Translations under genes and position numbers: made by a program
Part shown: piece by piece, positions 1 to 64,000 of the stretch
Layout of the letters: each line of letters starts with the position of its first letter
Numbering within the stretch: the stretch's first letter is position 1
Notes under the pieces: model-generated
Seen by the model: the letters and a program-made list of their open reading frames with translations, nothing else
Databases searched by the model: none
What the model was told of the DNA's origin: nothing
NCBI RefSeq assembly: GCF_003952165.1
Contig: NZ_RXFT01000003.1
Span: forward strand, 248,001-312,000
Reading direction: 5' to 3'
Source of the DNA: Variovorax guangxiensis
Lineage (GTDB): Bacteria > Pseudomonadota > Gammaproteobacteria > Burkholderiales > Burkholderiaceae_C
Length of the DNA stretch: 64,000 nt

Positions 1-649
1 GCGCGGGGTTGAAGATGTTCTCGTAGTAGGTGAGCCAGAGCTGCTCGCCCTCGTCGGGCGCGGGCTTCTGGCGGCGGTCCGCGCCCTCGCGGAACGACAG
101 CGCCTGCCCGTCCCATTCCACGCACCGCCGCGGCGTGAGGATGGCCCAGCGCATCTGCGCGAAGCGGCGCGCGAAGAAAGGCGCGTTGGCCTCGACGATG
201 CGGTGCTCGGGCTCGAACCACGCGACGTGGCGCTCGGCGCCCTGCGCGTCCACGACGCGGGTGAAGCGCACGAAGGCGCGCATCTTGTGGATGTCGCGGC
301 GCACCGAGCGGGCCATGAGCTGCGCCTGCATCATGTCGGCGTCCAGCGGGTCGTGGCGCAGCGCCGGCTCGTGCACCAGGCGCCACAGCAGGCGGTAGAG
401 CAAGGCCAGGCGCTGCGCGTCGCGGTGCAGGATCACGTCGGCGCACAGTTCGACGAAGGATGCGGGCACGGCCTGCCGGGCTACCGCCGGTTGCACCTGC
501 ACGGGCGGCAGGTCCGGCGCTTCGCCGAACAGATCGTTGCCACCTTCGCTCCATTCGATCTGCTCCGGCGGCACGCCGGCAGCCAGCAGCCGCCGCGCAT
601 GGCCGCGGAAGGCATCGAGATCGACCGGGTCTTCGAGACACACGCGCAT
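1..649 (-). CDS. UdgX-type uracil-DNA glycosylase protein, N-terminal part (partial)
   Basis: This frame is open from an ATG at 649 to the left edge, so only about 216 N-terminal residues are visible. It begins MRVCLEDPVDLDAFRGHARR and contains conserved-looking stretches such as MARSVRRDIHKMRAFVRF and WLTYYENIFNP. These are typical of the DUF4130 / TIGR03915 domain found alone or fused in front of a UdgX uracil-DNA glycosylase domain. The glycosylase part itself would lie outside the window and is inferred. An in-frame TGA at 671-673, which ends the radical SAM gene, lies 21 bases before the ATG, so the two genes form a tight pair. In known genomes this pairing is standard and points to repair of uracil in DNA. 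A LexA box precedes the pair. Confidence 0.8.
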   Translation of the reverse strand, partial: MRVCLEDPVDLDAFRGHARRLLAAGVPPEQIEWSEGGNDLFGEAPDLPPVQVQPAVARQAVPASFVELCADVILHRDAQRLALLYRLLWRLVHEPALRHDPLDADMMQAQLMARSVRRDIHKMRAFVRFTRVVDAQGAERHVAWFEPEHRIVEANAPFFARRFAQMRWAILTPRRCVEWDGQALSFREGADRRQKPAPDEGEQLWLTYYENIFNPA

Positions 650-670
650 GCCGATGCCAGGCTGGCGCCC

Positions 671-1933
671 TCAGAACAGCGCCGCCTGCGCCGGCTTTGC
701 CGCCGCGGCAGCAGAGCCGGACATCGCCATCGCGTTGGCCGCCGGCCGGTGCCCGTCCGCCACCACGAAGGGCAGAACCTTGCGCGCCGGCACGTGCAGG
801 CGCCGCAGGTCGTCGGCACGCACCCGTCGAACGCGCCGCGCCTGCAGCAGCCGCTCCACGGCCTTCACCCCGAGGCCGGGCACGCGCAGCAGCATCTCGC
901 GCGGGGCGTGGTTCAGGTCGACCGGGAAGCGCTCCGCATGCGCCAGCGCCCAGGCCAGCTTGGGGTCGACGTCCAGCCGCAGCAGGCCGTCGGGCGAGGC
1001 CACGATCTCCTGGTGCTCGAAGCCGTAGAAGCGCATGAGCCAGTCGGCCTGGTAGAGCCGGTGCTCGCGCATCAGCGGCGGCGCGGCCAGCGGCAGCGCG
1101 CGGGCCGCGTCGGGAATGGGGCTGAAGGCCGAGTAGTACACGCGCCGCAGCTTGTAGGCGCCGTAGAGCGTGGCGCTGGAGGCCAGGATGTGCCGGTCGT
1201 CGGTGGCATCGGCGCCCACGATCATCTGCGTGCTCTGGCCGGCGGGCGCGAAGGGCGGCGGCTTCGCGGCGGCCGGCGCGGCGCCCGGCAGCGCACGGAT
1301 CGGCACCACGCGGCGCGTCTCCTCGCGGGTGTCGTCGATGCGAAGCCGCAGCCGCGCCATCGAGCGGCGGATGGCGCTCTCGTCCTTCTCGGGCGCCAGC
1401 GCGCGCAGGCCCTCGGCGGTGGGCAGCTCGACGTTGATGCTGAGCCGGTCGGCATAGCGGCCGGCGCGCGCCAGCAGTTCGTCGCTGGCGTCGGGAATGG
1501 TCTTGAGGTGGATGTAGCCGCGGAAGTCGTGCTCCTCGCGCAGCTGGCGCGCGACCTCGACCACCTGCTCCATCGTGTGGTCGGGCGACTTGACGATGCC
1601 GCTGGAGAGGAACAGGCCCTCGATGCAATTGCGCCGGTAGAAGTCGAGCGTGAGCTGCACCACCTCCTCGACCCGGAAGCGCGCCCGCGGCACGTTGCTC
1701 GATGCGCGGTTCACGCAGTAGAGGCAGTCGTACTGGCAGTGGTTGGTCAGCAGCACCTTCAGCAGCGAGATGCAGCGGCCGTCGGGCGCATAGCTGTGGC
1801 AGATGCCGGCGCCCTCGGTGGAGCCGATGCCGCGCCCGCCGAGCGAGTCGCGCGGCTGGGAGCCGCTCGACGCGCAGGAGGCGTCGTACTTGGCGGCGTC
1901 GGCCAGGATGGCGAGTTTGCGCTGGATTTCCAT
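671..1933 (-). CDS. Putative DNA modification/repair radical SAM protein (TIGR03916-like)
   Basis: The 420-residue protein carries the radical SAM cluster motif C-x3-C-x2-C at Cys66, Cys70 and Cys73 (CQYDCLYC), which should bind a 4Fe-4S cluster and S-adenosylmethionine. A helix-hairpin-helix like segment (HAPREMLLRVPGLGVKAVE) near residues 340-360 suggests DNA binding. This layout and the adjoining UdgX-type gene match the family named putative DNA modification/repair radical SAM protein. The substrate of the family is not known to me. The ATG at 1933 is 15 bases from a LexA box, which leaves little room for another start. The C-terminus is rich in alanine and probably disordered. Confidence 0.9.
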   Translation of the reverse strand: MEIQRKLAILADAAKYDASCASSGSQPRDSLGGRGIGSTEGAGICHSYAPDGRCISLLKVLLTNHCQYDCLYCVNRASSNVPRARFRVEEVVQLTLDFYRRNCIEGLFLSSGIVKSPDHTMEQVVEVARQLREEHDFRGYIHLKTIPDASDELLARAGRYADRLSINVELPTAEGLRALAPEKDESAIRRSMARLRLRIDDTREETRRVVPIRALPGAAPAAAKPPPFAPAGQSTQMIVGADATDDRHILASSATLYGAYKLRRVYYSAFSPIPDAARALPLAAPPLMREHRLYQADWLMRFYGFEHQEIVASPDGLLRLDVDPKLAWALAHAERFPVDLNHAPREMLLRVPGLGVKAVERLLQARRVRRVRADDLRRLHVPARKVLPFVVADGHRPAANAMAMSGSAAAAAKPAQAALF

Positions 1934-1948
1934 GGGGTCGGTCGGATA

Positions 1949-1964
1949 CTGTATGAATATACAG
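1949..1964 (-). promoter_or_regulatory. LexA (SOS) box
   Basis: The bases CTGTATGAATATACAG fit the proteobacterial LexA consensus CTGT-N8-ACAG exactly, with an AT-rich centre. The site ends 15 bases before the ATG of the radical SAM repair gene at 1933, where bound LexA would block transcription. This predicts that the radical SAM/UdgX pair is induced by DNA damage. Confidence 0.85.
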
Positions 1965-1994
1965 TTTTAAGCTGATTGTGTCCTGCCCCTGGCG

Positions 1995-2063
1995 TGCGGT
2001 TTTCCGGCCGCGCGACGCCGGCGATGGCTGGTTTTTCAGCCGCCGATTTGCGGGAAAACCGCA
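1995..2063 (+). promoter_or_regulatory. Candidate upstream activator sites for a DctD/NtrC-type regulator
   Basis: Two related inverted repeats are visible. The better one, TGCGG-GAAAA-CCGCA, is at 2049-2063. A weaker one, TGCGG-TTTT-CCGGC, is at 1995-2008. Their centres are about 54 bases apart, close to five helical turns. They lie about 60 and 115 bases upstream of a -24/-12 promoter at 2117. Rhizobial DctD sites, as I recall them, have the same TGCGG...CCGCA core. The likely ligand is the activator encoded at 7925-9316. Confidence 0.5.
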
Positions 2064-2116
2064 GGTCTTCCGAAAAAACTCCAATGGAATCAGTCACTTG
2101 GGTTTGACGGCCTGCG

Positions 2117-2132
2117 TGGCACATGCGTTGCT
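2117..2132 (+). promoter_or_regulatory. Sigma-54 (-24/-12) promoter
   Basis: The sequence TGGCACATGCGTTGCT matches the sigma-54 consensus TGGCAC-N5-TTGCW, with exactly ten bases between the GG and the GC dinucleotides. Transcription would start near 2143 and read into the DUF6351 gene at 2369 and the Bug receptor behind it. A sigma-54 dependent activator gene lies downstream at 7925-9316. Confidence 0.7.
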
Positions 2133-2171
2133 ATCCATGCGGCACACCCGACAGAGGATGGAGACACGCCA

Positions 2172-2243
2172 ATGACCGACCTGCCCGCACTCGCCGCCGC
2201 GCCGCCACCGCCGGCCGGCCTCCCACTCACCACCTCGCACTGA
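2172..2243 (+). CDS. Possible 23-residue leader peptide
   Basis: A short frame starts at an ATG eight bases behind a GGAG ribosome-binding site and encodes a proline- and alanine-rich peptide (MTDLPALAAAPPPPAG...). It lies between the predicted sigma-54 start point and the DUF6351 gene. A run of four prolines could stall ribosomes. There is no further evidence that it is translated, and it may be chance. Confidence 0.2.
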   Translation: MTDLPALAAAPPPPAGLPLTTSH

Positions 2244-2368
2244 CGCGCCGCGCGTCGCGCTTCGATCCGGCCCGCGCCGGGTCGCGCCGCCGCATGGCCG
2301 TGCCGGCCAGGGGGAGCCGCTTTTCCCCTATCGCTTGTTCAACCAGAACCACAACGGAGACAGAGAAG

Positions 2369-4681
2369 ATGATCAGAACCCAGAAGAAGAGCACCCGCCT
2401 TCGCCCGCCCCCCGTGCGCATCGGCACGCTGCTGGCCGTGCTGGCGCTCACCGCCTGCGGCGGCGGCAGCGGCGGAGGTGGAGGCGGCTTCAGCTTCATT
2501 CCGCCCGCGGCCGGCGGAGGCGGAGGCGGTGGCGGGGGAGGAGGTGGCGGCACCACGCCCACCGACCCGTCCGGCCCCGGCAACCCGCCGCCGGTCGATG
2601 CCACGCTGCGCATCGGCGTGCTGTCCTCGTCGCCGCAGCTGGTGACCGGCGACGACGCGCTGGTCGAGCTGGAGCTGCTGCGCGAGAAGGCCGACGGCGG
2701 CCTCGCGGTGTCGGTCGACGGGCGGGACGTGACGGCGGCGTTCTCGCGCGACCCCGCCAGCGGCCGCCTGATGGGCAAGGTCACGGGGCTCAAGCTGGGC
2801 TCCAACGAGCTGGTCGCGAGCTACGGCGGCTACAGCGCGAAGCTGCAGCTGACGGCCTACCCGATCACCGGCCCGGTGATCTCCGGCCCGCACGAGGAGC
2901 CCTTCGTGTGCGGCTACGCCACCTTCACCCGCATGGGCGGCCAGGTGCTCAAGCCGCTGGACGACGGCAAGTGCTCGGTGGAGACGCGCGTCGACTACTA
3001 CTACCGCACCACCGCCGGCAGCAACGTGCGCTTCGTGCCGGAATCGATCACCACCTACCCGGCCAACATGGCCTGGCTCACCATCAACGGCAAGCAGGTG
3101 CCTTACGTGGTGCGGCTGGAAAGCGGCACCATCAACCGCGGGCTGTACCAGTCGGCGATCCTGCACGACGTGCTCAACGAGCCCGCGCCCTCGCCCACCT
3201 CGCGCCCGGCCGGCTGGAACGGCACGCTGCTCTACCCGCTGGGCGGCGGCTGCCAGGGCGGCTGGTTCCAGCAGGGCAACGACTTCGCCACGCTCATCAA
3301 CCCGACCTACCAGAGCCGCGGCTTCGCCGTGACCACCTCCACGCTCAACGTCTTCGGCACCAACTGCAACGACCAGCTTTCCTCGGAAACCATCGCGATG
3401 GTGAAGGAGCGCTTCATCGAGAACTTCGGCGTGCCCGCCCACACCATCGGCACCGGCGGCTCGGGCGGCTCCTACCAGAGCCACCAGACCAGCGACAACT
3501 ACCCCGGCCTCTTCGACGGCGTGGTGGTGAGCCAGGTGTTCGCCGACGTCACCTCCTCCACCATCTTCAAGCTGCACGACTCGCGCGTGCTCAACAACTA
3601 CTTCAACGACCCTGCCACCGCGGCGCTGGCCTACACCACGGCCGAGAAGCAGGCGATCTCGGGCTACCTGCAGATCGGCAACATCCCCAACATGAGCAAC
3701 AGCGCGGGTCGCCTGGACCCCACTGTTTCGTTCCCCGCAGGCGTGCCCACCGAGCAGCGCTACAACGCGCTGACCAACCCCACGGGCGCACGCGCGACGG
3801 TGTTCGACCACACGGTGAACGTCTACGGCAAGACCGAGGCCGAGGGCTTCGCGCTGCGCCCGATCGACAACGTGGGCATCCAGTACGGCCTGAACGCGCT
3901 CAACGAGGGCAAGCTCGGCATCGAGAAGTTCCTCGACCTGAACGAGCGCGTGGGCGGAGTCGACCGCGACATGAAGCGCACCGCCGCGCGCACCGTGGGC
4001 GACACCGACGCGCTGCGCCGGGCCTACCAGTCGGGCCGCATCGTCAACGGCGCGGGCGGGCTCGCCTCCACCGCCATCATCGACCTGCGCGACTACAACG
4101 ACGGCGCCACCGGCGGCGACATCCACACCAAGATCCACTCGTTCTCGATGCGCGAGCGCCTGCGCCGCGCCAACGGCAACATCGACAACCACGTGATGTG
4201 GACCATGGGCGGCGGCAGCGCGGCCGCCTTCGACGAGATGGTGAAGTGGCTCAGCGCGGTGAAGGCCGACACCTCCGAGCGCACCAAGGCTCGGAAGATC
4301 GCCGCCAACCGCCCGGCCGACCTGCAGGACGCCTGCTGGAACGCGGGCCTGAAGTACACCGAGGAGCAGACCGCCTTCGGCACCGGCGCGTGCAACACCT
4401 TCTACCCGGCCGGCACCACGCCGCGCATGGCAGCGGGCGGCCCGCTCACCGACGACATCGCCAAGTGCCAGCTGAAGCCGCTAAACCCGTCGGACTACAG
4501 CGTGAGCTTCAACCCTACGCAATGGGCGCGCCTGAGCGCCGCCTTCCCCGAGGGCGTGTGCGACTGGACCAAGCCCGGCGTCGGCCAGCAGCCGCTCGCC
4601 GGCACCTGGCTGTCGTTCGGGCCGTCGCCCGTGAACCTGCTTTTCGACATCACGAAGAAGCTGATGTCGAGCTTCCTGTAA
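2369..4681 (+). CDS. DUF6351 family lipoprotein, probable secreted hydrolase
   Basis: From the ATG at 2369, preceded by CGGAGACAGAG, the protein has 770 residues. It begins with a basic signal peptide and a lipobox (ALTAC), so it should be a lipoprotein. A glycine-rich linker containing two long glycine runs follows. The remainder (GPVISGPHEEPFVCG..., LYPLGGGCQGGWFQQG, GTGGSGGSYQS) has the features of DUF6351. The G-x-x-x-S-G-G stretch could be the nucleophile elbow of an alpha/beta hydrolase, which is inference. Upstream in-frame codons from 2123 lack the signal peptide logic and were not used. The gene is followed after 71 bases by a Bug receptor, and a sigma-54 promoter lies in front, suggesting release and uptake of a carboxylate. 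Confidence 0.85.
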   Translation: MIRTQKKSTRLRPPPVRIGTLLAVLALTACGGGSGGGGGGFSFIPPAAGGGGGGGGGGGGGTTPTDPSGPGNPPPVDATLRIGVLSSSPQLVTGDDALVELELLREKADGGLAVSVDGRDVTAAFSRDPASGRLMGKVTGLKLGSNELVASYGGYSAKLQLTAYPITGPVISGPHEEPFVCGYATFTRMGGQVLKPLDDGKCSVETRVDYYYRTTAGSNVRFVPESITTYPANMAWLTINGKQVPYVVRLESGTINRGLYQSAILHDVLNEPAPSPTSRPAGWNGTLLYPLGGGCQGGWFQQGNDFATLINPTYQSRGFAVTTSTLNVFGTNCNDQLSSETIAMVKERFIENFGVPAHTIGTGGSGGSYQSHQTSDNYPGLFDGVVVSQVFADVTSSTIFKLHDSRVLNNYFNDPATAALAYTTAEKQAISGYLQIGNIPNMSNSAGRLDPTVSFPAGVPTEQRYNALTNPTGARATVFDHTVNVYGKTEAEGFALRPIDNVGIQYGLNALNEGKLGIEKFLDLNERVGGVDRDMKRTAARTVGDTDALRRAYQSGRIVNGAGGLASTAIIDLRDYNDGATGGDIHTKIHSFSMRERLRRANGNIDNHVMWTMGGGSAAAFDEMVKWLSAVKADTSERTKARKIAANRPADLQDACWNAGLKYTEEQTAFGTGACNTFYPAGTTPRMAAGGPLTDDIAKCQLKPLNPSDYSVSFNPTQWARLSAAFPEGVCDWTKPGVGQQPLAGTWLSFGPSPVNLLFDITKKLMSSFL

Positions 4682-4752
4682 GCCAAGCCGCGGGCGGCCT
4701 GCACGCGCGACCGCACATGCAGGCCCGCCCGCCTTTTCCCCTGGAGTGAACC

Positions 4753-5766
4753 TTGAAAGCATCCATGAAGAAGACCCCCGTGTCCGCCTTCCATTTCGCC
4801 CTGACGCTGGCCTTCGGCCTCGCTGCAGCCACCGGCGCGCACGCGCAGGACTTTCCCGCCGGCAAGCCCATCACCATCGTCGTGCCCTTCGCGGCCGGCG
4901 GCCCCACCGACCGGGTGGCGCGCGACCTGGCCGAGGCCATGCGCAAGCCGCTGGACGGCACCAGCATCGTGATCGACAACGCCGCCGGTGCCGGCAGCAC
5001 CATCGGCAACGCCAAGGTGGCGCGCGCCAGGCCCGACGGCTACACGCTGCTGCTCACCCACGTGGGCATGGCCACCACGCCGGTGCTCTACCGCAAGCTG
5101 CCCTACGACTACGAGACCGACTTCGAGTACCTGGGCATGATCAACGACGTGCCCATGACCGTCATCGGCAAGCCCCAGCTGGAGGCCGGCAGTTTCAAGG
5201 AACTGCGCGAGTGGATCGCGAAGAACCCCGGCAAGACCAACCTCGGCAACGCGGGCATCGGCTCGGCCTCGCACCTGTGCGGGCTGCTGCTGCAAAGCGA
5301 GCTCAAGGCCGAGATGACCACCGTGCCCTACAAGGGCACTGCCCCCGCCATTGCCGACCTGCTCGGCGGGCAGATCGACCTGCTGTGCGACCAGACCACC
5401 AACACCACTTCGCAGATCGAGGCCAGGAAGGTCAAGGCCTACGGCGTGACCACGCTCAAGCGGCTGGGCACGCCCGCCTTGAAGGACCTGCCCACGCTGG
5501 ACGAGTCGGGGCTGAAGAACTTCCAGGTGACCATCTGGCACGGCCTTTACGCGCCCAAGGGCACGCCCGCGCCGGTGCTCAGGAAGCTCAACGACGCGCT
5601 CAAGGTCGCGCTGAAGGACCCCGACTTCATCAGGAAGGAGGAAGGCCTGGGCGCGGTGGTGGTGGCCGACCGGCGCGTCGAGCCGGCCGAGCACAGGAAG
5701 TTCGTGCAGCAGGAGGTGGCGCGCTTCGGCCCGGTCATCAAGGCTGCCGGCGTGTACGCCGACTGA
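4753..5766 (+). CDS. Bug/TctC-family tripartite tricarboxylate receptor (periplasmic)
   Basis: A 337-residue protein with an N-terminal signal peptide (cleavage likely after GAHAQ) and the Bug signatures [20 protein letters not shown] and IVIDNAAGAGSTIGN. Bug proteins bind organic acids, amides or amino acids in the periplasm; the ligand cannot be read from sequence. Two starts compete: TTG at 4753, seven bases behind CTGGAG, and ATG at 4765 giving MKKTPVS. The ribosome site favours the TTG. No TctA/TctB membrane genes are nearby, as is usual for this expanded family. The sensor kinase and activator that follow probably respond to the same ligand class. Confidence 0.93.
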   Translation: MKASMKKTPVSAFHFALTLAFGLAAATGAHAQDFPAGKPITIVVPFAAGGPTDRVARDLAEAMRKPLDGTSIVIDNAAGAGSTIGNAKVARARPDGYTLLLTHVGMATTPVLYRKLPYDYETDFEYLGMINDVPMTVIGKPQLEAGSFKELREWIAKNPGKTNLGNAGIGSASHLCGLLLQSELKAEMTTVPYKGTAPAIADLLGGQIDLLCDQTTNTTSQIEARKVKAYGVTTLKRLGTPALKDLPTLDESGLKNFQVTIWHGLYAPKGTPAPVLRKLNDALKVALKDPDFIRKEEGLGAVVVADRRVEPAEHRKFVQQEVARFGPVIKAAGVYAD

Positions 5767-5852
5767 GGCACGCACATGGTGCGACGCATCGGCGACAGCG
5801 AGGGTAATTCCGCCTCGGCGCGGCAGGGAGTGCTGCATACCATCAGGGCCCT

Positions 5853-7924
5853 TTGCTGCCCGACGGCGGACTCCCGCTTCCCGCTCCCGTGTCGTCACTG
5901 CTCCTATCGGCCGGCCGCGCCGTGCTGAAGCTTTCCGCGCCTTACCGGGCCGGCTTTGCCGGATCGCCCGACGACCTGCGCGACAAGGCCGTGCTGGCGC
6001 GCTTCCACGGCGACGCCCCCACCCTCGCGGCTGGGGCGCCGCCTCTCGCACGCTGGCGCCTGTGGGCCGCCGTCTGCGTGTGGCTGTGCCTCATCGCGGC
6101 CGGCGGCGCGCTGGCCTACCTGCTGGGCGAGCGCGCGGGCATCCGCTCGCTGCAGCAGGGCACGCTGCACCGGCTCGACATCTACGCCACCAGCCTGCGC
6201 AGCGAGCTCAGCCGCTACGAATACCTGCCGCAGGTGGTGTCGCTGAGCCCCGACGTGCTCGACCTGCTGCGCAAGCCCCGCGACGCAGGCCAGCAGCTGG
6301 ACGCCAACGTCTACCTCGAGACCGTCAACGCGCACGCCCAGGCCTCGGCCATCTACGTGATGGACGAGACCGGCCTCACGCTGGCCGCCAGCAACTGGAA
6401 CCAGCCGGGCAGCTTCGTGGACATGAACTTCTCCTACCGCCCCTACTTCCAGGACGCGCTGCGCGGCGTGCCGGGGCGCTTCTACGGCATCGGCACGGTC
6501 AGCCGCGAGCCGGGCTACTACTTCTCCTTCGGCATCATCGACGGCGCGCGCCGGCTGGGCGTGGCGACGGTGAAGGTCAACCTCGACAAGCTCGACGCGG
6601 CCTGGTCGCATTCGGCCGACCGCGTGTTCGCCATCGACGGCAACGGCGTGGTGTTCCTCTCGTCCGACCCCGGCTGGAAATTCCGCGCGCTGCGCCCGCT
6701 GTCGAGCGAGACGCTCCGGCAGCTCGCGCAGACGCGCCAGTACACCGAGGCCGGCGCGCTCACGCCCATCGACATGCGCGAGCACCGGCCGCTGTCGGGC
6801 GGCGAAGGCACCGTAGTGCAGCTGCGCGCGAACGAGGAGGCGCCGCAGCGCCCCGGCGCCACGCCTTTCGGCCCCGACTACCTGCTCGACAGCCGCCCGG
6901 TCGACGGCACCGACTGGAAGCTCATCATGCTGTCGGACATGAAGCCGGCGCACGCGCTCGCCCGCACCAGCGCGCTGGCCACGATGTTCGCGCTGGTGTT
7001 TCTCACGCTGCTGGTGATGTACCTGCAGCAGCGCCGGCGCATCGTGCACCAGCGGCTGGCAGCGCGCGAGGCGCTGCAGGGCGCCTACGACGAGCTGGAG
7101 CACAAGGTCGAGCTGCGCACCGAGGCGCTGAGCGAGGCCAACCAGCACCTGCAGACCGAGATCGCCGAGCGCAAGCGCGCCGAGGAGATGCTGAAGAACA
7201 CGCTCGACGACCTGGTGCAGACCGGCAAGATGGCCGTGCTGGGCCAGATGTCGGCCGGCATCACGCACGAGCTCAACCAGCCGCTGGCCGCGCTGCGCAC
7301 GCTCTCGGCCAACGCGGTGGTGTTCCTGGAGCGCGGGCAGTCCGAGCAGGTCGACCTGAACCTGCGCACCATCTGCGAGCTGACCGACCGCATGGGCCAG
7401 ATCACCGCGCAACTCAAGAAATTCGCGCGCCGCTCGGCGGTGGAGCTGCAGTCGGTGGCGCTGGCCGACGTGATCGCCGATGCGCTCTTCCTGCTGGGCC
7501 AGCGCATCCGCCAGGAGCGCATCGAGCTCGAGCAGTTCATCGAACCGGGCCTCTTCGCGCGCTGCGAGGGCAACCGGCTCGAGCAGGTGCTGGTGAACCT
7601 GCTGGTCAACGCCTTCGACGCGGTCGCGGCCGCCGGTGCCAGCCCGCGCCGCGTGCGCATCGTGGCGCGCCGCAGCGCCGAGGGCGTGGCGCTGGAGGTG
7701 CACGACAACGGCACCGGCATCGCGCCCGAGGTGATGCCGCGCCTCTTCGAGCCCTTCTTCACCACCAAGGAACAGGGCCTGGGCCTGGGCCTGGGGCTGG
7801 CCATCTCGGCCGGCATCGTGCGCGACTTCGGCGGGCTGCTGCGCGCCGGCGAGGGCGAACTCGGCGGCGCGGCCTTCGTGGTCACGCTGCGCGATGGCGG
7901 CACACGCAATGCGGGGAACATTTC

Positions 7925-7928
<4 letters not shown>
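5853..7928 (+). CDS. DctB-like sensor histidine kinase
   Basis: Up to 691 residues. One membrane helix lies near residues 70-92 and a second near 367-388, enclosing a periplasmic sensor domain of the DctB double-Cache type (LHRLDIYATSLRSELSRYEYLP). A coiled-coil linker leads to the phosphoacceptor motif GITHELNQPLAAL (His near 471), an N box (NLLVNAFDAV), a G1 box (VHDNGTGIAP) and FFTTKEQGLGLGLGLAI. The start is unsure: no ATG exists in the first part, and TTG 5853 or GTG 5889 are candidates, neither with a clear ribosome site. The stop overlaps the start of the response regulator gene by four bases (ATGA). It should phosphorylate that regulator in response to a C4-dicarboxylate-like signal. 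Confidence 0.92.
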
Positions 7929-9316
<1,388 letters not shown>

Positions 9317-9339
9317 ACCTTGGCTAGGCTCGCGGTCAG

Positions 9340-9714
9340 ATGACCGAAGCCGCCACGACCGCCCCACAGCCTGATCCATCCGCCGCATCGGCCCTGCCGC
9401 TGGCCACGAGCCTCGCCGAAGGCGGCCTGGCCGCCAGGTTCAACACCCCCGAGGGCGTACCGGCCTTCGCGGTGCGCTGGCAGGGCGCGGTGCACGCCTA
9501 CCTCAACCAGTGCCCGCATGCCGGCGGGCCGCTCGACTTCGAGGGCCAGGTGCTGGAGAGTTCAGGCCGCTTCCTGATGTGCGCGCGGCACGGCGCCATC
9601 TTCGAGCCCGACACCGGCAAGTGCGTCGGCGGCCCGTGCCGGGGCGCGCGGCTCACGCCGGTGGCCGTGCACGAGAAGGCCGACGGCAGCGTTTGGCCCG
9701 GCGCGGGCGGCTGA
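9340..9714 (+). CDS. Rieske 2Fe-2S domain protein
   Basis: A 124-residue soluble protein with one Rieske domain: Cys58-x-His60 (QCPHAGG) and Cys81-x2-His84 (MCARHGAIF), the ligands of a 2Fe-2S cluster. It resembles small stand-alone Rieske ferredoxins that serve oxygenases or act as general electron carriers. It starts 23 bases after the response regulator gene and could be co-transcribed, but no oxygenase gene is near, so its partner is unknown. No signal peptide is seen, so it should be cytoplasmic. Confidence 0.9.
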   Translation: MTEAATTAPQPDPSAASALPLATSLAEGGLAARFNTPEGVPAFAVRWQGAVHAYLNQCPHAGGPLDFEGQVLESSGRFLMCARHGAIFEPDTGKCVGGPCRGARLTPVAVHEKADGSVWPGAGG

Positions 9715-9756
9715 AAGCAAGCCAGGACAAGACAACAACCATCCAGGAGCAACGAC

Positions 9757-10359
9757 ATGCGCAACTGCAACACCCGATTTCGCACTCTCCCGCATGCGGC
9801 CCTGCCGGCCGCGGCGCTCGCGCTGGCCGGCCTGCTGGCGGGCTGCGCGGGCATGTCCTCGCCGGTGGGCAAGGGCTCCACGGGCATGAAGGTCAGCTCC
9901 AGCGCCTTCGCGGACGGCGGCACGATTCCGGCCGAGCACGCGGGCGTTGGCGACTGCGGCGGCAAGAACATCTCGCCGCCGGTGGCCTGGAGCAACCTGC
10001 CGGCCAAGACGAAGTCGGTCGCGGTGCTGGTGTTCGACCCGGACGGGGCGGCCGGCCTGGGCGTTTCGCACTGGGTGGCCTACAACATCGCGGCCGAGCG
10101 CGGCGAGCTCAAGGCGGGCGAAGGGGCCGCGGGTTCGAACTTCGACTTCACCATGGGCCCGAACGTGGCCGGCACGCCCTCCTACCGCGGCATGTGCCCG
10201 CCGGCGGGCGACCGGCCGCACCACTACGTCATGACAGTGATCGCCACCGAGCTCGCGCCGGGCAGCCTGCCCGCCGGCCTGGGCCGCGACGCGCTGCTGG
10301 CCGCGCTCAAGGGCCGTGCGCTCGGCGGCCAGAGCGTGGTGGGCCTCTACAGCCGCTGA
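9757..10359 (+). CDS. YbhB/YbcL-type PEBP family lipoprotein
   Basis: A 200-residue protein with a signal peptide and lipobox LLAGC (Cys30), so probably a lipoprotein. The mature part is a phosphatidylethanolamine-binding protein / Raf kinase inhibitor-like domain: FADGGTIPAEHAG, LVFDPDGAAGLGVSHWVAYNI and MGPNVAGTPSYRGMCPPAGDRPHHY. The D-P-D and H-H motifs line the ligand pocket of the family. The role of bacterial members is poorly known. The start ATG has AGGAG seven bases upstream. Confidence 0.92.
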   Translation: MRNCNTRFRTLPHAALPAAALALAGLLAGCAGMSSPVGKGSTGMKVSSSAFADGGTIPAEHAGVGDCGGKNISPPVAWSNLPAKTKSVAVLVFDPDGAAGLGVSHWVAYNIAAERGELKAGEGAAGSNFDFTMGPNVAGTPSYRGMCPPAGDRPHHYVMTVIATELAPGSLPAGLGRDALLAALKGRALGGQSVVGLYSR

Positions 10360-10445
10360 GCCGGGTTGGCCGCAGTTAATAATTAAGACCTCCTCACGCC
10401 AGCCCGCCAGCATTGGCTGCAGCCGCTTCCACGAAAGCTTCATCG

Positions 10446-11948
10446 ATGGCCCTGCCCGCCGCCACCTCCGGCTCCACGCCGGTTTCGCCTTCCGCCGCCG
10501 GCGACCTCGACGCCATGTTCGACCTGGCGCCGGTCTCCCTCTGGATCGAGGACTACGGCGACCTCAAGCGCAAGCTCGATGGCTGGCGCGCCGAGGGCAT
10601 CACCGACCTGGTGGCGCACCTGCAGGCCGAACCGCAGCGGATCAGCGACTGCATGGCGCTGCTGAAGGTGCTGCGGGTCAACCAGCACACGCTGAAGCTC
10701 TTCGGCGCCGACAGCGAGCAGACCCTGCTGGGCGCGCTCGACCGCGTGTTCCGCGGCGACATGTCGGCCACCGTGGTGCACGAGCTCGACCAGCTCTGGC
10801 GCGGCCAGCTCAGCTTCGAGAGCGAAACGGTCAACTACGCGCTCGACGGCCGCCGGCTCGACGTGCGCGTGCGCGCCCGCGTGCTGCCGGGCTACGAAGA
10901 CAGCTGGAGCCGCGTGCTCGTGGCGCTCGACGACGTCACCGAGCGCGTGGCCGCGCAGCGCCTGCGCGACGAGAGCGCGATGTACGCGCGCAGCCTGTTC
11001 GACCGCTCGCCGGTGTCGCTGTGGGTGGAAGACTTCAGCGCGGTGCGCTCGCTGATGGAGACGCTGCGCTCGCGCGGCATCACCGACTTCGCCACCTTCA
11101 TTAAGGTGCACCCCGACTTCGTCACGCGCTGCATGCAGGAGATCCGCGTCATCGACGTCAACCACGAAACGCTGCGCATGTTCGGCGCGCCCGACCTGCA
11201 GACGCTGCTGGGCAACCTGCCGCGCATCTTCCGCGACGAGATGCGCGAATCATTCGCCGAGCAGCTGCAGGACCTCTGGAACGGCAAGACCGTGCAGCAC
11301 CGCGAAGTGCTCAACTACTCGCTGTCGGGCGAAGTGCTCAACATCCACATGCAGTTCGCGGTGCAGGACGACCGGCTCGACACCTGGGACCTGGTGCTGG
11401 TCTCGCTGGTCGACATCACCGCGCGCAAGAAGGCCGAGGCGTATCTCGAATACCTCGGCAAGCACGACGTGCTCACGCAGCTGTGCAACCGCACCTACTA
11501 CACCGAGGAGCTCAACCGCCTCTCGCGCAAGGGCCCGTGGCCGGTGTCGATCGTGGCCATCGACCTCAACGGCCTGAAGCAGGTCAACGACCAGGAAGGC
11601 CACGCCGCCGGCGACACCCTGCTGCGCCGCATGGGCGAGGTGCTCGACAAGGCCGTCGACCTGCCCGCCTGGCCCGCGCGCATCGGCGGCGACGAGTTCG
11701 CGGTGCTGCTGCCCATGACCGACGAACGCGGCGCCGAAGCGATGCGCGAGCGCATCCTCACGCTGCTGGAAATGAACAACCAGTTCCACGCCGGCCAGAG
11801 CGGCCACGCGCTGAGCCTGGCCATCGGCCTCGCGACCTGCCACGGCGACGAGCCACTGGAAGCCGCGCTGCAGCGGGCCGACCGGGCGATGTACGAGGAC
11901 AAGTCGCGGTATTACCAGACCACACAGGCCGACCGGCGAGCCTCGTAG
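10446..11948 (+). CDS. Diguanylate cyclase with two tandem PAS-like sensor domains
   Basis: About 500 residues from the ATG at 10446; a TTG at 10413 would add eleven. The first two thirds hold two copies of the same domain: LAPVSLWIEDYG...LRVNQHTLKLFGA and SPVSLWVEDFS...IDVNHETLRMFGA, each ending in VTERV or DITARKKAEAYLEY like PAS domains. The C-terminal GGDEF domain is intact (RIGGDEFAVLLP), so it should make cyclic di-GMP. The RxxD inhibitory site expected five residues before GGDEF is absent (LPAWPAR instead), so product inhibition is unlikely. No membrane helix is visible, which predicts a cytoplasmic sensor. Confidence 0.92.
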   Translation: MALPAATSGSTPVSPSAAGDLDAMFDLAPVSLWIEDYGDLKRKLDGWRAEGITDLVAHLQAEPQRISDCMALLKVLRVNQHTLKLFGADSEQTLLGALDRVFRGDMSATVVHELDQLWRGQLSFESETVNYALDGRRLDVRVRARVLPGYEDSWSRVLVALDDVTERVAAQRLRDESAMYARSLFDRSPVSLWVEDFSAVRSLMETLRSRGITDFATFIKVHPDFVTRCMQEIRVIDVNHETLRMFGAPDLQTLLGNLPRIFRDEMRESFAEQLQDLWNGKTVQHREVLNYSLSGEVLNIHMQFAVQDDRLDTWDLVLVSLVDITARKKAEAYLEYLGKHDVLTQLCNRTYYTEELNRLSRKGPWPVSIVAIDLNGLKQVNDQEGHAAGDTLLRRMGEVLDKAVDLPAWPARIGGDEFAVLLPMTDERGAEAMRERILTLLEMNNQFHAGQSGHALSLAIGLATCHGDEPLEAALQRADRAMYEDKSRYYQTTQADRRAS

Positions 11949-11968
11949 CCAAGTCCTGCAAATTCGCC

Positions 11969-12478
11969 GTGCTTCCCTTCTTCCGCAAACACCCTGTAAA
12001 GCTGCATCTCAGCGAGGTGCGAGTCCTGCCACGCAAGGACTTCCTGCGTCATCTGGAAGGCGGCTTCTTCGGTAAAACGCCAGACAACCGGCTCGCCGCC
12101 GAATTGAAGGACGTCTTCGCTTACCCGCCCGCTGCCAATGTGTCTGTGCCGGGCGATCAGGACGTTGCGATCGATGTGGCCGTCGAAGGCCATAGTCGTG
12201 GCGGATGGGGCGACTTCTCGGGCGGCGATCTTGCTTTTCCCATCGTCTGGCGACCGAAGGTCCGCATCAGTGCGCGGGTCTACAACATGAAAAGTGGACA
12301 AAGCCGGACGCTCCTTCGTGTCGTGGAACGGATGAGCTGGAACGAGTACTTCTCGCTGCTCGGCAGTTGGCGGGTGCAACTCGGCTTGGGAGCACCTGCG
12401 AACCAGCAGCGAATGCTGAAACTGGTGCAGACGGCCGGGCACAAGCTCAAGTCGAAGATCGAGGCCAAGCTCCTCTGA
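11969..12478 (+). CDS. Hypothetical protein, possibly 5'-truncated
   Basis: About 169 residues from a GTG at 11969. I do not recognise the family. The protein looks like a folded domain: LHLSEVRVLPRKDFLRHLEGG, a tryptophan-rich middle (GGWGDFSGGDLAFPIVW) and a C-terminal helix LVQTAGHKLKSKIEAKLL. Codon use is less GC-biased than in neighbours, with many codons ending in A or T. No good ribosome site precedes the GTG, and no signal peptide is present. Either the gene arrived by transfer or it has lost its 5' end when joined to the cyclase gene 20 bases upstream. It converges on the LysR gene with a gap of 6 bases. Confidence 0.5.
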   Translation: MLPFFRKHPVKLHLSEVRVLPRKDFLRHLEGGFFGKTPDNRLAAELKDVFAYPPAANVSVPGDQDVAIDVAVEGHSRGGWGDFSGGDLAFPIVWRPKVRISARVYNMKSGQSRTLLRVVERMSWNEYFSLLGSWRVQLGLGAPANQQRMLKLVQTAGHKLKSKIEAKLL

Positions 12479-12484
12479 AGTCCT

Positions 12485-13378
12485 TCACTCCGCCCCCCTC
12501 ACCCGCTCCAGCACGAAATCGATGAAGGTCCGGATCGCCCGCGTGTGCTGGCGGTTGGGCATGTAGAGCATGAACATCTGCGTGCCGAAGATCGAGAGGC
12601 GCCAGTCGTCGAGCGTGGTCACCACGTCGCCGCGGCGCACGTCTTCCTGCACCACGTAGTCGGGCACGAGGCCGATGCCCAGGCCGGCGAGGATGGCCTG
12701 GCGCAGGAACAGGAAGTTCTCGGAGATCAGCGTCGGCTCCAGGATCACCTCCCTGCGTGTCTCTCCCTGGTAGGCCGACACGCGCAGCTGCCGGCCGATG
12801 ACGGCGGCCGTGACCACCGGCGCGCCCTGCAGCGCGTCGAGCTGCACCGGCAGCGGGTTCTTCGCGGCGTATTCGGTGGAAGCGCAGGCCACGTAGCGCA
12901 CCGGCCCCATCGCGCGCGCCACCAGGTTCTGCGGGGGCTCGGGAATCACGCGGATGGCGATGTCGACTTCGTCGCGCAGCAGGTCCTCGATGCGGTTCTC
13001 GAACACCACGTCGAGCACGATGCCGGGGTACTGGCGCTTGAAGTCGATCAGCCAGTCGGCCATGACCAGCTGTCCGTAGCCGCTGGGCACGCTCAGCCGC
13101 ACGCGGCCCTGCAGGCCCTGGCCCAGCGTGGTGACGGATTCACGCGCCGCCAGCAGCTCGGCCTGGATGGCGATGCCGTGCTGGTACAGGCGCAGGCCGA
13201 TCTCGGTCGGCTCGGCGCGCCGGGTGGTGCGCCGCACGAGCTGCGCGCCCACCGAGCGCTCGAGCTGGTTCAGGTGGTAGCTGACGTTGGCGCGGGTCAT
13301 CTTGAGCCGCCGCGCGGCCGCGCTCAGGTTGCCGGCGTCGAGGATTTCCACCAACAGGGTGAGCGACTGGAGGTCCAT
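12485..13378 (-). CDS. LysR family transcriptional regulator
   Basis: A 297-residue LysR protein. The N-terminal winged helix-turn-helix is clear (LLVEILDAGNLSAAARRLKMTRANVSYHLNQLE), followed by an effector domain beginning near residue 90 (GRVRLSVPSGYGQLVMADWL). It is divergent from the catabolic operon starting at 13518, with 139 bases between. A perfect TGTCAAA-N5-TTTGACA palindrome lies 10 bases in front of its start, so it probably represses itself and controls the operon. The inducer would be an acid or CoA ester from that pathway, which is inference. Confidence 0.93.
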   Translation of the reverse strand: MDLQSLTLLVEILDAGNLSAAARRLKMTRANVSYHLNQLERSVGAQLVRRTTRRAEPTEIGLRLYQHGIAIQAELLAARESVTTLGQGLQGRVRLSVPSGYGQLVMADWLIDFKRQYPGIVLDVVFENRIEDLLRDEVDIAIRVIPEPPQNLVARAMGPVRYVACASTEYAAKNPLPVQLDALQGAPVVTAAVIGRQLRVSAYQGETRREVILEPTLISENFLFLRQAILAGLGIGLVPDYVVQEDVRRGDVVTTLDDWRLSIFGTQMFMLYMPNRQHTRAIRTFIDFVLERVRGAE

Positions 13379-13388
13379 GGGCCGATTG

Positions 13389-13407
13389 TGTCAAAAATGC
13401 TTTGACA
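13389..13407. promoter_or_regulatory. Palindromic operator between LysR gene and catabolic operon
   Basis: A perfect inverted repeat TGTCAAA-AATGC-TTTGACA fills these positions. Further TGTCAA half-sites follow at 13411-13416 and 13430-13435, so the 50 bases hold four copies of the half-site. The arrangement fits a LysR binding region. The TTTGACA arm also resembles a -35 element. Confidence 0.55.
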
Positions 13408-13517
13408 GTCTGTCAACCGGCTATGCAATTGTCAAAGCAGGGATACCGGCCAAGAATGCTTGGTTCATCCCAGAGCCTCGGACCCGCACGGTCCGCAACG
13501 CGAGAGACAAGCAGCAC

Positions 13518-15656
13518 ATGGCCACCAACGACACCTCCAGCCCCTCCACGTCCACCGGTCCCGTCACCTTCGAGCGTCAAGGCGACGTGTTCGTGGTGAC
13601 CATCGACAACCCGCCCGTCAACGCCCTGGGCGTGGACGTGCGCCGCGGCCTCGTGGCCGCCATCGACGCGGCCGAGGCCGACGGCGCGGCCAAGGCGGTG
13701 CTGATCGTCGGCGCGGGCCGCAACTTCATCGCGGGTGCCGACATCCGCGAGTTCGGCAAGACGCCGCAGCCGCCCTCGCTGCCCGAGGCCTGCCTGAAGA
13801 TCGAGAACTGCACCAAGCCGGTGGTCGCGGCCATCCACGGCGCCGCGCTCGGCGGTGGGCTGGAAGTGGCCCTGTCGGCGCACTACCGCATCGCCTCGCC
13901 GACCGCCAAGCTGGGCCTGCCCGAAGTGGCGCTGGGCCTCCTGCCCGGCTCGGGCGGCACGCAGCGCGCGCCGCGCCTCATCGGCGTGAAGCCCGCCATC
14001 GAACTCATGCTCAGCGGCCGCCATGCGGGCGCGAAGGAAGCGCTGTCGCTCGGCCTCGTCGACCGCCTCGCCACCGAAGCCGACGCGCGCGCCGAAGGCC
14101 TCGCCTACGCGAATGAACTGATCGCCGCCAACGCCCCCGTGCGCCGCACCCGCGACGCCGGCGCGCTGGCCGACAAGGAAGCCGCCCGCGCCGCCCTCGA
14201 AGCCGCGCGCGCCGACACCGCGAAGAAGAGCCGCGGCCTGTTCTCGCCGATGAAGATCGTCGAGGCCGTCGAAGCCGCGCTCACGCTGCCCTTCGACGAA
14301 GGCATGGCGCTGGAGCGCAAGCTGTTCCTGCAGTGCATCGACAGCCCGCAGCGCGCCGGCCTGATCCACGCCTTCTTCGCCGAGCGCGAAGTGCTGAAGG
14401 CGCCCGAGACCAAGTCGGCCAGCCCGCGCGCGCTGGAGTCGGCCGGCATCGTCGGCGGCGGCACCATGGGCGCGGGCATTGCGGTGGCGATGCTCGACGC
14501 GGGCATGCCCGTCACCATGATCGAGCGCGACGACACGCAGCTCGCGCGCGGCCGCGCCAACGTCGAGAAGGTGTACGACGGCCTCATCGCCAAGGGCCGC
14601 ATGACGCCCGAGGCCAAGGGCAGCGTCATGGCGCGCTTCTCGGGCTCCACCAGCTACGACGCGCTCGCCAACGTCGACATCGTGGTGGAAGCCGTGTTCG
14701 AGGACATGGCCGTGAAGAAGGCCGTGTTCGCCGAGCTCGACCGCGTGTGCAAGCGCGGCGCGGTGCTGGCCACCAACACCTCGTACCTCGACATCGACGA
14801 GATCGCCGCCAGCATCTCGCGCCCGCAGGACGTGGTGGGCCTGCACTTCTTCTCGCCCGCCAACATCATGAAGCTGCTGGAGATCGTGGTGCCCGCCAAG
14901 GTGAGCGCCGACGTGGTCGCCACCGGCTTCGAGCTCGCGAAGAAGCTCAAGAAGGTGCCGGTGCGCGCCGGCGTATGCGACGGCTTCATCGGCAACCGCA
15001 TCCTCGCCGTGTACCGCCAGGCCGCCGACCACATGATGGAAGACGGCGCATCGCCCTACGACATCGACGCCGCCGTGCGCAACTTCGGCTACCCGATGGG
15101 CCCCTTCCAGGTGTCGGACCTCGCGGGCGGCGACATCGGCTGGGCCACGCGCAAGCGCAAGGCCGCCACGCGCGACCCGAAGGCGCGCTACGTGCAGATC
15201 GCCGACCGCATCTGCGAGCGCGGCTGGTTCGGCCAGAAGACGCAGCGCGGCTACTACCTCTACCCCGAAGGTGCCCGCACCGGCCAGCCCGACCCCGAGG
15301 TGCTGGCCACCATCGACGCCGAGCGCGAGCGCGCCGGCATCAAGCCGCGCGCCTTCACGGAAGAAGAAATCATGCGCCGCTACATGGCCGCGATGATCAA
15401 CGAGGGCGCCAACGTCGTGCTGCAGCGCATCGCGCTGCGCCCGCTCGACGTGGACGTGACCTTCCTCTACGGCTACGGCTTCCCGCGCCACCGCGGCGGC
15501 CCGATGAAGTACGCCGACACCGTGGGCCTGCCCAAGGTGCTGGCGGACATCCAGGAGTTCGCGAAGGAAGACCCGGTCTTCTGGAAGCCCTCGCCGCTGC
15601 TGGTGCAGCTGGTCGAGCGCGGCGCCGACTTCGCGAGCCTCAACCAATCCGAGTAA
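13518..15656 (+). CDS. Bifunctional enoyl-CoA hydratase / 3-hydroxyacyl-CoA dehydrogenase
   Basis: A 712-residue FadJ/FadB-type protein from the ATG at 13518. The N-terminal crotonase domain includes [12 protein letters not shown] and [13 protein letters not shown], the oxyanion-hole region. The NAD-binding dehydrogenase domain begins near residue 310 with [18 protein letters not shown], followed by a C-terminal dehydrogenase domain ([30 protein letters not shown]). It hydrates an enoyl-CoA and oxidises the hydroxyacyl-CoA with NAD. The length is usual. It is the first gene of the operon, like PimF in pimelate clusters. Confidence 0.95.
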
Positions 15657-15691
15657 TCACAGACAGAGCCAGCCGTCCAGGAGACACCCCC

Positions 15692-16882
15692 ATGCGTGAA
15701 GCCGTCATCGTTTCCACCGCCCGCACCCCGCTCACCAAGGCGCACCGCGGCGAATTCAACATCACCCCCGGCCCCACGCTGGCGGCCTTCGCCGTGAAGG
15801 CGGCGGTGGAGCGCTCGGGCCTCGATGCGGCGCAGATCGAGGACGCCATCCTCGGCTGCGGTTACCCCGAGGGCACCACCGGCCGCAACATCGCGCGCCA
15901 GGCCATCATCCGCGCGGGCCTGCCGATCTCCATCGCCGGCACCACGGTCAACCGCTTCTGCGCCTCGGGCCTGCAGGCCATCGCCATGGCCGCGGGCCGC
16001 ATCGTGGTGGACGGCGCGCCGGCCATGATCGCGGGCGGCGTCGAAAGCATCTCGCAGATCCGCAGCCGCAGCGCCACCGACAGCGGCGACAGCGGCATGG
16101 ACCCGTGGATCGTCGAGCACAAGCCCGAGCTGTACATGGCGATGATCGAGACCGCCGACATCGTCGCCAAGCGCTACAACATCAGCCGCGAGGCGCAGGA
16201 CCGCTTCTCGGCAGAGAGCCAGCGCCGCACCGAAGAAGCGCAGATCGCCGGCCGCTACAAGGACGAGATCGTCGCCTGCACCACCACCATGGCCGTCACC
16301 GACAAGGAGACGAAGGAAGTCACCTACCGCGAAGTGACCGCCACCGAAGACAACTGCAACCGCCGCGGCACCACCTACGAGGCGCTGGCCAAGCTCAAGC
16401 CCGTGATGGGCGAGGACAAGTTCATCACCGCCGGCAACGCCTCGCAGCTGTCGGACGGCGCATCGGCCTGCGTGCTGATGGAGGCAAAGGAAGCCGAGCG
16501 CGCCAACATCAAGCCGCTGGGCGCCTTCCGCGGCCTCGCGGTGGCCGGCTGCGAGCCCGACGAGATGGGCATCGGCCCGGTGTTCGCGGTGCCCAAGCTG
16601 CTCGCGCGCCACGGCCTCAAGGTGCAGGACATCGGCCTGTGGGAGCTCAACGAGGCCTTCGCCTCGCAGTCGATCTACTGCCAGGACAAGCTGGGCATTC
16701 CCACGGAGCTGCTCAACGTGAACGGCGGCGCGATCTCCATCGGCCACCCCTTCGGCATGACCGGCGCGCGCCTGGCTGGCCACGTGCTCATCGAAGGCAA
16801 GCGCCGCGGCGCGAAGTACGCGGTGGTCACGATGTGCATCGCCGGCGGCATGGGCGCCGCCGGTCTCTTTGAAATCTACTGA
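15692..16882 (+). CDS. Acetyl-CoA C-acyltransferase (thiolase)
   Basis: A 396-residue thiolase with nucleophile Cys90 (NRFCASGLQ), the active-site histidine in GHPFGMTG and the second cysteine in [11 protein letters not shown]. It cleaves 3-ketoacyl-CoA with CoA. An AGGAGAC site sits nine bases before the ATG. It directly follows the bifunctional dehydrogenase gene by 35 bases, so the operon encodes a complete cycle from enoyl-CoA to acetyl-CoA. The position corresponds to PimB in pimelate operons. Confidence 0.95.
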
Positions 16883-16895
16883 AGAGGAGCCAGCG

Positions 16896-18104
16896 ATGGA
16901 CCTGAACTTCACCCCCGAAGAAGAAGCCTTCCGCAGCGAGGTGCGCGCCTTCCTGGCCGCGAAGCTGCCGGTGCGGCTGTCCGAGAAAGTGCGCAGCGGC
17001 AAGATCCTCGAGAAGGCCGACATGCAGGAATGGCACGCCATCCTCAACGAGCGCGGCTGGCTCGCCAACCACTGGCCCGAGCAGTACGGCGGCCCGGGCT
17101 GGACGGCGGTGGAGAAGTTCATCTTCGAGAACGAATGCGCACTGGCCTTCGCGCCGCGCATCGTGCCCTTCGGCGTGAACATGCTCGGCCCGGTGCTCAT
17201 CAAGTACGGCAACGAGGCGCAGAAGAAGCACTGGCTGCCACGCATCCTCAATGGCGCCGACTGGTGGTGCCAGGGCTATTCGGAACCCGGCGCGGGCTCC
17301 GACCTTGCTGCGGTGAAGACCACCGCCGTGCGCGGCATCGACGCGCAGGGTGACCACTTCATCGTGAACGGCCAGAAGACCTGGACCACGCTGGGCCAGC
17401 ACGCCAACATGATCTTCTGCCTGGTGCGCACCAACCGCGAGGCGAAGAAGCAGGAAGGCATCAGCTTCCTGCTGATCGACATGACCTTGCCCGGCGTGGA
17501 AGTGCGCCCGATCATCACGCTCGACGGCGAGCACGAGGTCAACGAGGTGTTCTTCTCCGACGTGCGCGTGCCCGCCGAAAACCTCGTGGGCGAGGAGAAC
17601 AAGGGCTGGACCTGCGCCAAGTACCTGCTGACCTACGAGCGCACCAACATCGCGGGCGTGGGCTTCTCGGTGGCCGCGCTCGAACAGCTCAAGGGCATCG
17701 CGGCCACGCAGACCAAGAACGGCAAGCCGCTGGCGGAAGACCCTGCCTTCGCCGCGCGCATGGCACGGGTGGAGATCGACCTGGAGAACATGAAGACCAC
17801 CAACCTGCGCGTGATCGCGGCTGTGGCAGGCGGCGGCGTGCCGGGCGCTGAAAGCTCGATGCTGAAGATCCGCGGCACCGAGATCCGCCAGGAGATTTCT
17901 TCTCTGGCCCGCCGCGCGATGGGTGTCTATGGCCGCCCCTTCATCGCGGAAGCACTGAAGGACGGCTACACCGGAGAGACCTTCGGCCCCGATTACGCAT
18001 CGGCCGCCGCCTCGCGCTACTTCAACAACCGCAAGCTGTCCATCTTCGGCGGCTCCAATGAGATCCAGAAAAACATCATCTCCAAGATGATCCTCGGCCT
18101 GTAA
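16896..18104 (+). CDS. Acyl-CoA dehydrogenase, PimC-like large subunit
   Basis: A 402-residue acyl-CoA dehydrogenase: the FAD/substrate motif GYSEPGAGSDLA, the beta-domain stretch DGEHEVNEVFFSDVRVP and the C-terminal SIFGGSNEIQKNII are present. The start was set at the ATG at 16896 behind GAAGAGGAGC, rather than the in-frame ATG at 16869 that overlaps the thiolase end. The next gene encodes a second, more divergent dehydrogenase. This pairing is that of pimeloyl-CoA dehydrogenase large and small subunits (PimC/PimD), which desaturate dicarboxylyl-CoA esters. Electrons would go to the ETF encoded at 25499-27183. Confidence 0.93.
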   Translation: MDLNFTPEEEAFRSEVRAFLAAKLPVRLSEKVRSGKILEKADMQEWHAILNERGWLANHWPEQYGGPGWTAVEKFIFENECALAFAPRIVPFGVNMLGPVLIKYGNEAQKKHWLPRILNGADWWCQGYSEPGAGSDLAAVKTTAVRGIDAQGDHFIVNGQKTWTTLGQHANMIFCLVRTNREAKKQEGISFLLIDMTLPGVEVRPIITLDGEHEVNEVFFSDVRVPAENLVGEENKGWTCAKYLLTYERTNIAGVGFSVAALEQLKGIAATQTKNGKPLAEDPAFAARMARVEIDLENMKTTNLRVIAAVAGGGVPGAESSMLKIRGTEIRQEISSLARRAMGVYGRPFIAEALKDGYTGETFGPDYASAAASRYFNNRKLSIFGGSNEIQKNIISKMILGL

Positions 18105-18116
18105 AGGAGACATGCA

Positions 18117-19271
18117 ATGAACTTCGAACACACCGAAGACCGGCGCATGCTCGCCGACAGCCTGAACCGCTTCATCAGCGAGCAGTACGCCTTCGACGCG
18201 CGCGACCGCATCGCGAAGTCGGAGCACGGCTTCAGCAAGGAAATCTTCCAGCAGTTCGCAGAGCTGGGCGTGATCGGTGCCCTCTTCAGCGAGGCCGATG
18301 GCGGCTTCGGCGGCGGCGGCTTCGACATCGCCGTGGTCTTCGAGGCGCTGGGCCGCGGCCTCGTGGTCGAGCCGCTGCTGGGCGCGGTGATGGTCGGCGA
18401 GGCGATCAGCGCCGCCGGCAGCGACCCGCAGAAGGAAAAGCTCGGCGACATCATCAACGGCGCCATCGTCGCGGCCTTCGCGCACGACGAGGCCGACACA
18501 CACTATGAGCGCACCCGCGTGCAGACCAAGGCCGAGCGCAATGGCGACGGCTGGGTGCTGCACGGCACCAAGGCTGTCGTGCCGCAAGGCGAGCAGGCCG
18601 ACCTGTTCCTCGTCTCGGCCCGCACCTCGGGCAACGTGGACGACGAAGCGGGCATCTCGCTCTTTCTCGTGCCCGCGAAGACGGCCGGCCTCACGGTGCG
18701 CGGCTGCCCCGCCATCGACGGCGGCCGCGTCGCCGAACTCTCCTTCGACGGCGTGAAGCTGGGCGCCGACGCGCTGCTGGGCGCCGAAGGCCAGGGCCAT
18801 GACACGCTGGAGCGCGCCATCGGCCGCGGCGTGCTCGCGCTGTGCGCCGAGGCGCTGGGCGCGATGGAAGCCTCCAAGACCGCGACGCTCGACTACCTGC
18901 GCACGCGCAAGCAGTTCGGCACGCTGATCGGCAGCTTCCAGGCGCTGCAGCACCGCATGGCCGACCTGCTGCTCGAAATCGAACAGGCCCGCTCGGCCGT
19001 CATCAACGCGGCAGCCGCCATCGACACCGGCGACCGCCTGACGCGCGAGCGCGCGCTGTCGGCCGCCAAGTTCAGCATCGGCCGCATCGGCGCGCTGGTG
19101 GCGCAAGAGAGCATCCAGATGCACGGCGGCATCGGCATGACATGGGAGCTGCCGCTGCCCCACTACGCCAAGCGCCTCGTGATGATCGACCACCAGCTGG
19201 GCGATGAAGACCATCACCTGCAGCGCTACATCGCCTTGGGCAAAGAAGCAGGCAAGGAGGTAGCGCAATGA
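18117..19271 (+). CDS. Acyl-CoA dehydrogenase, PimD-like small subunit
   Basis: A 384-residue protein with all acyl-CoA dehydrogenase domains (helical N-terminus with MLADSLNRFISEQYAF, helical C-terminus with MHGGIGMTWELPLPHYAKRL). It is shorter and less typical than its neighbour, and YSEPGAGSD is missing; the corresponding region reads AFAHDEADTHYERTR. This divergence is expected for the small subunit of a heteromeric enzyme such as PimD. It starts 12 bases after the large subunit gene behind AAAGGAGA and overlaps the next gene by four bases. Confidence 0.92.
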   Translation: MNFEHTEDRRMLADSLNRFISEQYAFDARDRIAKSEHGFSKEIFQQFAELGVIGALFSEADGGFGGGGFDIAVVFEALGRGLVVEPLLGAVMVGEAISAAGSDPQKEKLGDIINGAIVAAFAHDEADTHYERTRVQTKAERNGDGWVLHGTKAVVPQGEQADLFLVSARTSGNVDDEAGISLFLVPAKTAGLTVRGCPAIDGGRVAELSFDGVKLGADALLGAEGQGHDTLERAIGRGVLALCAEALGAMEASKTATLDYLRTRKQFGTLIGSFQALQHRMADLLLEIEQARSAVINAAAAIDTGDRLTRERALSAAKFSIGRIGALVAQESIQMHGGIGMTWELPLPHYAKRLVMIDHQLGDEDHHLQRYIALGKEAGKEVAQ

Positions 19272-20083
19272 GCGACAACAAGACGATCCTGATCTCGCAG
19301 GAGGGTGCGGTCCGCATCCTCACCAACAGCAACCCCGCCTCGCGCAACGCGATCACGCCGACGCTGTACGCCGAGCTGTCGGCCGCGCTGGCCGACGCGC
19401 AGAACGCCCCCGAGGTCGGCGCCATCGTCTTCACCGGCGCGGGCGACTTCTTCTGCTCGGGCGGTGACCTCAACCTGCTGGCCAAGCGCCGCGAGCTGCC
19501 GGCATCGGAACGCCGCCAGATCCTCGAAGGCCTCAACAACCTGATCCGCGCGCTGCGCGACTGCAGCAAGCCGGTGATCGCGGCCGTCGAGGGCGGCGCC
19601 GCGGGCGCGGGCCTGTCGATGGCGCTGGCCTGCGACATGCTGGTGTCGGCGCGCGACGCGTTCTTCACCGTGGCCTACGTCAAGGTCGGCCTCACGCCCG
19701 ACGGCGGCGCCACGGCCTTCCTCTCGGAGTTCGTCTCGCGCCAGGTGCTCACCGAGATGTGCCTCACCGGCGACCGCATGCCGGCCGAGCGCCTGCACGC
19801 CCTGGGCGCGGTCAACCGCCTCACCGACAAGGGCGCCGCGCTGGCCGAGGCCATCGCGCTCGCCGCCAAGGTGGCGAACGGGCCGCAGCGCGCCAGCGCC
19901 CGCATCAAGACACTGTGCCGCCAGGCGCACCGCGTCACGCTGGAACAGCAGCTCGACGCCGAGGCCGTGTTCATGGTCGAGTCGCAGGCGGATGCCGAGG
20001 CGGCCGAAGGCATCGGCGCCTTCCTCGGCAAGCGCAAGGCCGACTTCGCGGCGCTGCGCCGCCAGAAGCCGAGCGCGTCCTGA
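19268..20083 (+). CDS. Enoyl-CoA hydratase/isomerase family protein
   Basis: A 271-residue crotonase-fold protein with the oxyanion-hole motifs FFCSGGDLNLLAKR and EGGAAGAGLSMALACDM. It starts in an ATGA overlap with the PimD-like gene, so translation is coupled. Members of this fold hydrate or isomerise enoyl-CoA esters. Since the operon already has a hydratase domain in its first gene, this one may handle a different chain position or double-bond isomer, which is inference. Confidence 0.93.
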   Translation: MSDNKTILISQEGAVRILTNSNPASRNAITPTLYAELSAALADAQNAPEVGAIVFTGAGDFFCSGGDLNLLAKRRELPASERRQILEGLNNLIRALRDCSKPVIAAVEGGAAGAGLSMALACDMLVSARDAFFTVAYVKVGLTPDGGATAFLSEFVSRQVLTEMCLTGDRMPAERLHALGAVNRLTDKGAALAEAIALAAKVANGPQRASARIKTLCRQAHRVTLEQQLDAEAVFMVESQADAEAAEGIGAFLGKRKADFAALRRQKPSAS

Positions 20084-20108
20084 CGCGGGCTGCGAACTCC
20101 GCCTTCCT

Positions 20109-20138
20109 GCCTCGCACGCGGTGCGGGGCTTTCTCGTT
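20109..20138 (+). terminator. Hairpin with T-rich tail inside the operon
   Basis: GCCTCGCAC and GTGCGGGGC can pair around a three-base loop (one G-U pair) and are followed by a T-rich stretch. It lies in the 72-base gap between the hydratase and CoA-transferase genes, which are the widest-spaced genes of the first half of the operon. It could be a partial terminator that lowers expression of the distal genes. Confidence 0.4.
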
Positions 20139-20155
20139 TCCAGGGAACTGATCTC

Positions 20156-21364
20156 ATGCCTCTGCCCCATTCATCGCTGCCGCTTGCCGGCGTGCGCGTT
20201 CTCGATCTGTCCCGCATCCTCGCGGGCCCCTGGTGCGGCATGGTGCTGGCCGACATGGGCGCCGAAGTCATCAAGGTGGAGCACCCGGGCCGCGGCGACG
20301 ACACCCGCGACTGGGGCCTGCGCGTCGGCAAGACCGAGACCGCCTACTTCAACAGCGTGAACCGCAACAAGCGGTCCGTCACGCTCGACCTGCAGACGCC
20401 CGAGGGCCAGCAGCTCGCGCGCGATCTCGCGAAGCAGTGCGACGTGGTGATCCAGAACTTCAAGTTCGGCGGCATCGACAAGCTGGGCCTGGGCTACGAG
20501 CAGCTCAGCAAGGAGAACCCGCGCCTCGTCTACTGCTCGATCTCGGGCTACGACCGCACCGGCCCCGAGGCCGCACGCCCCGGCTACGACCTGGTGGTGC
20601 AGGGCGAGGCCGGCCTGATGGCGCTCAACGGCGAGGCGAACCAGCCGCCGCTGAAGTTCGGCGTGGCCGCCGTCGACCTGTTCACCGGCATGTACTCGGC
20701 GCAGGCCATTCTTGCCGCGCTCTACCAGCGCGAGAAGACCGGCAAGGGCCGGCACGTGGAGATGGCGCTCTTCGACTGCGGCCTGATGATCACCGCCTAC
20801 TACGGCCTCGAAGCGCTGCTCATGGGCGAAGACCCGCCGCGCTACGGCAACTCGCATCCGTCGATCGTTCCCTACGGCGTGTTCGACGCGGCCGACGGCC
20901 CGCTGGTCATCACCGTGGGCAACAACGCGCAGTTCGCGCGCTTCTGCACCGAGGTGATCGAGCGGCCCGACCTCGCGGCCGACGAGCGCTTCAAGACCAA
21001 CATCCTGCGCTCGGCCAACCGCGCCGCGCTGCTGCCCGAGCTGCATGCCGAGCTGGCGAAGCGCCAGCGCGCCGACCTGCTCGCGAAGCTCACCGCCGCG
21101 GGCATCCCCTGCGGCGAGGTGCTGGGCCTGCTCGAAGCGCTGAACTCCAAGCGCGCCACCGAGGCCGGCCTCGTGACCACGCAGCCGCACCCCGTGGCCG
21201 GCACGGTCAACGTGCTCGCGCCGCCCTACCGCTTCGACGGCGAGCGCCTGCCGGTGCGCAGCGCGCCGCCCACGCTGGGCGAAGGCACGCACGACGTGCT
21301 GCAGTCGCTGCTGGGGCTGTCGGACGAGAAGCTGGCCGCGCTGAAGGCCGGCGGCGTCGTCTGA
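20156..21364 (+). CDS. CaiB/BaiF-type (family III) CoA-transferase
   Basis: A 402-residue class III CoA-transferase. The start LAGVRVLDLSRILAGPWCGM, the motif NRNKRSVTLDL and the stretch VAAVDLFTGMYSAQAILAALY are typical, and Asp174 is the likely catalytic aspartate. It moves CoA between acids, here probably activating the incoming acid with an acyl-CoA donor. The operon also has a CoA ligase, so two activation routes may exist. The Bug receptor gene follows after 12 bases. Confidence 0.94.
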   Translation: MPLPHSSLPLAGVRVLDLSRILAGPWCGMVLADMGAEVIKVEHPGRGDDTRDWGLRVGKTETAYFNSVNRNKRSVTLDLQTPEGQQLARDLAKQCDVVIQNFKFGGIDKLGLGYEQLSKENPRLVYCSISGYDRTGPEAARPGYDLVVQGEAGLMALNGEANQPPLKFGVAAVDLFTGMYSAQAILAALYQREKTGKGRHVEMALFDCGLMITAYYGLEALLMGEDPPRYGNSHPSIVPYGVFDAADGPLVITVGNNAQFARFCTEVIERPDLAADERFKTNILRSANRAALLPELHAELAKRQRADLLAKLTAAGIPCGEVLGLLEALNSKRATEAGLVTTQPHPVAGTVNVLAPPYRFDGERLPVRSAPPTLGEGTHDVLQSLLGLSDEKLAALKAGGVV

Positions 21365-21376
21365 ACGCACGCATGA

Positions 21377-22396
21377 ATGAACGAACCGAATCCTGAAGAA
21401 ATGAAGTCCATGGCCTCTCCCGCTTTCCGCCCCCTGCGCCGCGCGCTCCTCGCACTCGCCCTGCCCCTCGTCTCCGGCGCGGCCTTCGCCCAGGCCTGGC
21501 CCGCCAAGCCGATCACGCTGATCGTGCCCTTCCCGCCCGGCGGCCCCACTGACGTGGCTTCGCGCATCGTGGCGCAGAAGATGTCGGCCTCGCTCGGCCA
21601 GAGCATCGTGATCGACAACCGCAGCGGCGCCTCGGGCACCGTGGGTGCGGCCACCGCGGCGCGCGCGCCGGCCGACGGCTACACCTTCGTGACGCTGGCC
21701 ACGCCGACGCTTCTGGCCTCGCACCTCTACGGCCCCACCGGCTACGACATCTTCAAGAACTTCACGCCCGTGGGCAGCATTTACGATCTGCCGATCGTGC
21801 TGGTGGTCAACCCTAAGTCGTTGCCCGACGTGACCGGCGTACAGGGCCTGATCGCCAAGGCCAAAGCCGAGGGCGGCAAGCTCAACTACACCAGCGCGGG
21901 CGCCGGCAGCTTCGGCCACCTGACGACCGAGCAGCTCAAGACCATCGGCAAGTTCGACATGCAGCACGTGCCCTACCGCGGCAGCGCGCCGGCCGTGACC
22001 GACCTGATCGGCGGCCAGGTGCCCGCGATGTTCTCCGACCTCGTGGGCGTGCTGCCGCACGTCAAGGCCGGCAAGCTGCGCGCCATCGCGGTCGGCTCCG
22101 GCCAGCGCGTGAGCCTGCTGCCCGACGTGAAGACGGTGGCCGAACAGGGCTTCCCCGGCTTCGACGCCACCTCGTGGGGCGGCCTGCTGGCACCGGCCGG
22201 CACGCCCAAGGACATCGTCGAACGCATGAGCGCCGAGCTGAAGAAGGCACTGGCCGACAAGGAAGTGCAGGACAAGCTGCAGAGCGTCGGCACCTTCGCG
22301 GCCTACCGCACGCCGGAGCAGACGGGCGTGCGCATGCGCGAGGACTTCGAGCGCTGGGGCAAGGTCATTCGCGACAACCACATCACGAACCAGTAG
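21377..22396 (+). CDS. Bug/TctC-family periplasmic receptor
   Basis: A 339-residue Bug protein with a signal peptide ending near AAFAQ and the signatures PITLIVPFPPGGPTDVASRI and IVIDNRSGASGTVGAA. The ATG at 21377 is used, though ATG 21401 (MKSMASP) would give a more usual signal peptide length. It should bind the organic acid degraded by the enzymes of this operon in the periplasm. No tripartite membrane components are encoded nearby. Confidence 0.93.
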   Translation: MNEPNPEEMKSMASPAFRPLRRALLALALPLVSGAAFAQAWPAKPITLIVPFPPGGPTDVASRIVAQKMSASLGQSIVIDNRSGASGTVGAATAARAPADGYTFVTLATPTLLASHLYGPTGYDIFKNFTPVGSIYDLPIVLVVNPKSLPDVTGVQGLIAKAKAEGGKLNYTSAGAGSFGHLTTEQLKTIGKFDMQHVPYRGSAPAVTDLIGGQVPAMFSDLVGVLPHVKAGKLRAIAVGSGQRVSLLPDVKTVAEQGFPGFDATSWGGLLAPAGTPKDIVERMSAELKKALADKEVQDKLQSVGTFAAYRTPEQTGVRMREDFERWGKVIRDNHITNQ

Positions 22397-22439
22397 AACC
22401 ACCGGGCCGGCAGGGCGACGACATCAAGGAGACAAAGAC

Positions 22440-24392
22440 ATGACGCAGAAGTACGAGAACAACTACAGCACCCCGGTCGGCGCGCCATTTCGCCCCGCCC
22501 TTCCCGTTCGCAGCCTCGCCGACATCCGCAAGCTCGAGGAAACGCCGCTTGAACAGGCGCTCACGGTGCGCAGCACCTACGAGATCTTCCGCAACGCCGG
22601 CCATGCCTTCGGCGACAAGACCGCGCTGACCTTCCTGCGCACCGGCAACCCGGCCGACGAGCCGATCCGCTGGTCTTATGCCGAGCTGCTCGCGCGCATC
22701 CACCAGACCGCAAACATGCTGCACACGCTGGGCGTGGGGCCGGACGACGCCGTGGCCGTGCTGCTGCCGGGCTGCCTGGAGTACCACCTGGCGCTCTGGG
22801 GCGGCGAGGCCGCCGGCATCGTGCAGCCGCTGAACCCGCTGCTCACCGACGAGAAGCTGGTCGCGCTGATGACCGCCGGCCGCGCCAAGGTGCTGATCGC
22901 CTACGGCTCCGATGCGGAGTCGGGCATGTGGTCGAAGGCGATGCGCCTGCGCGGCCAGGTGCCCACGCTAACCACCGTGCTGCGCGTGGCGCCGCACGAC
23001 GAGGCGCCGGGTGCGGCAGGCACACTGCCCGATGGAGTGGCCGAATTCGACGTGCTGCGCGCCGCGCAGCCCGACGACCGCCTGGTGAGCGGCCGCGACA
23101 TCGCGCCTTCGGACATCGCCGCCTACTTCCACACCGGGGGCACCACCGGCGCACCCAAGCTGGCGCGCCACAGCCACGGCGCGCAGGTGTTCACCGCCTG
23201 GGCCAGCGTGCAGGTCGCGGGCATGAACGAGAACGGCATCTCCATCAACGGCTATCCGCTGTTCCATGTGGCGGGCGTGCTGCCGGCGTCGCTGTCGTCG
23301 CTGTCGGCTGGCGTGGAGGTGATCATTCCAACGCCCTCGCTGCTGCGCAACAAGGAGGTGCTGGCCAACTACTGGAAGCTGGTGGCGAAGTACCGCCCCA
23401 CGTCGCTGTCGGCCGTGCCCACCGTGCTCGCGGCGCTGGCCAACGTGCCGCTGGACGGCGCGGACATCTCGTCGATCACCTACTGCCGCACCGGCGCCGC
23501 CGTGCTCGCGCCCGAGCTGGCCGCGCGCTTCGAGCGCCTGTTCGGCCTGCACGTGCACGAGAGCCTGGGCATGACCGAGATGGCCGGCATCTCGACCATC
23601 ACACCGCCCGGCGTGAACGGGCCCGCGGGCTGCGTGGGCTTTCGGCTGCCCTACATGCAGATGCGCGTGGTGGCGCTCGACGAGAACGGCAACGCGACCG
23701 ACCGCGAGATGCCGCGCGGCCAGCAGGGCATGGTGCTGTTCAAGTCGCCCAACGTGTTCTCGGGCTTCGTCGACCCTGCCGACAACGCCAAGGCCTTCAC
23801 CGCCGACGGCTGGCTCGCCACCGGCGACCTGGGCTGGATCGACGACGAGGAGCGGCTCAACCTCACCGGCCGCTCGAAGGACCTCATCATCCGCAGCGGC
23901 CACAACATCGACCCCAAGACGATCGAGGACGCGCTTGGCGCGCACCCCGCCGTGCAACTGTGCGCCGCAGTGGGCGCGCCCGATGCCTACGCGGGCGAAC
24001 TGCCCGTGATCTTCGCGACGCTGGTGCCCGGCGCCTCGGCGACCGAAGAAGAGCTGCTCGCCTTCACCTCGGCGCGCGTGGACGAGGCGCCCGCACGGCC
24101 CAAGTGGGTGTCGGTGATCGCGACCATGCCGATGACCAACGTCGGCAAGATCTACAAGCCCGAGCTGCGCGCGATGGCCGCGCTGCAGGTGGTGAACGCC
24201 GCCGTCGCCGAAGCCTGCACCGAGCTGGGCGTGCCCGAGGCCGCACGGCCCGTGGTGAAGACCGAGGGCGAGAGCCTCGTGGTCGTACAGATCGACGGCG
24301 CTGCGGCGGGCACGCTGGCCGCGCCGCTGCAGGAGCAGCTGCACAAGGCGCTGGAGCCCCTGCCCTTCAAGACGCGCATCGCAACGCAGTGA
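22440..24392 (+). CDS. Acyl-CoA synthetase (AMP-binding family)
   Basis: A 650-residue ANL-superfamily enzyme. The phosphate loop YFHTGGTTGAPKLARHSH, the motif LGMTEMAGIS, the hinge region WLATGDLGWIDDEERLNLTGRSKDLIIRSGHNI and the C-terminal lysine region NVGKIYKPELR are visible. It activates an acid with ATP and CoA through an acyl adenylate. At 650 residues it is longer than the common 550; the extra part is an N-terminal segment of about 50 residues and a C-terminal tail of about 60. It matches the role of PimA in pimelate operons. AAGGAGAC precedes the ATG. Confidence 0.93.
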   Translation: MTQKYENNYSTPVGAPFRPALPVRSLADIRKLEETPLEQALTVRSTYEIFRNAGHAFGDKTALTFLRTGNPADEPIRWSYAELLARIHQTANMLHTLGVGPDDAVAVLLPGCLEYHLALWGGEAAGIVQPLNPLLTDEKLVALMTAGRAKVLIAYGSDAESGMWSKAMRLRGQVPTLTTVLRVAPHDEAPGAAGTLPDGVAEFDVLRAAQPDDRLVSGRDIAPSDIAAYFHTGGTTGAPKLARHSHGAQVFTAWASVQVAGMNENGISINGYPLFHVAGVLPASLSSLSAGVEVIIPTPSLLRNKEVLANYWKLVAKYRPTSLSAVPTVLAALANVPLDGADISSITYCRTGAAVLAPELAARFERLFGLHVHESLGMTEMAGISTITPPGVNGPAGCVGFRLPYMQMRVVALDENGNATDREMPRGQQGMVLFKSPNVFSGFVDPADNAKAFTADGWLATGDLGWIDDEERLNLTGRSKDLIIRSGHNIDPKTIEDALGAHPAVQLCAAVGAPDAYAGELPVIFATLVPGASATEEELLAFTSARVDEAPARPKWVSVIATMPMTNVGKIYKPELRAMAALQVVNAAVAEACTELGVPEAARPVVKTEGESLVVVQIDGAAAGTLAAPLQEQLHKALEPLPFKTRIATQ

Positions 24393-24450
24393 CGGAGTAA
24401 CGGCGAGCCGACGATTTTTTGAAACCAAGACCGAGAGACAGAGACAAGCC

Positions 24451-25452
24451 ATGACGACCTTCCGCCTTCCGAACCGCCGCGCCCTGCTGTGCGCCGCCGC
24501 TTCCGCCGCCACGCTGTGCGGACTGCCCGCCGCGCAGGCGCAGGCCCCCTACCCCAACAAGCCCATCCGCATGGTCGTGCCCTTCGCAGCAGGCGGCGCC
24601 ACCGATGTGCTCGCACGCGTGATCGGCCAGAAGATGTCGGCCGGCATGGGCCAGCCCGTCATCATCGACAACAAGCCCGGCGCGGCCGGCATCATCGGCA
24701 CCGACGCGGTCGCCAAGGCTGCACCCGACGGCTACACCATCGTGCTGGGCCTGAGCAATTCGCTCATGACCAACGAGTTCCTCTACGAGAAGCTGCCCTA
24801 CGACACCGCGCGCGACCTCACGCTGGTCTACCAGATCGCGGCGGCGCCGCTGGTGCTGGTGGTGCACCCGAGCGTGTCGGCCAAGACCGGGCCGGAGCTT
24901 CTGAAGTACGTCGTCGCCAACAAGGGCAAGGTGGCCTACGGCTCCTACGGCATCGGCGCGTATCCGCACCTGGCCGGCGCGCACATGAGCCTGGCCACGC
25001 AGTCGGACATGAGCCACGTCGCCTACAAGGGCGAGGCGCCGATGATGCAGGACCTGATCGGCGGCCAGATCCAGATGGCCTACGCCAGCGCGCTGGTGGC
25101 CAAGCCGCACATCGATTCCGGAAAGATCCGCGCCATCGGCGTGAGCGGCGAGCGCCGCATGAGCACGCTGCCCAACGTGCCCACGCTCGCCGAGCAAGGC
25201 CTGAAGGACGAGGCCTACCGCGTGACCGGCTGGCTCGCCATCGCGGCGCCCGCGAAGACGCCCAAGCCCATCGTGGACCGCATCGCCGACGAAGTGCGCA
25301 AGGCCACGCAGCAGCCCGACGTGCGCGAGCGCATCGCGGCCATGGGCTTCGAGATCAAGGAAAGCTCGCCCGAACTCTTCGCCACCGCCTGGAAGGCGGA
25401 GCGCCCCGTGTGGGAGCGCCTCATCAAGCAGTCGGGCGCCAAGCTCGAGTGA
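24451..25452 (+). CDS. Bug/TctC-family periplasmic receptor
   Basis: A 333-residue Bug protein. The signal peptide contains [14 protein letters not shown] and ends near AAQAQ; the twin arginine could allow Tat export. Signatures are [20 protein letters not shown] and [14 protein letters not shown]. It is the second receptor of this operon and differs enough from the one at 21377 to bind another ligand. It lies between the acyl-CoA synthetase and etfB genes. Confidence 0.93.
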
Positions 25453-25498
25453 GCCCTGCGCTCGCCCATTCATTTCTTCTTCATTCAAAGGAACAGCC

Positions 25499-26248
25499 AT
25501 GAAGGTTCTGGTGCCCGTCAAACGGGTCGTCGATTACAACGTGAAGGTGCGCGTGAAGAGCGACGGCACCGGAGTGGACATTGCCAACGTCAAGATGAGC
25601 ATGAACCCCTTCGACGAGATCGCCGTTGAAGAAGCGGTTCGGCTGAAGGAAAAGGGCGTGGTCACCGAAGTGATCGCCGTCTCCTGCGGCGACGCCAAGT
25701 GCCAGGAGACCCTGCGCACCGCCATGGCCATCGGCGCCGACCGCGGCATCCTGGTGGAAACCGCCGAAGAACTACAGCCCTTGGCCGTCGCCAAGCTGCT
25801 GAAGGCGCTGGTCGACAAGGAACAGCCTTCCCTCATCATCCTCGGCAAGCAAGCCATCGACGACGACGCCAACCAGACCGGCCAGATGCTGGCCGCGCTG
25901 GCTGATCTCCCCCAGGCCACCTTCGCCTCCAAGGTCGAAGTCGCAGGCGACAAGGCTACCGTGACCCGCGAAGTCGACGGCGGCCTGGAAACCATCTCCC
26001 TGAGCCTGCCCGCAGTCATCACCACCGACCTGCGCCTGAACGAGCCGCGCTACGTGACGCTGCCGAACATCATGAAGGCCAAGAAGAAGCAGCTCGACAC
26101 GGTCAAGCCCGAAGAGCTGGGCGTGGACGTGAAGCCGCGCCTGAAGACCCTGAAGGTCGCCGAGCCGCCCAAGCGCGGTGCCGGCATCAAGGTGCCCGAC
26201 GTTGCGACGCTGGTGGACAAACTGAAGAACGAAGCGAAGGTGATCTGA
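25499..26248 (+). CDS. etfB: Electron transfer flavoprotein subunit beta
   Basis: A 249-residue EtfB with the typical start [17 protein letters not shown] and the region [25 protein letters not shown] that forms the ETF signature and recognition loop. Together with EtfA it takes electrons from acyl-CoA dehydrogenases and passes them to ETF-ubiquinone oxidoreductase. AAGGAACAG lies just before the ATG. Its codon use is strongly biased, as expected for a highly expressed gene. It may serve both beta-oxidation clusters of this window. Confidence 0.97.
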
Positions 26249-26250
26249 AC

Positions 26251-27183
26251 ATGACCGCACTTGTTATTGCCGAACACGACCACGCCAGCATCAAGCCGGC
26301 CACCCTCAACACCGTGACCGCAGCGCTGGCCTGCGGAGGCGACGTCCACGTGCTCGTGGCCGGTGCCAATGCAGCCGAAGCGGCCAAGGCAGCGGCACAG
26401 ATCGCAGGCGTTTCGAAGGTCATTGCGGCCGACAGCCCGAGCCTTGCTGAAAACCTCGCCGAGAACGTCGCAGCTCAAGTCCTGGCCATCGCTGGCAACT
26501 ACAGCCACATCCTGTTCCCCTCGACCGCCAACGGCAAGAACGTCGCTCCGCGCGTGGCCGCCAAGCTCGATGTGGCGCAGGTCAGCGACATCACGGCCGT
26601 GGTGAGCGCGGACACCTTCGAGCGTCCGATCTACGCCGGCAACGCCATCGCCACCGTGCAGAGCAGCGACGCGACCAAGGTGATCACCGTTCGCACGACC
26701 GGTTTCGATGCGGCAGCCGCCACGGGTGGCAGCGCAGCCGTCGAATCGGCAGCAGGCGTGGCCGACAGCGGCAAGAGCAGCTTCGTGGGCCGCGAGGTCA
26801 CGAAGAGCGAGCGCCCTGAACTGACGGCAGCCAAGATCATCGTCTCGGGCGGCCGTGCGCTGGGCAGCGCAGAGAAGTTCACCGAGGTGATGGCGCCCCT
26901 GGCCGACAAGCTCAACGCCGGCCTCGGCGCCAGCCGTGCAGCCGTCGACGCGGGCTACGCCCCGAACGACTGGCAGGTGGGCCAGACGGGCAAGATCGTC
27001 GCGCCGCAGCTGTACATCGCAGCGGGCATCTCGGGCGCGATCCAGCACTTGGCCGGCATGAAGGACTCCAAGGTGATCGTGGCGATCAACAAGGACGAAG
27101 AGGCCCCGATCTTCTCGGTGGCCGACTACGGCCTCGTCGCCGATCTGTTCACGGCCGTGCCGGAACTGGTGAAGGCGCTGTAG
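26251..27183 (+). CDS. etfA: Electron transfer flavoprotein subunit alpha
   Basis: A 310-residue EtfA. The C-terminal FAD-binding domain is complete: [59 protein letters not shown] and the end [22 protein letters not shown]. It starts 2 bases after the etfB stop. Its last 35 bases overlap the convergent lipoprotein gene at 27149, so the end of etfA is also the left border of the accessory island. Confidence 0.97.
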
Positions 27184-27622
27184 GAGCCGCCGAAAGCGGG
27201 TCGCCTTTCTGACAAGGGCACTCGTGCGGGCAAGCGGGCAGGAAGTCGATTTCTGCCCGCCTCAGTTTTTCGCCCTTCAGGCTCGCGCGCGGGTCGTATG
27301 CATATCCTTTCGACGACAGTTCGACGCGCGCTGGGCTGAGCTGAAGCTCCTGGAATATTCTTGCTGCAGCTTTGGCTCGGTCGATTGCCAGCGCTTTCGC
27401 GTGCCGCTCGCCAATTTCAGCAGCGCCTCCGATGAAGAACTTCTCGTGATTCGGGTAGCGCTTTCGGAGCATGTCGATCCACTCTACAAGCCGAACTACC
27501 TGTTCGGTCGTCACCGCCGCCGAGTCGGTCGGGAAGTAGAGGTCGATCGATTTGACAGGACTGCAGGCGAGCGCGGGCAGCATGGGAAGCGCCATCAGCG
27601 CCGCGAGGAATTTATAGGCGGC
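27149..27622 (-). CDS. OmpA-like small lipoprotein, candidate immunity protein
   Basis: From a TTG at 27622, six bases behind GGAG, the protein has 157 residues with a signal peptide and a lipobox ALAC. The mature part ([21 protein letters not shown] ... [26 protein letters not shown] ... [10 protein letters not shown]) resembles an OmpA C-terminal-type fold, though the peptidoglycan-binding residues are not clearly conserved. It overlaps the end of the PAAR metallopeptidase gene by 11 bases, so the two are translationally linked. A lipoprotein facing the periplasm directly after a secreted toxin is a common immunity layout; this role is inference. Longer starts up to 27667 are possible. Confidence 0.65.
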
Positions 27623-28616
27623 CAAAGATTTCTCCAAAGACGACGTAGCCCGCAAGACTGTCCGCATTGGTTTTCATGCCTGCCGGGTTTGTCTTCACTG
27701 CCTCCAAAGACTGGGACAAATGATAGATGGTGTCGACGCTGTCAAAGCAGTCCGTGAAGTGCGTCACCTCGTGAATCAGCGTGCTCAGTTGCGAGTCCTT
27801 TTCAGATGACTTGGGTCGCAGGTCGCAAAATTCGAGCGCAATTGCAATCGTGTGGGTTGCGGTTTCGGGCTTGCAGACGGCAGCAACGACGCCGGGCGAA
27901 GTATCGAGCGTGCAGGAAAGAAACTTCCCCGTCTCTTTCGACATACGCACGAAGTTCTTTTCTTCCAGCCCTCGCAAAACCTGCACACAGGCAGCCAAGC
28001 CTTTTTGCAGATACTCGCGCATCGATGAATCGGCGACGCCAAACCAGAGCTTGACGCGAGATTGTGCTTCCTTGTCCCAGCGGGCCAGTTCCGGCAACCG
28101 TCTTTTTGATATCAGTGCGACGGCCAGATCGCGCAGTTCAAGCATCCGCTCGGCGAACTCCTTGTTTGTCATGCTGGGGCAGATGTTTTCAGTTTGCTCC
28201 GCCTCGGCGGGATGCGCGACAACCTCGTCCACGATCTTCTTCGATGCGGCAATCTCCTGGTCATGTGCAACCGCGTGAGTCGATGCCATCGATGCCACGC
28301 TCGACTCTGCTCCCACGGCGTACCACGCGCCGTCGTCGTATGTGGCTGTCTGCTGCAATGTAGAAAGGATCGGCTGCGGCACCGGGCAATGGCAGATCAC
28401 TACGTCGCCCTCCAGCGCCGCCTCGGAGATGAATTCAGGCCGACGCGGGCCGCCAGCCTTGGCAATGATGCCCACGCTGTTACAGCCCTCGCAATACGCC
28501 CTGCCGCCGATCAGCGCAACGCGATGTCCATACAAGTCGAGCATCGGGCCGTCGTAAGGCAACACCCGCCCGCCAGCGGCCGGCGGATCGCCGACCACGA
28601 GAATTTTTCGCTCCAT
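27612..28616 (-). CDS. PAAR-like protein with M35-type metallopeptidase domain, probable T6SS effector
   Basis: A 334-residue protein from the ATG at 28616. The N-terminal 90 residues look like a PAAR domain, which tips the VgrG spike of type VI secretion systems: GDPPAAGGRVLPYDGP, GHRVALIGGRAYCEGC and GDVVICHCP. The C-terminal half resembles lysine-specific metallo-endopeptidases of family M35: HEVTHFTDCFDSVDTIY at 282-298, with His282 and His286 as zinc ligands and Glu283 catalytic, then NADSLAGYV at 317. No other secretion genes are in the window, so this is an orphan spike effector. The small lipoprotein gene overlapping its 3' end may encode immunity. Confidence 0.8.
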   Translation of the reverse strand: MERKILVVGDPPAAGGRVLPYDGPMLDLYGHRVALIGGRAYCEGCNSVGIIAKAGGPRRPEFISEAALEGDVVICHCPVPQPILSTLQQTATYDDGAWYAVGAESSVASMASTHAVAHDQEIAASKKIVDEVVAHPAEAEQTENICPSMTNKEFAERMLELRDLAVALISKRRLPELARWDKEAQSRVKLWFGVADSSMREYLQKGLAACVQVLRGLEEKNFVRMSKETGKFLSCTLDTSPGVVAAVCKPETATHTIAIALEFCDLRPKSSEKDSQLSTLIHEVTHFTDCFDSVDTIYHLSQSLEAVKTNPAGMKTNADSLAGYVVFGEIFGRL

Positions 28617-28741
28617 CGACACGTTCCCTGAGTGATTGGAACGCTGGTTGTATTTCGCCCGCAGAGACAACACTGTTGTCAATCGCAAGCTGAGCGGACC
28701 TAAGTCACGGTGTCGTGCACGTTCACGATCCAAGAACGTGT

Positions 28742-28870
28742 TCAACGTTTTCTGAGCAGAACGAGCAGGAATGCCAGGGGAACGAACTGCAGGCTGGTGT
28801 TGAGCAGCAGCTCGCAGTTCTTCCACGGCCGCCCGCGCCTTTCCAGCCACGCAAAGCCGCGTTCAACGAC
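28742..28870 (-). pseudogene. IS5-family transposase, C-terminal remnant
   Basis: Reading leftwards, the frame encodes VVERGFAWLERRGRPWKNCE and ends in SLQFVPLAFLLVLLRKR before a TGA. This is the typical C-terminal end of IS5-group DDE transposases (VVERTFAWL...RRLWKNCE...LLRR). The catalytic core is not found upstream of it and no inverted repeats were found, so this is a scar. It sits in the accessory island behind the PAAR gene. Confidence 0.6.
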
Positions 28871-29207
28871 CTGATAAAGCGCTGGGCCGGCCAGGTCCGC
28901 TTGCGACGCATTGTGGAAGCTGCATTTTTTGGCAGTCTCCGCGAGTTCGTGCTGTAGCAGCGGCTTCTTCGCCGGCTTCTTCTCTAGAGTGAATGCCCCT
29001 GTCACTCGATGCCCCGCCAAGGGGAGCAGAAAGGCCCGCACACCAATCCACCACCCAGATGTTTGAAGGCTGCTTGCCTCGCGGCAGGTTGTCGGTGCGA
29101 AAGCGCTGATGCAGATGCGAGGTATCAAAAGGCGACGGCCAGGGTGTTACGAGCACCCCGGCCGTCTAACCAAGTTCGTGCAACACCTACGAGAGGACCG
29201 CACAAAA
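28871..29207. other. Non-coding stretch in the island
   Basis: This segment between the transposase remnant and the small gene at 29208 shows no convincing coding region. Open frames exist on both strands but none has a ribosome site or recognisable domain. It may contain further decayed mobile DNA. Confidence 0.4.
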
Positions 29208-29480
29208 ATGGCTACCAAGACTATAGCCCGGCCAACTACGCCGGTAGCTTCCGCAGAAACCGCCCAACAAGACCCGGCGGATCTTCTTGAGAACACCCTT
29301 ACCCAGCTTGAAGCTCTACTGTGGGTCTGCCACGGGGAAGAGATTGATTGGTGCAGCGGTGATGGGCCTCGGCAACTGAACAATCTGCTTTGGCTTGCGG
29401 CTGAGATGGCGCGTAAGGCCGGGGAGTTGTTTCAGATGAACGAGAAGGCGCGATGTGAGGTGCCTGAGACCGGCGGTTAG
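29208..29480 (+). CDS. Small hypothetical protein
   Basis: A 90-residue protein from the ATG at 29208 with GAGAGG eleven bases upstream. After a threonine/alanine-rich start it appears all-helical: DLLENTLTQLEALLWVCHGEE and LNNLLWLAAEMARKAGELFQM. I do not recognise the family; similar small helical proteins occur in phages and plasmids. A perfect 24-base palindrome 10 bases behind the stop may end its transcript. It is the only rightward gene in the island. Confidence 0.6.
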   Translation: MATKTIARPTTPVASAETAQQDPADLLENTLTQLEALLWVCHGEEIDWCSGDGPRQLNNLLWLAAEMARKAGELFQMNEKARCEVPETGG

Positions 29481-29490
29481 TGGCTGGTCT

Positions 29491-29514
29491 GCGGGCCGCG
29501 AATTCGCGGCCCGC
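29491..29514 (+). terminator. Perfect 24-base palindrome, possible terminator
   Basis: The sequence reads the same on both strands over 24 bases and is centred on GAATTC. It could form a strong stem in RNA just after the small gene ending at 29480, but it has no loop and no T-run. It may equally be a protein-binding site or a recombination site. Confidence 0.4.
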
Positions 29515-29658
29515 CTGGGAATGGGAGCGAAGTTGAGGGAATACCGCACTTGGGCTGTCTCAAAGCCAGTCGCAGTCGGCCACTTTCTGACGTATGCAGG
29601 CGTTCAGCTCACGAGCGCGTCTGAGGTGGTCGTGAGATAGGTCGTGGCGATCATGCTC

Positions 29659-30618
29659 TCAGTCCTTCGCGGCCTCTTCTGCCAACTCTTTCTGCACTTG
29701 AGCAATGGCAGCGCTCACGCGTCGCTTGAATTGCGCGGTCTGCGCCTCAAGCAGAGTCGTGTCGCCTTCTACCTGTAGCTCTTTGCGGGCCAACGTCATG
29801 ATCCGTGCAAGGCGATCCATCAGTACGGCGCTTCGTGCAACAACAAAGGTGAGGTACGCGCTCCGCAGCCTGCCTTCCTCCGCCAACTCGTTGTTTCGCT
29901 CGACCCGGCCCTGGTTGATGCCCGCATTGGCACTAGCAAGCAAGTTGGAGATCATGCGCTGCTTCTGGTCTTGGCTGGGTTCAGGGTACGGCACGAAAGT
30001 TCTCGCGGCGACTAGGTACTGCTCGCGCTCCGACTCAAGCTGCTGCAGCTTGGTTTCGATGCGAGTAACCCTCTTCCTTGCGAGCCAGATCGGACGGCAC
30101 TGCATCATTGCCTGGAAGAAGTGCTCGTTGATTTCTGCCTGCAACTCGCGCACTTCAAGGACGGTGCCGACCTCCGCCCACAGCCAGATCTTGTTAACCG
30201 TCGCGTTCATGCTCGAAAGCTCTTCGATGTCGGGACCGGCCTCGCTCATGTCCCTGCTTGGGAGGTCACCGATGAGGGATGCCGTCTTCTTATAGTCGTC
30301 AATGAACGTGTCGAAAAGGTCTTTGCGTGACTCAAGAGTGCGGTCAAGGCGCGCTTGCTCGCGATCACTCTCAACCTGCCTCGCGGCGGCTTCTCGCGCT
30401 TCCTTGAGTTGCCTGTTCGTGTTCCAGACTTGGTAAGCGGTCGTCACGAGGAGAGCGAGGCCCGTGAGGACGGGCCCCCACATCGCAGGTTCAAGGCCGA
30501 GGTACATGTTGTCCTGTGACTTCGGCGGCAGTTGGATGGTGATAGCTTGCGTTGCGGGGATCAGTGACGTAATTGAGTACGAAGACACGGCCGGCACAGG
30601 TTGGGTTGCTACATCCAT
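29659..30618 (-). CDS. Membrane-anchored coiled-coil protein of unknown function
   Basis: A 319-residue protein from the ATG at 30618. One membrane helix is seen near residues 45-66 (MWGPVLTGLALLVTTAYQVW). A long charged coiled coil follows (NRQLKEAREAAARQVESDRE), then an all-helical domain with WAEVGTVLEVRELQAEINEHFF and a second coiled coil around ETKLQQLESEREQYL. I do not recognise the family. The ATG is fused to the stop of the preceding gene as TGATG, so it is the third gene of a coupled set. The architecture suits an inner-membrane scaffold or signalling partner, which is inference. Confidence 0.75.
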   Translation of the reverse strand: MDVATQPVPAVSSYSITSLIPATQAITIQLPPKSQDNMYLGLEPAMWGPVLTGLALLVTTAYQVWNTNRQLKEAREAAARQVESDREQARLDRTLESRKDLFDTFIDDYKKTASLIGDLPSRDMSEAGPDIEELSSMNATVNKIWLWAEVGTVLEVRELQAEINEHFFQAMMQCRPIWLARKRVTRIETKLQQLESEREQYLVAARTFVPYPEPSQDQKQRMISNLLASANAGINQGRVERNNELAEEGRLRSAYLTFVVARSAVLMDRLARIMTLARKELQVEGDTTLLEAQTAQFKRRVSAAIAQVQKELAEEAAKD

Positions 30619-31448
30619 CAAGTCTTCTCCCGAGCCTTCGCGAGGCCCTTCTCAAGTCGGCTCAACAAGTCCATAAATGCAGCCGTCTCCTCCTCGATCT
30701 GCTTATCGATCCCCAGGATACGCATGCGCTCTCCAACGACCGAGAACATGAGCCCGCTCACTAAGTTCATGACCTTCGCCAGTTCCATGATCGCCAGAAT
30801 GACCGCCTCGGGACCATGCATGAAGATGGCTGAAACTTCGAACTTGTCGTCTCCCTTAGGTATCACCTCCGAGCTAAGCTGGATGCCCTCGACGTTCGGA
30901 TGGGCACCGAGGTCGATGGACTTCTCATACGCCTCACTCAGCGCGGGGCCAACGCTGGGATGCTCCGCGACAACTTCTTGAATGAGAGGCCCCCATGCAA
31001 ACAGCTTCCGTGAAGCCTTACGGCCGGCCTCATCATCGGCGCGACCAAGCCACGCCACTCTGTGCTCGTCCGACGTCGCGCACTTCCAAGCGTACACCGA
31101 AGACTCGATGATGCTGCGGAGCAGAACAGTGCTTTCAAATAGCTGGCCGCTCATCGCAAGGCGGCAAGCGCCGCGGAAGGTACCGAACGCCCGCATGAAG
31201 AGTTGCGCAGACGGGCGGCGAGTCGCGTCGACCTCGTGGAATAGGTCGGTTGATCGCATGACAAGTGCATGATCAATGCGAATAAGCACCTCAACCCACT
31301 CTGGAATAGCCGCAAACGACGCAAGAAGCTGCTCCTCGGTGAGCGCCAAGAAGTCGGTCAGCGCGTCGCGCCTCCATCGCTCAGGTACTGCTCGCCGATC
31401 TTCGTAGCGACTCAGCGCATTAACGCTGCCAACGGTCGTCGTAACCAT
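30618..31448 (-). CDS. Helical protein of unknown function, possibly HEPN-like
   Basis: A 276-residue soluble protein from the ATG at 31448. It appears mainly helical. Stretches such as GQLFESTVLLRSIIESSVYAW and the AHPN motif near residue 185 resemble proteins of the HEPN-like DUF5677 type, but a classical R-x4-6-H RNase motif is not evident. I cannot assign a function. Its start and stop are both fused to neighbouring genes as TGATG, so the three proteins should be made in fixed proportion. Confidence 0.72.
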   Translation of the reverse strand: MVTTTVGSVNALSRYEDRRAVPERWRRDALTDFLALTEEQLLASFAAIPEWVEVLIRIDHALVMRSTDLFHEVDATRRPSAQLFMRAFGTFRGACRLAMSGQLFESTVLLRSIIESSVYAWKCATSDEHRVAWLGRADDEAGRKASRKLFAWGPLIQEVVAEHPSVGPALSEAYEKSIDLGAHPNVEGIQLSSEVIPKGDDKFEVSAIFMHGPEAVILAIMELAKVMNLVSGLMFSVVGERMRILGIDKQIEEETAAFMDLLSRLEKGLAKAREKT

Positions 31449-31846
31449 CACGCTTCCTTCCCTGCCAATGCGTCGCGGACCTCACGGAGGCGGCGAAGCA
31501 GGAAGTACCACAAGTACGGGATAGCGAACACCATGAGGAAGAAGACGGCCACGACATACCAAAGGTATGGTGCTCGCCTTCGGGCCTCTTCCAGCAAGTC
31601 TGAGATTTCCTGCTGCACCCCCACAAGCGGCTTGCGTTGCTCGCGCAGCTCGTCAATCTCCAAAACGTTGCAGAACAGGCGGATGTCGAGGCCGGAACGC
31701 TGCCGCTCACGCGCACCTTCAGCTTCGCATCGCTCGATGGCCTGCATTGTCTGCCGCGTGAGTTGCCAGTCCCGGAAGTAGCCGAAGCCACACAAGACGA
31801 TTGCGCCGATCAGACCCACGATAAGCGCACGGATTCCCTTGACCAT
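31448..31846 (-). CDS. Small protein with two membrane helices
   Basis: A 132-residue protein and the first gene of the coupled set; the ATG at 31846 follows AGCGAGG. Two membrane helices (IRALIVGLIGAIVLCGFGYF near the N-terminus and YLWYVVAVFFLMVFAIPYLW near 94-113) flank a charged helical loop of about 65 residues (EIDELREQRKPLVGVQQEIS). No family is recognised. Small two-helix membrane proteins are frequent in phage defence and stress modules, which is only a hint. Confidence 0.7.
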   Translation of the reverse strand: MVKGIRALIVGLIGAIVLCGFGYFRDWQLTRQTMQAIERCEAEGARERQRSGLDIRLFCNVLEIDELREQRKPLVGVQQEISDLLEEARRRAPYLWYVVAVFFLMVFAIPYLWYFLLRRLREVRDALAGKEA

Positions 31847-32391
31847 GCCTCGCTCCTCGCTGTTTTGTCAATTTTACGAGGTCGGGGTCAGGTCGAGCAC
31901 ATTCTGCGTCGCTTACTTGGGCCGTTGCTTCTTGAATTCGTTGCTTCCGCGGCGGGCTTTGGCCGCCATCTGTCTTTCCTCGGAGGTCTTGTGCATCGGA
32001 GGGGTCAGAACGGCTTGGCTCGTCGCATGCTGCCTGTGGAATAGGGGAGCAGCTAGATCAAGGACACCGTAGCGACGCATCGCGTTCACGAATGACCGTT
32101 TTGAAGAGATCAATGTCTGCTTTGGGCCGAGGCTGCGTGAAAACAACACGGTCTAACCCCGACGTCGATCTCTCAGACCGCCCTAGGATCGATGATCGCG
32201 ATATCAAGAATGGCTTGAGGCCCCTCGAAAACTTCATCTTCACGAGTTTTCACAAAGCCTCGGCCCTTTGCAGTCTCTACTGCTTCTCCGAAACGGTCGA
32301 AAGGGATTCTTCACAAGGACGTTCTTGACACCGCCATCGCGGATAGTCGGACTATTCGCAGCCGAGCAATGGACATGTACCTTTTAAAGCT
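31847..32391. other. 545 bases without a recognisable gene
   Basis: Only frames of 60-80 codons occur here, on both strands, and they interrupt one another. None has a domain I recognise. Leftward fragments such as RVVFTQPRPKADIDLF and KRSFVNAMRRYGVLDLA could be pieces of a decayed gene in shifted frames. Upstream promoter elements of the three-gene set at 29659-31846 should lie at the left end. Confidence 0.4.
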
Positions 32392-33045
32392 CTAAGTGCT
32401 CGGTAAACTGAGATGTGAAAACGGATCGCCATAGCTCCAAAAAGTGCCACCCTTGTAGGTGTCCGGCATTTTTGGGCCAAAGAGAGCACTACGCATAGAA
32501 AGATCGACCGACACATGCTCATTGTGAGCTGCATAGTGGTAGAGCTGCAGGGCCAAGAACTGCGCTCCAATCGCGTTCAGCGCAGCCTCAAGCGTGGCAT
32601 TCGAAAAATTCGCAGAGCGCTCGTGCTTCAACTTGTTATAGCTCTTGCTCCACCAATCGGGCCGTTGGCTAGTTGTCCATCCTTGCCAAGGCTTTAGAGC
32701 TAGTTGGTAACGAGCTATGGCTACCTCACACTGTGTGAGCAGCGGGTACGCGTTCATCAAAATCGGAAAGTAATCGGTGATCTTCTCCGCCTTGGAAGAG
32801 GGGGCTAGTCGCTTGCAAAGTTCCTGAAAGATCGAATCGACCTCTGCGGAAGCAAGGACGATTAACTTCGCAAATTCGTTTGAATAACACAAAAAATTAT
32901 TTGGTGAAAACTCTACATACCGCGAGCAGGCGACGAGTTCGGCCTCGACCGCCAGAAAATAGTTCCAGTGCTTAGGTGTTGTTGGCACGTCCAAACTCCA
33001 AGTCGTATCTAACACCTGATTGTTCCACTCTCGCTTCGAACTCAT
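32392..33045 (-). CDS. Hypothetical protein with HEPN-like features
   Basis: About 217 residues from the ATG at 33045; a GTG at 33102 would add 19. The protein is helical, with EVDSIFQELCKRLAPSSKAEKI in the middle and DWWSKSYNKLKHERSANFSNAT followed by a helix LNAIGAQFLALQLYHYA. The Y-N-K-x-K-H-x-R element is typical of a large set of HEPN-like proteins linked to defence islands. The gene is AT-rich compared with the rest of the window, a sign of transfer. No ribosome site decides the start. Confidence 0.65.
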   Translation of the reverse strand: MSSKREWNNQVLDTTWSLDVPTTPKHWNYFLAVEAELVACSRYVEFSPNNFLCYSNEFAKLIVLASAEVDSIFQELCKRLAPSSKAEKITDYFPILMNAYPLLTQCEVAIARYQLALKPWQGWTTSQRPDWWSKSYNKLKHERSANFSNATLEAALNAIGAQFLALQLYHYAAHNEHVSVDLSMRSALFGPKMPDTYKGGTFWSYGDPFSHLSLPST

Positions 33046-33144
33046 GCAAACGGGTTGAGACTTCAGACAAGGTTGGTCACGTCCGACGTAGAAGATGGTC
33101 ACATCTGATAGGTGGGGACCACTAGCAACCTGTCGAAGTCGTAC

Positions 33145-34359
33145 CTACAGCGTGTACTTCCACAGATTCAAGTCCAAGTACCCGGCAAGCTGCATCTGGC
33201 TCAAAGACTTTTGATCTTCTTGCATAACGCGAATGATGCGCCGAACAATCGCGGGAATCGCGTACGCACACCGGACAGTCACGGGCAGTTCAGAAACGAC
33301 CCGCGCAATTTTGTTTCCGTTGTACTTTTTCGGAAAGTCGCGCTCAGCCTCCCAGATTTTGCGAAGCTCCTCGGAAGGCATATGCACTGGGATATCGTCT
33401 GCCCAAACGCTACTTGAAGTACGAGGTCCCTCCAATAAATGCGGAGAAGGTGGGGATAACCTGATTTTCTCCGTTTGGTGGGTGTGATCGCCCAAATGCA
33501 GCTCATCCTCGATGAGTGCTCTCAGTATCTCGCGCGCGTCGACTCCACTCTCATCAAGGTCCAGCATGTAGAACCTCAGGCGCTCGTTGGAGTAAAGCAT
33601 GCGAATGAGCGTTTGGATGCGTTGCTCCCGGCTCTTCTTGTAACGCAGTTCGCGCCGCAAACGCATCCTTTTGGTCCGAGCGGCGATCGACATGGAGGAC
33701 GAACGCAACAACTCTTGCAGTTCTTTCTCCATCGCATCTGTTTCGCGCTGGCGAACGATCACGCGACCGGTGGGCCAATCATGAAGGTCCTCACCGAGTT
33801 CGGCAACGGCAAAGTGCCAGTCATTTCCAGTGAGTTCAAGCTTGCCGTCATTCGCGTACCAAGTCGCGAGTAATGGGGAAAACTCATCTTGACCTCCCCG
33901 GATCGGAAAGTGCTTTTTTGCGACTTGCTCAAAACGAGCAACCCTGCGAACGAGCTCGGGCCAAAAAAGGACTTCAACGATAAATCCCCCGCGTTTTCTC
34001 CTAGCTTCATTGAGCATCCGGACGTGCGCTTGCAACGCTTCGTCTGGAATCGCAGTCGTCAGAAGGTAAAACTCTTTCAGCGCGGGAGTGAAATTCTCGG
34101 CTTCGTCGATCTCATGGTCGATTTCCTTGATGGTGAGTTTCTTCACCGGCCAGCGGGACTTCTTCTTGCACTGCAGGCCTACAGGGTAGATGCTCCCGCG
34201 TGACGCGACGATGTCCACACCATGCTGAACTTGCCCAGCTCTCCCATGTCGCACAAGGCGCGGGTCACCCCACATGGCCTCGAAGAGGTCGGCACATAGC
34301 TCTTCAAACTGCTCCCAGAAGCGGGGCGGCGGATACTCATACGCGACTAGGTCGGACAT
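33145..34359 (-). CDS. PD-(D/E)XK nuclease-like protein with unknown C-terminal domain
   Basis: A 404-residue protein from the ATG at 34359. The N-terminal 150 residues resemble an Mrr-like restriction endonuclease fold: Glu19/Glu20 in FWEQFEELCADLF, Asp49 in QHGVDIVA and Gln63-x-Lys65 in VGLQCKKKSRW. The rest is a helical, arginine-rich region (RTKRMRLRRELRYKKSREQR) and an end that looks like a short effector or DNA-binding domain. Such nuclease N-termini are frequent in anti-phage proteins of the STAND/Avs and related types, but no NTPase motif is visible here. Low GC and location in the island support a mobile defence role. Confidence 0.75.
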   Translation of the reverse strand: MSDLVAYEYPPPRFWEQFEELCADLFEAMWGDPRLVRHGRAGQVQHGVDIVASRGSIYPVGLQCKKKSRWPVKKLTIKEIDHEIDEAENFTPALKEFYLLTTAIPDEALQAHVRMLNEARRKRGGFIVEVLFWPELVRRVARFEQVAKKHFPIRGGQDEFSPLLATWYANDGKLELTGNDWHFAVAELGEDLHDWPTGRVIVRQRETDAMEKELQELLRSSSMSIAARTKRMRLRRELRYKKSREQRIQTLIRMLYSNERLRFYMLDLDESGVDAREILRALIEDELHLGDHTHQTEKIRLSPPSPHLLEGPRTSSSVWADDIPVHMPSEELRKIWEAERDFPKKYNGNKIARVVSELPVTVRCAYAIPAIVRRIIRVMQEDQKSLSQMQLAGYLDLNLWKYTL

Positions 34360-34853
34360 AAAACTTCGCTGGATCTGGTGCTTAGGGCAGAGAACTGCCA
34401 AATTCAGACTGCGTTGTGATTAGCTCCCACACAGCCTCGGTCGATAGTACGCTTTGACCGGTGCCGCCGAGCATCCGCGCCCCGTCTAAAGCAAGCATCA
34501 AATGCGGTCACCCCCAGAGCCAACCGAGGCCAACAACACCCCTCGAATCTCTGCTTATCCATCGCCGGTGTCTCATGGAAGCTCAGTAGTACGCCTCCAC
34601 GTGCCCATCTGCAATCCACCGCGGCGCTCGAACCGCCAACCCCACAGCCGCACTCCCCGGCGCCCTGTGCACACGCCCCGAAAGCCGCTCCCAAAGCCCC
34701 GCCCCAGGCCGAGCGGCTAAGGAAACCCCCGATACATGAATGGTCATGGACCCCCTAGCATCGGTAACAGTTTCCCTGTCGAGGTGTACGGCACGCGTCC
34801 CGGCGTCCGCCCGGTGACATGGCGTTCGTGCGTGCCTCACTGACCATCCTGCG
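34360..34853. other. 494 bases at the right border of the island, no gene seen
   Basis: GC content rises here from island level to the genomic level. No convincing gene is visible on either strand. The right part, about 34740-34850, should contain the promoter and leader of the TRAP operon, but I see no clear sigma-70 or sigma-54 motif. No tRNA or attachment-site repeat was found. Confidence 0.4.
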
Positions 34854-35426
34854 ATGACAACTCCACCCGAGTCCGGCCCAACGCTGGACGCCGCCAGCCC
34901 CCTTCCCCCCGACATCGAAGCCGCAGACGAACCGACCAAGGTTCCCCTTGCCATCGAGGACTGGCTCACGGTCATCATCATGGGCGCGCTGGCGCTCATC
35001 ACTTTTGCCAACGTCATCGTTCGCTACTTCACCGATTCTTCCTTCGCCTGGACGGAAGAGTTCTCGGTGTTCCTCATGATCATGCTGGCGCTGGTGGCCG
35101 GCTCGGCGGCGGTGGCGCGCGACCGGCACATCCGCATCGAGTACTTCTCCGAAAGCGGCTCGATGGCGCGGCGCAAGCGGCTGGCGCAGTTCGGCGCGCT
35201 GATGATCGCGGTGCTCTTCACGCTCATCGGCGCGCTCAGCATCCGCATGGTGTGGGACGACTACCGCTTCGAAGAGACGACGCCCGGCATCGGCCTGCCC
35301 TCCTGGTGGTATTCGATCTGGCTGCCCATCGTGTCCTTCGGCATCGCGCTGCGGGCCGTGGGCCTCATGATCCGGCGCGGGCGCGAGACGAACTACGACT
35401 CGGACGGCAAGGGCGACGCATCGTGA
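34854..35426 (+). CDS. dctQ: TRAP transporter small permease (DctQ)
   Basis: A 190-residue membrane protein with the four helices of the DctQ family (LTVIIMGALALITFANVIVRY, FSVFLMIMLALVAGSAAVA, LAQFGALMIAVLFTLIGALS, WLPIVSFGIALRAVGLMI) and the family motif FAWTEEFSVFLM. It forms the membrane unit with DctM. Its stop overlaps the GTG start of dctM by four bases (GTGA). Confidence 0.95.
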   Translation: MTTPPESGPTLDAASPLPPDIEAADEPTKVPLAIEDWLTVIIMGALALITFANVIVRYFTDSSFAWTEEFSVFLMIMLALVAGSAAVARDRHIRIEYFSESGSMARRKRLAQFGALMIAVLFTLIGALSIRMVWDDYRFEETTPGIGLPSWWYSIWLPIVSFGIALRAVGLMIRRGRETNYDSDGKGDAS

Positions 35427-36721
35427 TCGCCACCCTGCTCTTCGTCGCCTTCGTCGTGATGATGCTGGTGGGCGTACCCATCGGCGCCGCGCTGGGGCTT
35501 GCGGGCGCCGCCTGCATCGCACTCGCCAACAGCGACGCCCAGTGGTTCGGCCTGCTGGCCGTGCCGCAGAACTTCTATGCGGGCCTGGGCAAATATCCGC
35601 TGCTGGCCATTCCGATGTTCGTGCTGGTCGGCTCCATCTTCGACCGCTCGGGCGTGGCGCTGCGCCTCGTGAACTTTGCCATTGCCATCGTGGGGCGCGG
35701 CCCCGGCATGCTGCCGCTGGTGGCGATTGCGGTGGCCATGTTCCTCGGCGGCATCTCGGGCTCGGGCCCGGCCAATGCGGCAGCGGTGGGCGCGGTGATG
35801 ATCGCGGCCATGTCGCGCGCGGGCTACCCCGCGCCCTACTCGGCCAGCGTGGTGGGCGCTGCGGCGGCCACCGACATCCTGATTCCGCCTTCGGTCGCCT
35901 TCATCGTCTACTCGGTGCTGGTACCTGGCGCCTCAGTGCCGGCGCTGTTCGCAGCGGGCATGGTGCCCGGCGTGATGGCGGGCCTGGCGCTGATGATTCC
36001 GGCCGTGTGGCTCGCCCGCAAGCACAAGATGGGCGCGCTCGAGGCCACGCTGCCGCGCCCGCCTTTCTGGAAGAGCTTTCGCGAAGCGACCTGGGGGCTG
36101 GCTGCGCCGGTGCTCATCTTGGGCGGCATGCGCGCGGGCTGGTTCACGCCGACCGAAGCGGCCGTGGTGGCGGTGTTCTACGGCCTCTTCGTGGGCATGT
36201 GTATCCACCGGACCATCAAGGTGCGCGACCTGTTCGTCATCTTGCGCGAGTCGGGCGAGCTCTCGGCGGTGATCCTGCTGGTGGTGTCGCTGGCGGGCAT
36301 CTTCGCGTACTCGCTCTCGACGCTGGGCGTGATCGATCCGGTGACGCGCGCCATCGTGAACTCGGGGCTGGGCGAATACGGCATCCTGGCGCTGCTGATC
36401 TTGCTGCTCATCACCGTGGGCATGTTCCTCGACGGCGTGTCGATCTTTTTGATCTTCGTGCCGCTGCTGCTGCCCATCGTGCAGTACTACAAGTGGGACC
36501 CGGTGTGGTTCGGCGTGATCCTCACGCTGAAGGTGGCGCTGGGCCAGTTCACGCCGCCGCTGGCGGTCAACCTCATGGTGTCGTGCCGCATCGCGAAGGT
36601 GCGCATGGAAGAAACCGTGCGCTGGGTGGGCTGGATGCTGTTCTCGATGTTCGTGGTGATGGTGCTGGTCATCGTCTTCCCCGAACTGGCTTTGTGGCTG
36701 CCGCGCAAGCTGGGGTATTGA
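35423..36721 (+). CDS. dctM: TRAP transporter large permease (DctM)
   Basis: A 432-residue multi-pass membrane protein of the DctM family: VPIGAALGLAGAACIAL, the motif GGISGSGPANAAAVGAVMI, DILIPPSVAFIVYSV and LGQFTPPLAVNLMVSC. It carries sodium-coupled uptake of an organic acid delivered by DctP. The GTG at 35423 overlaps the dctQ stop. A long palindromic element separates it from dctP, which may reduce read-through or stabilise one side of the transcript. Confidence 0.95.
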   Translation: MIATLLFVAFVVMMLVGVPIGAALGLAGAACIALANSDAQWFGLLAVPQNFYAGLGKYPLLAIPMFVLVGSIFDRSGVALRLVNFAIAIVGRGPGMLPLVAIAVAMFLGGISGSGPANAAAVGAVMIAAMSRAGYPAPYSASVVGAAAATDILIPPSVAFIVYSVLVPGASVPALFAAGMVPGVMAGLALMIPAVWLARKHKMGALEATLPRPPFWKSFREATWGLAAPVLILGGMRAGWFTPTEAAVVAVFYGLFVGMCIHRTIKVRDLFVILRESGELSAVILLVVSLAGIFAYSLSTLGVIDPVTRAIVNSGLGEYGILALLILLLITVGMFLDGVSIFLIFVPLLLPIVQYYKWDPVWFGVILTLKVALGQFTPPLAVNLMVSCRIAKVRMEETVRWVGWMLFSMFVVMVLVIVFPELALWLPRKLGY

Positions 36722-36729
36722 AATGCGGG

Positions 36730-36840
36730 CAGCCGAACGCAGAAGGCGCAAAAGTTTCGCGAAGGTCGCAGAAGGAAGACCAAAATTCTTCAGAACTTCT
36801 GCGACTTCTGCGAGACCTTTGCGACTTCTGCGTTCGGCTG
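36730..36840. repeat. Long imperfect palindrome, copy 1 of a dispersed element
   Basis: The left arm starts CAGCCGAACGCAGAAGGCGC and the right arm is its near-complete inverse, ending at 36840, so about 45 bases on each side can pair. The arms contain short GCAGAAG/TCGC units repeated in tandem. A second copy with the same arms lies at 52741-52871. Here the element sits between dctM and dctP inside an operon. Confidence 0.85.
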
Positions 36841-36879
36841 TTCCGCTGTCCGTTTTTTGACAACGAGGAGATAGATCAG

Positions 36880-37917
36880 ATGAAATTCCGCCGCACCCTG
36901 CTCGGCCTCGCAGCCGCAGCCACCGCCCTGGGCATGTTCTCGTCCGGCGCCATGGCGCAGGCCGCCTACAAGCCCGAGTACAAGATGTCGCTGGTGCTGG
37001 GCCCGCCCACGCCGTGGGGCCAGGCCGGCAAGATCTGGGCCGACCTGGTGAAGGAGCGCACGCAGGGCCGCATCAACATCAAGCTGTACCCGGGCGTGTC
37101 GCTCATCCAGGGCGACCAGACGCGCGAGTTCAGCGCGCTGCGCCAGGGCGTGATCGACATGGCCGTGGGCTCGACCATCAACTGGTCGCCTCAAGTGAAG
37201 CAGCTCAACCTGTTCTCCATGCCCTTCCTGATGCCCGACTACGCGGCCATCGACGCGCTCACGCAGGGCGAGGTCGGCAAGGAGATGTTCAAGACGCTCG
37301 ACAAGGCCGGCGTGGTGCCGCTCGCATGGGGCGAGAACGGCTTCCGCGAGATCACCAACTCGAAGAAGCCGATCAAGTCGCCGGCCGACATCAAGGGCAT
37401 GAAGATCCGCGTGGTGGGCTCGCCCATCTACTCCGACATGTTTACCGCGCTGGGCGCCAACCCCACGCAGATGAGCTGGGCCGACGCGCAGCCCGCGCTG
37501 GCCAGCGGCGCGGTCGACGGCCAGGAGAACCCGCTCTTCCTGTTCACGGTGCTCAAGATGCAGACCGTGGGCCAGAAGTTCGTGACCACCTGGGGCTACG
37601 TGGCCGACCCGCTGGTGTTCGTGGTCAACAAGGAAATCTGGGCCTCGTGGACGCCGGCCGACCAGGCCATCGTGCGCCAGGCCGCCATCGACGCGGGCAA
37701 GGAAGAGATCGCCATCGCACGCAAGGGCCTGGTGGAAGCCGACAAGCCGGTGCTGAAAGACATCGCCGGCATGGGCGTGACCGTGACCAGCCTCACGCCC
37801 GCCGAGCGCGCCGAGTTCGTGAAGGCGACGCGGCCGGTGTACGACAAGTGGAAGTCGACCATCGGCGCGGACCTGGTGGCGAAGGCCGAGCAGGCGATTG
37901 CTGCGCGCAAGAAGTAA
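36880..37917 (+). CDS. dctP: TRAP transporter substrate-binding protein (DctP family)
   Basis: A 345-residue periplasmic receptor with a signal peptide ending near GAMAQA. It follows GAGGAGATAG at the right distance. DctP-family features are GVSLIQGDQTREFSALRQGVID, GMKIRVVGSPIYSDMFTALGANPTQMSW and DGQENPLFLF; the arginine in KIRVVGSP should clamp the substrate carboxylate. It delivers an organic acid to DctQM. The ligand is not known. It is the last gene of the transport operon. Confidence 0.95.
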   Translation: MKFRRTLLGLAAAATALGMFSSGAMAQAAYKPEYKMSLVLGPPTPWGQAGKIWADLVKERTQGRINIKLYPGVSLIQGDQTREFSALRQGVIDMAVGSTINWSPQVKQLNLFSMPFLMPDYAAIDALTQGEVGKEMFKTLDKAGVVPLAWGENGFREITNSKKPIKSPADIKGMKIRVVGSPIYSDMFTALGANPTQMSWADAQPALASGAVDGQENPLFLFTVLKMQTVGQKFVTTWGYVADPLVFVVNKEIWASWTPADQAIVRQAAIDAGKEEIAIARKGLVEADKPVLKDIAGMGVTVTSLTPAERAEFVKATRPVYDKWKSTIGADLVAKAEQAIAARKK

Positions 37918-37951
37918 TCCGGGGAGTAGCGATAGCCGCCGCGCCTGCTGC

Positions 37952-38917
37952 TCAGGCGCGGTAGCGGCTGGGGTTCGCGCCAGCCACCTTCTTCATGAGG
38001 CGCCGCAGTGCCGTGGCGTCCTGATAGCCCACCGCCCCCGCCACCTGCTGGACTGTCATGCGGCTGGATTCGAGCAGCGCGCGGGCGCGCCGCAGCCTCA
38101 CGCTCTGCACCAGCGCCTGGGTGCTCTTGCCGGTGGCCTTGTGGATGTGCCGTGAGAGCGTGCGCTCCGACATGCAGAACTCGCGCGCCAGTTCGCTCAC
38201 TGCGGGCGCCTCGGGCAAGGCCGATTCGACGCGCGCCGCGAGCCGCGCCACCAGGTCGTTGCCGCTGGCCAGCACCTCCGCCGCGATGAACGGCGCCTGC
38301 GCCTGGCGGCCGTCGATCAACAGCATGCGCGAGACCAGATCGGTGAGCGCGCTGCCGCAGCGCTCGCGCAGCAGGTGCAGCATCAGGTCGGTCTGCGCGA
38401 AGGCGGCGCCTGCGGTGACGACGGGGCCGTCGGAGCAGACCATGCGGTCGGCATCGACGGTGCAGCCGGGTGCCATGCGTGCTAGCAGCGGGGCGTACCA
38501 CCATGAGACCGTCGCGCGCCGGCCCTGCAGCAGGCCGGCGGCGTTGAGCAGGAACACTGCCGAGCACGAGGCCGCGACCTGGCCTCCTGCCTTGGCGTGG
38601 CGCGCGAGGGCGGCGATGGCCTTGGCTGTGTCGTCGCTTTCGAGGCATCGACGGATCTCGCCCGGTGTGTTGAGGCCGAGCCCCGGCACCACCCAGGTGG
38701 AGCGATCGTCGCGCGGGCGCACGGGCAGGCGCGTGGTGTCGAGGCTCATGCCCGCGCGCAACTGCACCGGTCCGCCATGCACCGAGCACAGCCGCCAGCG
38801 GGGCGGCGCGACGCCTGCGCGCGAGGCCATCGCTTCGGCCGCGCCGAGGACGTCTATCGTGACCGCGACGCTGGAGTTGAAGGCGCCTGGCAGCACCAGC
38901 ACGGTGAAGTCATGCAT
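37952..38917 (-). CDS. GlxA/FtrA-type AraC family regulator
   Basis: About 321 residues from the ATG at 38917 (MHDFTVLVLPGAFNSS), the usual start in this family; a start at 38968 is possible. The N-terminal half is a DJ-1/PfpI-like amidotransferase fold (AASCSAVFLLNAAGLLQGRRAT, SDGPVVTAGAAFAQTDLML), probably a ligand-sensing remnant. The C-terminal half has two AraC helix-turn-helix motifs (SELAREFCMSERTLSRHIHK and VQQVAGAVGYQDATALRRLM). It is divergent from the hydrolase gene at 39037, the likely target. Confidence 0.93.
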   Translation of the reverse strand: MHDFTVLVLPGAFNSSVAVTIDVLGAAEAMASRAGVAPPRWRLCSVHGGPVQLRAGMSLDTTRLPVRPRDDRSTWVVPGLGLNTPGEIRRCLESDDTAKAIAALARHAKAGGQVAASCSAVFLLNAAGLLQGRRATVSWWYAPLLARMAPGCTVDADRMVCSDGPVVTAGAAFAQTDLMLHLLRERCGSALTDLVSRMLLIDGRQAQAPFIAAEVLASGNDLVARLAARVESALPEAPAVSELAREFCMSERTLSRHIHKATGKSTQALVQSVRLRRARALLESSRMTVQQVAGAVGYQDATALRRLMKKVAGANPSRYRA

Positions 38918-39036
38918 CTGGAGGGTTGGCCGATAAAGCCTCAAAGGAGTCGAATTGGACACTGCCATTGTGGTGAAGCCGAACGTCCAATACAAGCTTC
39001 GCGGCTTTCGCAAGACCTGAACGGCAAAGGAACTCC

Positions 39037-39873
39037 ATGTCACAGCAACGCCCCCTGACCGAAGACGACCCGCTCGACGACTTCACCGCGCGCCAGATCA
39101 CGCTCGACGGCGTCGAGAAGAAGGTCTACGTCATGGGCCAGGGCCCGGCCGTGATCGTGATGACCGAGATGCCTGGCATCAGCCCGCACGTGGCGCGCTT
39201 CGCACGTTGGGTGCGCGATGCGGACTTCACCGTCTACATGCCGTCGCTCTTCGGCCGCGACGGCGCCGTGCCCGGCGCGGAAGAAGGCATCGCGGTGTTC
39301 AAGCGCGCCTGCGTGAGCGCCGAGTTCCGCGCCTTCGCGGCCAACGAGTCGAGCCCGGTCACGCAGTGGCTGCGCGCGCTGGCGCGGCTCGCGCACGCGG
39401 AGTGCGGCGGGCCCGGGGTCGGCGCGATCGGCATGTGCTTCACCGGCAACTTCGCGCTCTCGATGATGCTGGAACCCGCGATGCTCGCGCCGGTGATGTG
39501 CCAGCCCTCGCTGCCGATGGACAAGCCCGAGGCGATGAACATGGCGCCCGAAGAGCTGGCCGCAGTGCGCGAACGGCTGGAGCGCGAAGACCTGACCGTG
39601 ATGGCCTACCGCTTCGAGGGCGACAGGCATTGCAGGGCGCAGCGCTTCGCGGCCTTCCAGCAGGCGCTGGGCGAACGTTTCGTGGCGCGCGTGCTGCCCG
39701 ACAGCGCGGCCAACACCCGGACGCCGCCCTTCTTCGCGCAGGTGGTCGCGAGCCCGCACAGCGTGGTGACGGCGCACCTGATCGACGAGGTGGGACAGCC
39801 CACGGTGGCTGCGCGCGACGAGATACTGGCTTTCTTCGCGCGGCGGCTGCGGCCTGGTTCGAACAAGGGCTGA
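39037..39873 (+). CDS. Dienelactone hydrolase family protein
   Basis: A 278-residue alpha/beta hydrolase of the dienelactone hydrolase type. The nucleophile is a cysteine, Cys134 in GAIGMCFTGNFAL, as in true dienelactone hydrolases; the acid is probably in FEGDRHC and the base in ASPHSVVT. It is longer by about 35 residues than the classical enzyme. Such enzymes open lactones from catechol breakdown, but many relatives have other esters as substrates, and no aromatic genes are nearby. It should be controlled by the divergent GlxA-type regulator. Confidence 0.88.
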   Translation: MSQQRPLTEDDPLDDFTARQITLDGVEKKVYVMGQGPAVIVMTEMPGISPHVARFARWVRDADFTVYMPSLFGRDGAVPGAEEGIAVFKRACVSAEFRAFAANESSPVTQWLRALARLAHAECGGPGVGAIGMCFTGNFALSMMLEPAMLAPVMCQPSLPMDKPEAMNMAPEELAAVRERLEREDLTVMAYRFEGDRHCRAQRFAAFQQALGERFVARVLPDSAANTRTPPFFAQVVASPHSVVTAHLIDEVGQPTVAARDEILAFFARRLRPGSNKG

Positions 39874-40119
39874 ACAAGCGGCGTTTTCGCAACAGGCGGT
39901 GCGCGGCTTCGGGCCGCCGCGGATGAAACCTCTGCGCGTGCTTTGCGCACTTTCCGATTCGGTTGCGCGCGGGCTCTAAAGCCTTGGTCTACGCAACGTT
40001 GCGGGTGCTCGCGCAGCAGCCGAAAATGCGTGCGCGATCAGGTGTCCGCGGCGCGTGTTGCTCTGGCAGACTGACTTGAAAGGCGCACTCTTCTTCAGCG
40101 CCTGCAAGGAGGTTCCTTC

Positions 40120-41214
40120 ATGCATTCCAGGGCTGCTGCAGCGGCAACGCCGTCGTCATTGCCATCGCGCCTCGCGGCGACGATCTTCCCGATTCTTCTT
40201 CTCGGACTCGCCGCCCTCTTGACCGCCAGCCTCATCGCCCCGAAGGCCCACGCCGCCGACGCCACGCCGGCCACGACGCACACGCTCATCATCGACACCG
40301 ACCCCGGCGCCGACGACGTGATCGCGCTGCTCTTCGCCATGGCCTCGCCCGAGCAGCTGAAGATCCAGGCGCTCACCACCGTGGCCGGCAACGTGCCGCT
40401 GGCCAAGACCTCGCGCAACGCACGCCTGGCGCGCGAGTGGGCGAAGCGGCCCGACATCGCCATCTACGCCGGCGCGCCGCGCCCGCTGCTGCGCACGCCG
40501 ATCTACGCGGCCGACATCCACGGCAGCGAAGGCATTACCGGCGTGAAGGTGCACGAGCCCAGCCAGCCGCTGGCCGAGGGCAACGCGGTCGACTACCTGA
40601 TCCGCACGCTGCGCGCCGCGCCCGAGAAAAGCGTGACCCTCGCGATGCTCGGCCCCGAGACCAACCTCGCGCTGGCGCTCACGCAGGCGCCCGACATCAC
40701 GCGCGGCCTGCGCGAGCTGGTGCTCATGGGCGGCGCGCACTTCAACGGCGGCAACATCACGCCCACGGCGGAGTTCAACGTGTTCGCCGATCCGCACGCG
40801 GCCGAGATCGTGCTCAAGAGCGGCGTGCCGATCACCATGCTGCCGCTGGACCTCACGCACAAGGTGCTCACGAGCCCCGAGCGCATCGCAAAACTGCGCG
40901 GCCTGGGCAACCAGGCCGGCAAGACCGTGGCCGACATCCTCGACGCCTACGTGCAGCACGACATGCAGTACTACGGCCTGCCCGGCGGCCCGGTGCACGA
41001 TGCGACAGTGGTCGCCTACCTGCTGCAGCCCTCGCTCTTCAGGGGCCGCAAGGTGAACGTGGAAGTCGACAGCCGCGAGGGGCTGGGCTTCGGGCAGACG
41101 GTGGTCGACTGGTACGGCGGGCTGAAGAAGCCGGCCAATGTGAACTGGATCGCGGAAGGCGATGCCCAGGGGTTCTTCGATCTGCTGACGCAGAGGATTT
41201 CGCGGCTGCCTTGA
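40120..41214 (+). CDS. Exported nucleoside hydrolase
   Basis: A 364-residue protein with a long signal peptide (hydrophobic core LLLGLAALLTASLIA, cleavage near AHAAD). The mature part is an inosine-uridine preferring nucleoside hydrolase: calcium-binding IDTDPGADDVIALLFA at 58-73, LGPETNLALALTQAP, and EFNVFADPHAAEIVLKSG, with a late HDATVVAYLL. It splits ribonucleosides into base and ribose, here in the periplasm, to scavenge extracellular nucleosides. AAGGAGG lies nine bases upstream of the ATG. No transporter gene is adjacent. Confidence 0.94.
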   Translation: MHSRAAAAATPSSLPSRLAATIFPILLLGLAALLTASLIAPKAHAADATPATTHTLIIDTDPGADDVIALLFAMASPEQLKIQALTTVAGNVPLAKTSRNARLAREWAKRPDIAIYAGAPRPLLRTPIYAADIHGSEGITGVKVHEPSQPLAEGNAVDYLIRTLRAAPEKSVTLAMLGPETNLALALTQAPDITRGLRELVLMGGAHFNGGNITPTAEFNVFADPHAAEIVLKSGVPITMLPLDLTHKVLTSPERIAKLRGLGNQAGKTVADILDAYVQHDMQYYGLPGGPVHDATVVAYLLQPSLFRGRKVNVEVDSREGLGFGQTVVDWYGGLKKPANVNWIAEGDAQGFFDLLTQRISRLP

Positions 41215-41256
41215 GGGCCCCGCTTCAGATCGCCGCTTCGCCTTCGCGCGACGCCT

Positions 41257-41703
41257 TCAGCCCGGAATGTTCGGCTCCACCAGCTGGGCCAGCGAGACCA
41301 GCGACTCCTGCCACCCCAGGTAGCACATCTCCGTCGGGATCATTTCGGGAATGCCTTCCTGCACGATCGAGACGTCGGTGCCGCAGGACACCTCGGTCAG
41401 GACCACGGTGGTCTTCATCGTGCCCGGAAGGTTCGCGTCGTCGAAGGCCGCGTCGTAGGCGATGCGCTTGCCCGGAACGAGTTCGAGGTACTTGCCGCCG
41501 AACGAATGGCTGTTGCCGGTACCGAAGTTGGTGAATGACATGCGCCATGCGCCGCCTACCACCGGCTCCATCGCGTGGACCTTGCCGACGAAGCCGAAGG
41601 GTGGCAGCCAGCGCTCGAAGGCGCCGGGCTGGACGAATGCGCGGTAGACCTTGTCCGGCGAGGTACGAAGGACGCGGTGCAGACGGACGGTGTTGGTAGC
41701 CAT
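41257..41703 (-). CDS. SRPBCC (AHSA1-like) family protein
   Basis: A 148-residue START-like domain protein: VLRTSPDKVYRAFVQPGAFERWLPP at the start and GIPEMIPTEMCYLGWQESLVSLAQLVE at the end. The ATG at 41703 has CAGGAG nine bases upstream. AHSA1-like proteins bind hydrophobic ligands in a deep pocket; the function of this one is unknown. It stands alone between the nucleoside hydrolase and gltL. Confidence 0.92.
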   Translation of the reverse strand: MATNTVRLHRVLRTSPDKVYRAFVQPGAFERWLPPFGFVGKVHAMEPVVGGAWRMSFTNFGTGNSHSFGGKYLELVPGKRIAYDAAFDDANLPGTMKTTVVLTEVSCGTDVSIVQEGIPEMIPTEMCYLGWQESLVSLAQLVEPNIPG

Positions 41704-41831
41704 GATTGATTGCTCCTGAAGAAAATCGAGGACGACCCTCGATAGCACGTCGGATGAGCCTGATGAAAATCGACAGGCGCCGAGATCAGGGAAAACCCGT
41801 AGCCGCAAGACATGACCTGGCCGAAAGCAAG

Positions 41832-41865
41832 AAAGCCGCGCTGCCCGAATGACAGCGCGGCTTTT
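41832..41865 (-). terminator. Rho-independent terminator behind gltL
   Basis: The arms AAAGCCGCGCTG and CAGCGCGGCTTT pair perfectly around a ten-base loop. A-rich and T-rich flanks on both sides let it work on either strand. It lies 25 bases behind the gltL stop and ends the gltIJKL transcript. Confidence 0.8.
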
Positions 41866-41889
41866 GCTTCCTGGCCTTGCGGCAGCCGA

Positions 41890-42639
<750 letters not shown>

Positions 42640-42667
42640 TTCTTTCTCCGGTTAGCCACTCAAACTG

Positions 42668-43336
42668 TCAGCGGATGATGGCGATTTTCTTGTGCAGGCG
42701 TTTAACGAGCCACGAAAGGGCGTAGCACATGACGAAGTACACGACGGCGGCCAGCAGGTAGGCCTCTTCAGGACGGCCGAAGTTCTTGCCGGCGGTCTCG
42801 AAGCCCTTGAGCAGGTCGTAGGCGCCGATGGCGTAGACCAGCGAGGTGTCCTGGAACAGGATGATGGTCTGCGTGAGCAGCACCGGCAGCATGTTCCGGA
42901 AGGCCTGGGGCAGGATGACCAGCTTCATGTTCTGGCTGTAGGTCATGCCCACGGCCATGCCGGCGAAGACCTGCCCGCGCGGGATCGACTGGATGCCGGC
43001 GCGCATGATCTCGGAGAAGTAGGCCGCCTCGAAGCAGATGAAGGTGATGACGGCCGAGGTTTCGGCCCCGATGGGGCGGCCGATCACGAAGGGCACCAGC
43101 AGGAAGAAGCCCAGAATCACCATCACCAGCGGCACGGAGCGCATGCCGTTGACGTAGGCCGCGGCGGGAAAGTCCAGCCACTTCTTGCCCGACAGGCGCA
43201 TGAGCGCCAGCAGGGTGCCGAAGAAGATGCCGCCCAGCGTGGCCACGGCCGTCAGGACGACGCTGAAGTAGAAGCCTTTCAGCACATAGGTGCTGATGAG
43301 GTTCCAGTTGTAGAAGGAAAAGTCGAGATTCATCAT
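42668..43336 (-). CDS. gltK: Glutamate/aspartate ABC transporter, permease GltK
   Basis: A 222-residue membrane protein of the His/Glu/Gln/Arg/opine family with an EAA loop (AYFSEIMRAGIQSIPRGQVFAGMAVGM). It pairs with GltJ to form the channel. It follows gltJ by a single base, so the two are tightly coupled. The order gltI-J-K-L matches that of enterobacteria. Confidence 0.95.
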   Translation of the reverse strand: MMNLDFSFYNWNLISTYVLKGFYFSVVLTAVATLGGIFFGTLLALMRLSGKKWLDFPAAAYVNGMRSVPLVMVILGFFLLVPFVIGRPIGAETSAVITFICFEAAYFSEIMRAGIQSIPRGQVFAGMAVGMTYSQNMKLVILPQAFRNMLPVLLTQTIILFQDTSLVYAIGAYDLLKGFETAGKNFGRPEEAYLLAAVVYFVMCYALSWLVKRLHKKIAIIR

Positions 43337-43337
43337 G

Positions 43338-44096
43338 TCAGTGGCCCCCCGTGCCGCCGGCGGCGACGAAGCCCGGCACGCGCACCTTGCGCTCGATGAA
43401 GGTCATGATGCGGTTGATCAGCATGGCGCTGATGACGTAGAGAGCGATCACGCCGATGTAGATCGGGATCTGGGCCGAGGTCTCTTCACCGGCCTGCAGG
43501 TAGAACTGCGTGAGCTCGGGGATCGACACCGCGAAGGCCACCGACGAATTCTTGAAGATGTTCATCGATTCGCTGGTCAGCGGCGGCATGATGATCCGGT
43601 ACGCCATGGGCAGCAGCACGAAGCGGTAGTACTGCGGCGTCGTGAAGCCCACGGCCATGCCCGCGTAGCGCTGGCCGCGCGGCAGCGCCTGGATGCCCGA
43701 GCGCAATTGCTCGGCGATACGCGCCGAGGTGAAGAAGCCCAGCGCGCAGACCACCAGCACGAAAGGCGGCAGGTCGCGCATCGGCGGGATCATCTTGGGC
43801 AGCACGAAGTACCAGATGAACACCTGGACCAGCAGGGGGACGTTGCGGAACAGCTCCACCCACGCGTTGCCGAACCGGACCAGCCAGGGGCTGTCGGGCA
43901 GCGTGCGCAACGTGCCGATGATCGAGCCCACGACCAGCGCCAGGAACAGGGCCGTGAGCGCCACGCTCACGGTCCAGCCCCATGCAGTCAACATCCATTG
44001 CAGATAGGTCTGGTCCGATCCGCGTGCGAAGCAGCTTGCGACCACTTCATTGGTGAGCGTGTCCTGGCAAAAGACCGACATGTCCAGGTTCAGCAT
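43338..44096 (-). CDS. gltJ: Glutamate/aspartate ABC transporter, permease GltJ
   Basis: A 252-residue permease with an EAA loop (IAEQLRSGIQALPRGQRYAGMAVGF) and the GltJ-type start (MLNLDMSVFCQDTLTNEVV). The ATG at 44096 has GGAGG at the right distance; an upstream ATG at 44135 lies inside the terminator-like hairpin and is unlikely. A hairpin between gltI and this gene probably lets only part of the transcripts continue. Confidence 0.95.
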   Translation of the reverse strand: MLNLDMSVFCQDTLTNEVVASCFARGSDQTYLQWMLTAWGWTVSVALTALFLALVVGSIIGTLRTLPDSPWLVRFGNAWVELFRNVPLLVQVFIWYFVLPKMIPPMRDLPPFVLVVCALGFFTSARIAEQLRSGIQALPRGQRYAGMAVGFTTPQYYRFVLLPMAYRIIMPPLTSESMNIFKNSSVAFAVSIPELTQFYLQAGEETSAQIPIYIGVIALYVISAMLINRIMTFIERKVRVPGFVAAGGTGGH

Positions 44097-44137
44097 CCAT
44101 CCTCCTTCGCGGGTCAGGGCCCGCGCCCATTGCATCG

Positions 44138-44171
44138 AAAAGCCCGCGTCGGCAGGGTGCCGCGCGGGCTT
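44138..44171 (-). terminator. Intra-operon terminator-like hairpin between gltI and gltJ
   Basis: Read leftwards, AAGCCCGCGCGGC and GCCGACGCGGGCTT pair around a short loop and are followed by TTTT. It lies 24 bases behind the gltI stop. Such partial terminators raise the level of the binding protein over the membrane parts. Confidence 0.7.
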
Positions 44172-44194
44172 GGCTTTTCAGGTCTCGCGACGCC

Positions 44195-45091
44195 TTACTT
44201 GGGGGCGTAGGCTTCCATGGGCTTGTCGTTCGGGTTGGCCCATGCGGCCTTGGTGCCTTCCGAAGCCGGCATGTTCAGGTTGACGTTGTTCGGGGGGATC
44301 GGCTGCATGAACCACTTGTCGTACAGCTTGGCCAGCGAGCCGTCCTTGATCTGGCGCACGATGCTGTCGTCGACGGCCTTCTTCAGCTTGGCATCGCCCT
44401 TGGGCAGCATGCAGGCGATGGGCTCGACCGACAGCACTTCGCCGACGATCTTGAAGTCCTTGGGGTTCTTCGACTTTGCGGCGTTGGCGGCCAGGATGGA
44501 GCCGTCCATCACGAAGGCATCGGCGCGGCCCGATTCGAGCAGCAGGAAGCTGTCGGCGTGGTCCTTGCCCATGACTTCCTTGAAGTCGACGCCTTCGGCG
44601 CGCTTGTTCTTGCGCAGCGTCTGGACCGAGGTGGTGCCGGTGGTGGTGGCCACGACCTTGCCCTTCAGGTCGGCGATGCCGTTGATGCCGGAATTGGCCT
44701 TGGTGAGGATACGGATTTCTTCCACGTAGGTGGTGTAGGCGAAATCGACGTCCTTCTGGCGGGCCGCGTTGTTGGTGGTGGAGCCGCACTCGAAGTCGAT
44801 GGTGCCGTTCTGGACCAGGGGCACGCGGTTCTGCGAAGTGATCACCTGGTAGTTGATGGTCAGGGGCTTGCCGAGGTCCTTGCTCAGGTCCTTGATGATG
44901 TTCTCGGCCATTTCGGTGTGGAAGCCGACGTACTTGCCGCCGCCCAGGGTGTAGGCCAGGCCGGAAGAGTCACGCACGCCCAGGTTCACTGCGCCGCGCT
45001 CCTTGATCTTGGCGAGGGTATCGGTGGCCTGCGCGAACGCGCCGGTTGCCACGAACGCCGTCACTGCCAGCGCGAGCAATTGCTTTTTCAT
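44195..45091 (-). CDS. gltI: Glutamate/aspartate ABC transporter, periplasmic binding protein
   Basis: A 298-residue family 3 binding protein with a clear signal peptide (MKKQLLALAVTAFVATGAFAQ). GltI features are RGAVNLGVRDSSGLAYTLG, TIDFECGSTTNNAARQKDVDFA and SVEPIACMLPKGD. The ATG at 45091 has AAGGAG seven bases upstream. A TAGAAT element about 44 bases upstream of the ATG may be the -10 region. It is the first gene of gltIJKL, and aspA lies directly upstream on the same strand, so uptake and deamination of aspartate are linked. Confidence 0.95.
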   Translation of the reverse strand: MKKQLLALAVTAFVATGAFAQATDTLAKIKERGAVNLGVRDSSGLAYTLGGGKYVGFHTEMAENIIKDLSKDLGKPLTINYQVITSQNRVPLVQNGTIDFECGSTTNNAARQKDVDFAYTTYVEEIRILTKANSGINGIADLKGKVVATTTGTTSVQTLRKNKRAEGVDFKEVMGKDHADSFLLLESGRADAFVMDGSILAANAAKSKNPKDFKIVGEVLSVEPIACMLPKGDAKLKKAVDDSIVRQIKDGSLAKLYDKWFMQPIPPNNVNLNMPASEGTKAAWANPNDKPMEAYAPK

Positions 45092-45237
45092 CAGAAGACT
45101 CCTTGGGAAATAGACAGAAAGAAACAAATTCTAGACACACACCGTGCTTGGGCACATCGGTAACCACCCCGGTGCACGGCACACTGAACTGTGCGGTTTC
45201 GCGCAGGGGTGGGCGCCCGTCTGGTGCGAGGGCCTCT

Positions 45238-46710
45238 TCATGACGCCGATGGCAGGGGGTTAGCAGCCTTCGTGCCTGTCGGCACGGCCGCGGGGGGAAC
45301 GGGTGCGGCCAATCTTACAGGTTGCGTCAGGTTCTCCGGCACCAGCAGCGCGTCCATCTCGGCACGGGTCATGATGCCCAGCGACTCGGCCACCAGGTCG
45401 ATCGGCCCGCCGGTGGCCAGGGCGGTCTTGGCGATGAGCGCGGCCTTCTCGTAGCCAATGAGCGGGTTCAGCGCCGTGACCAGCGTGACCGACTCGCGCA
45501 CCCGCTTCGCAAGGAACTCGCGGTTGGCCTCGATGCCTTCCACGCAGTTGTGCTGCAGCGTGGTGCACGCGCGGCCCAGGTGCTGGATGCTCTTGAAGAG
45601 GCTCCAGCCCATGATCGGCTCGAAGGCGTTGAGCTGCAGCTGGCCGGCTTCGGATGCCAGCGTCACGGTGATGTCGTTGCCGATGACCTCGAACGCCACC
45701 TGGTTCATGACTTCCGGGATCACCGGGTTGACCTTGCCCGGCATGATCGAGGAGCCCGCCTGCCGCGCCGGCAGCCGGATCTCGCCGAAGCCGGCCTGGG
45801 GGCCGCTGGAGAGCAGCCGCAGGTCGTTGCAGGTCTTGCTGAGCTTGGTCGCCACGCGCTTGAGCACGCCCGACAGCTGCACGAAGGCGCCCGTGTCCTG
45901 CGTGGCCTCGACCAGGTTGGCGGCCTGCTTCAGCGGCACGCCGGTCTGCTCGGCGAGGTACTGGCAGGCCAGGTTCGCGTAGCCGTGCGGCGCGTTGATG
46001 CCGGTGCCGATGGCGGTGGCGCCGAGGTTGATTTCCTCGATGAGGGCGCGCGCCTCGCGCAGGCGGGCCTCGTCCTCCTCGATCATGACGGCGTAGGTCA
46101 GGAACTCCTGGCCCAGCGTCATCGGCACGGCGTCCTGCAGCTGGGTGCGGCCGATCTTGAGGATGTCCTTGAACTCCAGCGCCTTGGCCTCGAAGGCGCG
46201 GCGCAGCGAAGCCATCGACTCGAGCAGCCGGCCGATGGCGAACCACAGCGCCAGGCGCACCGCGGTGGGGTACACGTCGTTGGTGCTCTGCGAGGCGTTG
46301 ACGTGGTCGTTGGGGTGCAGCACGTCGTAGCGCGCCTTCTCGTGGCCCAGCTTCTCCAGCGCGAGGTTGCAGATGACCTCGTTGGCGTTCATGTTGGTCG
46401 AGGTGCCGGCGCCGCCCTGGATCACGTCGACCACGAACTCGTCGAGCAGCTTGCCCTCGACGATGTCGTCGCAGGCCAGGATGATGGCCGCGGCGCGGTC
46501 GCGGTCGATGGCGCCGAGGTCGGCGTTGGCCCGGGTGGCGGCCTTCTTCACGTAGGCCAGCGCGCGCACCAGGTCGGGCATGGCCGAGATGCGGGTGCCG
46601 GAGATGGGGAAGTTCTCGACCGCTCGCGCCGTGTGCACGCCCCAGTAGGCGATGGCGGGGATCTGCTTCTCGCCGAGGAAGTCGTGTTCCGTCCTGAAAT
46701 TGGAGCTCAT
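45238..46710 (-). CDS. aspA: Aspartate ammonia-lyase
   Basis: A 490-residue member of the aspartase/fumarase family. The signature GSSIMPGKVNPVIPE holds the catalytic serine loop, and GGAGTSTNMNANEVI plus NDHVNASQSTNDVYP form the substrate site. It converts aspartate to fumarate and ammonia. The C-terminus has an extra tail of about 25 residues rich in alanine and proline. A strong terminator structure lies only 18 bases before its start, and a palindromic operator further up. It precedes gltIJKL on the same strand. Confidence 0.93.
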   Translation of the reverse strand: MSSNFRTEHDFLGEKQIPAIAYWGVHTARAVENFPISGTRISAMPDLVRALAYVKKAATRANADLGAIDRDRAAAIILACDDIVEGKLLDEFVVDVIQGGAGTSTNMNANEVICNLALEKLGHEKARYDVLHPNDHVNASQSTNDVYPTAVRLALWFAIGRLLESMASLRRAFEAKALEFKDILKIGRTQLQDAVPMTLGQEFLTYAVMIEEDEARLREARALIEEINLGATAIGTGINAPHGYANLACQYLAEQTGVPLKQAANLVEATQDTGAFVQLSGVLKRVATKLSKTCNDLRLLSSGPQAGFGEIRLPARQAGSSIMPGKVNPVIPEVMNQVAFEVIGNDITVTLASEAGQLQLNAFEPIMGWSLFKSIQHLGRACTTLQHNCVEGIEANREFLAKRVRESVTLVTALNPLIGYEKAALIAKTALATGGPIDLVAESLGIMTRAEMDALLVPENLTQPVRLAAPVPPAAVPTGTKAANPLPSAS

Positions 46711-46727
46711 GGGAGGTTCCTCGGCTT

Positions 46728-46754
46728 AAAAAAAAGCACGCGCAGGGCGCGTGC
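46728..46754 (-). terminator. Strong hairpin with U8 tail just upstream of aspA
   Basis: Read leftwards, GCACGCGC-CCT-GCGCGTGC forms an eight-pair stem with a three-base loop followed by eight T residues. It ends 17 bases before the aspA ATG. It can end the transcript of the LysR gene at 46897-47880, but aspA transcripts starting further upstream must pass it too, so it may act as an attenuator. Confidence 0.8.
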
Positions 46755-46858
46755 CGTGGGTTGGGATCGTGACAGCGAAAAGCAGCCGCGACTGTAGTGG
46801 CGCCGGATTCGGTGCGCCAATGCCTTTTGCGGGAGGGCCTATGCGCGGCATTTATAGA

Positions 46859-46873
46859 TTGTGCGATGCACAA
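46859..46873. promoter_or_regulatory. Palindromic operator upstream of aspA
   Basis: TTGTGC-GAT-GCACAA is a perfect 15-base palindrome with LysR-like T-N11-A form. Read leftwards it is followed directly by TCTATAAATG, which contains a TATAAA -10 candidate for aspA. A regulator bound here would overlap the promoter. The regulator is not identified; GntR-type proteins also use such sites. Confidence 0.45.
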
Positions 46874-46896
46874 ATTCCGGTGAAGCCGCCCTGCCG

Positions 46897-47880
46897 TCAG
46901 CGCTGCGGCTGGGTGCCGACGAGATAGGACCACAGCGCATCGGCCGTGCGCTTGGGCTGCAGGGTGTCGGCCGCCTTCAGCGCGGCGCGGCCGGCGCCGG
47001 CCTTGAGCGGAGCCGGCGTGCCGGGGCGTTCCCGGTACGCGCGGATCTCCATGGTCGCCTCCAGGCTGTCGATCTCCGGCGGCAGCGCGCTCACCAGCTT
47101 GCGCGCCTTGATCTCCTTGCGCACCGCGCTCTGCGGCAGGAAGGCGATGCCGTGCCCTTCGAGCGCCATCACCTTCAGGCCCTCGGCCATGTCGGTCTCG
47201 TAGACCCGGTCGAGGTGGATGGCGGTGCCCGATTCCTTCAGCAGCTGGTCGACCACGCGGCCCAGGTAGGCGCCCGGCGCATAGCCCAGGTACGGGAGCG
47301 GCTGGCCCGGGCGGCCCGGCAGGCGGTAGCGCGGCGCGCCCTCGGCGTCGGCCTTGACCCAGGGAGCGACGGTTTCCTGGCCGAGGCTGACCATCTCGTA
47401 CTTGTTGGCGTCGAGCTGCAGCGGCTGCGAGGGGTGGTGGTAGGCGATCAGCAGGTCGCAGCTGCCTTCGACGAGGCGCAGCACCGCGTCATGCACGTTG
47501 AGCGCGATCAGCCGGCTCTTGATGGGCCCGAAATGCTCCCTGAGGCTGGTCACCCAAGAGGGAAAGAAGGTGAAGGCCAGCGTGTGCGGCACCGCGATCT
47601 CGATCACGTCCTGCCCGGCGGCCGAGTGGCCGCGCAGCATGGCGCGGGTGCTCTGCAGCGACTGCAGCATCTCGATGGCCTGGCTGTAGAGCGTCTGGCC
47701 CGCGGGCGTGAGCCGGGTCGGGTACGAGCTCCGGTCCACCAGGTCGGTGCCGGCCCAGCCTTCGAGCGCCTGGATGCGGCGGGAGAACGCCGGCTGCGTC
47801 ACGTGCCTCAACTGGGCCGAGCGGCTGAAGCTGCGGGTTTCCGCAAGGCTGATGAAGTCTTCGAGCCACTTTGTTTCCAT
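46897..47880 (-). CDS. LysR family regulator, HypT/YjiE-like
   Basis: A 327-residue LysR protein beginning METKWLEDFISLAETRSFSRSAQ, then HVTQPAFSRRIQALEGWAGTDLVDR. The start ETKWLxDF and the tryptophan in the DNA-binding domain are typical of the HypT (YjiE/QseD) subgroup, whose E. coli member responds to hypochlorite. Whether this one does so cannot be told. It diverges from an amidase gene with 61 bases between. Confidence 0.9.
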   Translation of the reverse strand: METKWLEDFISLAETRSFSRSAQLRHVTQPAFSRRIQALEGWAGTDLVDRSSYPTRLTPAGQTLYSQAIEMLQSLQSTRAMLRGHSAAGQDVIEIAVPHTLAFTFFPSWVTSLREHFGPIKSRLIALNVHDAVLRLVEGSCDLLIAYHHPSQPLQLDANKYEMVSLGQETVAPWVKADAEGAPRYRLPGRPGQPLPYLGYAPGAYLGRVVDQLLKESGTAIHLDRVYETDMAEGLKVMALEGHGIAFLPQSAVRKEIKARKLVSALPPEIDSLEATMEIRAYRERPGTPAPLKAGAGRAALKAADTLQPKRTADALWSYLVGTQPQR

Positions 47881-47941
47881 ACGCGGCGATTATGCGAGCG
47901 CCGCGCCATACTGGGCGCCCCCTCCTTTTCCCTCATCCGCC

Positions 47942-49384
47942 ATGCCTCAAGCCGACCTGCTCGACCTCAGCGCCACCGAACTCTCCCGCCGCATCGCCGC
48001 GCGCGAGGTGTCCTGCCGGGAACTGATGCAGGCCTCGCTGGCCCGCATCGAGGCGCTGAACCCGCGCTTCAACGCCATCGTGTCGCTGCGCGATCCGCAG
48101 CAGTCGCTGGCCGAGGCGGACGAGCGCGACGCCGAGCTGGCACGTGGCGAACGGCGCGGCTGGATGCACGGCTTTCCGCTGGCAGTGAAGGACCTGAGCC
48201 ATGCGGCCGGCCTGCCGACCTCCATGGGCTCGCCGCTGTCGCCGCGCTCCGCCGCCCGCGCAGACAGCCTGCACGTGGCGCGCGCCAGGGTCGCCGGCGC
48301 CATCGTCATCGGCAAGACCAACACGCCCGAGTTCGGGCTCGGCTCGCACACCTACAACCCGGTGTTCGGCATCACCCGCAACGCCTACGCGCCCGAGCGC
48401 AGCGCGGGCGGCAGCAGCGGCGGTGCGGCCGTGGCGCTGGCCCTGGGCATCCTGCCCGTGGCCGACGGCAGCGACATGATGGGGTCGCTTCGCAACCCGG
48501 CCGCCTTCAACAACGTGATCGGCATGCGCCCCTCGCGCGGACGCGTGCCGGGCAACCCCGACGAGGAACTCTTCTTCCAGCAGCTGGGCTGCGAAGGTCC
48601 GATGGCGCGCACGGTGGAAGACGCGGCGCGGCTGCTGGCCGTGCAGGCGGGCTTCGACGCGCGCGTGCCGCTGTCGTCGCCGCATGCCCTGCCCTCGCCC
48701 GACGAACTGCGGCTGGAGGGCGACGGCAAGGGCCTGCGCATCGGCTGGCTCGGCAGCATCTGGCCCGACCTGCCGCTGGAAGCCGGCATCCGCGAACTCG
48801 GCGAGAAGGCACTCGGCACCTTCCGCGACATCGGCTGCGAGGTCGAGCCCTGCACGCTCGACGTGCCTCGCGAGCACAACTGGAGCGCCTGGCTGCGACT
48901 GCGGCAGCTGCTGGTGGGCGGCAAGCTGGGCGCCTACCTGAGCGATCCGAAGCTGTTCGCGCAGCTCAAGCCCGAGGCGCAATGGGAGATCGAGCAGAGC
49001 CGGCACCTCGACGCGGCCTCGCTCTACCAGGCTTCGGTGTACCGCTCGAACGTGTACCGTGCCTTTCTCAAGCTCTTCGAGCGCTTCGACTTCGTGCTGG
49101 CGCCGACGGCGCAGGTCTTTCCCTTCGACGCCGAGTTGCACTGGCCTTCCGAAGTGGCCGGCGTGAAGAGCGACACCTATCACCGCTGGATGGAGATCGT
49201 CACGCCCTTCACGCTGGCAGGGCTTCCGACGCTCAACGTGCGCGCGGGTTTCGGCGAAGGCGGGCTGCCGATGGGACTGCAGCTGGCGGGGCCGATCCAT
49301 TCGGACCTCGAGGTGCTGCGGCTCGGGCATGCGTATGACCAGGCATGCAGCTGGGCGGCGCGCCGCCCCTCGGTATTGGCTTGA
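47942..49384 (+). CDS. Amidase signature family protein
   Basis: A 480-residue amidase with the complete Ser-cisSer-Lys triad: Lys83 (LAVKDLSHAAG), Ser158 in SAGGSSGGAAVAL and Ser182 in GSDMMGSLRNPAAFN. It hydrolyses an amide to acid and ammonia; the substrate is unknown. The ATG at 47942 is used, because upstream codons belong to the intergenic region shared with the divergent LysR gene, a likely regulator. Confidence 0.93.
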   Translation: MPQADLLDLSATELSRRIAAREVSCRELMQASLARIEALNPRFNAIVSLRDPQQSLAEADERDAELARGERRGWMHGFPLAVKDLSHAAGLPTSMGSPLSPRSAARADSLHVARARVAGAIVIGKTNTPEFGLGSHTYNPVFGITRNAYAPERSAGGSSGGAAVALALGILPVADGSDMMGSLRNPAAFNNVIGMRPSRGRVPGNPDEELFFQQLGCEGPMARTVEDAARLLAVQAGFDARVPLSSPHALPSPDELRLEGDGKGLRIGWLGSIWPDLPLEAGIRELGEKALGTFRDIGCEVEPCTLDVPREHNWSAWLRLRQLLVGGKLGAYLSDPKLFAQLKPEAQWEIEQSRHLDAASLYQASVYRSNVYRAFLKLFERFDFVLAPTAQVFPFDAELHWPSEVAGVKSDTYHRWMEIVTPFTLAGLPTLNVRAGFGEGGLPMGLQLAGPIHSDLEVLRLGHAYDQACSWAARRPSVLA

Positions 49385-49409
49385 CTCCCTCCCCCGGCGG
49401 GGGAAGGAG
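49385..49409. terminator. Hairpin between convergent genes
   Basis: CTCCCTCCCCC and GGGGGAAGGAG form an imperfect stem in the 33-base gap between the amidase gene and the convergent dehydrogenase gene. There is no T-run. It may stop transcription from both sides. Confidence 0.4.
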
Positions 49410-49417
49410 CAGATGCA

Positions 49418-50356
49418 TCAGATCGGCGTGACGACGCCGCGCCCCGCGAAGTGCCCTTCGGCATTCGCGAGGAAGTGGTCCACCGACTTCTGCGTCGCCT
49501 CGGGCGACCAGCCCGCCATGTGCGGCGTGAGCAGCACGTTGTCCAGCCCGATCAGCGGCTCGGGCCGCTTCGGCTCGCTCTCGTACACGTCGAGGCCTGC
49601 ACCGGCGATGCGGTTCTCGCGCAGCGCCGCGGCCAGCGCCTCGGTGTCGACCACGCTGCCGCGGCCGATGCTCACCAGGTAGCCCCGCGGCCCCAGCGCG
49701 TCGAGCACTTCGGCATTGACCAGGTGCTTCGTCGCCGGTCCGCCCGGCGCGGCCAGCACGAGGAAGTCGGCCCATGCGGCGAGCGACTTCAGGTCGTCGA
49801 AGTAGCGCTGCGCCGCGCCCTCCTTCGGCTTGCGGTTGTGATAGCCCACTTCCATGTCGAAGGCCGCGGCGCGCTTGGCGATCTTCTGGCCGATGGTGCC
49901 CATGCCCAGGATGCCCAGCTTCTTGCCCGACACGTTCGGCGGCTGCGGAATCGCTTCGCGCCACACGCCTTCGCGGCACAGCCGGTCGAGCTTGCGGAAC
50001 TCACGCACGATGCCGATCAAGAGGCCGAAGGCGTGGTCGGCCACGCAGTCGTCGTTGGTGCCGGCACCGTTGGCGGTCGCGATGCCGCGGGCGCGCGTCA
50101 CCTCGAGCGGCACGCCTTCGTAGCCCGCGCCCATGCAGCAGACCAGCTCCAGCGCGGGCATCGCGTCGATCTCCTCGGGCGTGATGCCGATCACGCCGAT
50201 GGTCAGCACCGCGCGGAACTTCCTGCCGTGCTGGGCAATGGCAGCCGCGCGCTGCCCGGGGTCGAAGGCGTAGGTCATGTCGTAGACCTCGGCGATCTGG
50301 GCCTGGTGGGCGCTCGAGAGGCTGTTGAGCACCAGCAGGGGGATCTTGTTCGACAC
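49418..50356 (-). CDS. 2-hydroxyacid dehydrogenase (glyoxylate/hydroxypyruvate reductase type)
   Basis: A 312-residue D-isomer specific 2-hydroxyacid dehydrogenase. The NAD(P) motif is LGILGMGTIGQKIAKR, followed by HNRKPKEG, where the arginine and lysine suggest NADPH preference. Catalytic residues lie in SIGRGSVVDTEAL (Arg region), AGAGLDVYESEP (Glu) and LLTPHMAGWS (His). It reduces 2-oxoacids such as glyoxylate or hydroxypyruvate. It stands 46 bases behind the ABC exporter gene and could be co-transcribed with it. Confidence 0.93.
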   Translation of the reverse strand: MSNKIPLLVLNSLSSAHQAQIAEVYDMTYAFDPGQRAAAIAQHGRKFRAVLTIGVIGITPEEIDAMPALELVCCMGAGYEGVPLEVTRARGIATANGAGTNDDCVADHAFGLLIGIVREFRKLDRLCREGVWREAIPQPPNVSGKKLGILGMGTIGQKIAKRAAAFDMEVGYHNRKPKEGAAQRYFDDLKSLAAWADFLVLAAPGGPATKHLVNAEVLDALGPRGYLVSIGRGSVVDTEALAAALRENRIAGAGLDVYESEPKRPEPLIGLDNVLLTPHMAGWSPEATQKSVDHFLANAEGHFAGRGVVTPI

Positions 50357-50402
50357 GTCTGAACTCCTGGAATCGATAAAAAATAAGGAACGGATGATCG
50401 CG

Positions 50403-52256
50403 CTACATCAGCGGTCCTGCTTCGCTCTTCTGCAAAGCCCACATCTGCGCGTAGCGCCCCTGCTTCGCGAGCAACTGCGCATGCGTGCCGCGCTCGACGA
50501 TCACGCCGCTTTCGAGCACCAGGATCTCGTGCGCATCGACCACCGTCGACAGCCGGTGCGCAATGACCAGCGTGGTCTTGCCCTGCGCGGCATTCTTGAG
50601 TTCGGACTGGATGGCGCGCTCGTTGGCCGAGTCGAGTGCCGAGGTGGCCTCGTCGAAAATCACGATCGGCGGGTTCTTCAGCAGCGTGCGCGCGATGGCC
50701 ACGCGCTGCTTCTCGCCGCCCGAGAGCTTCAGGCCGCGCTCGCCCACCGTCGTTTCGTAGCCCTTGGGCGTGGCCACGATGAAGTCGTGGATGCGCGCGG
50801 CGCGGGCGGCGGCTTCCACCTCTTCACGCGTGGCGCCGGGGCGGCCGTACGCGATGTTGTATTCGACGGTGTCGTTGAAGAGCACCGTGTCCTGCGGAAC
50901 GATGCCGATGGCCTTGCGCACGCTCGACTGCGTCACTTCGCGGATGTCCTCGCCGCCGATGGTGATGCGACCTTGCTGCACGTCATAGAAGCGGTACAGC
51001 AGCCGCGCCAGCGTCGACTTCCCCGAGCCCGAGGGGCCGACCACAGCCACCGTCTTGCCGGCCGGGATCTCGAAGCTCACGTGCTTGAGGATGGGCCGGG
51101 CAGGCTCGTAGGCGAAGCTCACGTCCTCGAAGCGCACCGTGGCGTCGGCGCCGGCCAGCGGCTGCGAGCCGGGCGCATCGCGCACCTCGCGCTCCTTTTC
51201 CATCAGCACGAACATCTTGTCGAGGTCGGTCAGGCTCTGCTTGATCTCGCGGTAGATCACGCCCAGGAAATTGAGCGGAATGTAGAGCTGGATCATGAAG
51301 GCGTTGACCATCACCAGGTCGCCCAGCGTCATGCGCCCGTCGACCACGCCCGAGGTCGCGCGCCACAGCATCAGCACCAGGCTGATGGCGATCAGCGCCT
51401 GCTGGCCGGTGTTGAGCATGCTCAGCGTGCGCTGGCTCTTGATGGCGGCCTTGCGGTAGCGGTCGAGGCTGGCGTCGTAGCGGCCGGCCTCGAAGTCCTC
51501 GTTGTTGAAGTACTTGACGGTCTCGTAGTTCAGGAGCGAATCGACCGCGCGGCTCTGCGCCACCGAGTCGAGCTCGTTCATGGTCTTGCGGAACTTCGTG
51601 CGCCACTCGGTCACGGTGACGGTGAAGACGATGTACAGCACCAGCGCCGCCACCGTGATCCACACGAAGAAGGCGTCGAACTTCACGCCCAGGATGGTGA
51701 GCACCAGCACCAGCTCGATGATGGTGGGCACGATGCTGTAGAGCGACATCGAGATCAGCGAATGCACGCCGCGCGTGCCGCGCTCGATGTCGCGCGTCAT
51801 GCCGCCGGTCTGGCGCTCCAGGTGAAAGCGCAGGCTCAGCGAATGCAGGTGGCGGAACACCTCCAGCGCGATCTGCCGGGCCGTGCCCTCGGTGGCCTTG
51901 GCGAAGATCAGCTCGCGCAGTTCGCTGAACAGCGAGGTCGAGAAGCGCAGCAGCCCGTAGGCCAGCAGCAGCCCGATGGGCACGATGAGCAGCGCCTGGG
52001 CCAAGTCCGGAGCACCGGGCTTGGGCGTCATCGTGTCGACCAGGTTCTTCAGCAGCACCGGCACGCCGACGTTGGCCACCTTGGCGCCGACCATGAAGGC
52101 CAGCGCGGCGAGCACGCGCCACTTGTACTGCCAGAGATAGGGGAACAGCCGGCGCAGGGTCGCCCAGTCGGAGCGATCGCCTGCGGGTGCCGGCGCCTGG
52201 CCGCCGGCGGCGTGGGAGGAAGGAAGGGCTTCGCCGCTGCGGCGCATGGGGGACAA
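50403..52256 (-). CDS. Atm1-type ABC exporter (fused permease and ATPase)
   Basis: A 617-residue half-transporter: six membrane helices in the first 320 residues, then an ATPase domain with Walker [10 protein letters not shown], signature LSGGEKQR and Walker B IVIFDEATSA. The stretch LLNYETVKYFNNEDFEAGRYD is characteristic of the Atm1/HMT group, whose members export glutathione-linked or metal compounds and act as homodimers. The thioesterase gene starts 32 bases away on the other strand. The N-terminal 25 residues look disordered. Confidence 0.94.
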   Translation of the reverse strand: MSPMRRSGEALPSSHAAGGQAPAPAGDRSDWATLRRLFPYLWQYKWRVLAALAFMVGAKVANVGVPVLLKNLVDTMTPKPGAPDLAQALLIVPIGLLLAYGLLRFSTSLFSELRELIFAKATEGTARQIALEVFRHLHSLSLRFHLERQTGGMTRDIERGTRGVHSLISMSLYSIVPTIIELVLVLTILGVKFDAFFVWITVAALVLYIVFTVTVTEWRTKFRKTMNELDSVAQSRAVDSLLNYETVKYFNNEDFEAGRYDASLDRYRKAAIKSQRTLSMLNTGQQALIAISLVLMLWRATSGVVDGRMTLGDLVMVNAFMIQLYIPLNFLGVIYREIKQSLTDLDKMFVLMEKEREVRDAPGSQPLAGADATVRFEDVSFAYEPARPILKHVSFEIPAGKTVAVVGPSGSGKSTLARLLYRFYDVQQGRITIGGEDIREVTQSSVRKAIGIVPQDTVLFNDTVEYNIAYGRPGATREEVEAAARAARIHDFIVATPKGYETTVGERGLKLSGGEKQRVAIARTLLKNPPIVIFDEATSALDSANERAIQSELKNAAQGKTTLVIAHRLSTVVDAHEILVLESGVIVERGTHAQLLAKQGRYAQMWALQKSEAGPLM

Positions 52257-52288
52257 TCGTGGTTGCTTGTTTGTTCCAGATTGTGCCC

Positions 52289-52723
52289 ATGTCAGATACT
52301 TCCAGTGCCGCCTCCACGGCCGCCGCCACCCTCAAGAGCCTGCCCACCGACATGGAGCTGGTGCTCAAGGTCATTCCGATGCCGGCGGACTGCAACGCCA
52401 ACGGCGACATCTTCGGCGGCTGGGTCATGGCCCAGTGCGACCTGGCCGGCTCCGTCATCCCCGCGCGCTACGCCAAGGGCCGGCAGGCCACGGTGGCGGT
52501 CAACGAGTTCATCTTCAAGCAGCCGGTGCGCCTGGGCGACATCCTGTCGTTCTATTCGAAGCTGGTGCGCATCGGCCGCACGTCGGTCACGGTCATGGTC
52601 GAAGTCTTCGCCGAGCGCTTCCGCGCGCAGGGCGAGTACATCAAGGTGACGCAGGCCACCTTCACCTACGTGGCCATCGACGACAACGGCCGTCCGAGGC
52701 CGATCGAGAAACCGGACGCCTGA
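52289..52723 (+). CDS. Acyl-CoA thioesterase, YciA-like hotdog fold
   Basis: A 144-residue single hotdog domain: IPMPADCNANGDIFGGWVMAQ with the catalytic aspartate in NGDIFGG, and VNEFIFKQPVRLGDILSFYS. YciA-type enzymes hydrolyse a range of acyl-CoAs. The ATG at 52289 is preceded by the short region shared with the divergent ABC exporter gene. A long palindrome behind the stop probably ends its transcript. Confidence 0.93.
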   Translation: MSDTSSAASTAAATLKSLPTDMELVLKVIPMPADCNANGDIFGGWVMAQCDLAGSVIPARYAKGRQATVAVNEFIFKQPVRLGDILSFYSKLVRIGRTSVTVMVEVFAERFRAQGEYIKVTQATFTYVAIDDNGRPRPIEKPDA

Positions 52724-52740
52724 TTCGCGGCTGAAGGGGC

Positions 52741-52871
52741 CGGACAGCCGAACGCAGAGGGCGCGAAGGTTTCGCGAAGGACGCGAAAGAAAAACCAGAT
52801 TTCTTTGGATTTCTTTGGATTTCTTCTGCGATCTCTGCGGAACCTTCGCGCCCTCTGCGTTCGGCTGTCCG
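52741..52871. repeat. Long palindrome, copy 2 of a dispersed element
   Basis: The left arm starts CGGACAGCCGAACGCAGAGG and the right arm ends in its inverse at 52871; roughly 40 bases of each arm pair. The centre contains a short direct repeat of TTTCTTTGGA units. The arms match those of the element at 36730-36840. Here it sits between two convergent genes and can serve as a bidirectional terminator. Confidence 0.88.
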
Positions 52872-52884
52872 CTCCCCCGAAACC

Positions 52885-54138
52885 TCAAACCCCAGGGTCG
52901 CGCACCCGCTCGAAACGTTCGAACTCGCGGTTGACCCACCGCCCGTCGCGCCGCTCCACACGGCGGATGTACACCGTCTGCACGATGTCGCGGGTGTGGG
53001 CATCGATCTCGACAGGCCCGCGCGGGCTTTCGAGCTTCAGCCCGCGGAACGCATCCACCAGCCGCTCCCCGCCCGCGTTGCCGCGTGCGACGGGCGAGGC
53101 CATCGCGGCGTCGATGGCCTCCAGCGCGTCGTGCGCCGCGACCGCGAAATAGCCGGGCCGCAGATGGCTGCCGTATTCGGTCTCGAAGACGCCGGTGAAG
53201 CGCCGGTTGGCCGGCGAGTCGTGGGCGAAGGAATAGTGGTGGCTGGTGACGAGCCCGTCGGCCAGTTCGCCGATGCCTTCCAGGTAGTGGTCGTCGGTGG
53301 CGTCGCCCGTGGCCAGCAGGCGGATGCCGGTGTCGGCCATGCCCCGGTCGCGCCAGAACTTGAGGAAGGTGGCCGGCATCTGCCCCGAAGGCAGGAAGAA
53401 GAACACCGCCTGCGGCTTCAGTTCGCGCAGCCGCAGCATGTAGGCCGAGTAGTCCAGCGTGGCCAGCGGCACCCGCAGCATCGCGCCGATGCGGCCGCCG
53501 CCCGCGGTGAAGCCCGAGACGAAGGCGCTCTCGGCATCGACGCCCGAGGCGTAGTCGGCCACCACGGTGCAGACGTCGCGCAGCCCCTGCTGCAGCGCCC
53601 ATCGGGCCAAAGGCATCGTGACCTGCCCGATGGTGAATGACACGCGCACCGCATACGGGCAGCGCGCCGTGATGCCCGAGGACGCCGCGTTCATCACGAT
53701 CAGCGGCAGCCTGGCCTGCGTGGCGACGTTGCCGACGGCGTAGGCGTTGGAACTGAAGTCCAGGCCCGCGAGCAACTCGACGCGCTCGCTTTCCACGAGG
53801 TCGAGCGCCTGGCGGCGGGCCTGGTCGGGCGCACTGCCCGGCACGTCGCGCCGCAGCAGTTCGACCGGCCTTCCGGCGATGTGCTGGTTGTGCGCCGCGA
53901 GCCACACGGACATGCCGGCATCGAACTGCCGACCGCCGCCCGCGTAGGGGCCGGACCATGAACCGATGACGCCGATGCGCAGCGGCCGGATGCGCGCCAA
54001 GGCCAGCGAGGGGGCGGCCAGGGTGCCGGCCAGCAAACCTAAAGTACGCCTGCGAGAGATGCCGGATGCTACTTTTTCAGTAGCATCACTCGCCCGTTGG
54101 CCGGGCGTCGTGAGCGTTCTTGTCTCCTGATCTTGCAC
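52885..54138 (-). CDS. Branched-chain amino acid-type ABC receptor, Tat-exported
   Basis: A 417-residue type I periplasmic binding protein of the LivJ-like family: LRIGVIGSWSGPYAGGGRQFDAG near residue 52, then RRQALDLVESERVELLAG and a receptor core (FSSNAYAVGNVATQARLPLIVMNAASSG). The signal peptide contains SRRRTLGLLAG and ends near ALA, which fits the Tat pathway. It has no permease or ATPase genes beside it. The relatives include amide and urea receptors (AmiC type); the ligand is unknown. The N-terminal 27 residues before the twin arginine are unusually long. Confidence 0.9.
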   Translation of the reverse strand: MQDQETRTLTTPGQRASDATEKVASGISRRRTLGLLAGTLAAPSLALARIRPLRIGVIGSWSGPYAGGGRQFDAGMSVWLAAHNQHIAGRPVELLRRDVPGSAPDQARRQALDLVESERVELLAGLDFSSNAYAVGNVATQARLPLIVMNAASSGITARCPYAVRVSFTIGQVTMPLARWALQQGLRDVCTVVADYASGVDAESAFVSGFTAGGGRIGAMLRVPLATLDYSAYMLRLRELKPQAVFFFLPSGQMPATFLKFWRDRGMADTGIRLLATGDATDDHYLEGIGELADGLVTSHHYSFAHDSPANRRFTGVFETEYGSHLRPGYFAVAAHDALEAIDAAMASPVARGNAGGERLVDAFRGLKLESPRGPVEIDAHTRDIVQTVYIRRVERRDGRWVNREFERFERVRDPGV

Positions 54139-54186
54139 GCCGGCCAGTGTAAGCGCGCAAGCCTCCGCAGACGACGCAGACCCTTT

Positions 54187-54951
54187 TCAGATCTTGCTGA
54201 AATCCGGCTTGCGCTTTTCCATGAAAGCGCTGAAAGCCTCCCGCGCAGCCGGTTCGCGCAGCATGCGCCCGAAGCTCGCGCCCTCCTCGCCCATGCGCTC
54301 CAGCACGGCGGGCATCTGGCCCTTCTTCAGCAGGCGCTTGGTTTCCACCAGCGCGCTCAGTGGCTTGGCCGCCAGCTTGCGCGCCTGCGCCTGGGCGATG
54401 GCGTTCGCCTCGGTCGGCGGCACCACGCGGTTGACCAGGCCCACTTCGAGCGCGGCCTCGGCCATGAAGGGTTCGCCCAGCAGAAGCGCCTCGGCGGCGC
54501 GGTGGTAGCCCAGCATCTGCGGCACCAGCAGGCTCGAAGCCGCCTCGGGGCACAGGCCCAGGTTCACGAAGGGCATCGAGAAGGCGGCGTTGTCGCCCGC
54601 GTAGACGAGGTCGCAGTGGAACAGCATCGTGGTGCCGATGCCGACGGCCGGACCGCACACCGAAGCGACGAGCGGCTTGGGAAAGGTCGCGATGCCCCGA
54701 AGGAAGCGGAACACCGGCGATTCCTGCGTGGCCGGCGGTGCATTGAGGAAGTCGCCGATGTCGTTGCCCGCGCTGAAGATCGTCGGGTCGCCCTGGATCA
54801 GCACGCAGCGCACGGCCGCATCGGTTTCGGCTGTGGCGAGTGCGTCGGCCAGTTCGGCGTACATGCCGCTGGTGATCGAGTTCTTCTTGTCGACGCGGTT
54901 GAAGGTGATGGTCATCACACCGGCTTCGGTGTGGACGAGGATGTCGCTCAT
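54187..54951 (-). CDS. Enoyl-CoA hydratase family protein
   Basis: A 254-residue crotonase-fold protein with TIFSAGNDIGDFLNAPP and CGPAVGIGTTMLFHCDLVYA at the oxyanion hole, and FVNLGLCPEAASSLLVP with a glutamate in the catalytic region. It is the last gene of the leftward beta-oxidation cluster. The ATG at 54951 has AAGGATCTTTCT before it, a weak ribosome site. Confidence 0.93.
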   Translation of the reverse strand: MSDILVHTEAGVMTITFNRVDKKNSITSGMYAELADALATAETDAAVRCVLIQGDPTIFSAGNDIGDFLNAPPATQESPVFRFLRGIATFPKPLVASVCGPAVGIGTTMLFHCDLVYAGDNAAFSMPFVNLGLCPEAASSLLVPQMLGYHRAAEALLLGEPFMAEAALEVGLVNRVVPPTEANAIAQAQARKLAAKPLSALVETKRLLKKGQMPAVLERMGEEGASFGRMLREPAAREAFSAFMEKRKPDFSKI

Positions 54952-54986
54952 AGAAAGATCCTTGAATGAAACGGGTGGTGCCGCCC

Positions 54987-55583
54987 TCAGGCGGCGTCGA
55001 GTGCTTCGCGTACGAAATCGAGCCGGTCCTGGCCCCAGAACATTTCGTCGCCGACGAACATGGTGGGCGCGCCGAACACGCCTCGCTCCACGGCTTCCTG
55101 GGTGACGGCCTTGAGCCGGTCCTTGGTTTCCTGCGCACCGGCCAGCGCGAGCAGCGCGGGCGCGTCGAAGCCCGCATTCTGCAAGACGGCGCCGACGGTC
55201 GCCGGGTCGTTCATGTTCCGGGGCTCCACCCACATCGCATGGTAGACCGCGTCCACATACGCGCCGAAGCGCTCGGGCTCCTTCATCTGGATGCCGGTGG
55301 CGCCGCGCATCAGCAGCAGCGTGTTGATCGGGAAGTGCGGGTTGTGCGCGAAGGGCACGCCGTAGCGCTTCGCGAAGCGCTGGAGGTCCGTCGTCATGTA
55401 CGGTCCCTTGGGCTTGATCTCGGCCGGCGAATGGTTGCCGGTGGCCTGGAACACGCCGCCGAGCAGCATGGGCTTCCACACCAGCTGCGCGCCGGTGTCG
55501 GCGCACACGTGTGGCAGCTGCGTCGCGGCCAGGTAGGCGGCGGGGCTGCCGAAGTCGAAATAGAAGTCGACGGATTTCGTCAT
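54987..55583 (-). CDS. 2-hydroxychromene-2-carboxylate isomerase family (kappa GST-like)
   Basis: A 198-residue DsbA-fold protein: VDFYFDFGSPAAYLAATQLP at the start with the catalytic serine of the kappa class, HNPHFPINTLLLMRGA in the middle and GVFGAPTMFVGDEMFWGQDRLDFV at the end. The name comes from the naphthalene pathway, but most relatives are glutathione-dependent enzymes of unknown substrate. The ATG at 55583 has AAGGAGAC upstream. It lies in the beta-oxidation cluster. Confidence 0.93.
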   Translation of the reverse strand: MTKSVDFYFDFGSPAAYLAATQLPHVCADTGAQLVWKPMLLGGVFQATGNHSPAEIKPKGPYMTTDLQRFAKRYGVPFAHNPHFPINTLLLMRGATGIQMKEPERFGAYVDAVYHAMWVEPRNMNDPATVGAVLQNAGFDAPALLALAGAQETKDRLKAVTQEAVERGVFGAPTMFVGDEMFWGQDRLDFVREALDAA

Positions 55584-55609
55584 TGCTCTTGTCTCCTTCC
55601 TGGAATTCT

Positions 55610-56359
55610 TCAAAACTTCTCGGACCACGGGCGCAGGTCGAGCTCGTGCGTCCAGGCGTCGCGCGGCTGCGAGTGCAGCATCCAGTAGCTGTCGGCGATG
55701 TGGTCGGGGTTCAGGATGCCGTCGCTTTCCTTCAGCGCATAGCGCTCGGGGAAATTGCTGCGGATGAACTCGGTGTCGATGGCGCCGTCGACCACCACGT
55801 GCGCGACGTGAATGCCCTGCGGCCCGAGCTCGCGCGCCATCGACTGGGCCAGCGCGCGCAGCGCCATCTTGGCGCCCGAGAAGGCGCCGAAGTTGGCGCC
55901 GCCGCGCAGCGAGGCCGTGGCGCCGGTGAAGATGATCGTGCCGCGATGGCCGGTCTTCGGCATCTCGCGCGCCACCATGCGTTTGGCCACTTCGCGCCCG
56001 TTGAGAAAGCCCGAGAAGCAGGCCATCTCCCACACCTTGAAGTACTTGCGCGCACTTTCGGTGAGGATGCTCTCGGGCACGTTGGCGCCGATGTTGAACA
56101 CCATCACCTCGATGGGCCCGATGGTCGATTCGATCTGCTCGACGAGCGCGACCACTTCCTCTTCCTTGCGCGCATCGCATGCGAAGGCATGCGCGCGGCC
56201 GCCGTCGGCCTCGATCTGCGCCACCAGCGGCTGCAGCTTGTCGAGGCTGCGCCGCGTGACGCAGGTGGCATAGCCTTCGCGCGCGAAGCGGCGGGCGATG
56301 GCACCGCCGGTCGCGTCGCCAGCGCCGACGATGAGTGCGGCTTTCTGCAGGGCGGCCAT
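55610..56359 (-). CDS. SDR family protein with Phe in place of the catalytic Tyr
   Basis: A 249-residue short-chain dehydrogenase fold. The nucleotide site reads VGAGDATGGAIARRF, and CDARKEEEV and FNIGANVPESI follow as in the family. The catalytic Tyr-x3-Lys is replaced by Phe-Ser-Gly-Ala-Lys (GAFSGAKMALRALAQSM), so normal SDR chemistry is doubtful. It may be a pseudo-enzyme or use another acid. It lies between the thioesterase gene (4-base gap) and the isomerase gene. Confidence 0.9.
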   Translation of the reverse strand: MAALQKAALIVGAGDATGGAIARRFAREGYATCVTRRSLDKLQPLVAQIEADGGRAHAFACDARKEEEVVALVEQIESTIGPIEVMVFNIGANVPESILTESARKYFKVWEMACFSGFLNGREVAKRMVAREMPKTGHRGTIIFTGATASLRGGANFGAFSGAKMALRALAQSMARELGPQGIHVAHVVVDGAIDTEFIRSNFPERYALKESDGILNPDHIADSYWMLHSQPRDAWTHELDLRPWSEKF

Positions 56360-56363
56360 GGTG

Positions 56364-57200
56364 CTATTCCTTGTAGTAGACGATCTGGTTCGAGGTGGCG
56401 AGCAGCACGCCCTTCTCGCTCCACAGATGCGCCGTCTGGTCGAAGAAACCGTTGAAGAACTGCTGTCCCGCGGCGCGGCCCAGCAGGTAGCCCGTGCCGA
56501 CCTCTGCAAGCTGCTGCGGCCCGGCATGGAAGTAGGTGGTGATCGACACCGTGCCCGCCGGCACGTGCTTCGCGCGGCGCAGCCAGACGCGCGGATAGAA
56601 CATGTCGCTCATCGCGGCGAGCGATGCGAAGTCCAGCGGCCTGGGCTCGGCATCGCGCAGCCAGATGCGCGTCTCGCTGTGTTTCAGGCTCTCGTCCCAC
56701 TTGGCGGGAATGCCGCCGCTGAAGGGGCGCATCTCGTACTGCTTGATCCACGCCACGCCCGAAGGGCCGATGCTCATGCGCTCGACCGTCTCGGGCCTGG
56801 GCGATTCGGGCATCGGCATGTCGCTCTCGCCCCATGTCTCGCGGCGCGCGGCCGTTACCACGGTGGCGGTGGTCGTCATGTTGGGCGCGCCGCTGGCGCC
56901 GGCCTGCGTGATCTGCACCGTCCAGTGCTGCGTGGAGCGGTTGGTACGCACGGCCGTGGCCTGGATGTCGAAGGCGCCGGCCTCGATGGCCGCTGCGTAG
57001 TTGACCGTGATCGCGATGGGCGTGCCGAGCACGTCGGGGTGCTGCATAACCGACTGCAGCGCGAGCGCCGCGGTGGTTCCGCCGAAGGGCCCGACCATGT
57101 TCCAGTAGTCGGGGCTGGTCATGCCGGTGAAGTGCCCCACGCGGATGTCGCTGTGGTGGATCTTCAGGGCCTTGTCGAAGGGGTGCGTGCTCGTCGTCAT
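56364..57200 (-). CDS. TesB-like acyl-CoA thioesterase family protein
   Basis: A 278-residue double-hotdog protein: HFTGMTSPDYWNMVGPFGGTTAALALQ, PIAITVNYAAAI, then a second half with LASLAAMSDMFYPRVW-type features (DFASLAAMSDMFYPRVW) and SITTYFHAG. It should hydrolyse acyl-CoA thioesters. The start follows 29 bases behind the alpha/beta hydrolase gene. Presence in a beta-oxidation cluster suggests CoA recycling when intermediates pile up. Confidence 0.9.
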   Translation of the reverse strand: MTTSTHPFDKALKIHHSDIRVGHFTGMTSPDYWNMVGPFGGTTAALALQSVMQHPDVLGTPIAITVNYAAAIEAGAFDIQATAVRTNRSTQHWTVQITQAGASGAPNMTTTATVVTAARRETWGESDMPMPESPRPETVERMSIGPSGVAWIKQYEMRPFSGGIPAKWDESLKHSETRIWLRDAEPRPLDFASLAAMSDMFYPRVWLRRAKHVPAGTVSITTYFHAGPQQLAEVGTGYLLGRAAGQQFFNGFFDQTAHLWSEKGVLLATSNQIVYYKE

Positions 57201-57229
57201 GGCAGGCAGTGTGCCTCCGCTGGCCCGCG

Positions 57230-58138
57230 TCACGCAGTCGTGTGCGGGACGTTGGCGTGCTGCACCGCAGTACGGTCCGTCAATGCGGCGAGCCGGTTCA
57301 GCTTGTCCACCGTGCTCGGCCAGAGGCTCTGGCTGAACTGCTCGCGGAAGAAGCCGAAGTGGCCGATGCGGCGCGCCTGCACGTCGGCCGGCGCGATGCG
57401 CTCGACCGCGCTCGGCGCGCCGGCATAGAGGCTCACGAGGCTGTTGGTGCCCGCGAGCGTCATGAGTTCGTCGTCGGTCATCGACAGCGCGAGCACCGGA
57501 AAGCGCACGCGGTTGTAGCTGCGCGCGGCGAGTTCGCCCTCGGCGCCGACGCTGTAGCGCGGGTTGAGGCACCAGCGCCGCCATTGCAGGATCACCCCGC
57601 GCGGCAGGTCGCCCACCTTCTTGAGCTTGCGCCCCGGGAAGTAGCCGAACAGCCGCGTGACCAGTGGCACCAGCACGAACCAGAAGTACAGGATGGTGCG
57701 CTTGAGCTTCGGCGCGTTCTCGCGCCAGTAGCCGCTGCCGGCCGCGATGCTCACCAGCCCGTCGACCTGCTCGGGCCGCTGCAGGAAGCCCGGCAGCTGC
57801 GCGCCGAGGCTGTGGCCCAACAGGTAGAGCGGTTCGCTGGGCAATGCAGCCTTGGCCGCATCGATCACCGCTTCGTAGTCGTGGGCCCAGTCGAACAGGT
57901 CGGCATCGACCTCGCGCAGCGGCACATCGCCGCGCGAGTCGCCCGAGCCCCGATAGTCGAAGGTCCAGACGCGCAGGCCCTGCTGCGACAGCCACTGCGC
58001 GAAGGGCTCGTAGAAGGACTGGCGCACGCCCATCGCGCCGCCGATCACCACGCTCGCGCGAGGCGTGCCGGCGGGTTCGTAGCGGCGCACCGCCAGTTGC
58101 TGTGCGCCGCCGTCGACCGGAAGCTGCTGCGTGTGCAT
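57230..58138 (-). CDS. Alpha/beta hydrolase
   Basis: A 302-residue hydrolase with the nucleophile elbow LLGHSLGAQL and FDYRGSGDSRGD, close to monoacylglycerol lipase or YheT-like groups. An amphipathic segment TILYFWFVLVPLVTRLFGYFPG in the cap may touch membranes. Substrate unknown; esters feeding the beta-oxidation cluster are plausible. The ATG at 58138 has AAGGAGAC nine bases upstream. Confidence 0.9.
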   Translation of the reverse strand: MHTQQLPVDGGAQQLAVRRYEPAGTPRASVVIGGAMGVRQSFYEPFAQWLSQQGLRVWTFDYRGSGDSRGDVPLREVDADLFDWAHDYEAVIDAAKAALPSEPLYLLGHSLGAQLPGFLQRPEQVDGLVSIAAGSGYWRENAPKLKRTILYFWFVLVPLVTRLFGYFPGRKLKKVGDLPRGVILQWRRWCLNPRYSVGAEGELAARSYNRVRFPVLALSMTDDELMTLAGTNSLVSLYAGAPSAVERIAPADVQARRIGHFGFFREQFSQSLWPSTVDKLNRLAALTDRTAVQHANVPHTTA

Positions 58139-58193
58139 GAAGCTGTCTCCTTCGTTGTGCCGGCACTCGTCGCGGTGCCTTGCGCGTCGTCTA

Positions 58194-59390
58194 TCAGACG
58201 CGTTCAAAGATCCCTGCGGCGCCCTGGCCCATGCCCACGCACATCGTGACCATGCCGTACTTCAGGTTCTCGCGGCGCAGCGCGTGCACCACGGTGGCCG
58301 AGCGGATGGCACCGGTGGCGCCCAGCGGATGGCCCAGCGCGATCGCGCCGCCCATCGGATTGACCTTCGACGCATCGAGCCCCAGCGTGTTGATGACGGC
58401 CAGCGACTGCGCGGCGAAGGCTTCGTTGAGCTCGAACCAGTCGATGTCCTCGTGCTTCAGGCCGGCATAGCGCAGCGCGGCGGGAATGGCCTCGATGGGG
58501 CCGATGCCCATGATGTGCGGCGGCACGCCCTTGCTGGCGAAGCTCACGAAGCGCGCGAGCGGCGTCAGGCCGAACTGCTTCACCGCCTTCTCGCTGGCCA
58601 GGATGAGCGCACCGGCGCCGTCCGAGGTCTGCGAGCTGTTGCCCGCCGTCACGGTGCCGCGCGCGGCGAACACGGTGCGCAGCTTGGCCAGGCCTTCGAG
58701 GCTGGTGTCGGGGCGCGCGCCTTCGTCGAGATTGACGGTGCGGGTCCTGGCGATGGACTCGCCGGTCTCCAGGTTCGGCGTGCGATCGGTCACCTCGATG
58801 GGCGTGATCTCGTCGGCGAACTTGCCGGCCTGCTGCGCGGCCAGCGCCTTCTGGTGCGAGGCGAGCGCGAACTCGTCCTGCGCCTCGCGGCTCACCTTCC
58901 ACTGCTGCGCCACCTTCTCGGCCGTGAGGCCCATGCCGTAGGCGATGCCCACGTCGCCTTCGCGTTCGAAGATGGCAGGCGACAGCGACGGCGAGTTGCC
59001 CATCATCGGCACCATGCTCATGCTCTCGACACCGGCCGCGATCATCACGTCGGCCTCGCCCACGCGGATGCGGTCGGCGGCCATCTGCACGGCCGACAGG
59101 CCCGAGGCGCAGAAGCGGTTGACGGTGATGCCGCCCACGCTGGTCGGCAAGCCAGCCAGCACCGCGCCGATGCGCGCGACGTTCAGGCCCTGCTGCGATT
59201 CGGGAATCGCGCAGCCGCAGATGATGTCTTCGATGGCCTTCGGGTCGAGGCTCGGCACCGCCGCGAGGGCGGCGCGCAGCGTGGTGGCCAGCAGGTCGTC
59301 GGGGCGGTAGTTGCGGAAGTAGCCCCGGTGCGACTTGCCGATGGGGGTGCGGGTGGCGGAGACGATGTAGGCGTCTTGGACTTGCTTCAT
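58194..59390 (-). CDS. Acetyl-CoA C-acyltransferase (FadA-like thiolase)
   Basis: A 398-residue thiolase: nucleophile Cys94 ([10 protein letters not shown]), histidine in ALGHPLGATG and second cysteine in TMCVGMGQGAAG. It performs the last step of beta-oxidation with the FadN-like protein encoded at 59886-62285. Its ATG overlaps the stop of the DUF559 gene by four bases (ATGA), so the inserted gene has become translationally coupled. Confidence 0.95.
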   Translation of the reverse strand: MKQVQDAYIVSATRTPIGKSHRGYFRNYRPDDLLATTLRAALAAVPSLDPKAIEDIICGCAIPESQQGLNVARIGAVLAGLPTSVGGITVNRFCASGLSAVQMAADRIRVGEADVMIAAGVESMSMVPMMGNSPSLSPAIFEREGDVGIAYGMGLTAEKVAQQWKVSREAQDEFALASHQKALAAQQAGKFADEITPIEVTDRTPNLETGESIARTRTVNLDEGARPDTSLEGLAKLRTVFAARGTVTAGNSSQTSDGAGALILASEKAVKQFGLTPLARFVSFASKGVPPHIMGIGPIEAIPAALRYAGLKHEDIDWFELNEAFAAQSLAVINTLGLDASKVNPMGGAIALGHPLGATGAIRSATVVHALRRENLKYGMVTMCVGMGQGAAGIFERV

Positions 59391-59872
59391 GGCTTGAGAT
59401 TCCTGGTGTCTTGTCTTGCTCGTTCGCCCGATGGGACGGCGGCTTTCTGTCTTGCTCCCTCTCCCGCTTGCGGGAGAGGGTTGGGGTGAGGGCTGTCTTC
59501 CTGCAGCGCCTGCAGGATCCGCTCCCGCACCGCGTCGGTCTGCGTCAGCACTTCTTGGTTCCAGAAGCGAAGCACGCGATAACCCTGAGCTTCGATGAAG
59601 CGCGTGCGCTCCTCGTCGTACGCGACAGCCTCGGCGTGCTGCCCGCCGTCCAGCTCGACGATCAGCTTCGTTTCGATACATGCGAAGTCTGCGAAGTACG
59701 GGCCGATCGGACGTTGGCGGCGGAACTTGAAGGTGGCCATGCGGCGGTCGCGCAGGTGGTGCCAGAGCAACGCCTCGGCATCGGTCGGGGTCGCGCGAAG
59801 GCTGCGAGCCCTCACCCTAGCCCTCTCCCGCGAGCGGGAGAGGGAACCGGCCGTGTCGAGGTTTTCGCTCAT
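59387..59872 (-). CDS. DUF559 (Vsr-like nuclease fold) protein
   Basis: A 161-residue protein. The core (residues 25-125) is DUF559, related to very short patch repair endonucleases: LRATPTDAEALLWHHLRDRR, FRRQRPIGPYFADFAC with Asp62, VELDGGQH at 72-79 and YRVLRFWNQEVLTQTDAVRERI. Both ends (LSRSRERARVRA and SPHPNPLPQAGEG) are translated from the flanking 39-base inverted repeats. The gene splits a fadN-fadA pair and lies in the same direction. Its function in cells is unknown; the repeats suggest a mobile cassette. Confidence 0.9.
   Translation of the reverse strand: MSENLDTAGSLSRSRERARVRARSLRATPTDAEALLWHHLRDRRMATFKFRRQRPIGPYFADFACIETKLIVELDGGQHAEAVAYDEERTRFIEAQGYRVLRFWNQEVLTQTDAVRERILQALQEDSPHPNPLPQAGEGARQKAAVPSGERARQDTRNLKP
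59455..59493 (-). repeat. Left flanking repeat of the DUF559 cassette
   Basis: A 39-base unit with a hairpin core CCCTCTCCCGC-TT-GCGGGAGAGGG followed by TTGGGGTGAGGGC. Its inverse matches the unit at 59808-59846 at 35 of 39 bases. It encodes SPHPNPLPQAGEG in the DUF559 frame. Confidence 0.9.
59808..59846 (+). repeat. Right flanking repeat of the DUF559 cassette
   Basis: GCCCTCACCCTAG followed by the hairpin core CCCTCTCCCGC-GA-GCGGGAGAGGG. It is oriented opposite to the unit at 59455-59493, so the two face each other as terminal inverted repeats around about 310 bases of DUF559 coding sequence. Confidence 0.9.
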
Positions 59873-59885
59873 GGTCCTTGCGAGA

Positions 59886-62285
59886 TCAGTTGCGCACTGG
59901 CTTGCCGGTGCTGAGCATCCCCATGATCCGCTCCTGCGTCTTGGGATGCACGATGAGCGAGCAGAACGCCTTGCGCTCCAGCGTCATCAAATATTCCTCG
60001 GTCACGAGCGAGCCCGCGTCCACGTCGCCGCCGGTGACCACGTTGGCGATCAGGCTGGCGATGTGGAAGTCGTGCGCGCTGATGAAGCCGCCGTCGCGCA
60101 TGTTCACGAGCTGGCCCTTGATGGTGGCGGCGCCGCTGCGGCCCGCAACGCGGAAGGCGCGGCGCAGCGGGGGGCGGTAGCCGGCGTCGGCCATGGCCTT
60201 GGCCTGCTGCAGGGCCACATACAGCAGCTCGTCCTTGTTCGGCACGATCACGTCGCTGTCGAGCAGGTAGCCCAGCTTCTTCGAGTCGAGCGCGCCGGTG
60301 CCCACCTTCGCCATCGCGGCGGCGGTGAAGCCTTCGGTGAGGAAGGGCAGCAGGTCGGTGCCGGTGGAGGCCGAGGCGTTCTCGGCCGCACGGCGGGCGA
60401 TGTAGGTCAGGCCGCCCGCGCCGGGGATCAGGCCCACGCCCACTTCGACCAGGCCGATGTAGCTTTCCATCGCGGCAACGCGTTTGGCCGAGTGGATGGC
60501 CAGCTCGCAGCCGCCGCCCAGCGCCATGCCGCGCACGGCGGAGATCACCGGCACGTTGGCGTAGCGGATCTTGAGCATCACGTTCTGCAGCTCTTCTTCC
60601 GCGCCCTCGACCGCGCCGATGCCCGCGACCACGAAGGCCGGCAGCATCGCCTGCAGGTCGGCGCCGACCGAGAACACCTCGTCGGGCGACCAGATCACCA
60701 GGCCCTTGTACTCGGCCTCGGCCAGCTCGACCGCGGCGCCCAGCGCCTCGGCCACGTCGGGGCTGATGGCGTGCATCTTCGAATGGATGCTGGCGATGAG
60801 CACCTCGCCATCGAGCGTCCACACGCGCACGTCGCCTTCGTCGCTGATGGTGGTGCCCGCCGTGTTGGCATCGGCCGCGTTGGCGCCGAGCACGCTCTCG
60901 GGGAAGAGCTGGCGCTCGTGCACCGGCAGGCGGCGCTGCGGCACGAACTTGTTCTGCGAGGCGCTCCACGAGCCCTCTGGCGTGTGCACGCCGCCGGCCT
61001 CGGCCACCGGGCCTTCGAACACCCACCTGGGCAGCGGTGCGCTGCTCAGCGCCTTGCCGGCGTCGATGTCTTCCTGCACCCACTTGGCGACCTGCGCCCA
61101 GCCGGCTTCCTGCCAGAGCTCGAAGGGGCCCTGCTTCATGCCGAAGCCCCAGCGCATGGCGAAGTCGATGTCGCGCGCGCTCTCGGCGATGTCGCCCAGG
61201 TGCACGGCAGCGTAGTGGAAGCCGTCGCGCAGGATGGCCCAGAGGAACTGCCCCTGCGGTCCTTCGCTCTCGCGCAGCAGCTTCAGGCGCTCGCCCGCGG
61301 GCTTCTTGAGCATGCGGCCGTACACCTCGTCGGCCTTGGCGCCGGCGGGCACGTATTCGCCGCTCTCCAGGTCGAAGCGCAGGATGTCGCGGCCGGCCTT
61401 CTTGAAGAAGCCGGCCTTGGTCTTCTGGCCCAGGTTGCCCAGCTCGAGCAGCTTGGCGAGCACGGGCGGCGTCGCGAAGTTGGCGTAGAACGGATCGGTC
61501 TCGGCGTTGAGGTTGTCCTGCAGCGTCTTCACGACGTGGGCCATCGTGTCGAGCCCCACCACGTCGGCGGTGCGGAATGTGCCCGAACTGGCGCGGCCCA
61601 GCTTCTTGCCGGTCAGGTCGTCCACCACGTCGGGCGTCAAACCGAACTTCTCGACTTCCTTCAGCGTGGCCAGCATGCCGGCGATGCCGACGCGGTTGGC
61701 GATGAAGTTGGGCGTGTCGTGCGCGCGCACCACGCCCTTGCCCAGCGTGCTGGTGACGAAGGCTTCGAGGTCGTCGAGCACCTGCGGCTCGGTGGTGGGC
61801 GTGTTGATCAACTCCACCAGGAACATGTAGCGCGGCGGGTTGAAGAAGTGGATGCCGCAGAAGCGCGGCTTCAGCGCCTCGGGCAGCGCCTCGCTGAGCT
61901 TGGTGATCGACAGGCCCGAGGTGTTGGAGGCCAGGATCGCATGCCTGGCGACGTGCGGCGCGATCTTCTTGTACAGATCGAGCTTCCAGTCCATGCGCTC
62001 GGCGATGGCCTCGATGACGAGGTCGCACTCGGCGAGCTTGTCGAGGTTGTCGTCGTAGTTGGCCTGCTCGATCAGCACGGCGTCGGCCACGTCGCCCAGC
62101 GGCGCGGGCTTGAGCTTCTTGAGGTTGTCGATGGCGCGCGTGACGATGCCGTTCTTCGGGCCTTCCTTGGCCGCCAGGTCGAACAGCACGACAGGCACGC
62201 GCACGTTGACGAGGTGGGCCGCGATCTGCGCGCCCATCACGCCGGCGCCGAGCACGGCGACCTTCTTCACTTGAAATCGGGACAT
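59886..62285 (-). CDS. FadN-like 3-hydroxyacyl-CoA dehydrogenase / enoyl-CoA hydratase
   Basis: A 799-residue fusion with the dehydrogenase first: VAVLGAGVMGAQIAAHLVN at the N-terminus, SNTSGLSITKLSEALP and HFFNPPRYMFLVELI, and C-terminal dehydrogenase domains to about residue 430. A crotonase domain follows (FSVGADLQAML, RGMALGGGCELAIHSAKRV). This order is that of FadN rather than FadB. It hydrates and oxidises fatty acyl-CoA intermediates. It is followed by the DUF559 cassette and the thiolase gene. Confidence 0.95.
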   Translation of the reverse strand: MSRFQVKKVAVLGAGVMGAQIAAHLVNVRVPVVLFDLAAKEGPKNGIVTRAIDNLKKLKPAPLGDVADAVLIEQANYDDNLDKLAECDLVIEAIAERMDWKLDLYKKIAPHVARHAILASNTSGLSITKLSEALPEALKPRFCGIHFFNPPRYMFLVELINTPTTEPQVLDDLEAFVTSTLGKGVVRAHDTPNFIANRVGIAGMLATLKEVEKFGLTPDVVDDLTGKKLGRASSGTFRTADVVGLDTMAHVVKTLQDNLNAETDPFYANFATPPVLAKLLELGNLGQKTKAGFFKKAGRDILRFDLESGEYVPAGAKADEVYGRMLKKPAGERLKLLRESEGPQGQFLWAILRDGFHYAAVHLGDIAESARDIDFAMRWGFGMKQGPFELWQEAGWAQVAKWVQEDIDAGKALSSAPLPRWVFEGPVAEAGGVHTPEGSWSASQNKFVPQRRLPVHERQLFPESVLGANAADANTAGTTISDEGDVRVWTLDGEVLIASIHSKMHAISPDVAEALGAAVELAEAEYKGLVIWSPDEVFSVGADLQAMLPAFVVAGIGAVEGAEEELQNVMLKIRYANVPVISAVRGMALGGGCELAIHSAKRVAAMESYIGLVEVGVGLIPGAGGLTYIARRAAENASASTGTDLLPFLTEGFTAAAMAKVGTGALDSKKLGYLLDSDVIVPNKDELLYVALQQAKAMADAGYRPPLRRAFRVAGRSGAATIKGQLVNMRDGGFISAHDFHIASLIANVVTGGDVDAGSLVTEEYLMTLERKAFCSLIVHPKTQERIMGMLSTGKPVRN

Positions 62286-62321
62286 GTTGATTGGTGTGTG
62301 TTGTGGGAAACCGTGCGCCGC

Positions 62322-62765
62322 TTACTGCACGCGGTTCCAGGTTTGGGTGCGCCAGAACGGGCCAAGGTAGCCGCGCACTTCGAGCTTCTTGCCGCCATCG
62401 ACGGGCGTGAAGCTCGCGCGGTATTCCTTGCCGTTCTCGGGGTCGAGGATCTTTCCGCCTTCCCAGACGTCCTTGCCCTCGGCCTTCTTGCCGCCGCGGA
62501 TGATCTCCAGGCCCGCGATGGGCTTGCCCTTGCGGTCGTCGCTGCATTCCTCGCAGACCGCGTCGGGCTTGGTGTCCTTCTTCAGCGACTTCTCGATGCG
62601 CCCGAGCAGGGCACCGTTGGCTTCTGCGATGCGAATCTCGGCCTTGACCTCGCCGGTCTTGTCATCGACGTTGCGCCACAGGCCCACCGGCGTGACGCCC
62701 GCGCCTTGCGCCATGGCGGAGGCGGCGGTGACGGTGAACAGGACGGCTGCAAGCGTTGCTTTCAT
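62322..62765 (-). CDS. DUF2147 domain secreted protein
   Basis: A 147-residue protein with a signal peptide (MKATLAAVLFTVTAASAMAQ) and a DUF2147 domain: TPVGLWRNVDDKTGEVKAEIRI, CEECSDDRKGKPIAGLEIIRG and GGKILDPENGKEYRASFTP. It is probably periplasmic and lipocalin-like. Its function is unknown. The gene lies between acyl-CoA dehydrogenase and FadN-like genes, a context often seen in this group of bacteria. Confidence 0.93.
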   Translation of the reverse strand: MKATLAAVLFTVTAASAMAQGAGVTPVGLWRNVDDKTGEVKAEIRIAEANGALLGRIEKSLKKDTKPDAVCEECSDDRKGKPIAGLEIIRGGKKAEGKDVWEGGKILDPENGKEYRASFTPVDGGKKLEVRGYLGPFWRTQTWNRVQ

Positions 62766-62809
62766 GAGCGGCTCCAGGTTGGGTGTCGGTTGAGGAAGGA
62801 CTCTCGGCT

Positions 62810-64000
62810 TCAGGCCAGTGCAGCCTCGGTGTCCATCAGCACCTTGCTGCCGGCGCGCGCGGTGCGCATCAGCGTCGCGGTCTCGGGGAACAGCTTGGCG
62901 AAGTAGAAGCGCGCGGTCTGCAGCTTGCCGACGTAGAAGGGGTCGGTGTTGCCGGCGGCGATCTCGCGCAGCGCGACCTGCGCCATGCGGGCGAACAGGT
63001 AGCCGAACACGAAGTGGCCGGCCACGCGCAGGTAGTCGACGGCGGCGGCGCCCACTTCGTCGGGGTTCTGGAAACCCTTGAAGCCGATCTCGGTCGTGAA
63101 CTTGGTGAGCTGGTCGCCCAGGCCGGCGATGGGGTTGATGAACTCGGCCATCTTCTCGTTCACGCCTTCTTCCTCCACCAGCTTCGCGACGAGCTTGCCG
63201 AACTTCTTGAGCGACGCGCCGTTGTTGCCCAGCACCTTGCGGCCCAGCAGGTCCAGCGACTGGATGGTGTTGGTGCCTTCATAGATCATGTTGATGCGGT
63301 TGTCGCGCACGAACTGCTCCATGCCCCATTCCTTGATGAAGCCATGGCCGCCGAACACCTGCATGCAGGCGTTGGTGGAGATGTGGCCGTTGTCGGTGAT
63401 GAAGGCCTTGACGATGGGGGTCAGCAGCGCGACCAGCTCGCCGGAGTCCTTGCGCACCTTCTCGTCGGGGTGGTTGTGTTCCTTGTCGAGCAGCAGCGTG
63501 CAGAAGATCTGCAGCGCGCGGCCGCCTTCGGCATAGGCCTTGGCCGTGAGCAGCATCTTGCGCACGTCGGGGTGCACGATGATGGGGTCGGCTTCCTTGT
63601 CCTTGGCCTTCACGCCCGAGAGCGAACGCATCTGGATGCGGTCCTTGGCGTAGGCCAGCGCGTTCTGGTAGGCCACTTCCGTCAGGCCCAGCGACTGGTT
63701 GCCCACGCCCAGGCGGGCGGCGTTCATCATCACGAACATCGCGGCCAGGCCCTTGTTGGGCTCGCCAACCATGGTGCCGGTGGCGCCTTCGATCACGATC
63801 TGCGCGGTGGCGTTGCCGTGGATGCCCATCTTGTGCTCCAGGCCAGCGCAGAAGATCGGGTTGCGCTCGCCCAGCGAGCCGTCGGCCTTGACCTTGAACT
63901 TCGGCACCACGAACAGGCTGATGCCCTTGCTGCCCTTGGGCGCGTCGGGAAGACGGGCCAGCACCAGGTGGATGATGTTGCTGGTCATGTCGTGCTCGCC
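62810..64000 (-). CDS. Acyl-CoA dehydrogenase, C-terminal part (partial)
   Basis: The frame runs off the right edge; 396 residues plus stop are visible, preceded in frame by GEHDM. It is a long-type acyl-CoA dehydrogenase (about 600 residues in the family) with DAPKGSKGISLFVVPKFKVK, ACMQVFGGHGFIKEWGMEQF and DNRINMIYEGTNTIQSLDLL. The C-terminal extension (VDYLRVAGHFVFGYLFARMA) is typical of the subgroup. It starts the fatty-acid cycle completed by the FadN-like and FadA-like proteins downstream. Confidence 0.95.
   Translation of the reverse strand, partial: GEHDMTSNIIHLVLARLPDAPKGSKGISLFVVPKFKVKADGSLGERNPIFCAGLEHKMGIHGNATAQIVIEGATGTMVGEPNKGLAAMFVMMNAARLGVGNQSLGLTEVAYQNALAYAKDRIQMRSLSGVKAKDKEADPIIVHPDVRKMLLTAKAYAEGGRALQIFCTLLLDKEHNHPDEKVRKDSGELVALLTPIVKAFITDNGHISTNACMQVFGGHGFIKEWGMEQFVRDNRINMIYEGTNTIQSLDLLGRKVLGNNGASLKKFGKLVAKLVEEEGVNEKMAEFINPIAGLGDQLTKFTTEIGFKGFQNPDEVGAAAVDYLRVAGHFVFGYLFARMAQVALREIAAGNTDPFYVGKLQTARFYFAKLFPETATLMRTARAGSKVLMDTEAALA

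Follow-up and report, generated by a model that had tools for sequence, protein, structure and literature searches.

The window analysed here is a 64-kb stretch of DNA (64,000 nucleotides) from Variovorax guangxiensis, in which a small open reading frame (ORF) of 161 amino acids on the minus strand (59387..59872) separates two host genes of the same strand. These are a 3-hydroxyacyl-CoA dehydrogenase/enoyl-CoA hydratase gene (fadN-like, 59886..62285) and an acetyl-CoA acyltransferase gene (fadA-like, a thiolase, 58194..59390), the labels fadN and fadA being those of the initial annotation. The stop codon of the small ORF, TGA, overlaps the thiolase start codon, ATG, in the sequence ATGA (59387..59390, minus strand), which is the junction between cassette and host gene. 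Both the position of the cassette between fadN and fadA and this overlap had been reported in the initial annotation and are borne out.

The ORF matches the Pfam family PF04480 (DUF559) with 143.5 bits, against a curated cut-off of 20.6, over profile positions 3–109 of 109, and its only other Pfam match, to MTES_1575, is sub-threshold. Rfam gave no match within 59300–60000 (E up to 1) and PADLOC gave nothing beyond a weak match to DpdF (E 0.025). Together with the profile match, the residues that are invariant in 33 sequences, which include E33, D62, E73, H79 and D86, and an AF2 model indicate a Vsr/EDxHD-like nuclease fold. The solved folds closest to the model are 3hrl, a DUF559 protein (Z 17.0), I-Bth0305I (Z 13.1) and Vsr (Z 10.3), while similarity to Holliday junction resolvases is weaker than that to Vsr. 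Sequence matches agree, with E values of 1e-38 for 3hrl and 4e-6 for the EDxHD homing endonuclease 3r3p, so that the catalytic fold of EDxHD homing endonucleases is found both in sequence (3r3p) and in structure (Z 13.1). The DUF559 protein consists of a single small domain and has no extended DNA-binding region. The solved member of the same family, 3hrl/NGO0050 of Neisseria gonorrhoeae, is given no function in the portions of the literature consulted.

Two REP-like units of 39 nt, here called type A, bracket the core of the gene. The upstream unit (59807..59845, minus strand; upstream in the sense of the gene) has the tail GGGTGAGGGC pointing inward and is part of the N-terminus, and the downstream unit (59456..59494, plus strand), also with its tail inward, is part of the C-terminus. 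Each consists of a palindrome followed by an inward-pointing, G-rich tail, GGGTGAGGGCT, and carries neither a GTAG nor a CGTC tag with CCA tail. The perfect palindrome CTCTCCCGC-NN-GCGGGAGAG is present in both units, with cores at 59823..59842 (upstream, CTCTCCCGCNNGCGGGAGAG) and 59459..59478 (downstream). The units are spaced by 312 nt and one matches the reverse complement of the other at 36/39 positions; among 200 dinucleotide-shuffled versions of these flanks, the best reached 26/39. The inverse 39-base units described initially are therefore real, and their identity is corrected from 35/39 to 36/39. At three or fewer mismatches, they are the only matches to the palindrome in the 64-kb window, and when the entire window was shuffled 100 times, two or more matches arose 4 times. 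As DNA, the units form hairpins with 10-bp stems and z values of −2.98 and −1.46, the latter meaning that the second stretch in its entirety shows no exceptional stability. The ORF reads through both units, as had been noted, yielding SLSRSRERARVRA at the N-terminus and SPHPNPLPQAGEG at the C-terminus. PHPNPLP-like ends, seen among the DUF559 proteins analysed and common in databases, are translated repeats, which a role of DUF559 in propagating or processing such hairpins would account for.

The fadN-fadA site was followed through 61 genomes of the genus. A full-length DUF559 gene occupies it in 30 of these, so that the same cassette does not lie at this locus in all relatives, and all 30 loci are bracketed, 13 by the type A repeat and 17 by a second repeat, type B. 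A reading of these 17 as unbracketed, which rested on the type A pattern, was ruled out by a pattern-free comparison. Among the matches listed for the genus loci, type B surrounds a DUF559 group other than that of type A. Empty sites, which the initial annotation had proposed to look for in relatives, make up 21 of the 28 classified gene-less sites; the others are one solo hairpin, one inner deletion, one decayed cassette and four sites with another element, the empty, solo, deleted and decayed states being assigned by eye from the sequences (L262, with no thiolase on its contig, and L263, a weak match in G018, were excluded from the site table). For the window's own cassette, the mobility data are this presence and absence across the genus. 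Type A cassettes at fadN-fadA have an ATG on both sides, which may be a target-site duplication but is explained equally well by the need for a start codon. On a tree of the flanks, the site changed among A, B and empty at least 18 times. In this tree G016, which has no A or B repeats, falls among repeat-rich genomes, so the tree probably mirrors recombination at the locus.

This turnover fits a free-standing homing endonuclease, by which DUF559 would cleave fadN-fadA alleles that lack an insert, or small gaps elsewhere, and the cassette would be copied in from incoming DNA by homologous recombination; the repeats would merely be edges, terminators or former junctions. The nearest characterised fold beyond DUF559, the EDxHD homing endonuclease I-Bth0305I, speaks for such an enzyme, as does the presence of different DUF559 genes at further conserved sites of related genomes. 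However, the protein lacks the extended DNA-binding region noted above, and homing alone would not be expected to produce tens to hundreds of dispersed repeats. In addition, exchange between A and B is also seen at a second site, which holds a repeat doublet and no gene. Here, 18 of 30 genomes have the site filled, 11 have a precise absence and one has another arrangement (L378, with one side only, was excluded); ATGA flanks the insert on both sides, again a candidate target-site duplication for which the need for a start codon accounts equally. On this evidence, homing is quite unlikely.

Cassettes at different sites indicate where the moved segment ends. Of the 130 sides of 65 informative pairs, just one has a shared block that extends more than 15 nt beyond both repeat edges, and this sole overrun is 18 nt. 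In five of the pairs the block runs edge to edge, within 10 nt, at both loci, while in most of the remainder it stops within the cassette, a pattern compatible with divergence and uninformative on the edge. The test excluded 40 pairs with shared flanks or other blocks, and a further three of 68 pairs, in which the alignment fell on an additional DUF559 copy of L103, were left uncounted to give the 65. Thus inverted repeats bound the moved segment in cassettes elsewhere, as seen in the edge test and in the pair L045/L067. In another pair, L100/L105, the shared block starts at the repeat and L100 has no right-hand repeat. The pair L079/L090 has a 97% block that starts and breaks off at hairpins; its standing as a clean, repeat-bounded duplication is weakened by an extra 540-nt block of 90% identity, which lies downstream at another offset. 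A strain-level comparison for empty sites in Sinorhizobium meliloti placed the match in a 3.7-Mb record, probably a chromosome, and 80% coverage of the query was reached in none of the other records of the plasmid set. From the genus presence and absence and these edges elsewhere, the mobile unit in the window is inferred to be repeat, DUF559 and inverted repeat, about 390 nt (59456..59845, minus strand).

Across the phylum, DUF559 was matched (E 0.001) in 130 of 328 sampled genomes. From the stronger PF04480 matches listed, which are not a random draw, 109 loci were taken; L122, at a contig end, was excluded from all bracketing counts, and 76 of the resulting 108 loci are bracketed, compared with 4/108 and 3/108 for offset controls. 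Among the named loci, 51 of 56 are bracketed (three of 59 were dropped for short flanks), and 36 of 41 when the fadN-fadA site is left aside. The part of the initial interpretation that saw a RAYT-like layout, with an enzyme gene between inverted REPs, is well supported by this bracketing. The remaining 32 of the 108 loci, including all eight loci of four families, are unbracketed, which counts against a REP-type reading; part of the DUF559 family serves another purpose or no longer has its repeats. At the same score, MarR genes were bracketed in 0 of 29 loci and GIY-YIG genes in 16 of 29, by another repeat class (one of 30 loci in each set was dropped for length). With GIY-YIG genes bracketed comparably often, bracketing is not peculiar to DUF559, which also counts against a REP-type reading. 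The repeat classes differ: YTCCC hairpins lie on both sides of 62/108 DUF559 loci and of 0/29 GIY-YIG and 0/29 MarR loci, whereas a CGTC hairpin with CCA tail is found at 6/108 DUF559 loci and 7/29 GIY-YIG loci. In the gonococcal record, which reads by eye as the 3hrl protein, copies of a YTCCC-class unit bracket the gene; unlike those in the window, these 113-nt repeat copies are in direct, not inverted, orientation.

The bracketing of GIY-YIG genes also bears on whether DUF559 is a bystander, that is, small cargo caught between two repeats whose movement depends on a different enzyme (some transposase, RAYT/TIRYT or other). REPs are classically linked to RAYTs (PMC2817692, in the text available), a Y1_Tnp gene is present in 58 of the 61 genus genomes, and the terminal inverted repeats of some tyrosine transposases carry GGGGWSAS (PMC3733652, in the text available), which the tail GGGGTGAG fits. 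Yet 29 genus Y1_Tnp loci have neither a type A or B repeat nor an inverted pair (best score 14.5; one locus was too short), and genomes without A or B repeats, such as G016, have the Y1 gene too. Moreover, 12 of 19 DUF559 genomes gave no Y1_Tnp match and nine of those hold 4–96 hairpins. These repeat-free Y1_Tnp loci and DUF559 genomes lacking Y1_Tnp rule out a RAYT as the necessary mover. Mixed cargo would also be predicted; instead, MarR genes are never bracketed in the set above and GIY-YIG genes have a different repeat class in the same genomes. The bystander explanation is thus unlikely.

The number of repeats follows the gene. As proposed in the initial annotation, the unit was counted genome-wide: the type A palindrome core occurs 23 times in this genome at one or fewer mismatches, and its reversed control 0 times. 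In the genus, both repeats are more numerous in the 30 genomes with the gene than in the 31 without (A, p=4e-6; B, p=2e-9; uncorrected for relatedness). In the phylum, the median number of hairpins is 68.5 in 40 genomes with a bracketed DUF559 gene and 1 in 40 without, also uncorrected for relatedness; the positive genomes each have at least one bracketed locus and their counts include the cassette's own units, the negative genomes are absent from the list of 130 DUF559-matching genomes, and genomes with solely unbracketed DUF559 stand outside these counts. A spread of repeats with no link to DUF559, the adverse outcome foreseen initially, is thus not what is observed. Tree-aware pairs for gene and repeat number gave three for, none against and four undecided, and are underpowered. 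Several observations count against a REP-type reading: the type, A or B, of the resident DUF559 has no bearing on the number of type A repeats (p=0.88); G048, in which the site is empty, still holds 29 A and 26 B repeats; and across families, protein and repeat similarity showed no significant correlation in two versions of the comparison (p=0.48 and 0.061). Also bearing on coevolution of enzyme and repeat, a gene's own repeats are closer than the repeats of a different paralogue in 18 of 26 pairs, with seven opposite and one tie. In addition, DUF559 shows lower conservation than either neighbouring gene in 190 of 191 pairs, which are non-independent (55/55 for type A, 135/136 for type B; L012 and L014 excluded). 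RAYT genes are likewise reported to evolve faster than their neighbours (PMC2817692, in the text available).

The association could also arise if DUF559 were a genome-care enzyme, namely a nuclease for repair or hairpin processing that resembles Vsr and that hosts retain to cope with cruciform-prone repeats or mismatches. Repeat-rich genomes would then need the enzyme, and the repeats would regulate or terminate its gene. Consistent with this are the fold similarity to Vsr, the weaker one to Holliday junction resolvases and the Caulobacter DUF559 protein VsrA, which according to the available part of the source acts in a response to DNA damage that is linked to cytosine methylation (PMC12907096). 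However, such a role leaves unexplained the matching copies around each gene, with outer edges that delimit the shared segment, as well as the two gene groups and two repeat types at one site, and it is very unlikely.

The explanation we favour, and regard as moderately probable, is a mobile system like that of REPs and RAYTs, in which the enzyme is an unrelated, Vsr/EDxHD-fold DUF559 nuclease presumed to cleave DNA. Empty sites, similarity that ends at repeat edges and genome-wide repeats that track DUF559 all argue for the mobile cassette suggested initially, whereas the accompanying suggestion that DUF559 itself may move or process the repeats is a prediction. The locus would be the autonomous copy, with a DUF559 nuclease in place of the RAYT transposase and its parts ordered as hairpin with inward G-rich tail, DUF559, inward tail and hairpin. 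Gene-less doublets of about 110–160 nt, which are REPIN-like, and solo hairpins would be the non-autonomous copies. DUF559 is predicted to recognise the hairpin together with the tail in repeats of its own type, probably when the DNA is extruded or single-stranded, and to nick or cut at the repeat edge using the Vsr/EDxHD-type active site. Repair might then copy or excise the segment between two repeats, so that repeats would spread through narrow gaps between genes, with the DUF559 gene persisting by riding along.

Such a DUF559 system would share much with the REPtrons (RAYT/TnpA-REP genes with GTAG REPs and REPINs). As far as the available text of PMC2817692 and PMC3116915 goes, both combine a small enzyme gene flanked by two inverted REPs with dispersed REPs, inverted doublets and a repeat number tied to the gene. 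They differ in the enzyme, which in REPtrons is an HUH/Y1 tyrosine transposase and here a PD-(D/E)XK/Vsr-like DUF559 protein, and in the repeats, which carry a GTAG tag in REPtrons and, in DUF559 units, a tail such as GGGTGAGGG instead. The single Y1_Tnp gene of this genome (L232) lies elsewhere, without such repeats. CGTC-tagged REPs, including the rickettsial RPE-4/RPE-6 and the neisserial dRS3, likewise join a short palindrome to an unpaired tag; they occur mainly as head-to-head dimers, are common in Alphaproteobacteria and are said in the available text of PMC3733652 to have no dedicated transposase; their sequence and tag are unlike those of the DUF559-associated units. The catalytic fold is common to DUF559, I-Bth0305I and Vsr, but the DUF559 locus has neither an intron nor an additional DNA-binding region, and dispersed palindromes take the place of one allelic target. 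In the literature consulted, no paper was found linking DUF559 to REPs.

If the DUF559 reading is correct, a large and abundant repeat class, the YTCCC hairpins, would gain its enzyme; DUF559, a Pfam family of unknown function, would gain a role in propagating or processing them; and REP mobility would become testable with a small, non-HUH nuclease. More tentatively, and short of being probable, at least three unrelated small nucleases, each with a repeat class of its own, may drive bacterial extragenic palindromes: HUH RAYTs with GTAG repeats, DUF559 of the Vsr/EDxHD fold with YTCCC hairpins that end in tails such as GGGTGAGGG, and stand-alone GIY-YIG proteins with repeats of the CGTC type and related ones. 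The CGTC repeats, reported in 2013 to lack a dedicated transposase, would then also acquire an enzyme, and the propagation of short hairpin DNA would repeatedly have drawn on nuclease families familiar from homing introns.

The DUF559 ORF of the window (59387–59872, minus strand) has a fadN-like gene on one side and a fadA-like gene on the other, and its end overlaps the fadA-like start in an ATGA. Two 39-nt units, at 59456–59494 and 59807–59845, share 36 of 39 identities in inverse orientation, where 200 shuffles gave a maximum of 26. In each, a perfect 20-nt palindrome carries a G-rich tail, GGGTGAGGGC, on its gene-facing side. As the ORF spans both units, the ends of the protein are translated repeat. 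The initial annotation had correctly described a gene between inverted 39-base repeats that are translated into its ends; its count of 35 identities is corrected here to 36.

Some match to PF04480 is present in 39 of the 61 genus genomes and a full-length one (≥122 bits) in 30. In all 30 full-length loci, both flanks match those of the window. The window's palindrome, known as type A, brackets 13 of these at a spacing of 355–370 nt, and is absent from the fetched stretch in the other 17. When their left and right flanks were compared without a preset pattern, these 17 loci proved to be enclosed by another unit, type B, whose most frequent form is CTCCTTCCCCCTCTGGGGGAAGGYYGGGATGGGGGC. Identity to the window's DUF559 is 67–85% in the type A group and about 42–47% in the type B group, and with 13 type A and 17 type B loci, protein group thus matches repeat type in 30 of 30. 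The flanks of some A/B pairs are up to 97% identical despite differing DUF559 and repeat. The flank tree requires no fewer than 18 changes among the A, B and empty states, and no fewer than nine between filled and empty.

The fadN end was matched in 30 of the 31 genomes that lack a full-length DUF559, spuriously in one, and 28 sites were classified by eye. The mobility proposed initially is borne out by this comparison of relatives, as a cassette (repeat, DUF559 gene and inverted repeat) of type A or B is present in 30 genus genomes and 21 of the 28 gene-less sites are empty, with 13–26 nt between the host genes. Four others hold another repeat element and one a decayed type B cassette. In the last two, a lone type A hairpin joins both outer flanks, or two type A units are retained with the interior deleted; this solo hairpin and inner deletion are what would be left by palindrome recombination and MITE-like decay.

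The genome-wide count that had been suggested as a check gave 23 copies of the type A palindrome (≤1 mismatch) in the 7.18-Mb genome, which has a single DUF559 match, and none of the reversed pattern. Six pairs lie <2 kb apart: five at 62–94 nt and one, the DUF559 cassette, at 364 nt. By eye, 15 type A stretches comprise singles and closely spaced doublets whose tails point inward, L333 being the sole doublet with outward tails. The type B repeats of this genome (L338–L360, also by eye) are mostly heterodimers of a CCTTCCCCC hairpin and a CCCTCCCCC variant, though the resident DUF559 is type A. One gene-free doublet, G000:C2:89834, was used as a query against 60 genomes, from which 30 loci were retrieved. 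The query and 29 loci gave 30 resolved sequences, all at one stop/start overlap: 10 type A doublets, eight type B-like doublets, 11 precisely empty sites and one other element. Hence, gene-free repeats also appear, vanish and swap types at one place. The insert has ATGA on either side, which may be a target duplication or merely the retained stop and start codons. In some genomes, fadN–fadA (L236, L238, L245, L252) and this second site (L379) hold hairpin elements of other kinds, CCCCCTTGCAGGGGGCAACACC-like or CCCCCTCGGGGGGCAGCGCAGCAC.

Cassettes at unrelated sites should not resemble each other beyond the repeats if these are the boundaries of the unit. Of the 130 sides in 65 informative pairs, a single one shows similarity that overruns both repeat edges by >15 nt; it does so by 18 nt, in a pair 86% identical and 5.7 kb apart in one genome (L045/L067). 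In five pairs (L057/L301, L089/L141, L103/L105, L111/L134 and L308/L309), the shared block spans the full distance between the edges to within 10 nt at each locus; in most others the block stops within the cassette and is uninformative on the repeat edge. L079/L090 is not a clean example because a second shared block lies outside the cassette, a weaker case that is balanced by the systematic test.

Across the phylum, DUF559 was matched in 130 of 328 genomes. The stronger matches gave 109 loci, of which 108 were tested for a segment scoring ≥18 common to the left and right 300-nt flanks. Bracketing was found in 76 of the 108 (66 in inverted comparison), spanning 55 genomes and 17 of 21 families. 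Control windows of equal geometry elsewhere in the same loci were positive in 4/108 and 3/108, and MarR genes of the same genomes in 0/29 at the same score. In a separate collection of named relatives, 51 of 56 loci are bracketed (36 of 41 outside the fadN–fadA site), including Azospirillum, Gallionella, Mesorhizobium, Marinicaulis and Cedecea. The repeat units are alike: a YTCCC stem, in many followed by a second hairpin, leads into a tail, for example GGGTGAGGG, GGGATGGGGG, GGGAGAGGG or CGGATGAGGGG. Where a genome has at least two bracketed DUF559 genes, copies of a gene's own repeat are closer than the other gene's in 18 of 26 pairs (seven against, one tie). Conserved sites with homologous flanks also occur in other families (L057, L059, L087, L091, L096, L137 and L142; L082, L094 and L104), and their cassettes share no DNA similarity in many pairs, as at fadN–fadA. 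L103 (G203) carries a second DUF559-like stretch, at about 229–600, ~1.2 kb from the first.

With relatedness ignored, the 30 genus genomes that carry full-length DUF559 hold more copies of both type A (p=4e-6) and type B (p=2e-9) than the 31 lacking it, of which 18 are free of the A repeat and 18 of the B repeat. A tree-aware version of this test gave three pairs in favour, none against and four undecided. Within the genus, copy number was independent of the resident DUF559 type for type A (p=0.88) and weakly dependent on it for type B (p=0.025). Again with relatedness ignored, 40 phylum genomes that carry one or more bracketed DUF559 genes hold 4–518 matches (median 68.5) to the hairpin pattern TCTCCCN{2,9}GGGAGA, and 40 genomes without a DUF559 match hold 0–17 (median 1); the reversed-pattern control gave 0–6. 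Counted against the link are the 32 of 108 phylum loci that are unbracketed, including all eight loci of four families; genome G048, where repeats persist without the gene; and a correlation between protein and repeat similarity across families that is not significant.

A RAYT was considered as the necessary mover of these repeats and rejected, because genus Y1_Tnp loci lack types A and B and several phylum DUF559 genomes lack Y1_Tnp. No A or B repeat was found at 29 genus Y1_Tnp loci, where inverted pairs score ≤14.5 (one of the loci is of insufficient length), and 12 of 19 phylum DUF559 genomes have no Y1_Tnp match; nine of these 12 were counted and hold 4–96 hairpins each. Of the 61 genus genomes, 58 carry a Y1_Tnp gene (e.g., at G000:C40:69554–69883), all but one of them in single copy, and at L205–L233, these 29 loci, it is apparently an orphan RAYT-like gene. 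Also counted against the link, stand-alone GIY-YIG genes of the same genomes (L144–L173) are bracketed as often as DUF559, with matching repeats on both sides in 16 of 29 loci, and these repeats are of another class. A CGTC hairpin with a CCA tail occurs at 7/29 GIY-YIG, 0/29 MarR and 6/108 DUF559 loci, making GIY-YIG a candidate enzyme for the CGTC REPs, which according to PMC3733652 lack a dedicated transposase; that text mentions neither DUF559 nor GIY.

Across 33 sequences, the DUF559 residues that never vary include E33, W37, D62, K69, E73, H79, D86 and R89. AlphaFold2 gave a confident core (block means 89–96 for residues 31–70 and 91–120), with low confidence at the first residues and the repeat-encoded C-terminus. 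Among solved structures, the closest matches are 3hrl, also a DUF559 protein (Z 17.0), the homing endonuclease I-Bth0305I (Z 13.1) and Vsr (Z 10.3); an Hjc resolvase (Z 7.5) and TnsA (Z 6.6) match more weakly, and Z <8 may reflect a common arrangement only. In Neisseria gonorrhoeae NZ_CP119142.1 (L391), a 2.17-Mb record that PLSDB lists as a plasmid, a 113-nt YTCCC-class repeat flanks a gene reading as 3hrl on both sides, in direct orientation. In 190 of 191 pairs, conservation is lower in DUF559 than in either neighbour gene.

No DUF559–REP link was found in the open-access literature searched, nor among the matches listed in a wider search. Of the Vsr and REP terms, only Vsr endonuclease co-occurs with DUF559 in these open-access texts, and GIY-YIG was not found together with REP terms. 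VsrA of Caulobacter is a DUF559 protein according to PMC12907096, and a term search of PMC12306157 brought no mention of nucleases in this context. The criteria applied here to DUF559 are those for RAYT systems, as given in PMC2817692. A putative mechanism by which DUF559 would act on the repeats rests on analogy with RAYT and on the fold. The association itself is a recurrent gene–repeat partnership, wider than one cassette.
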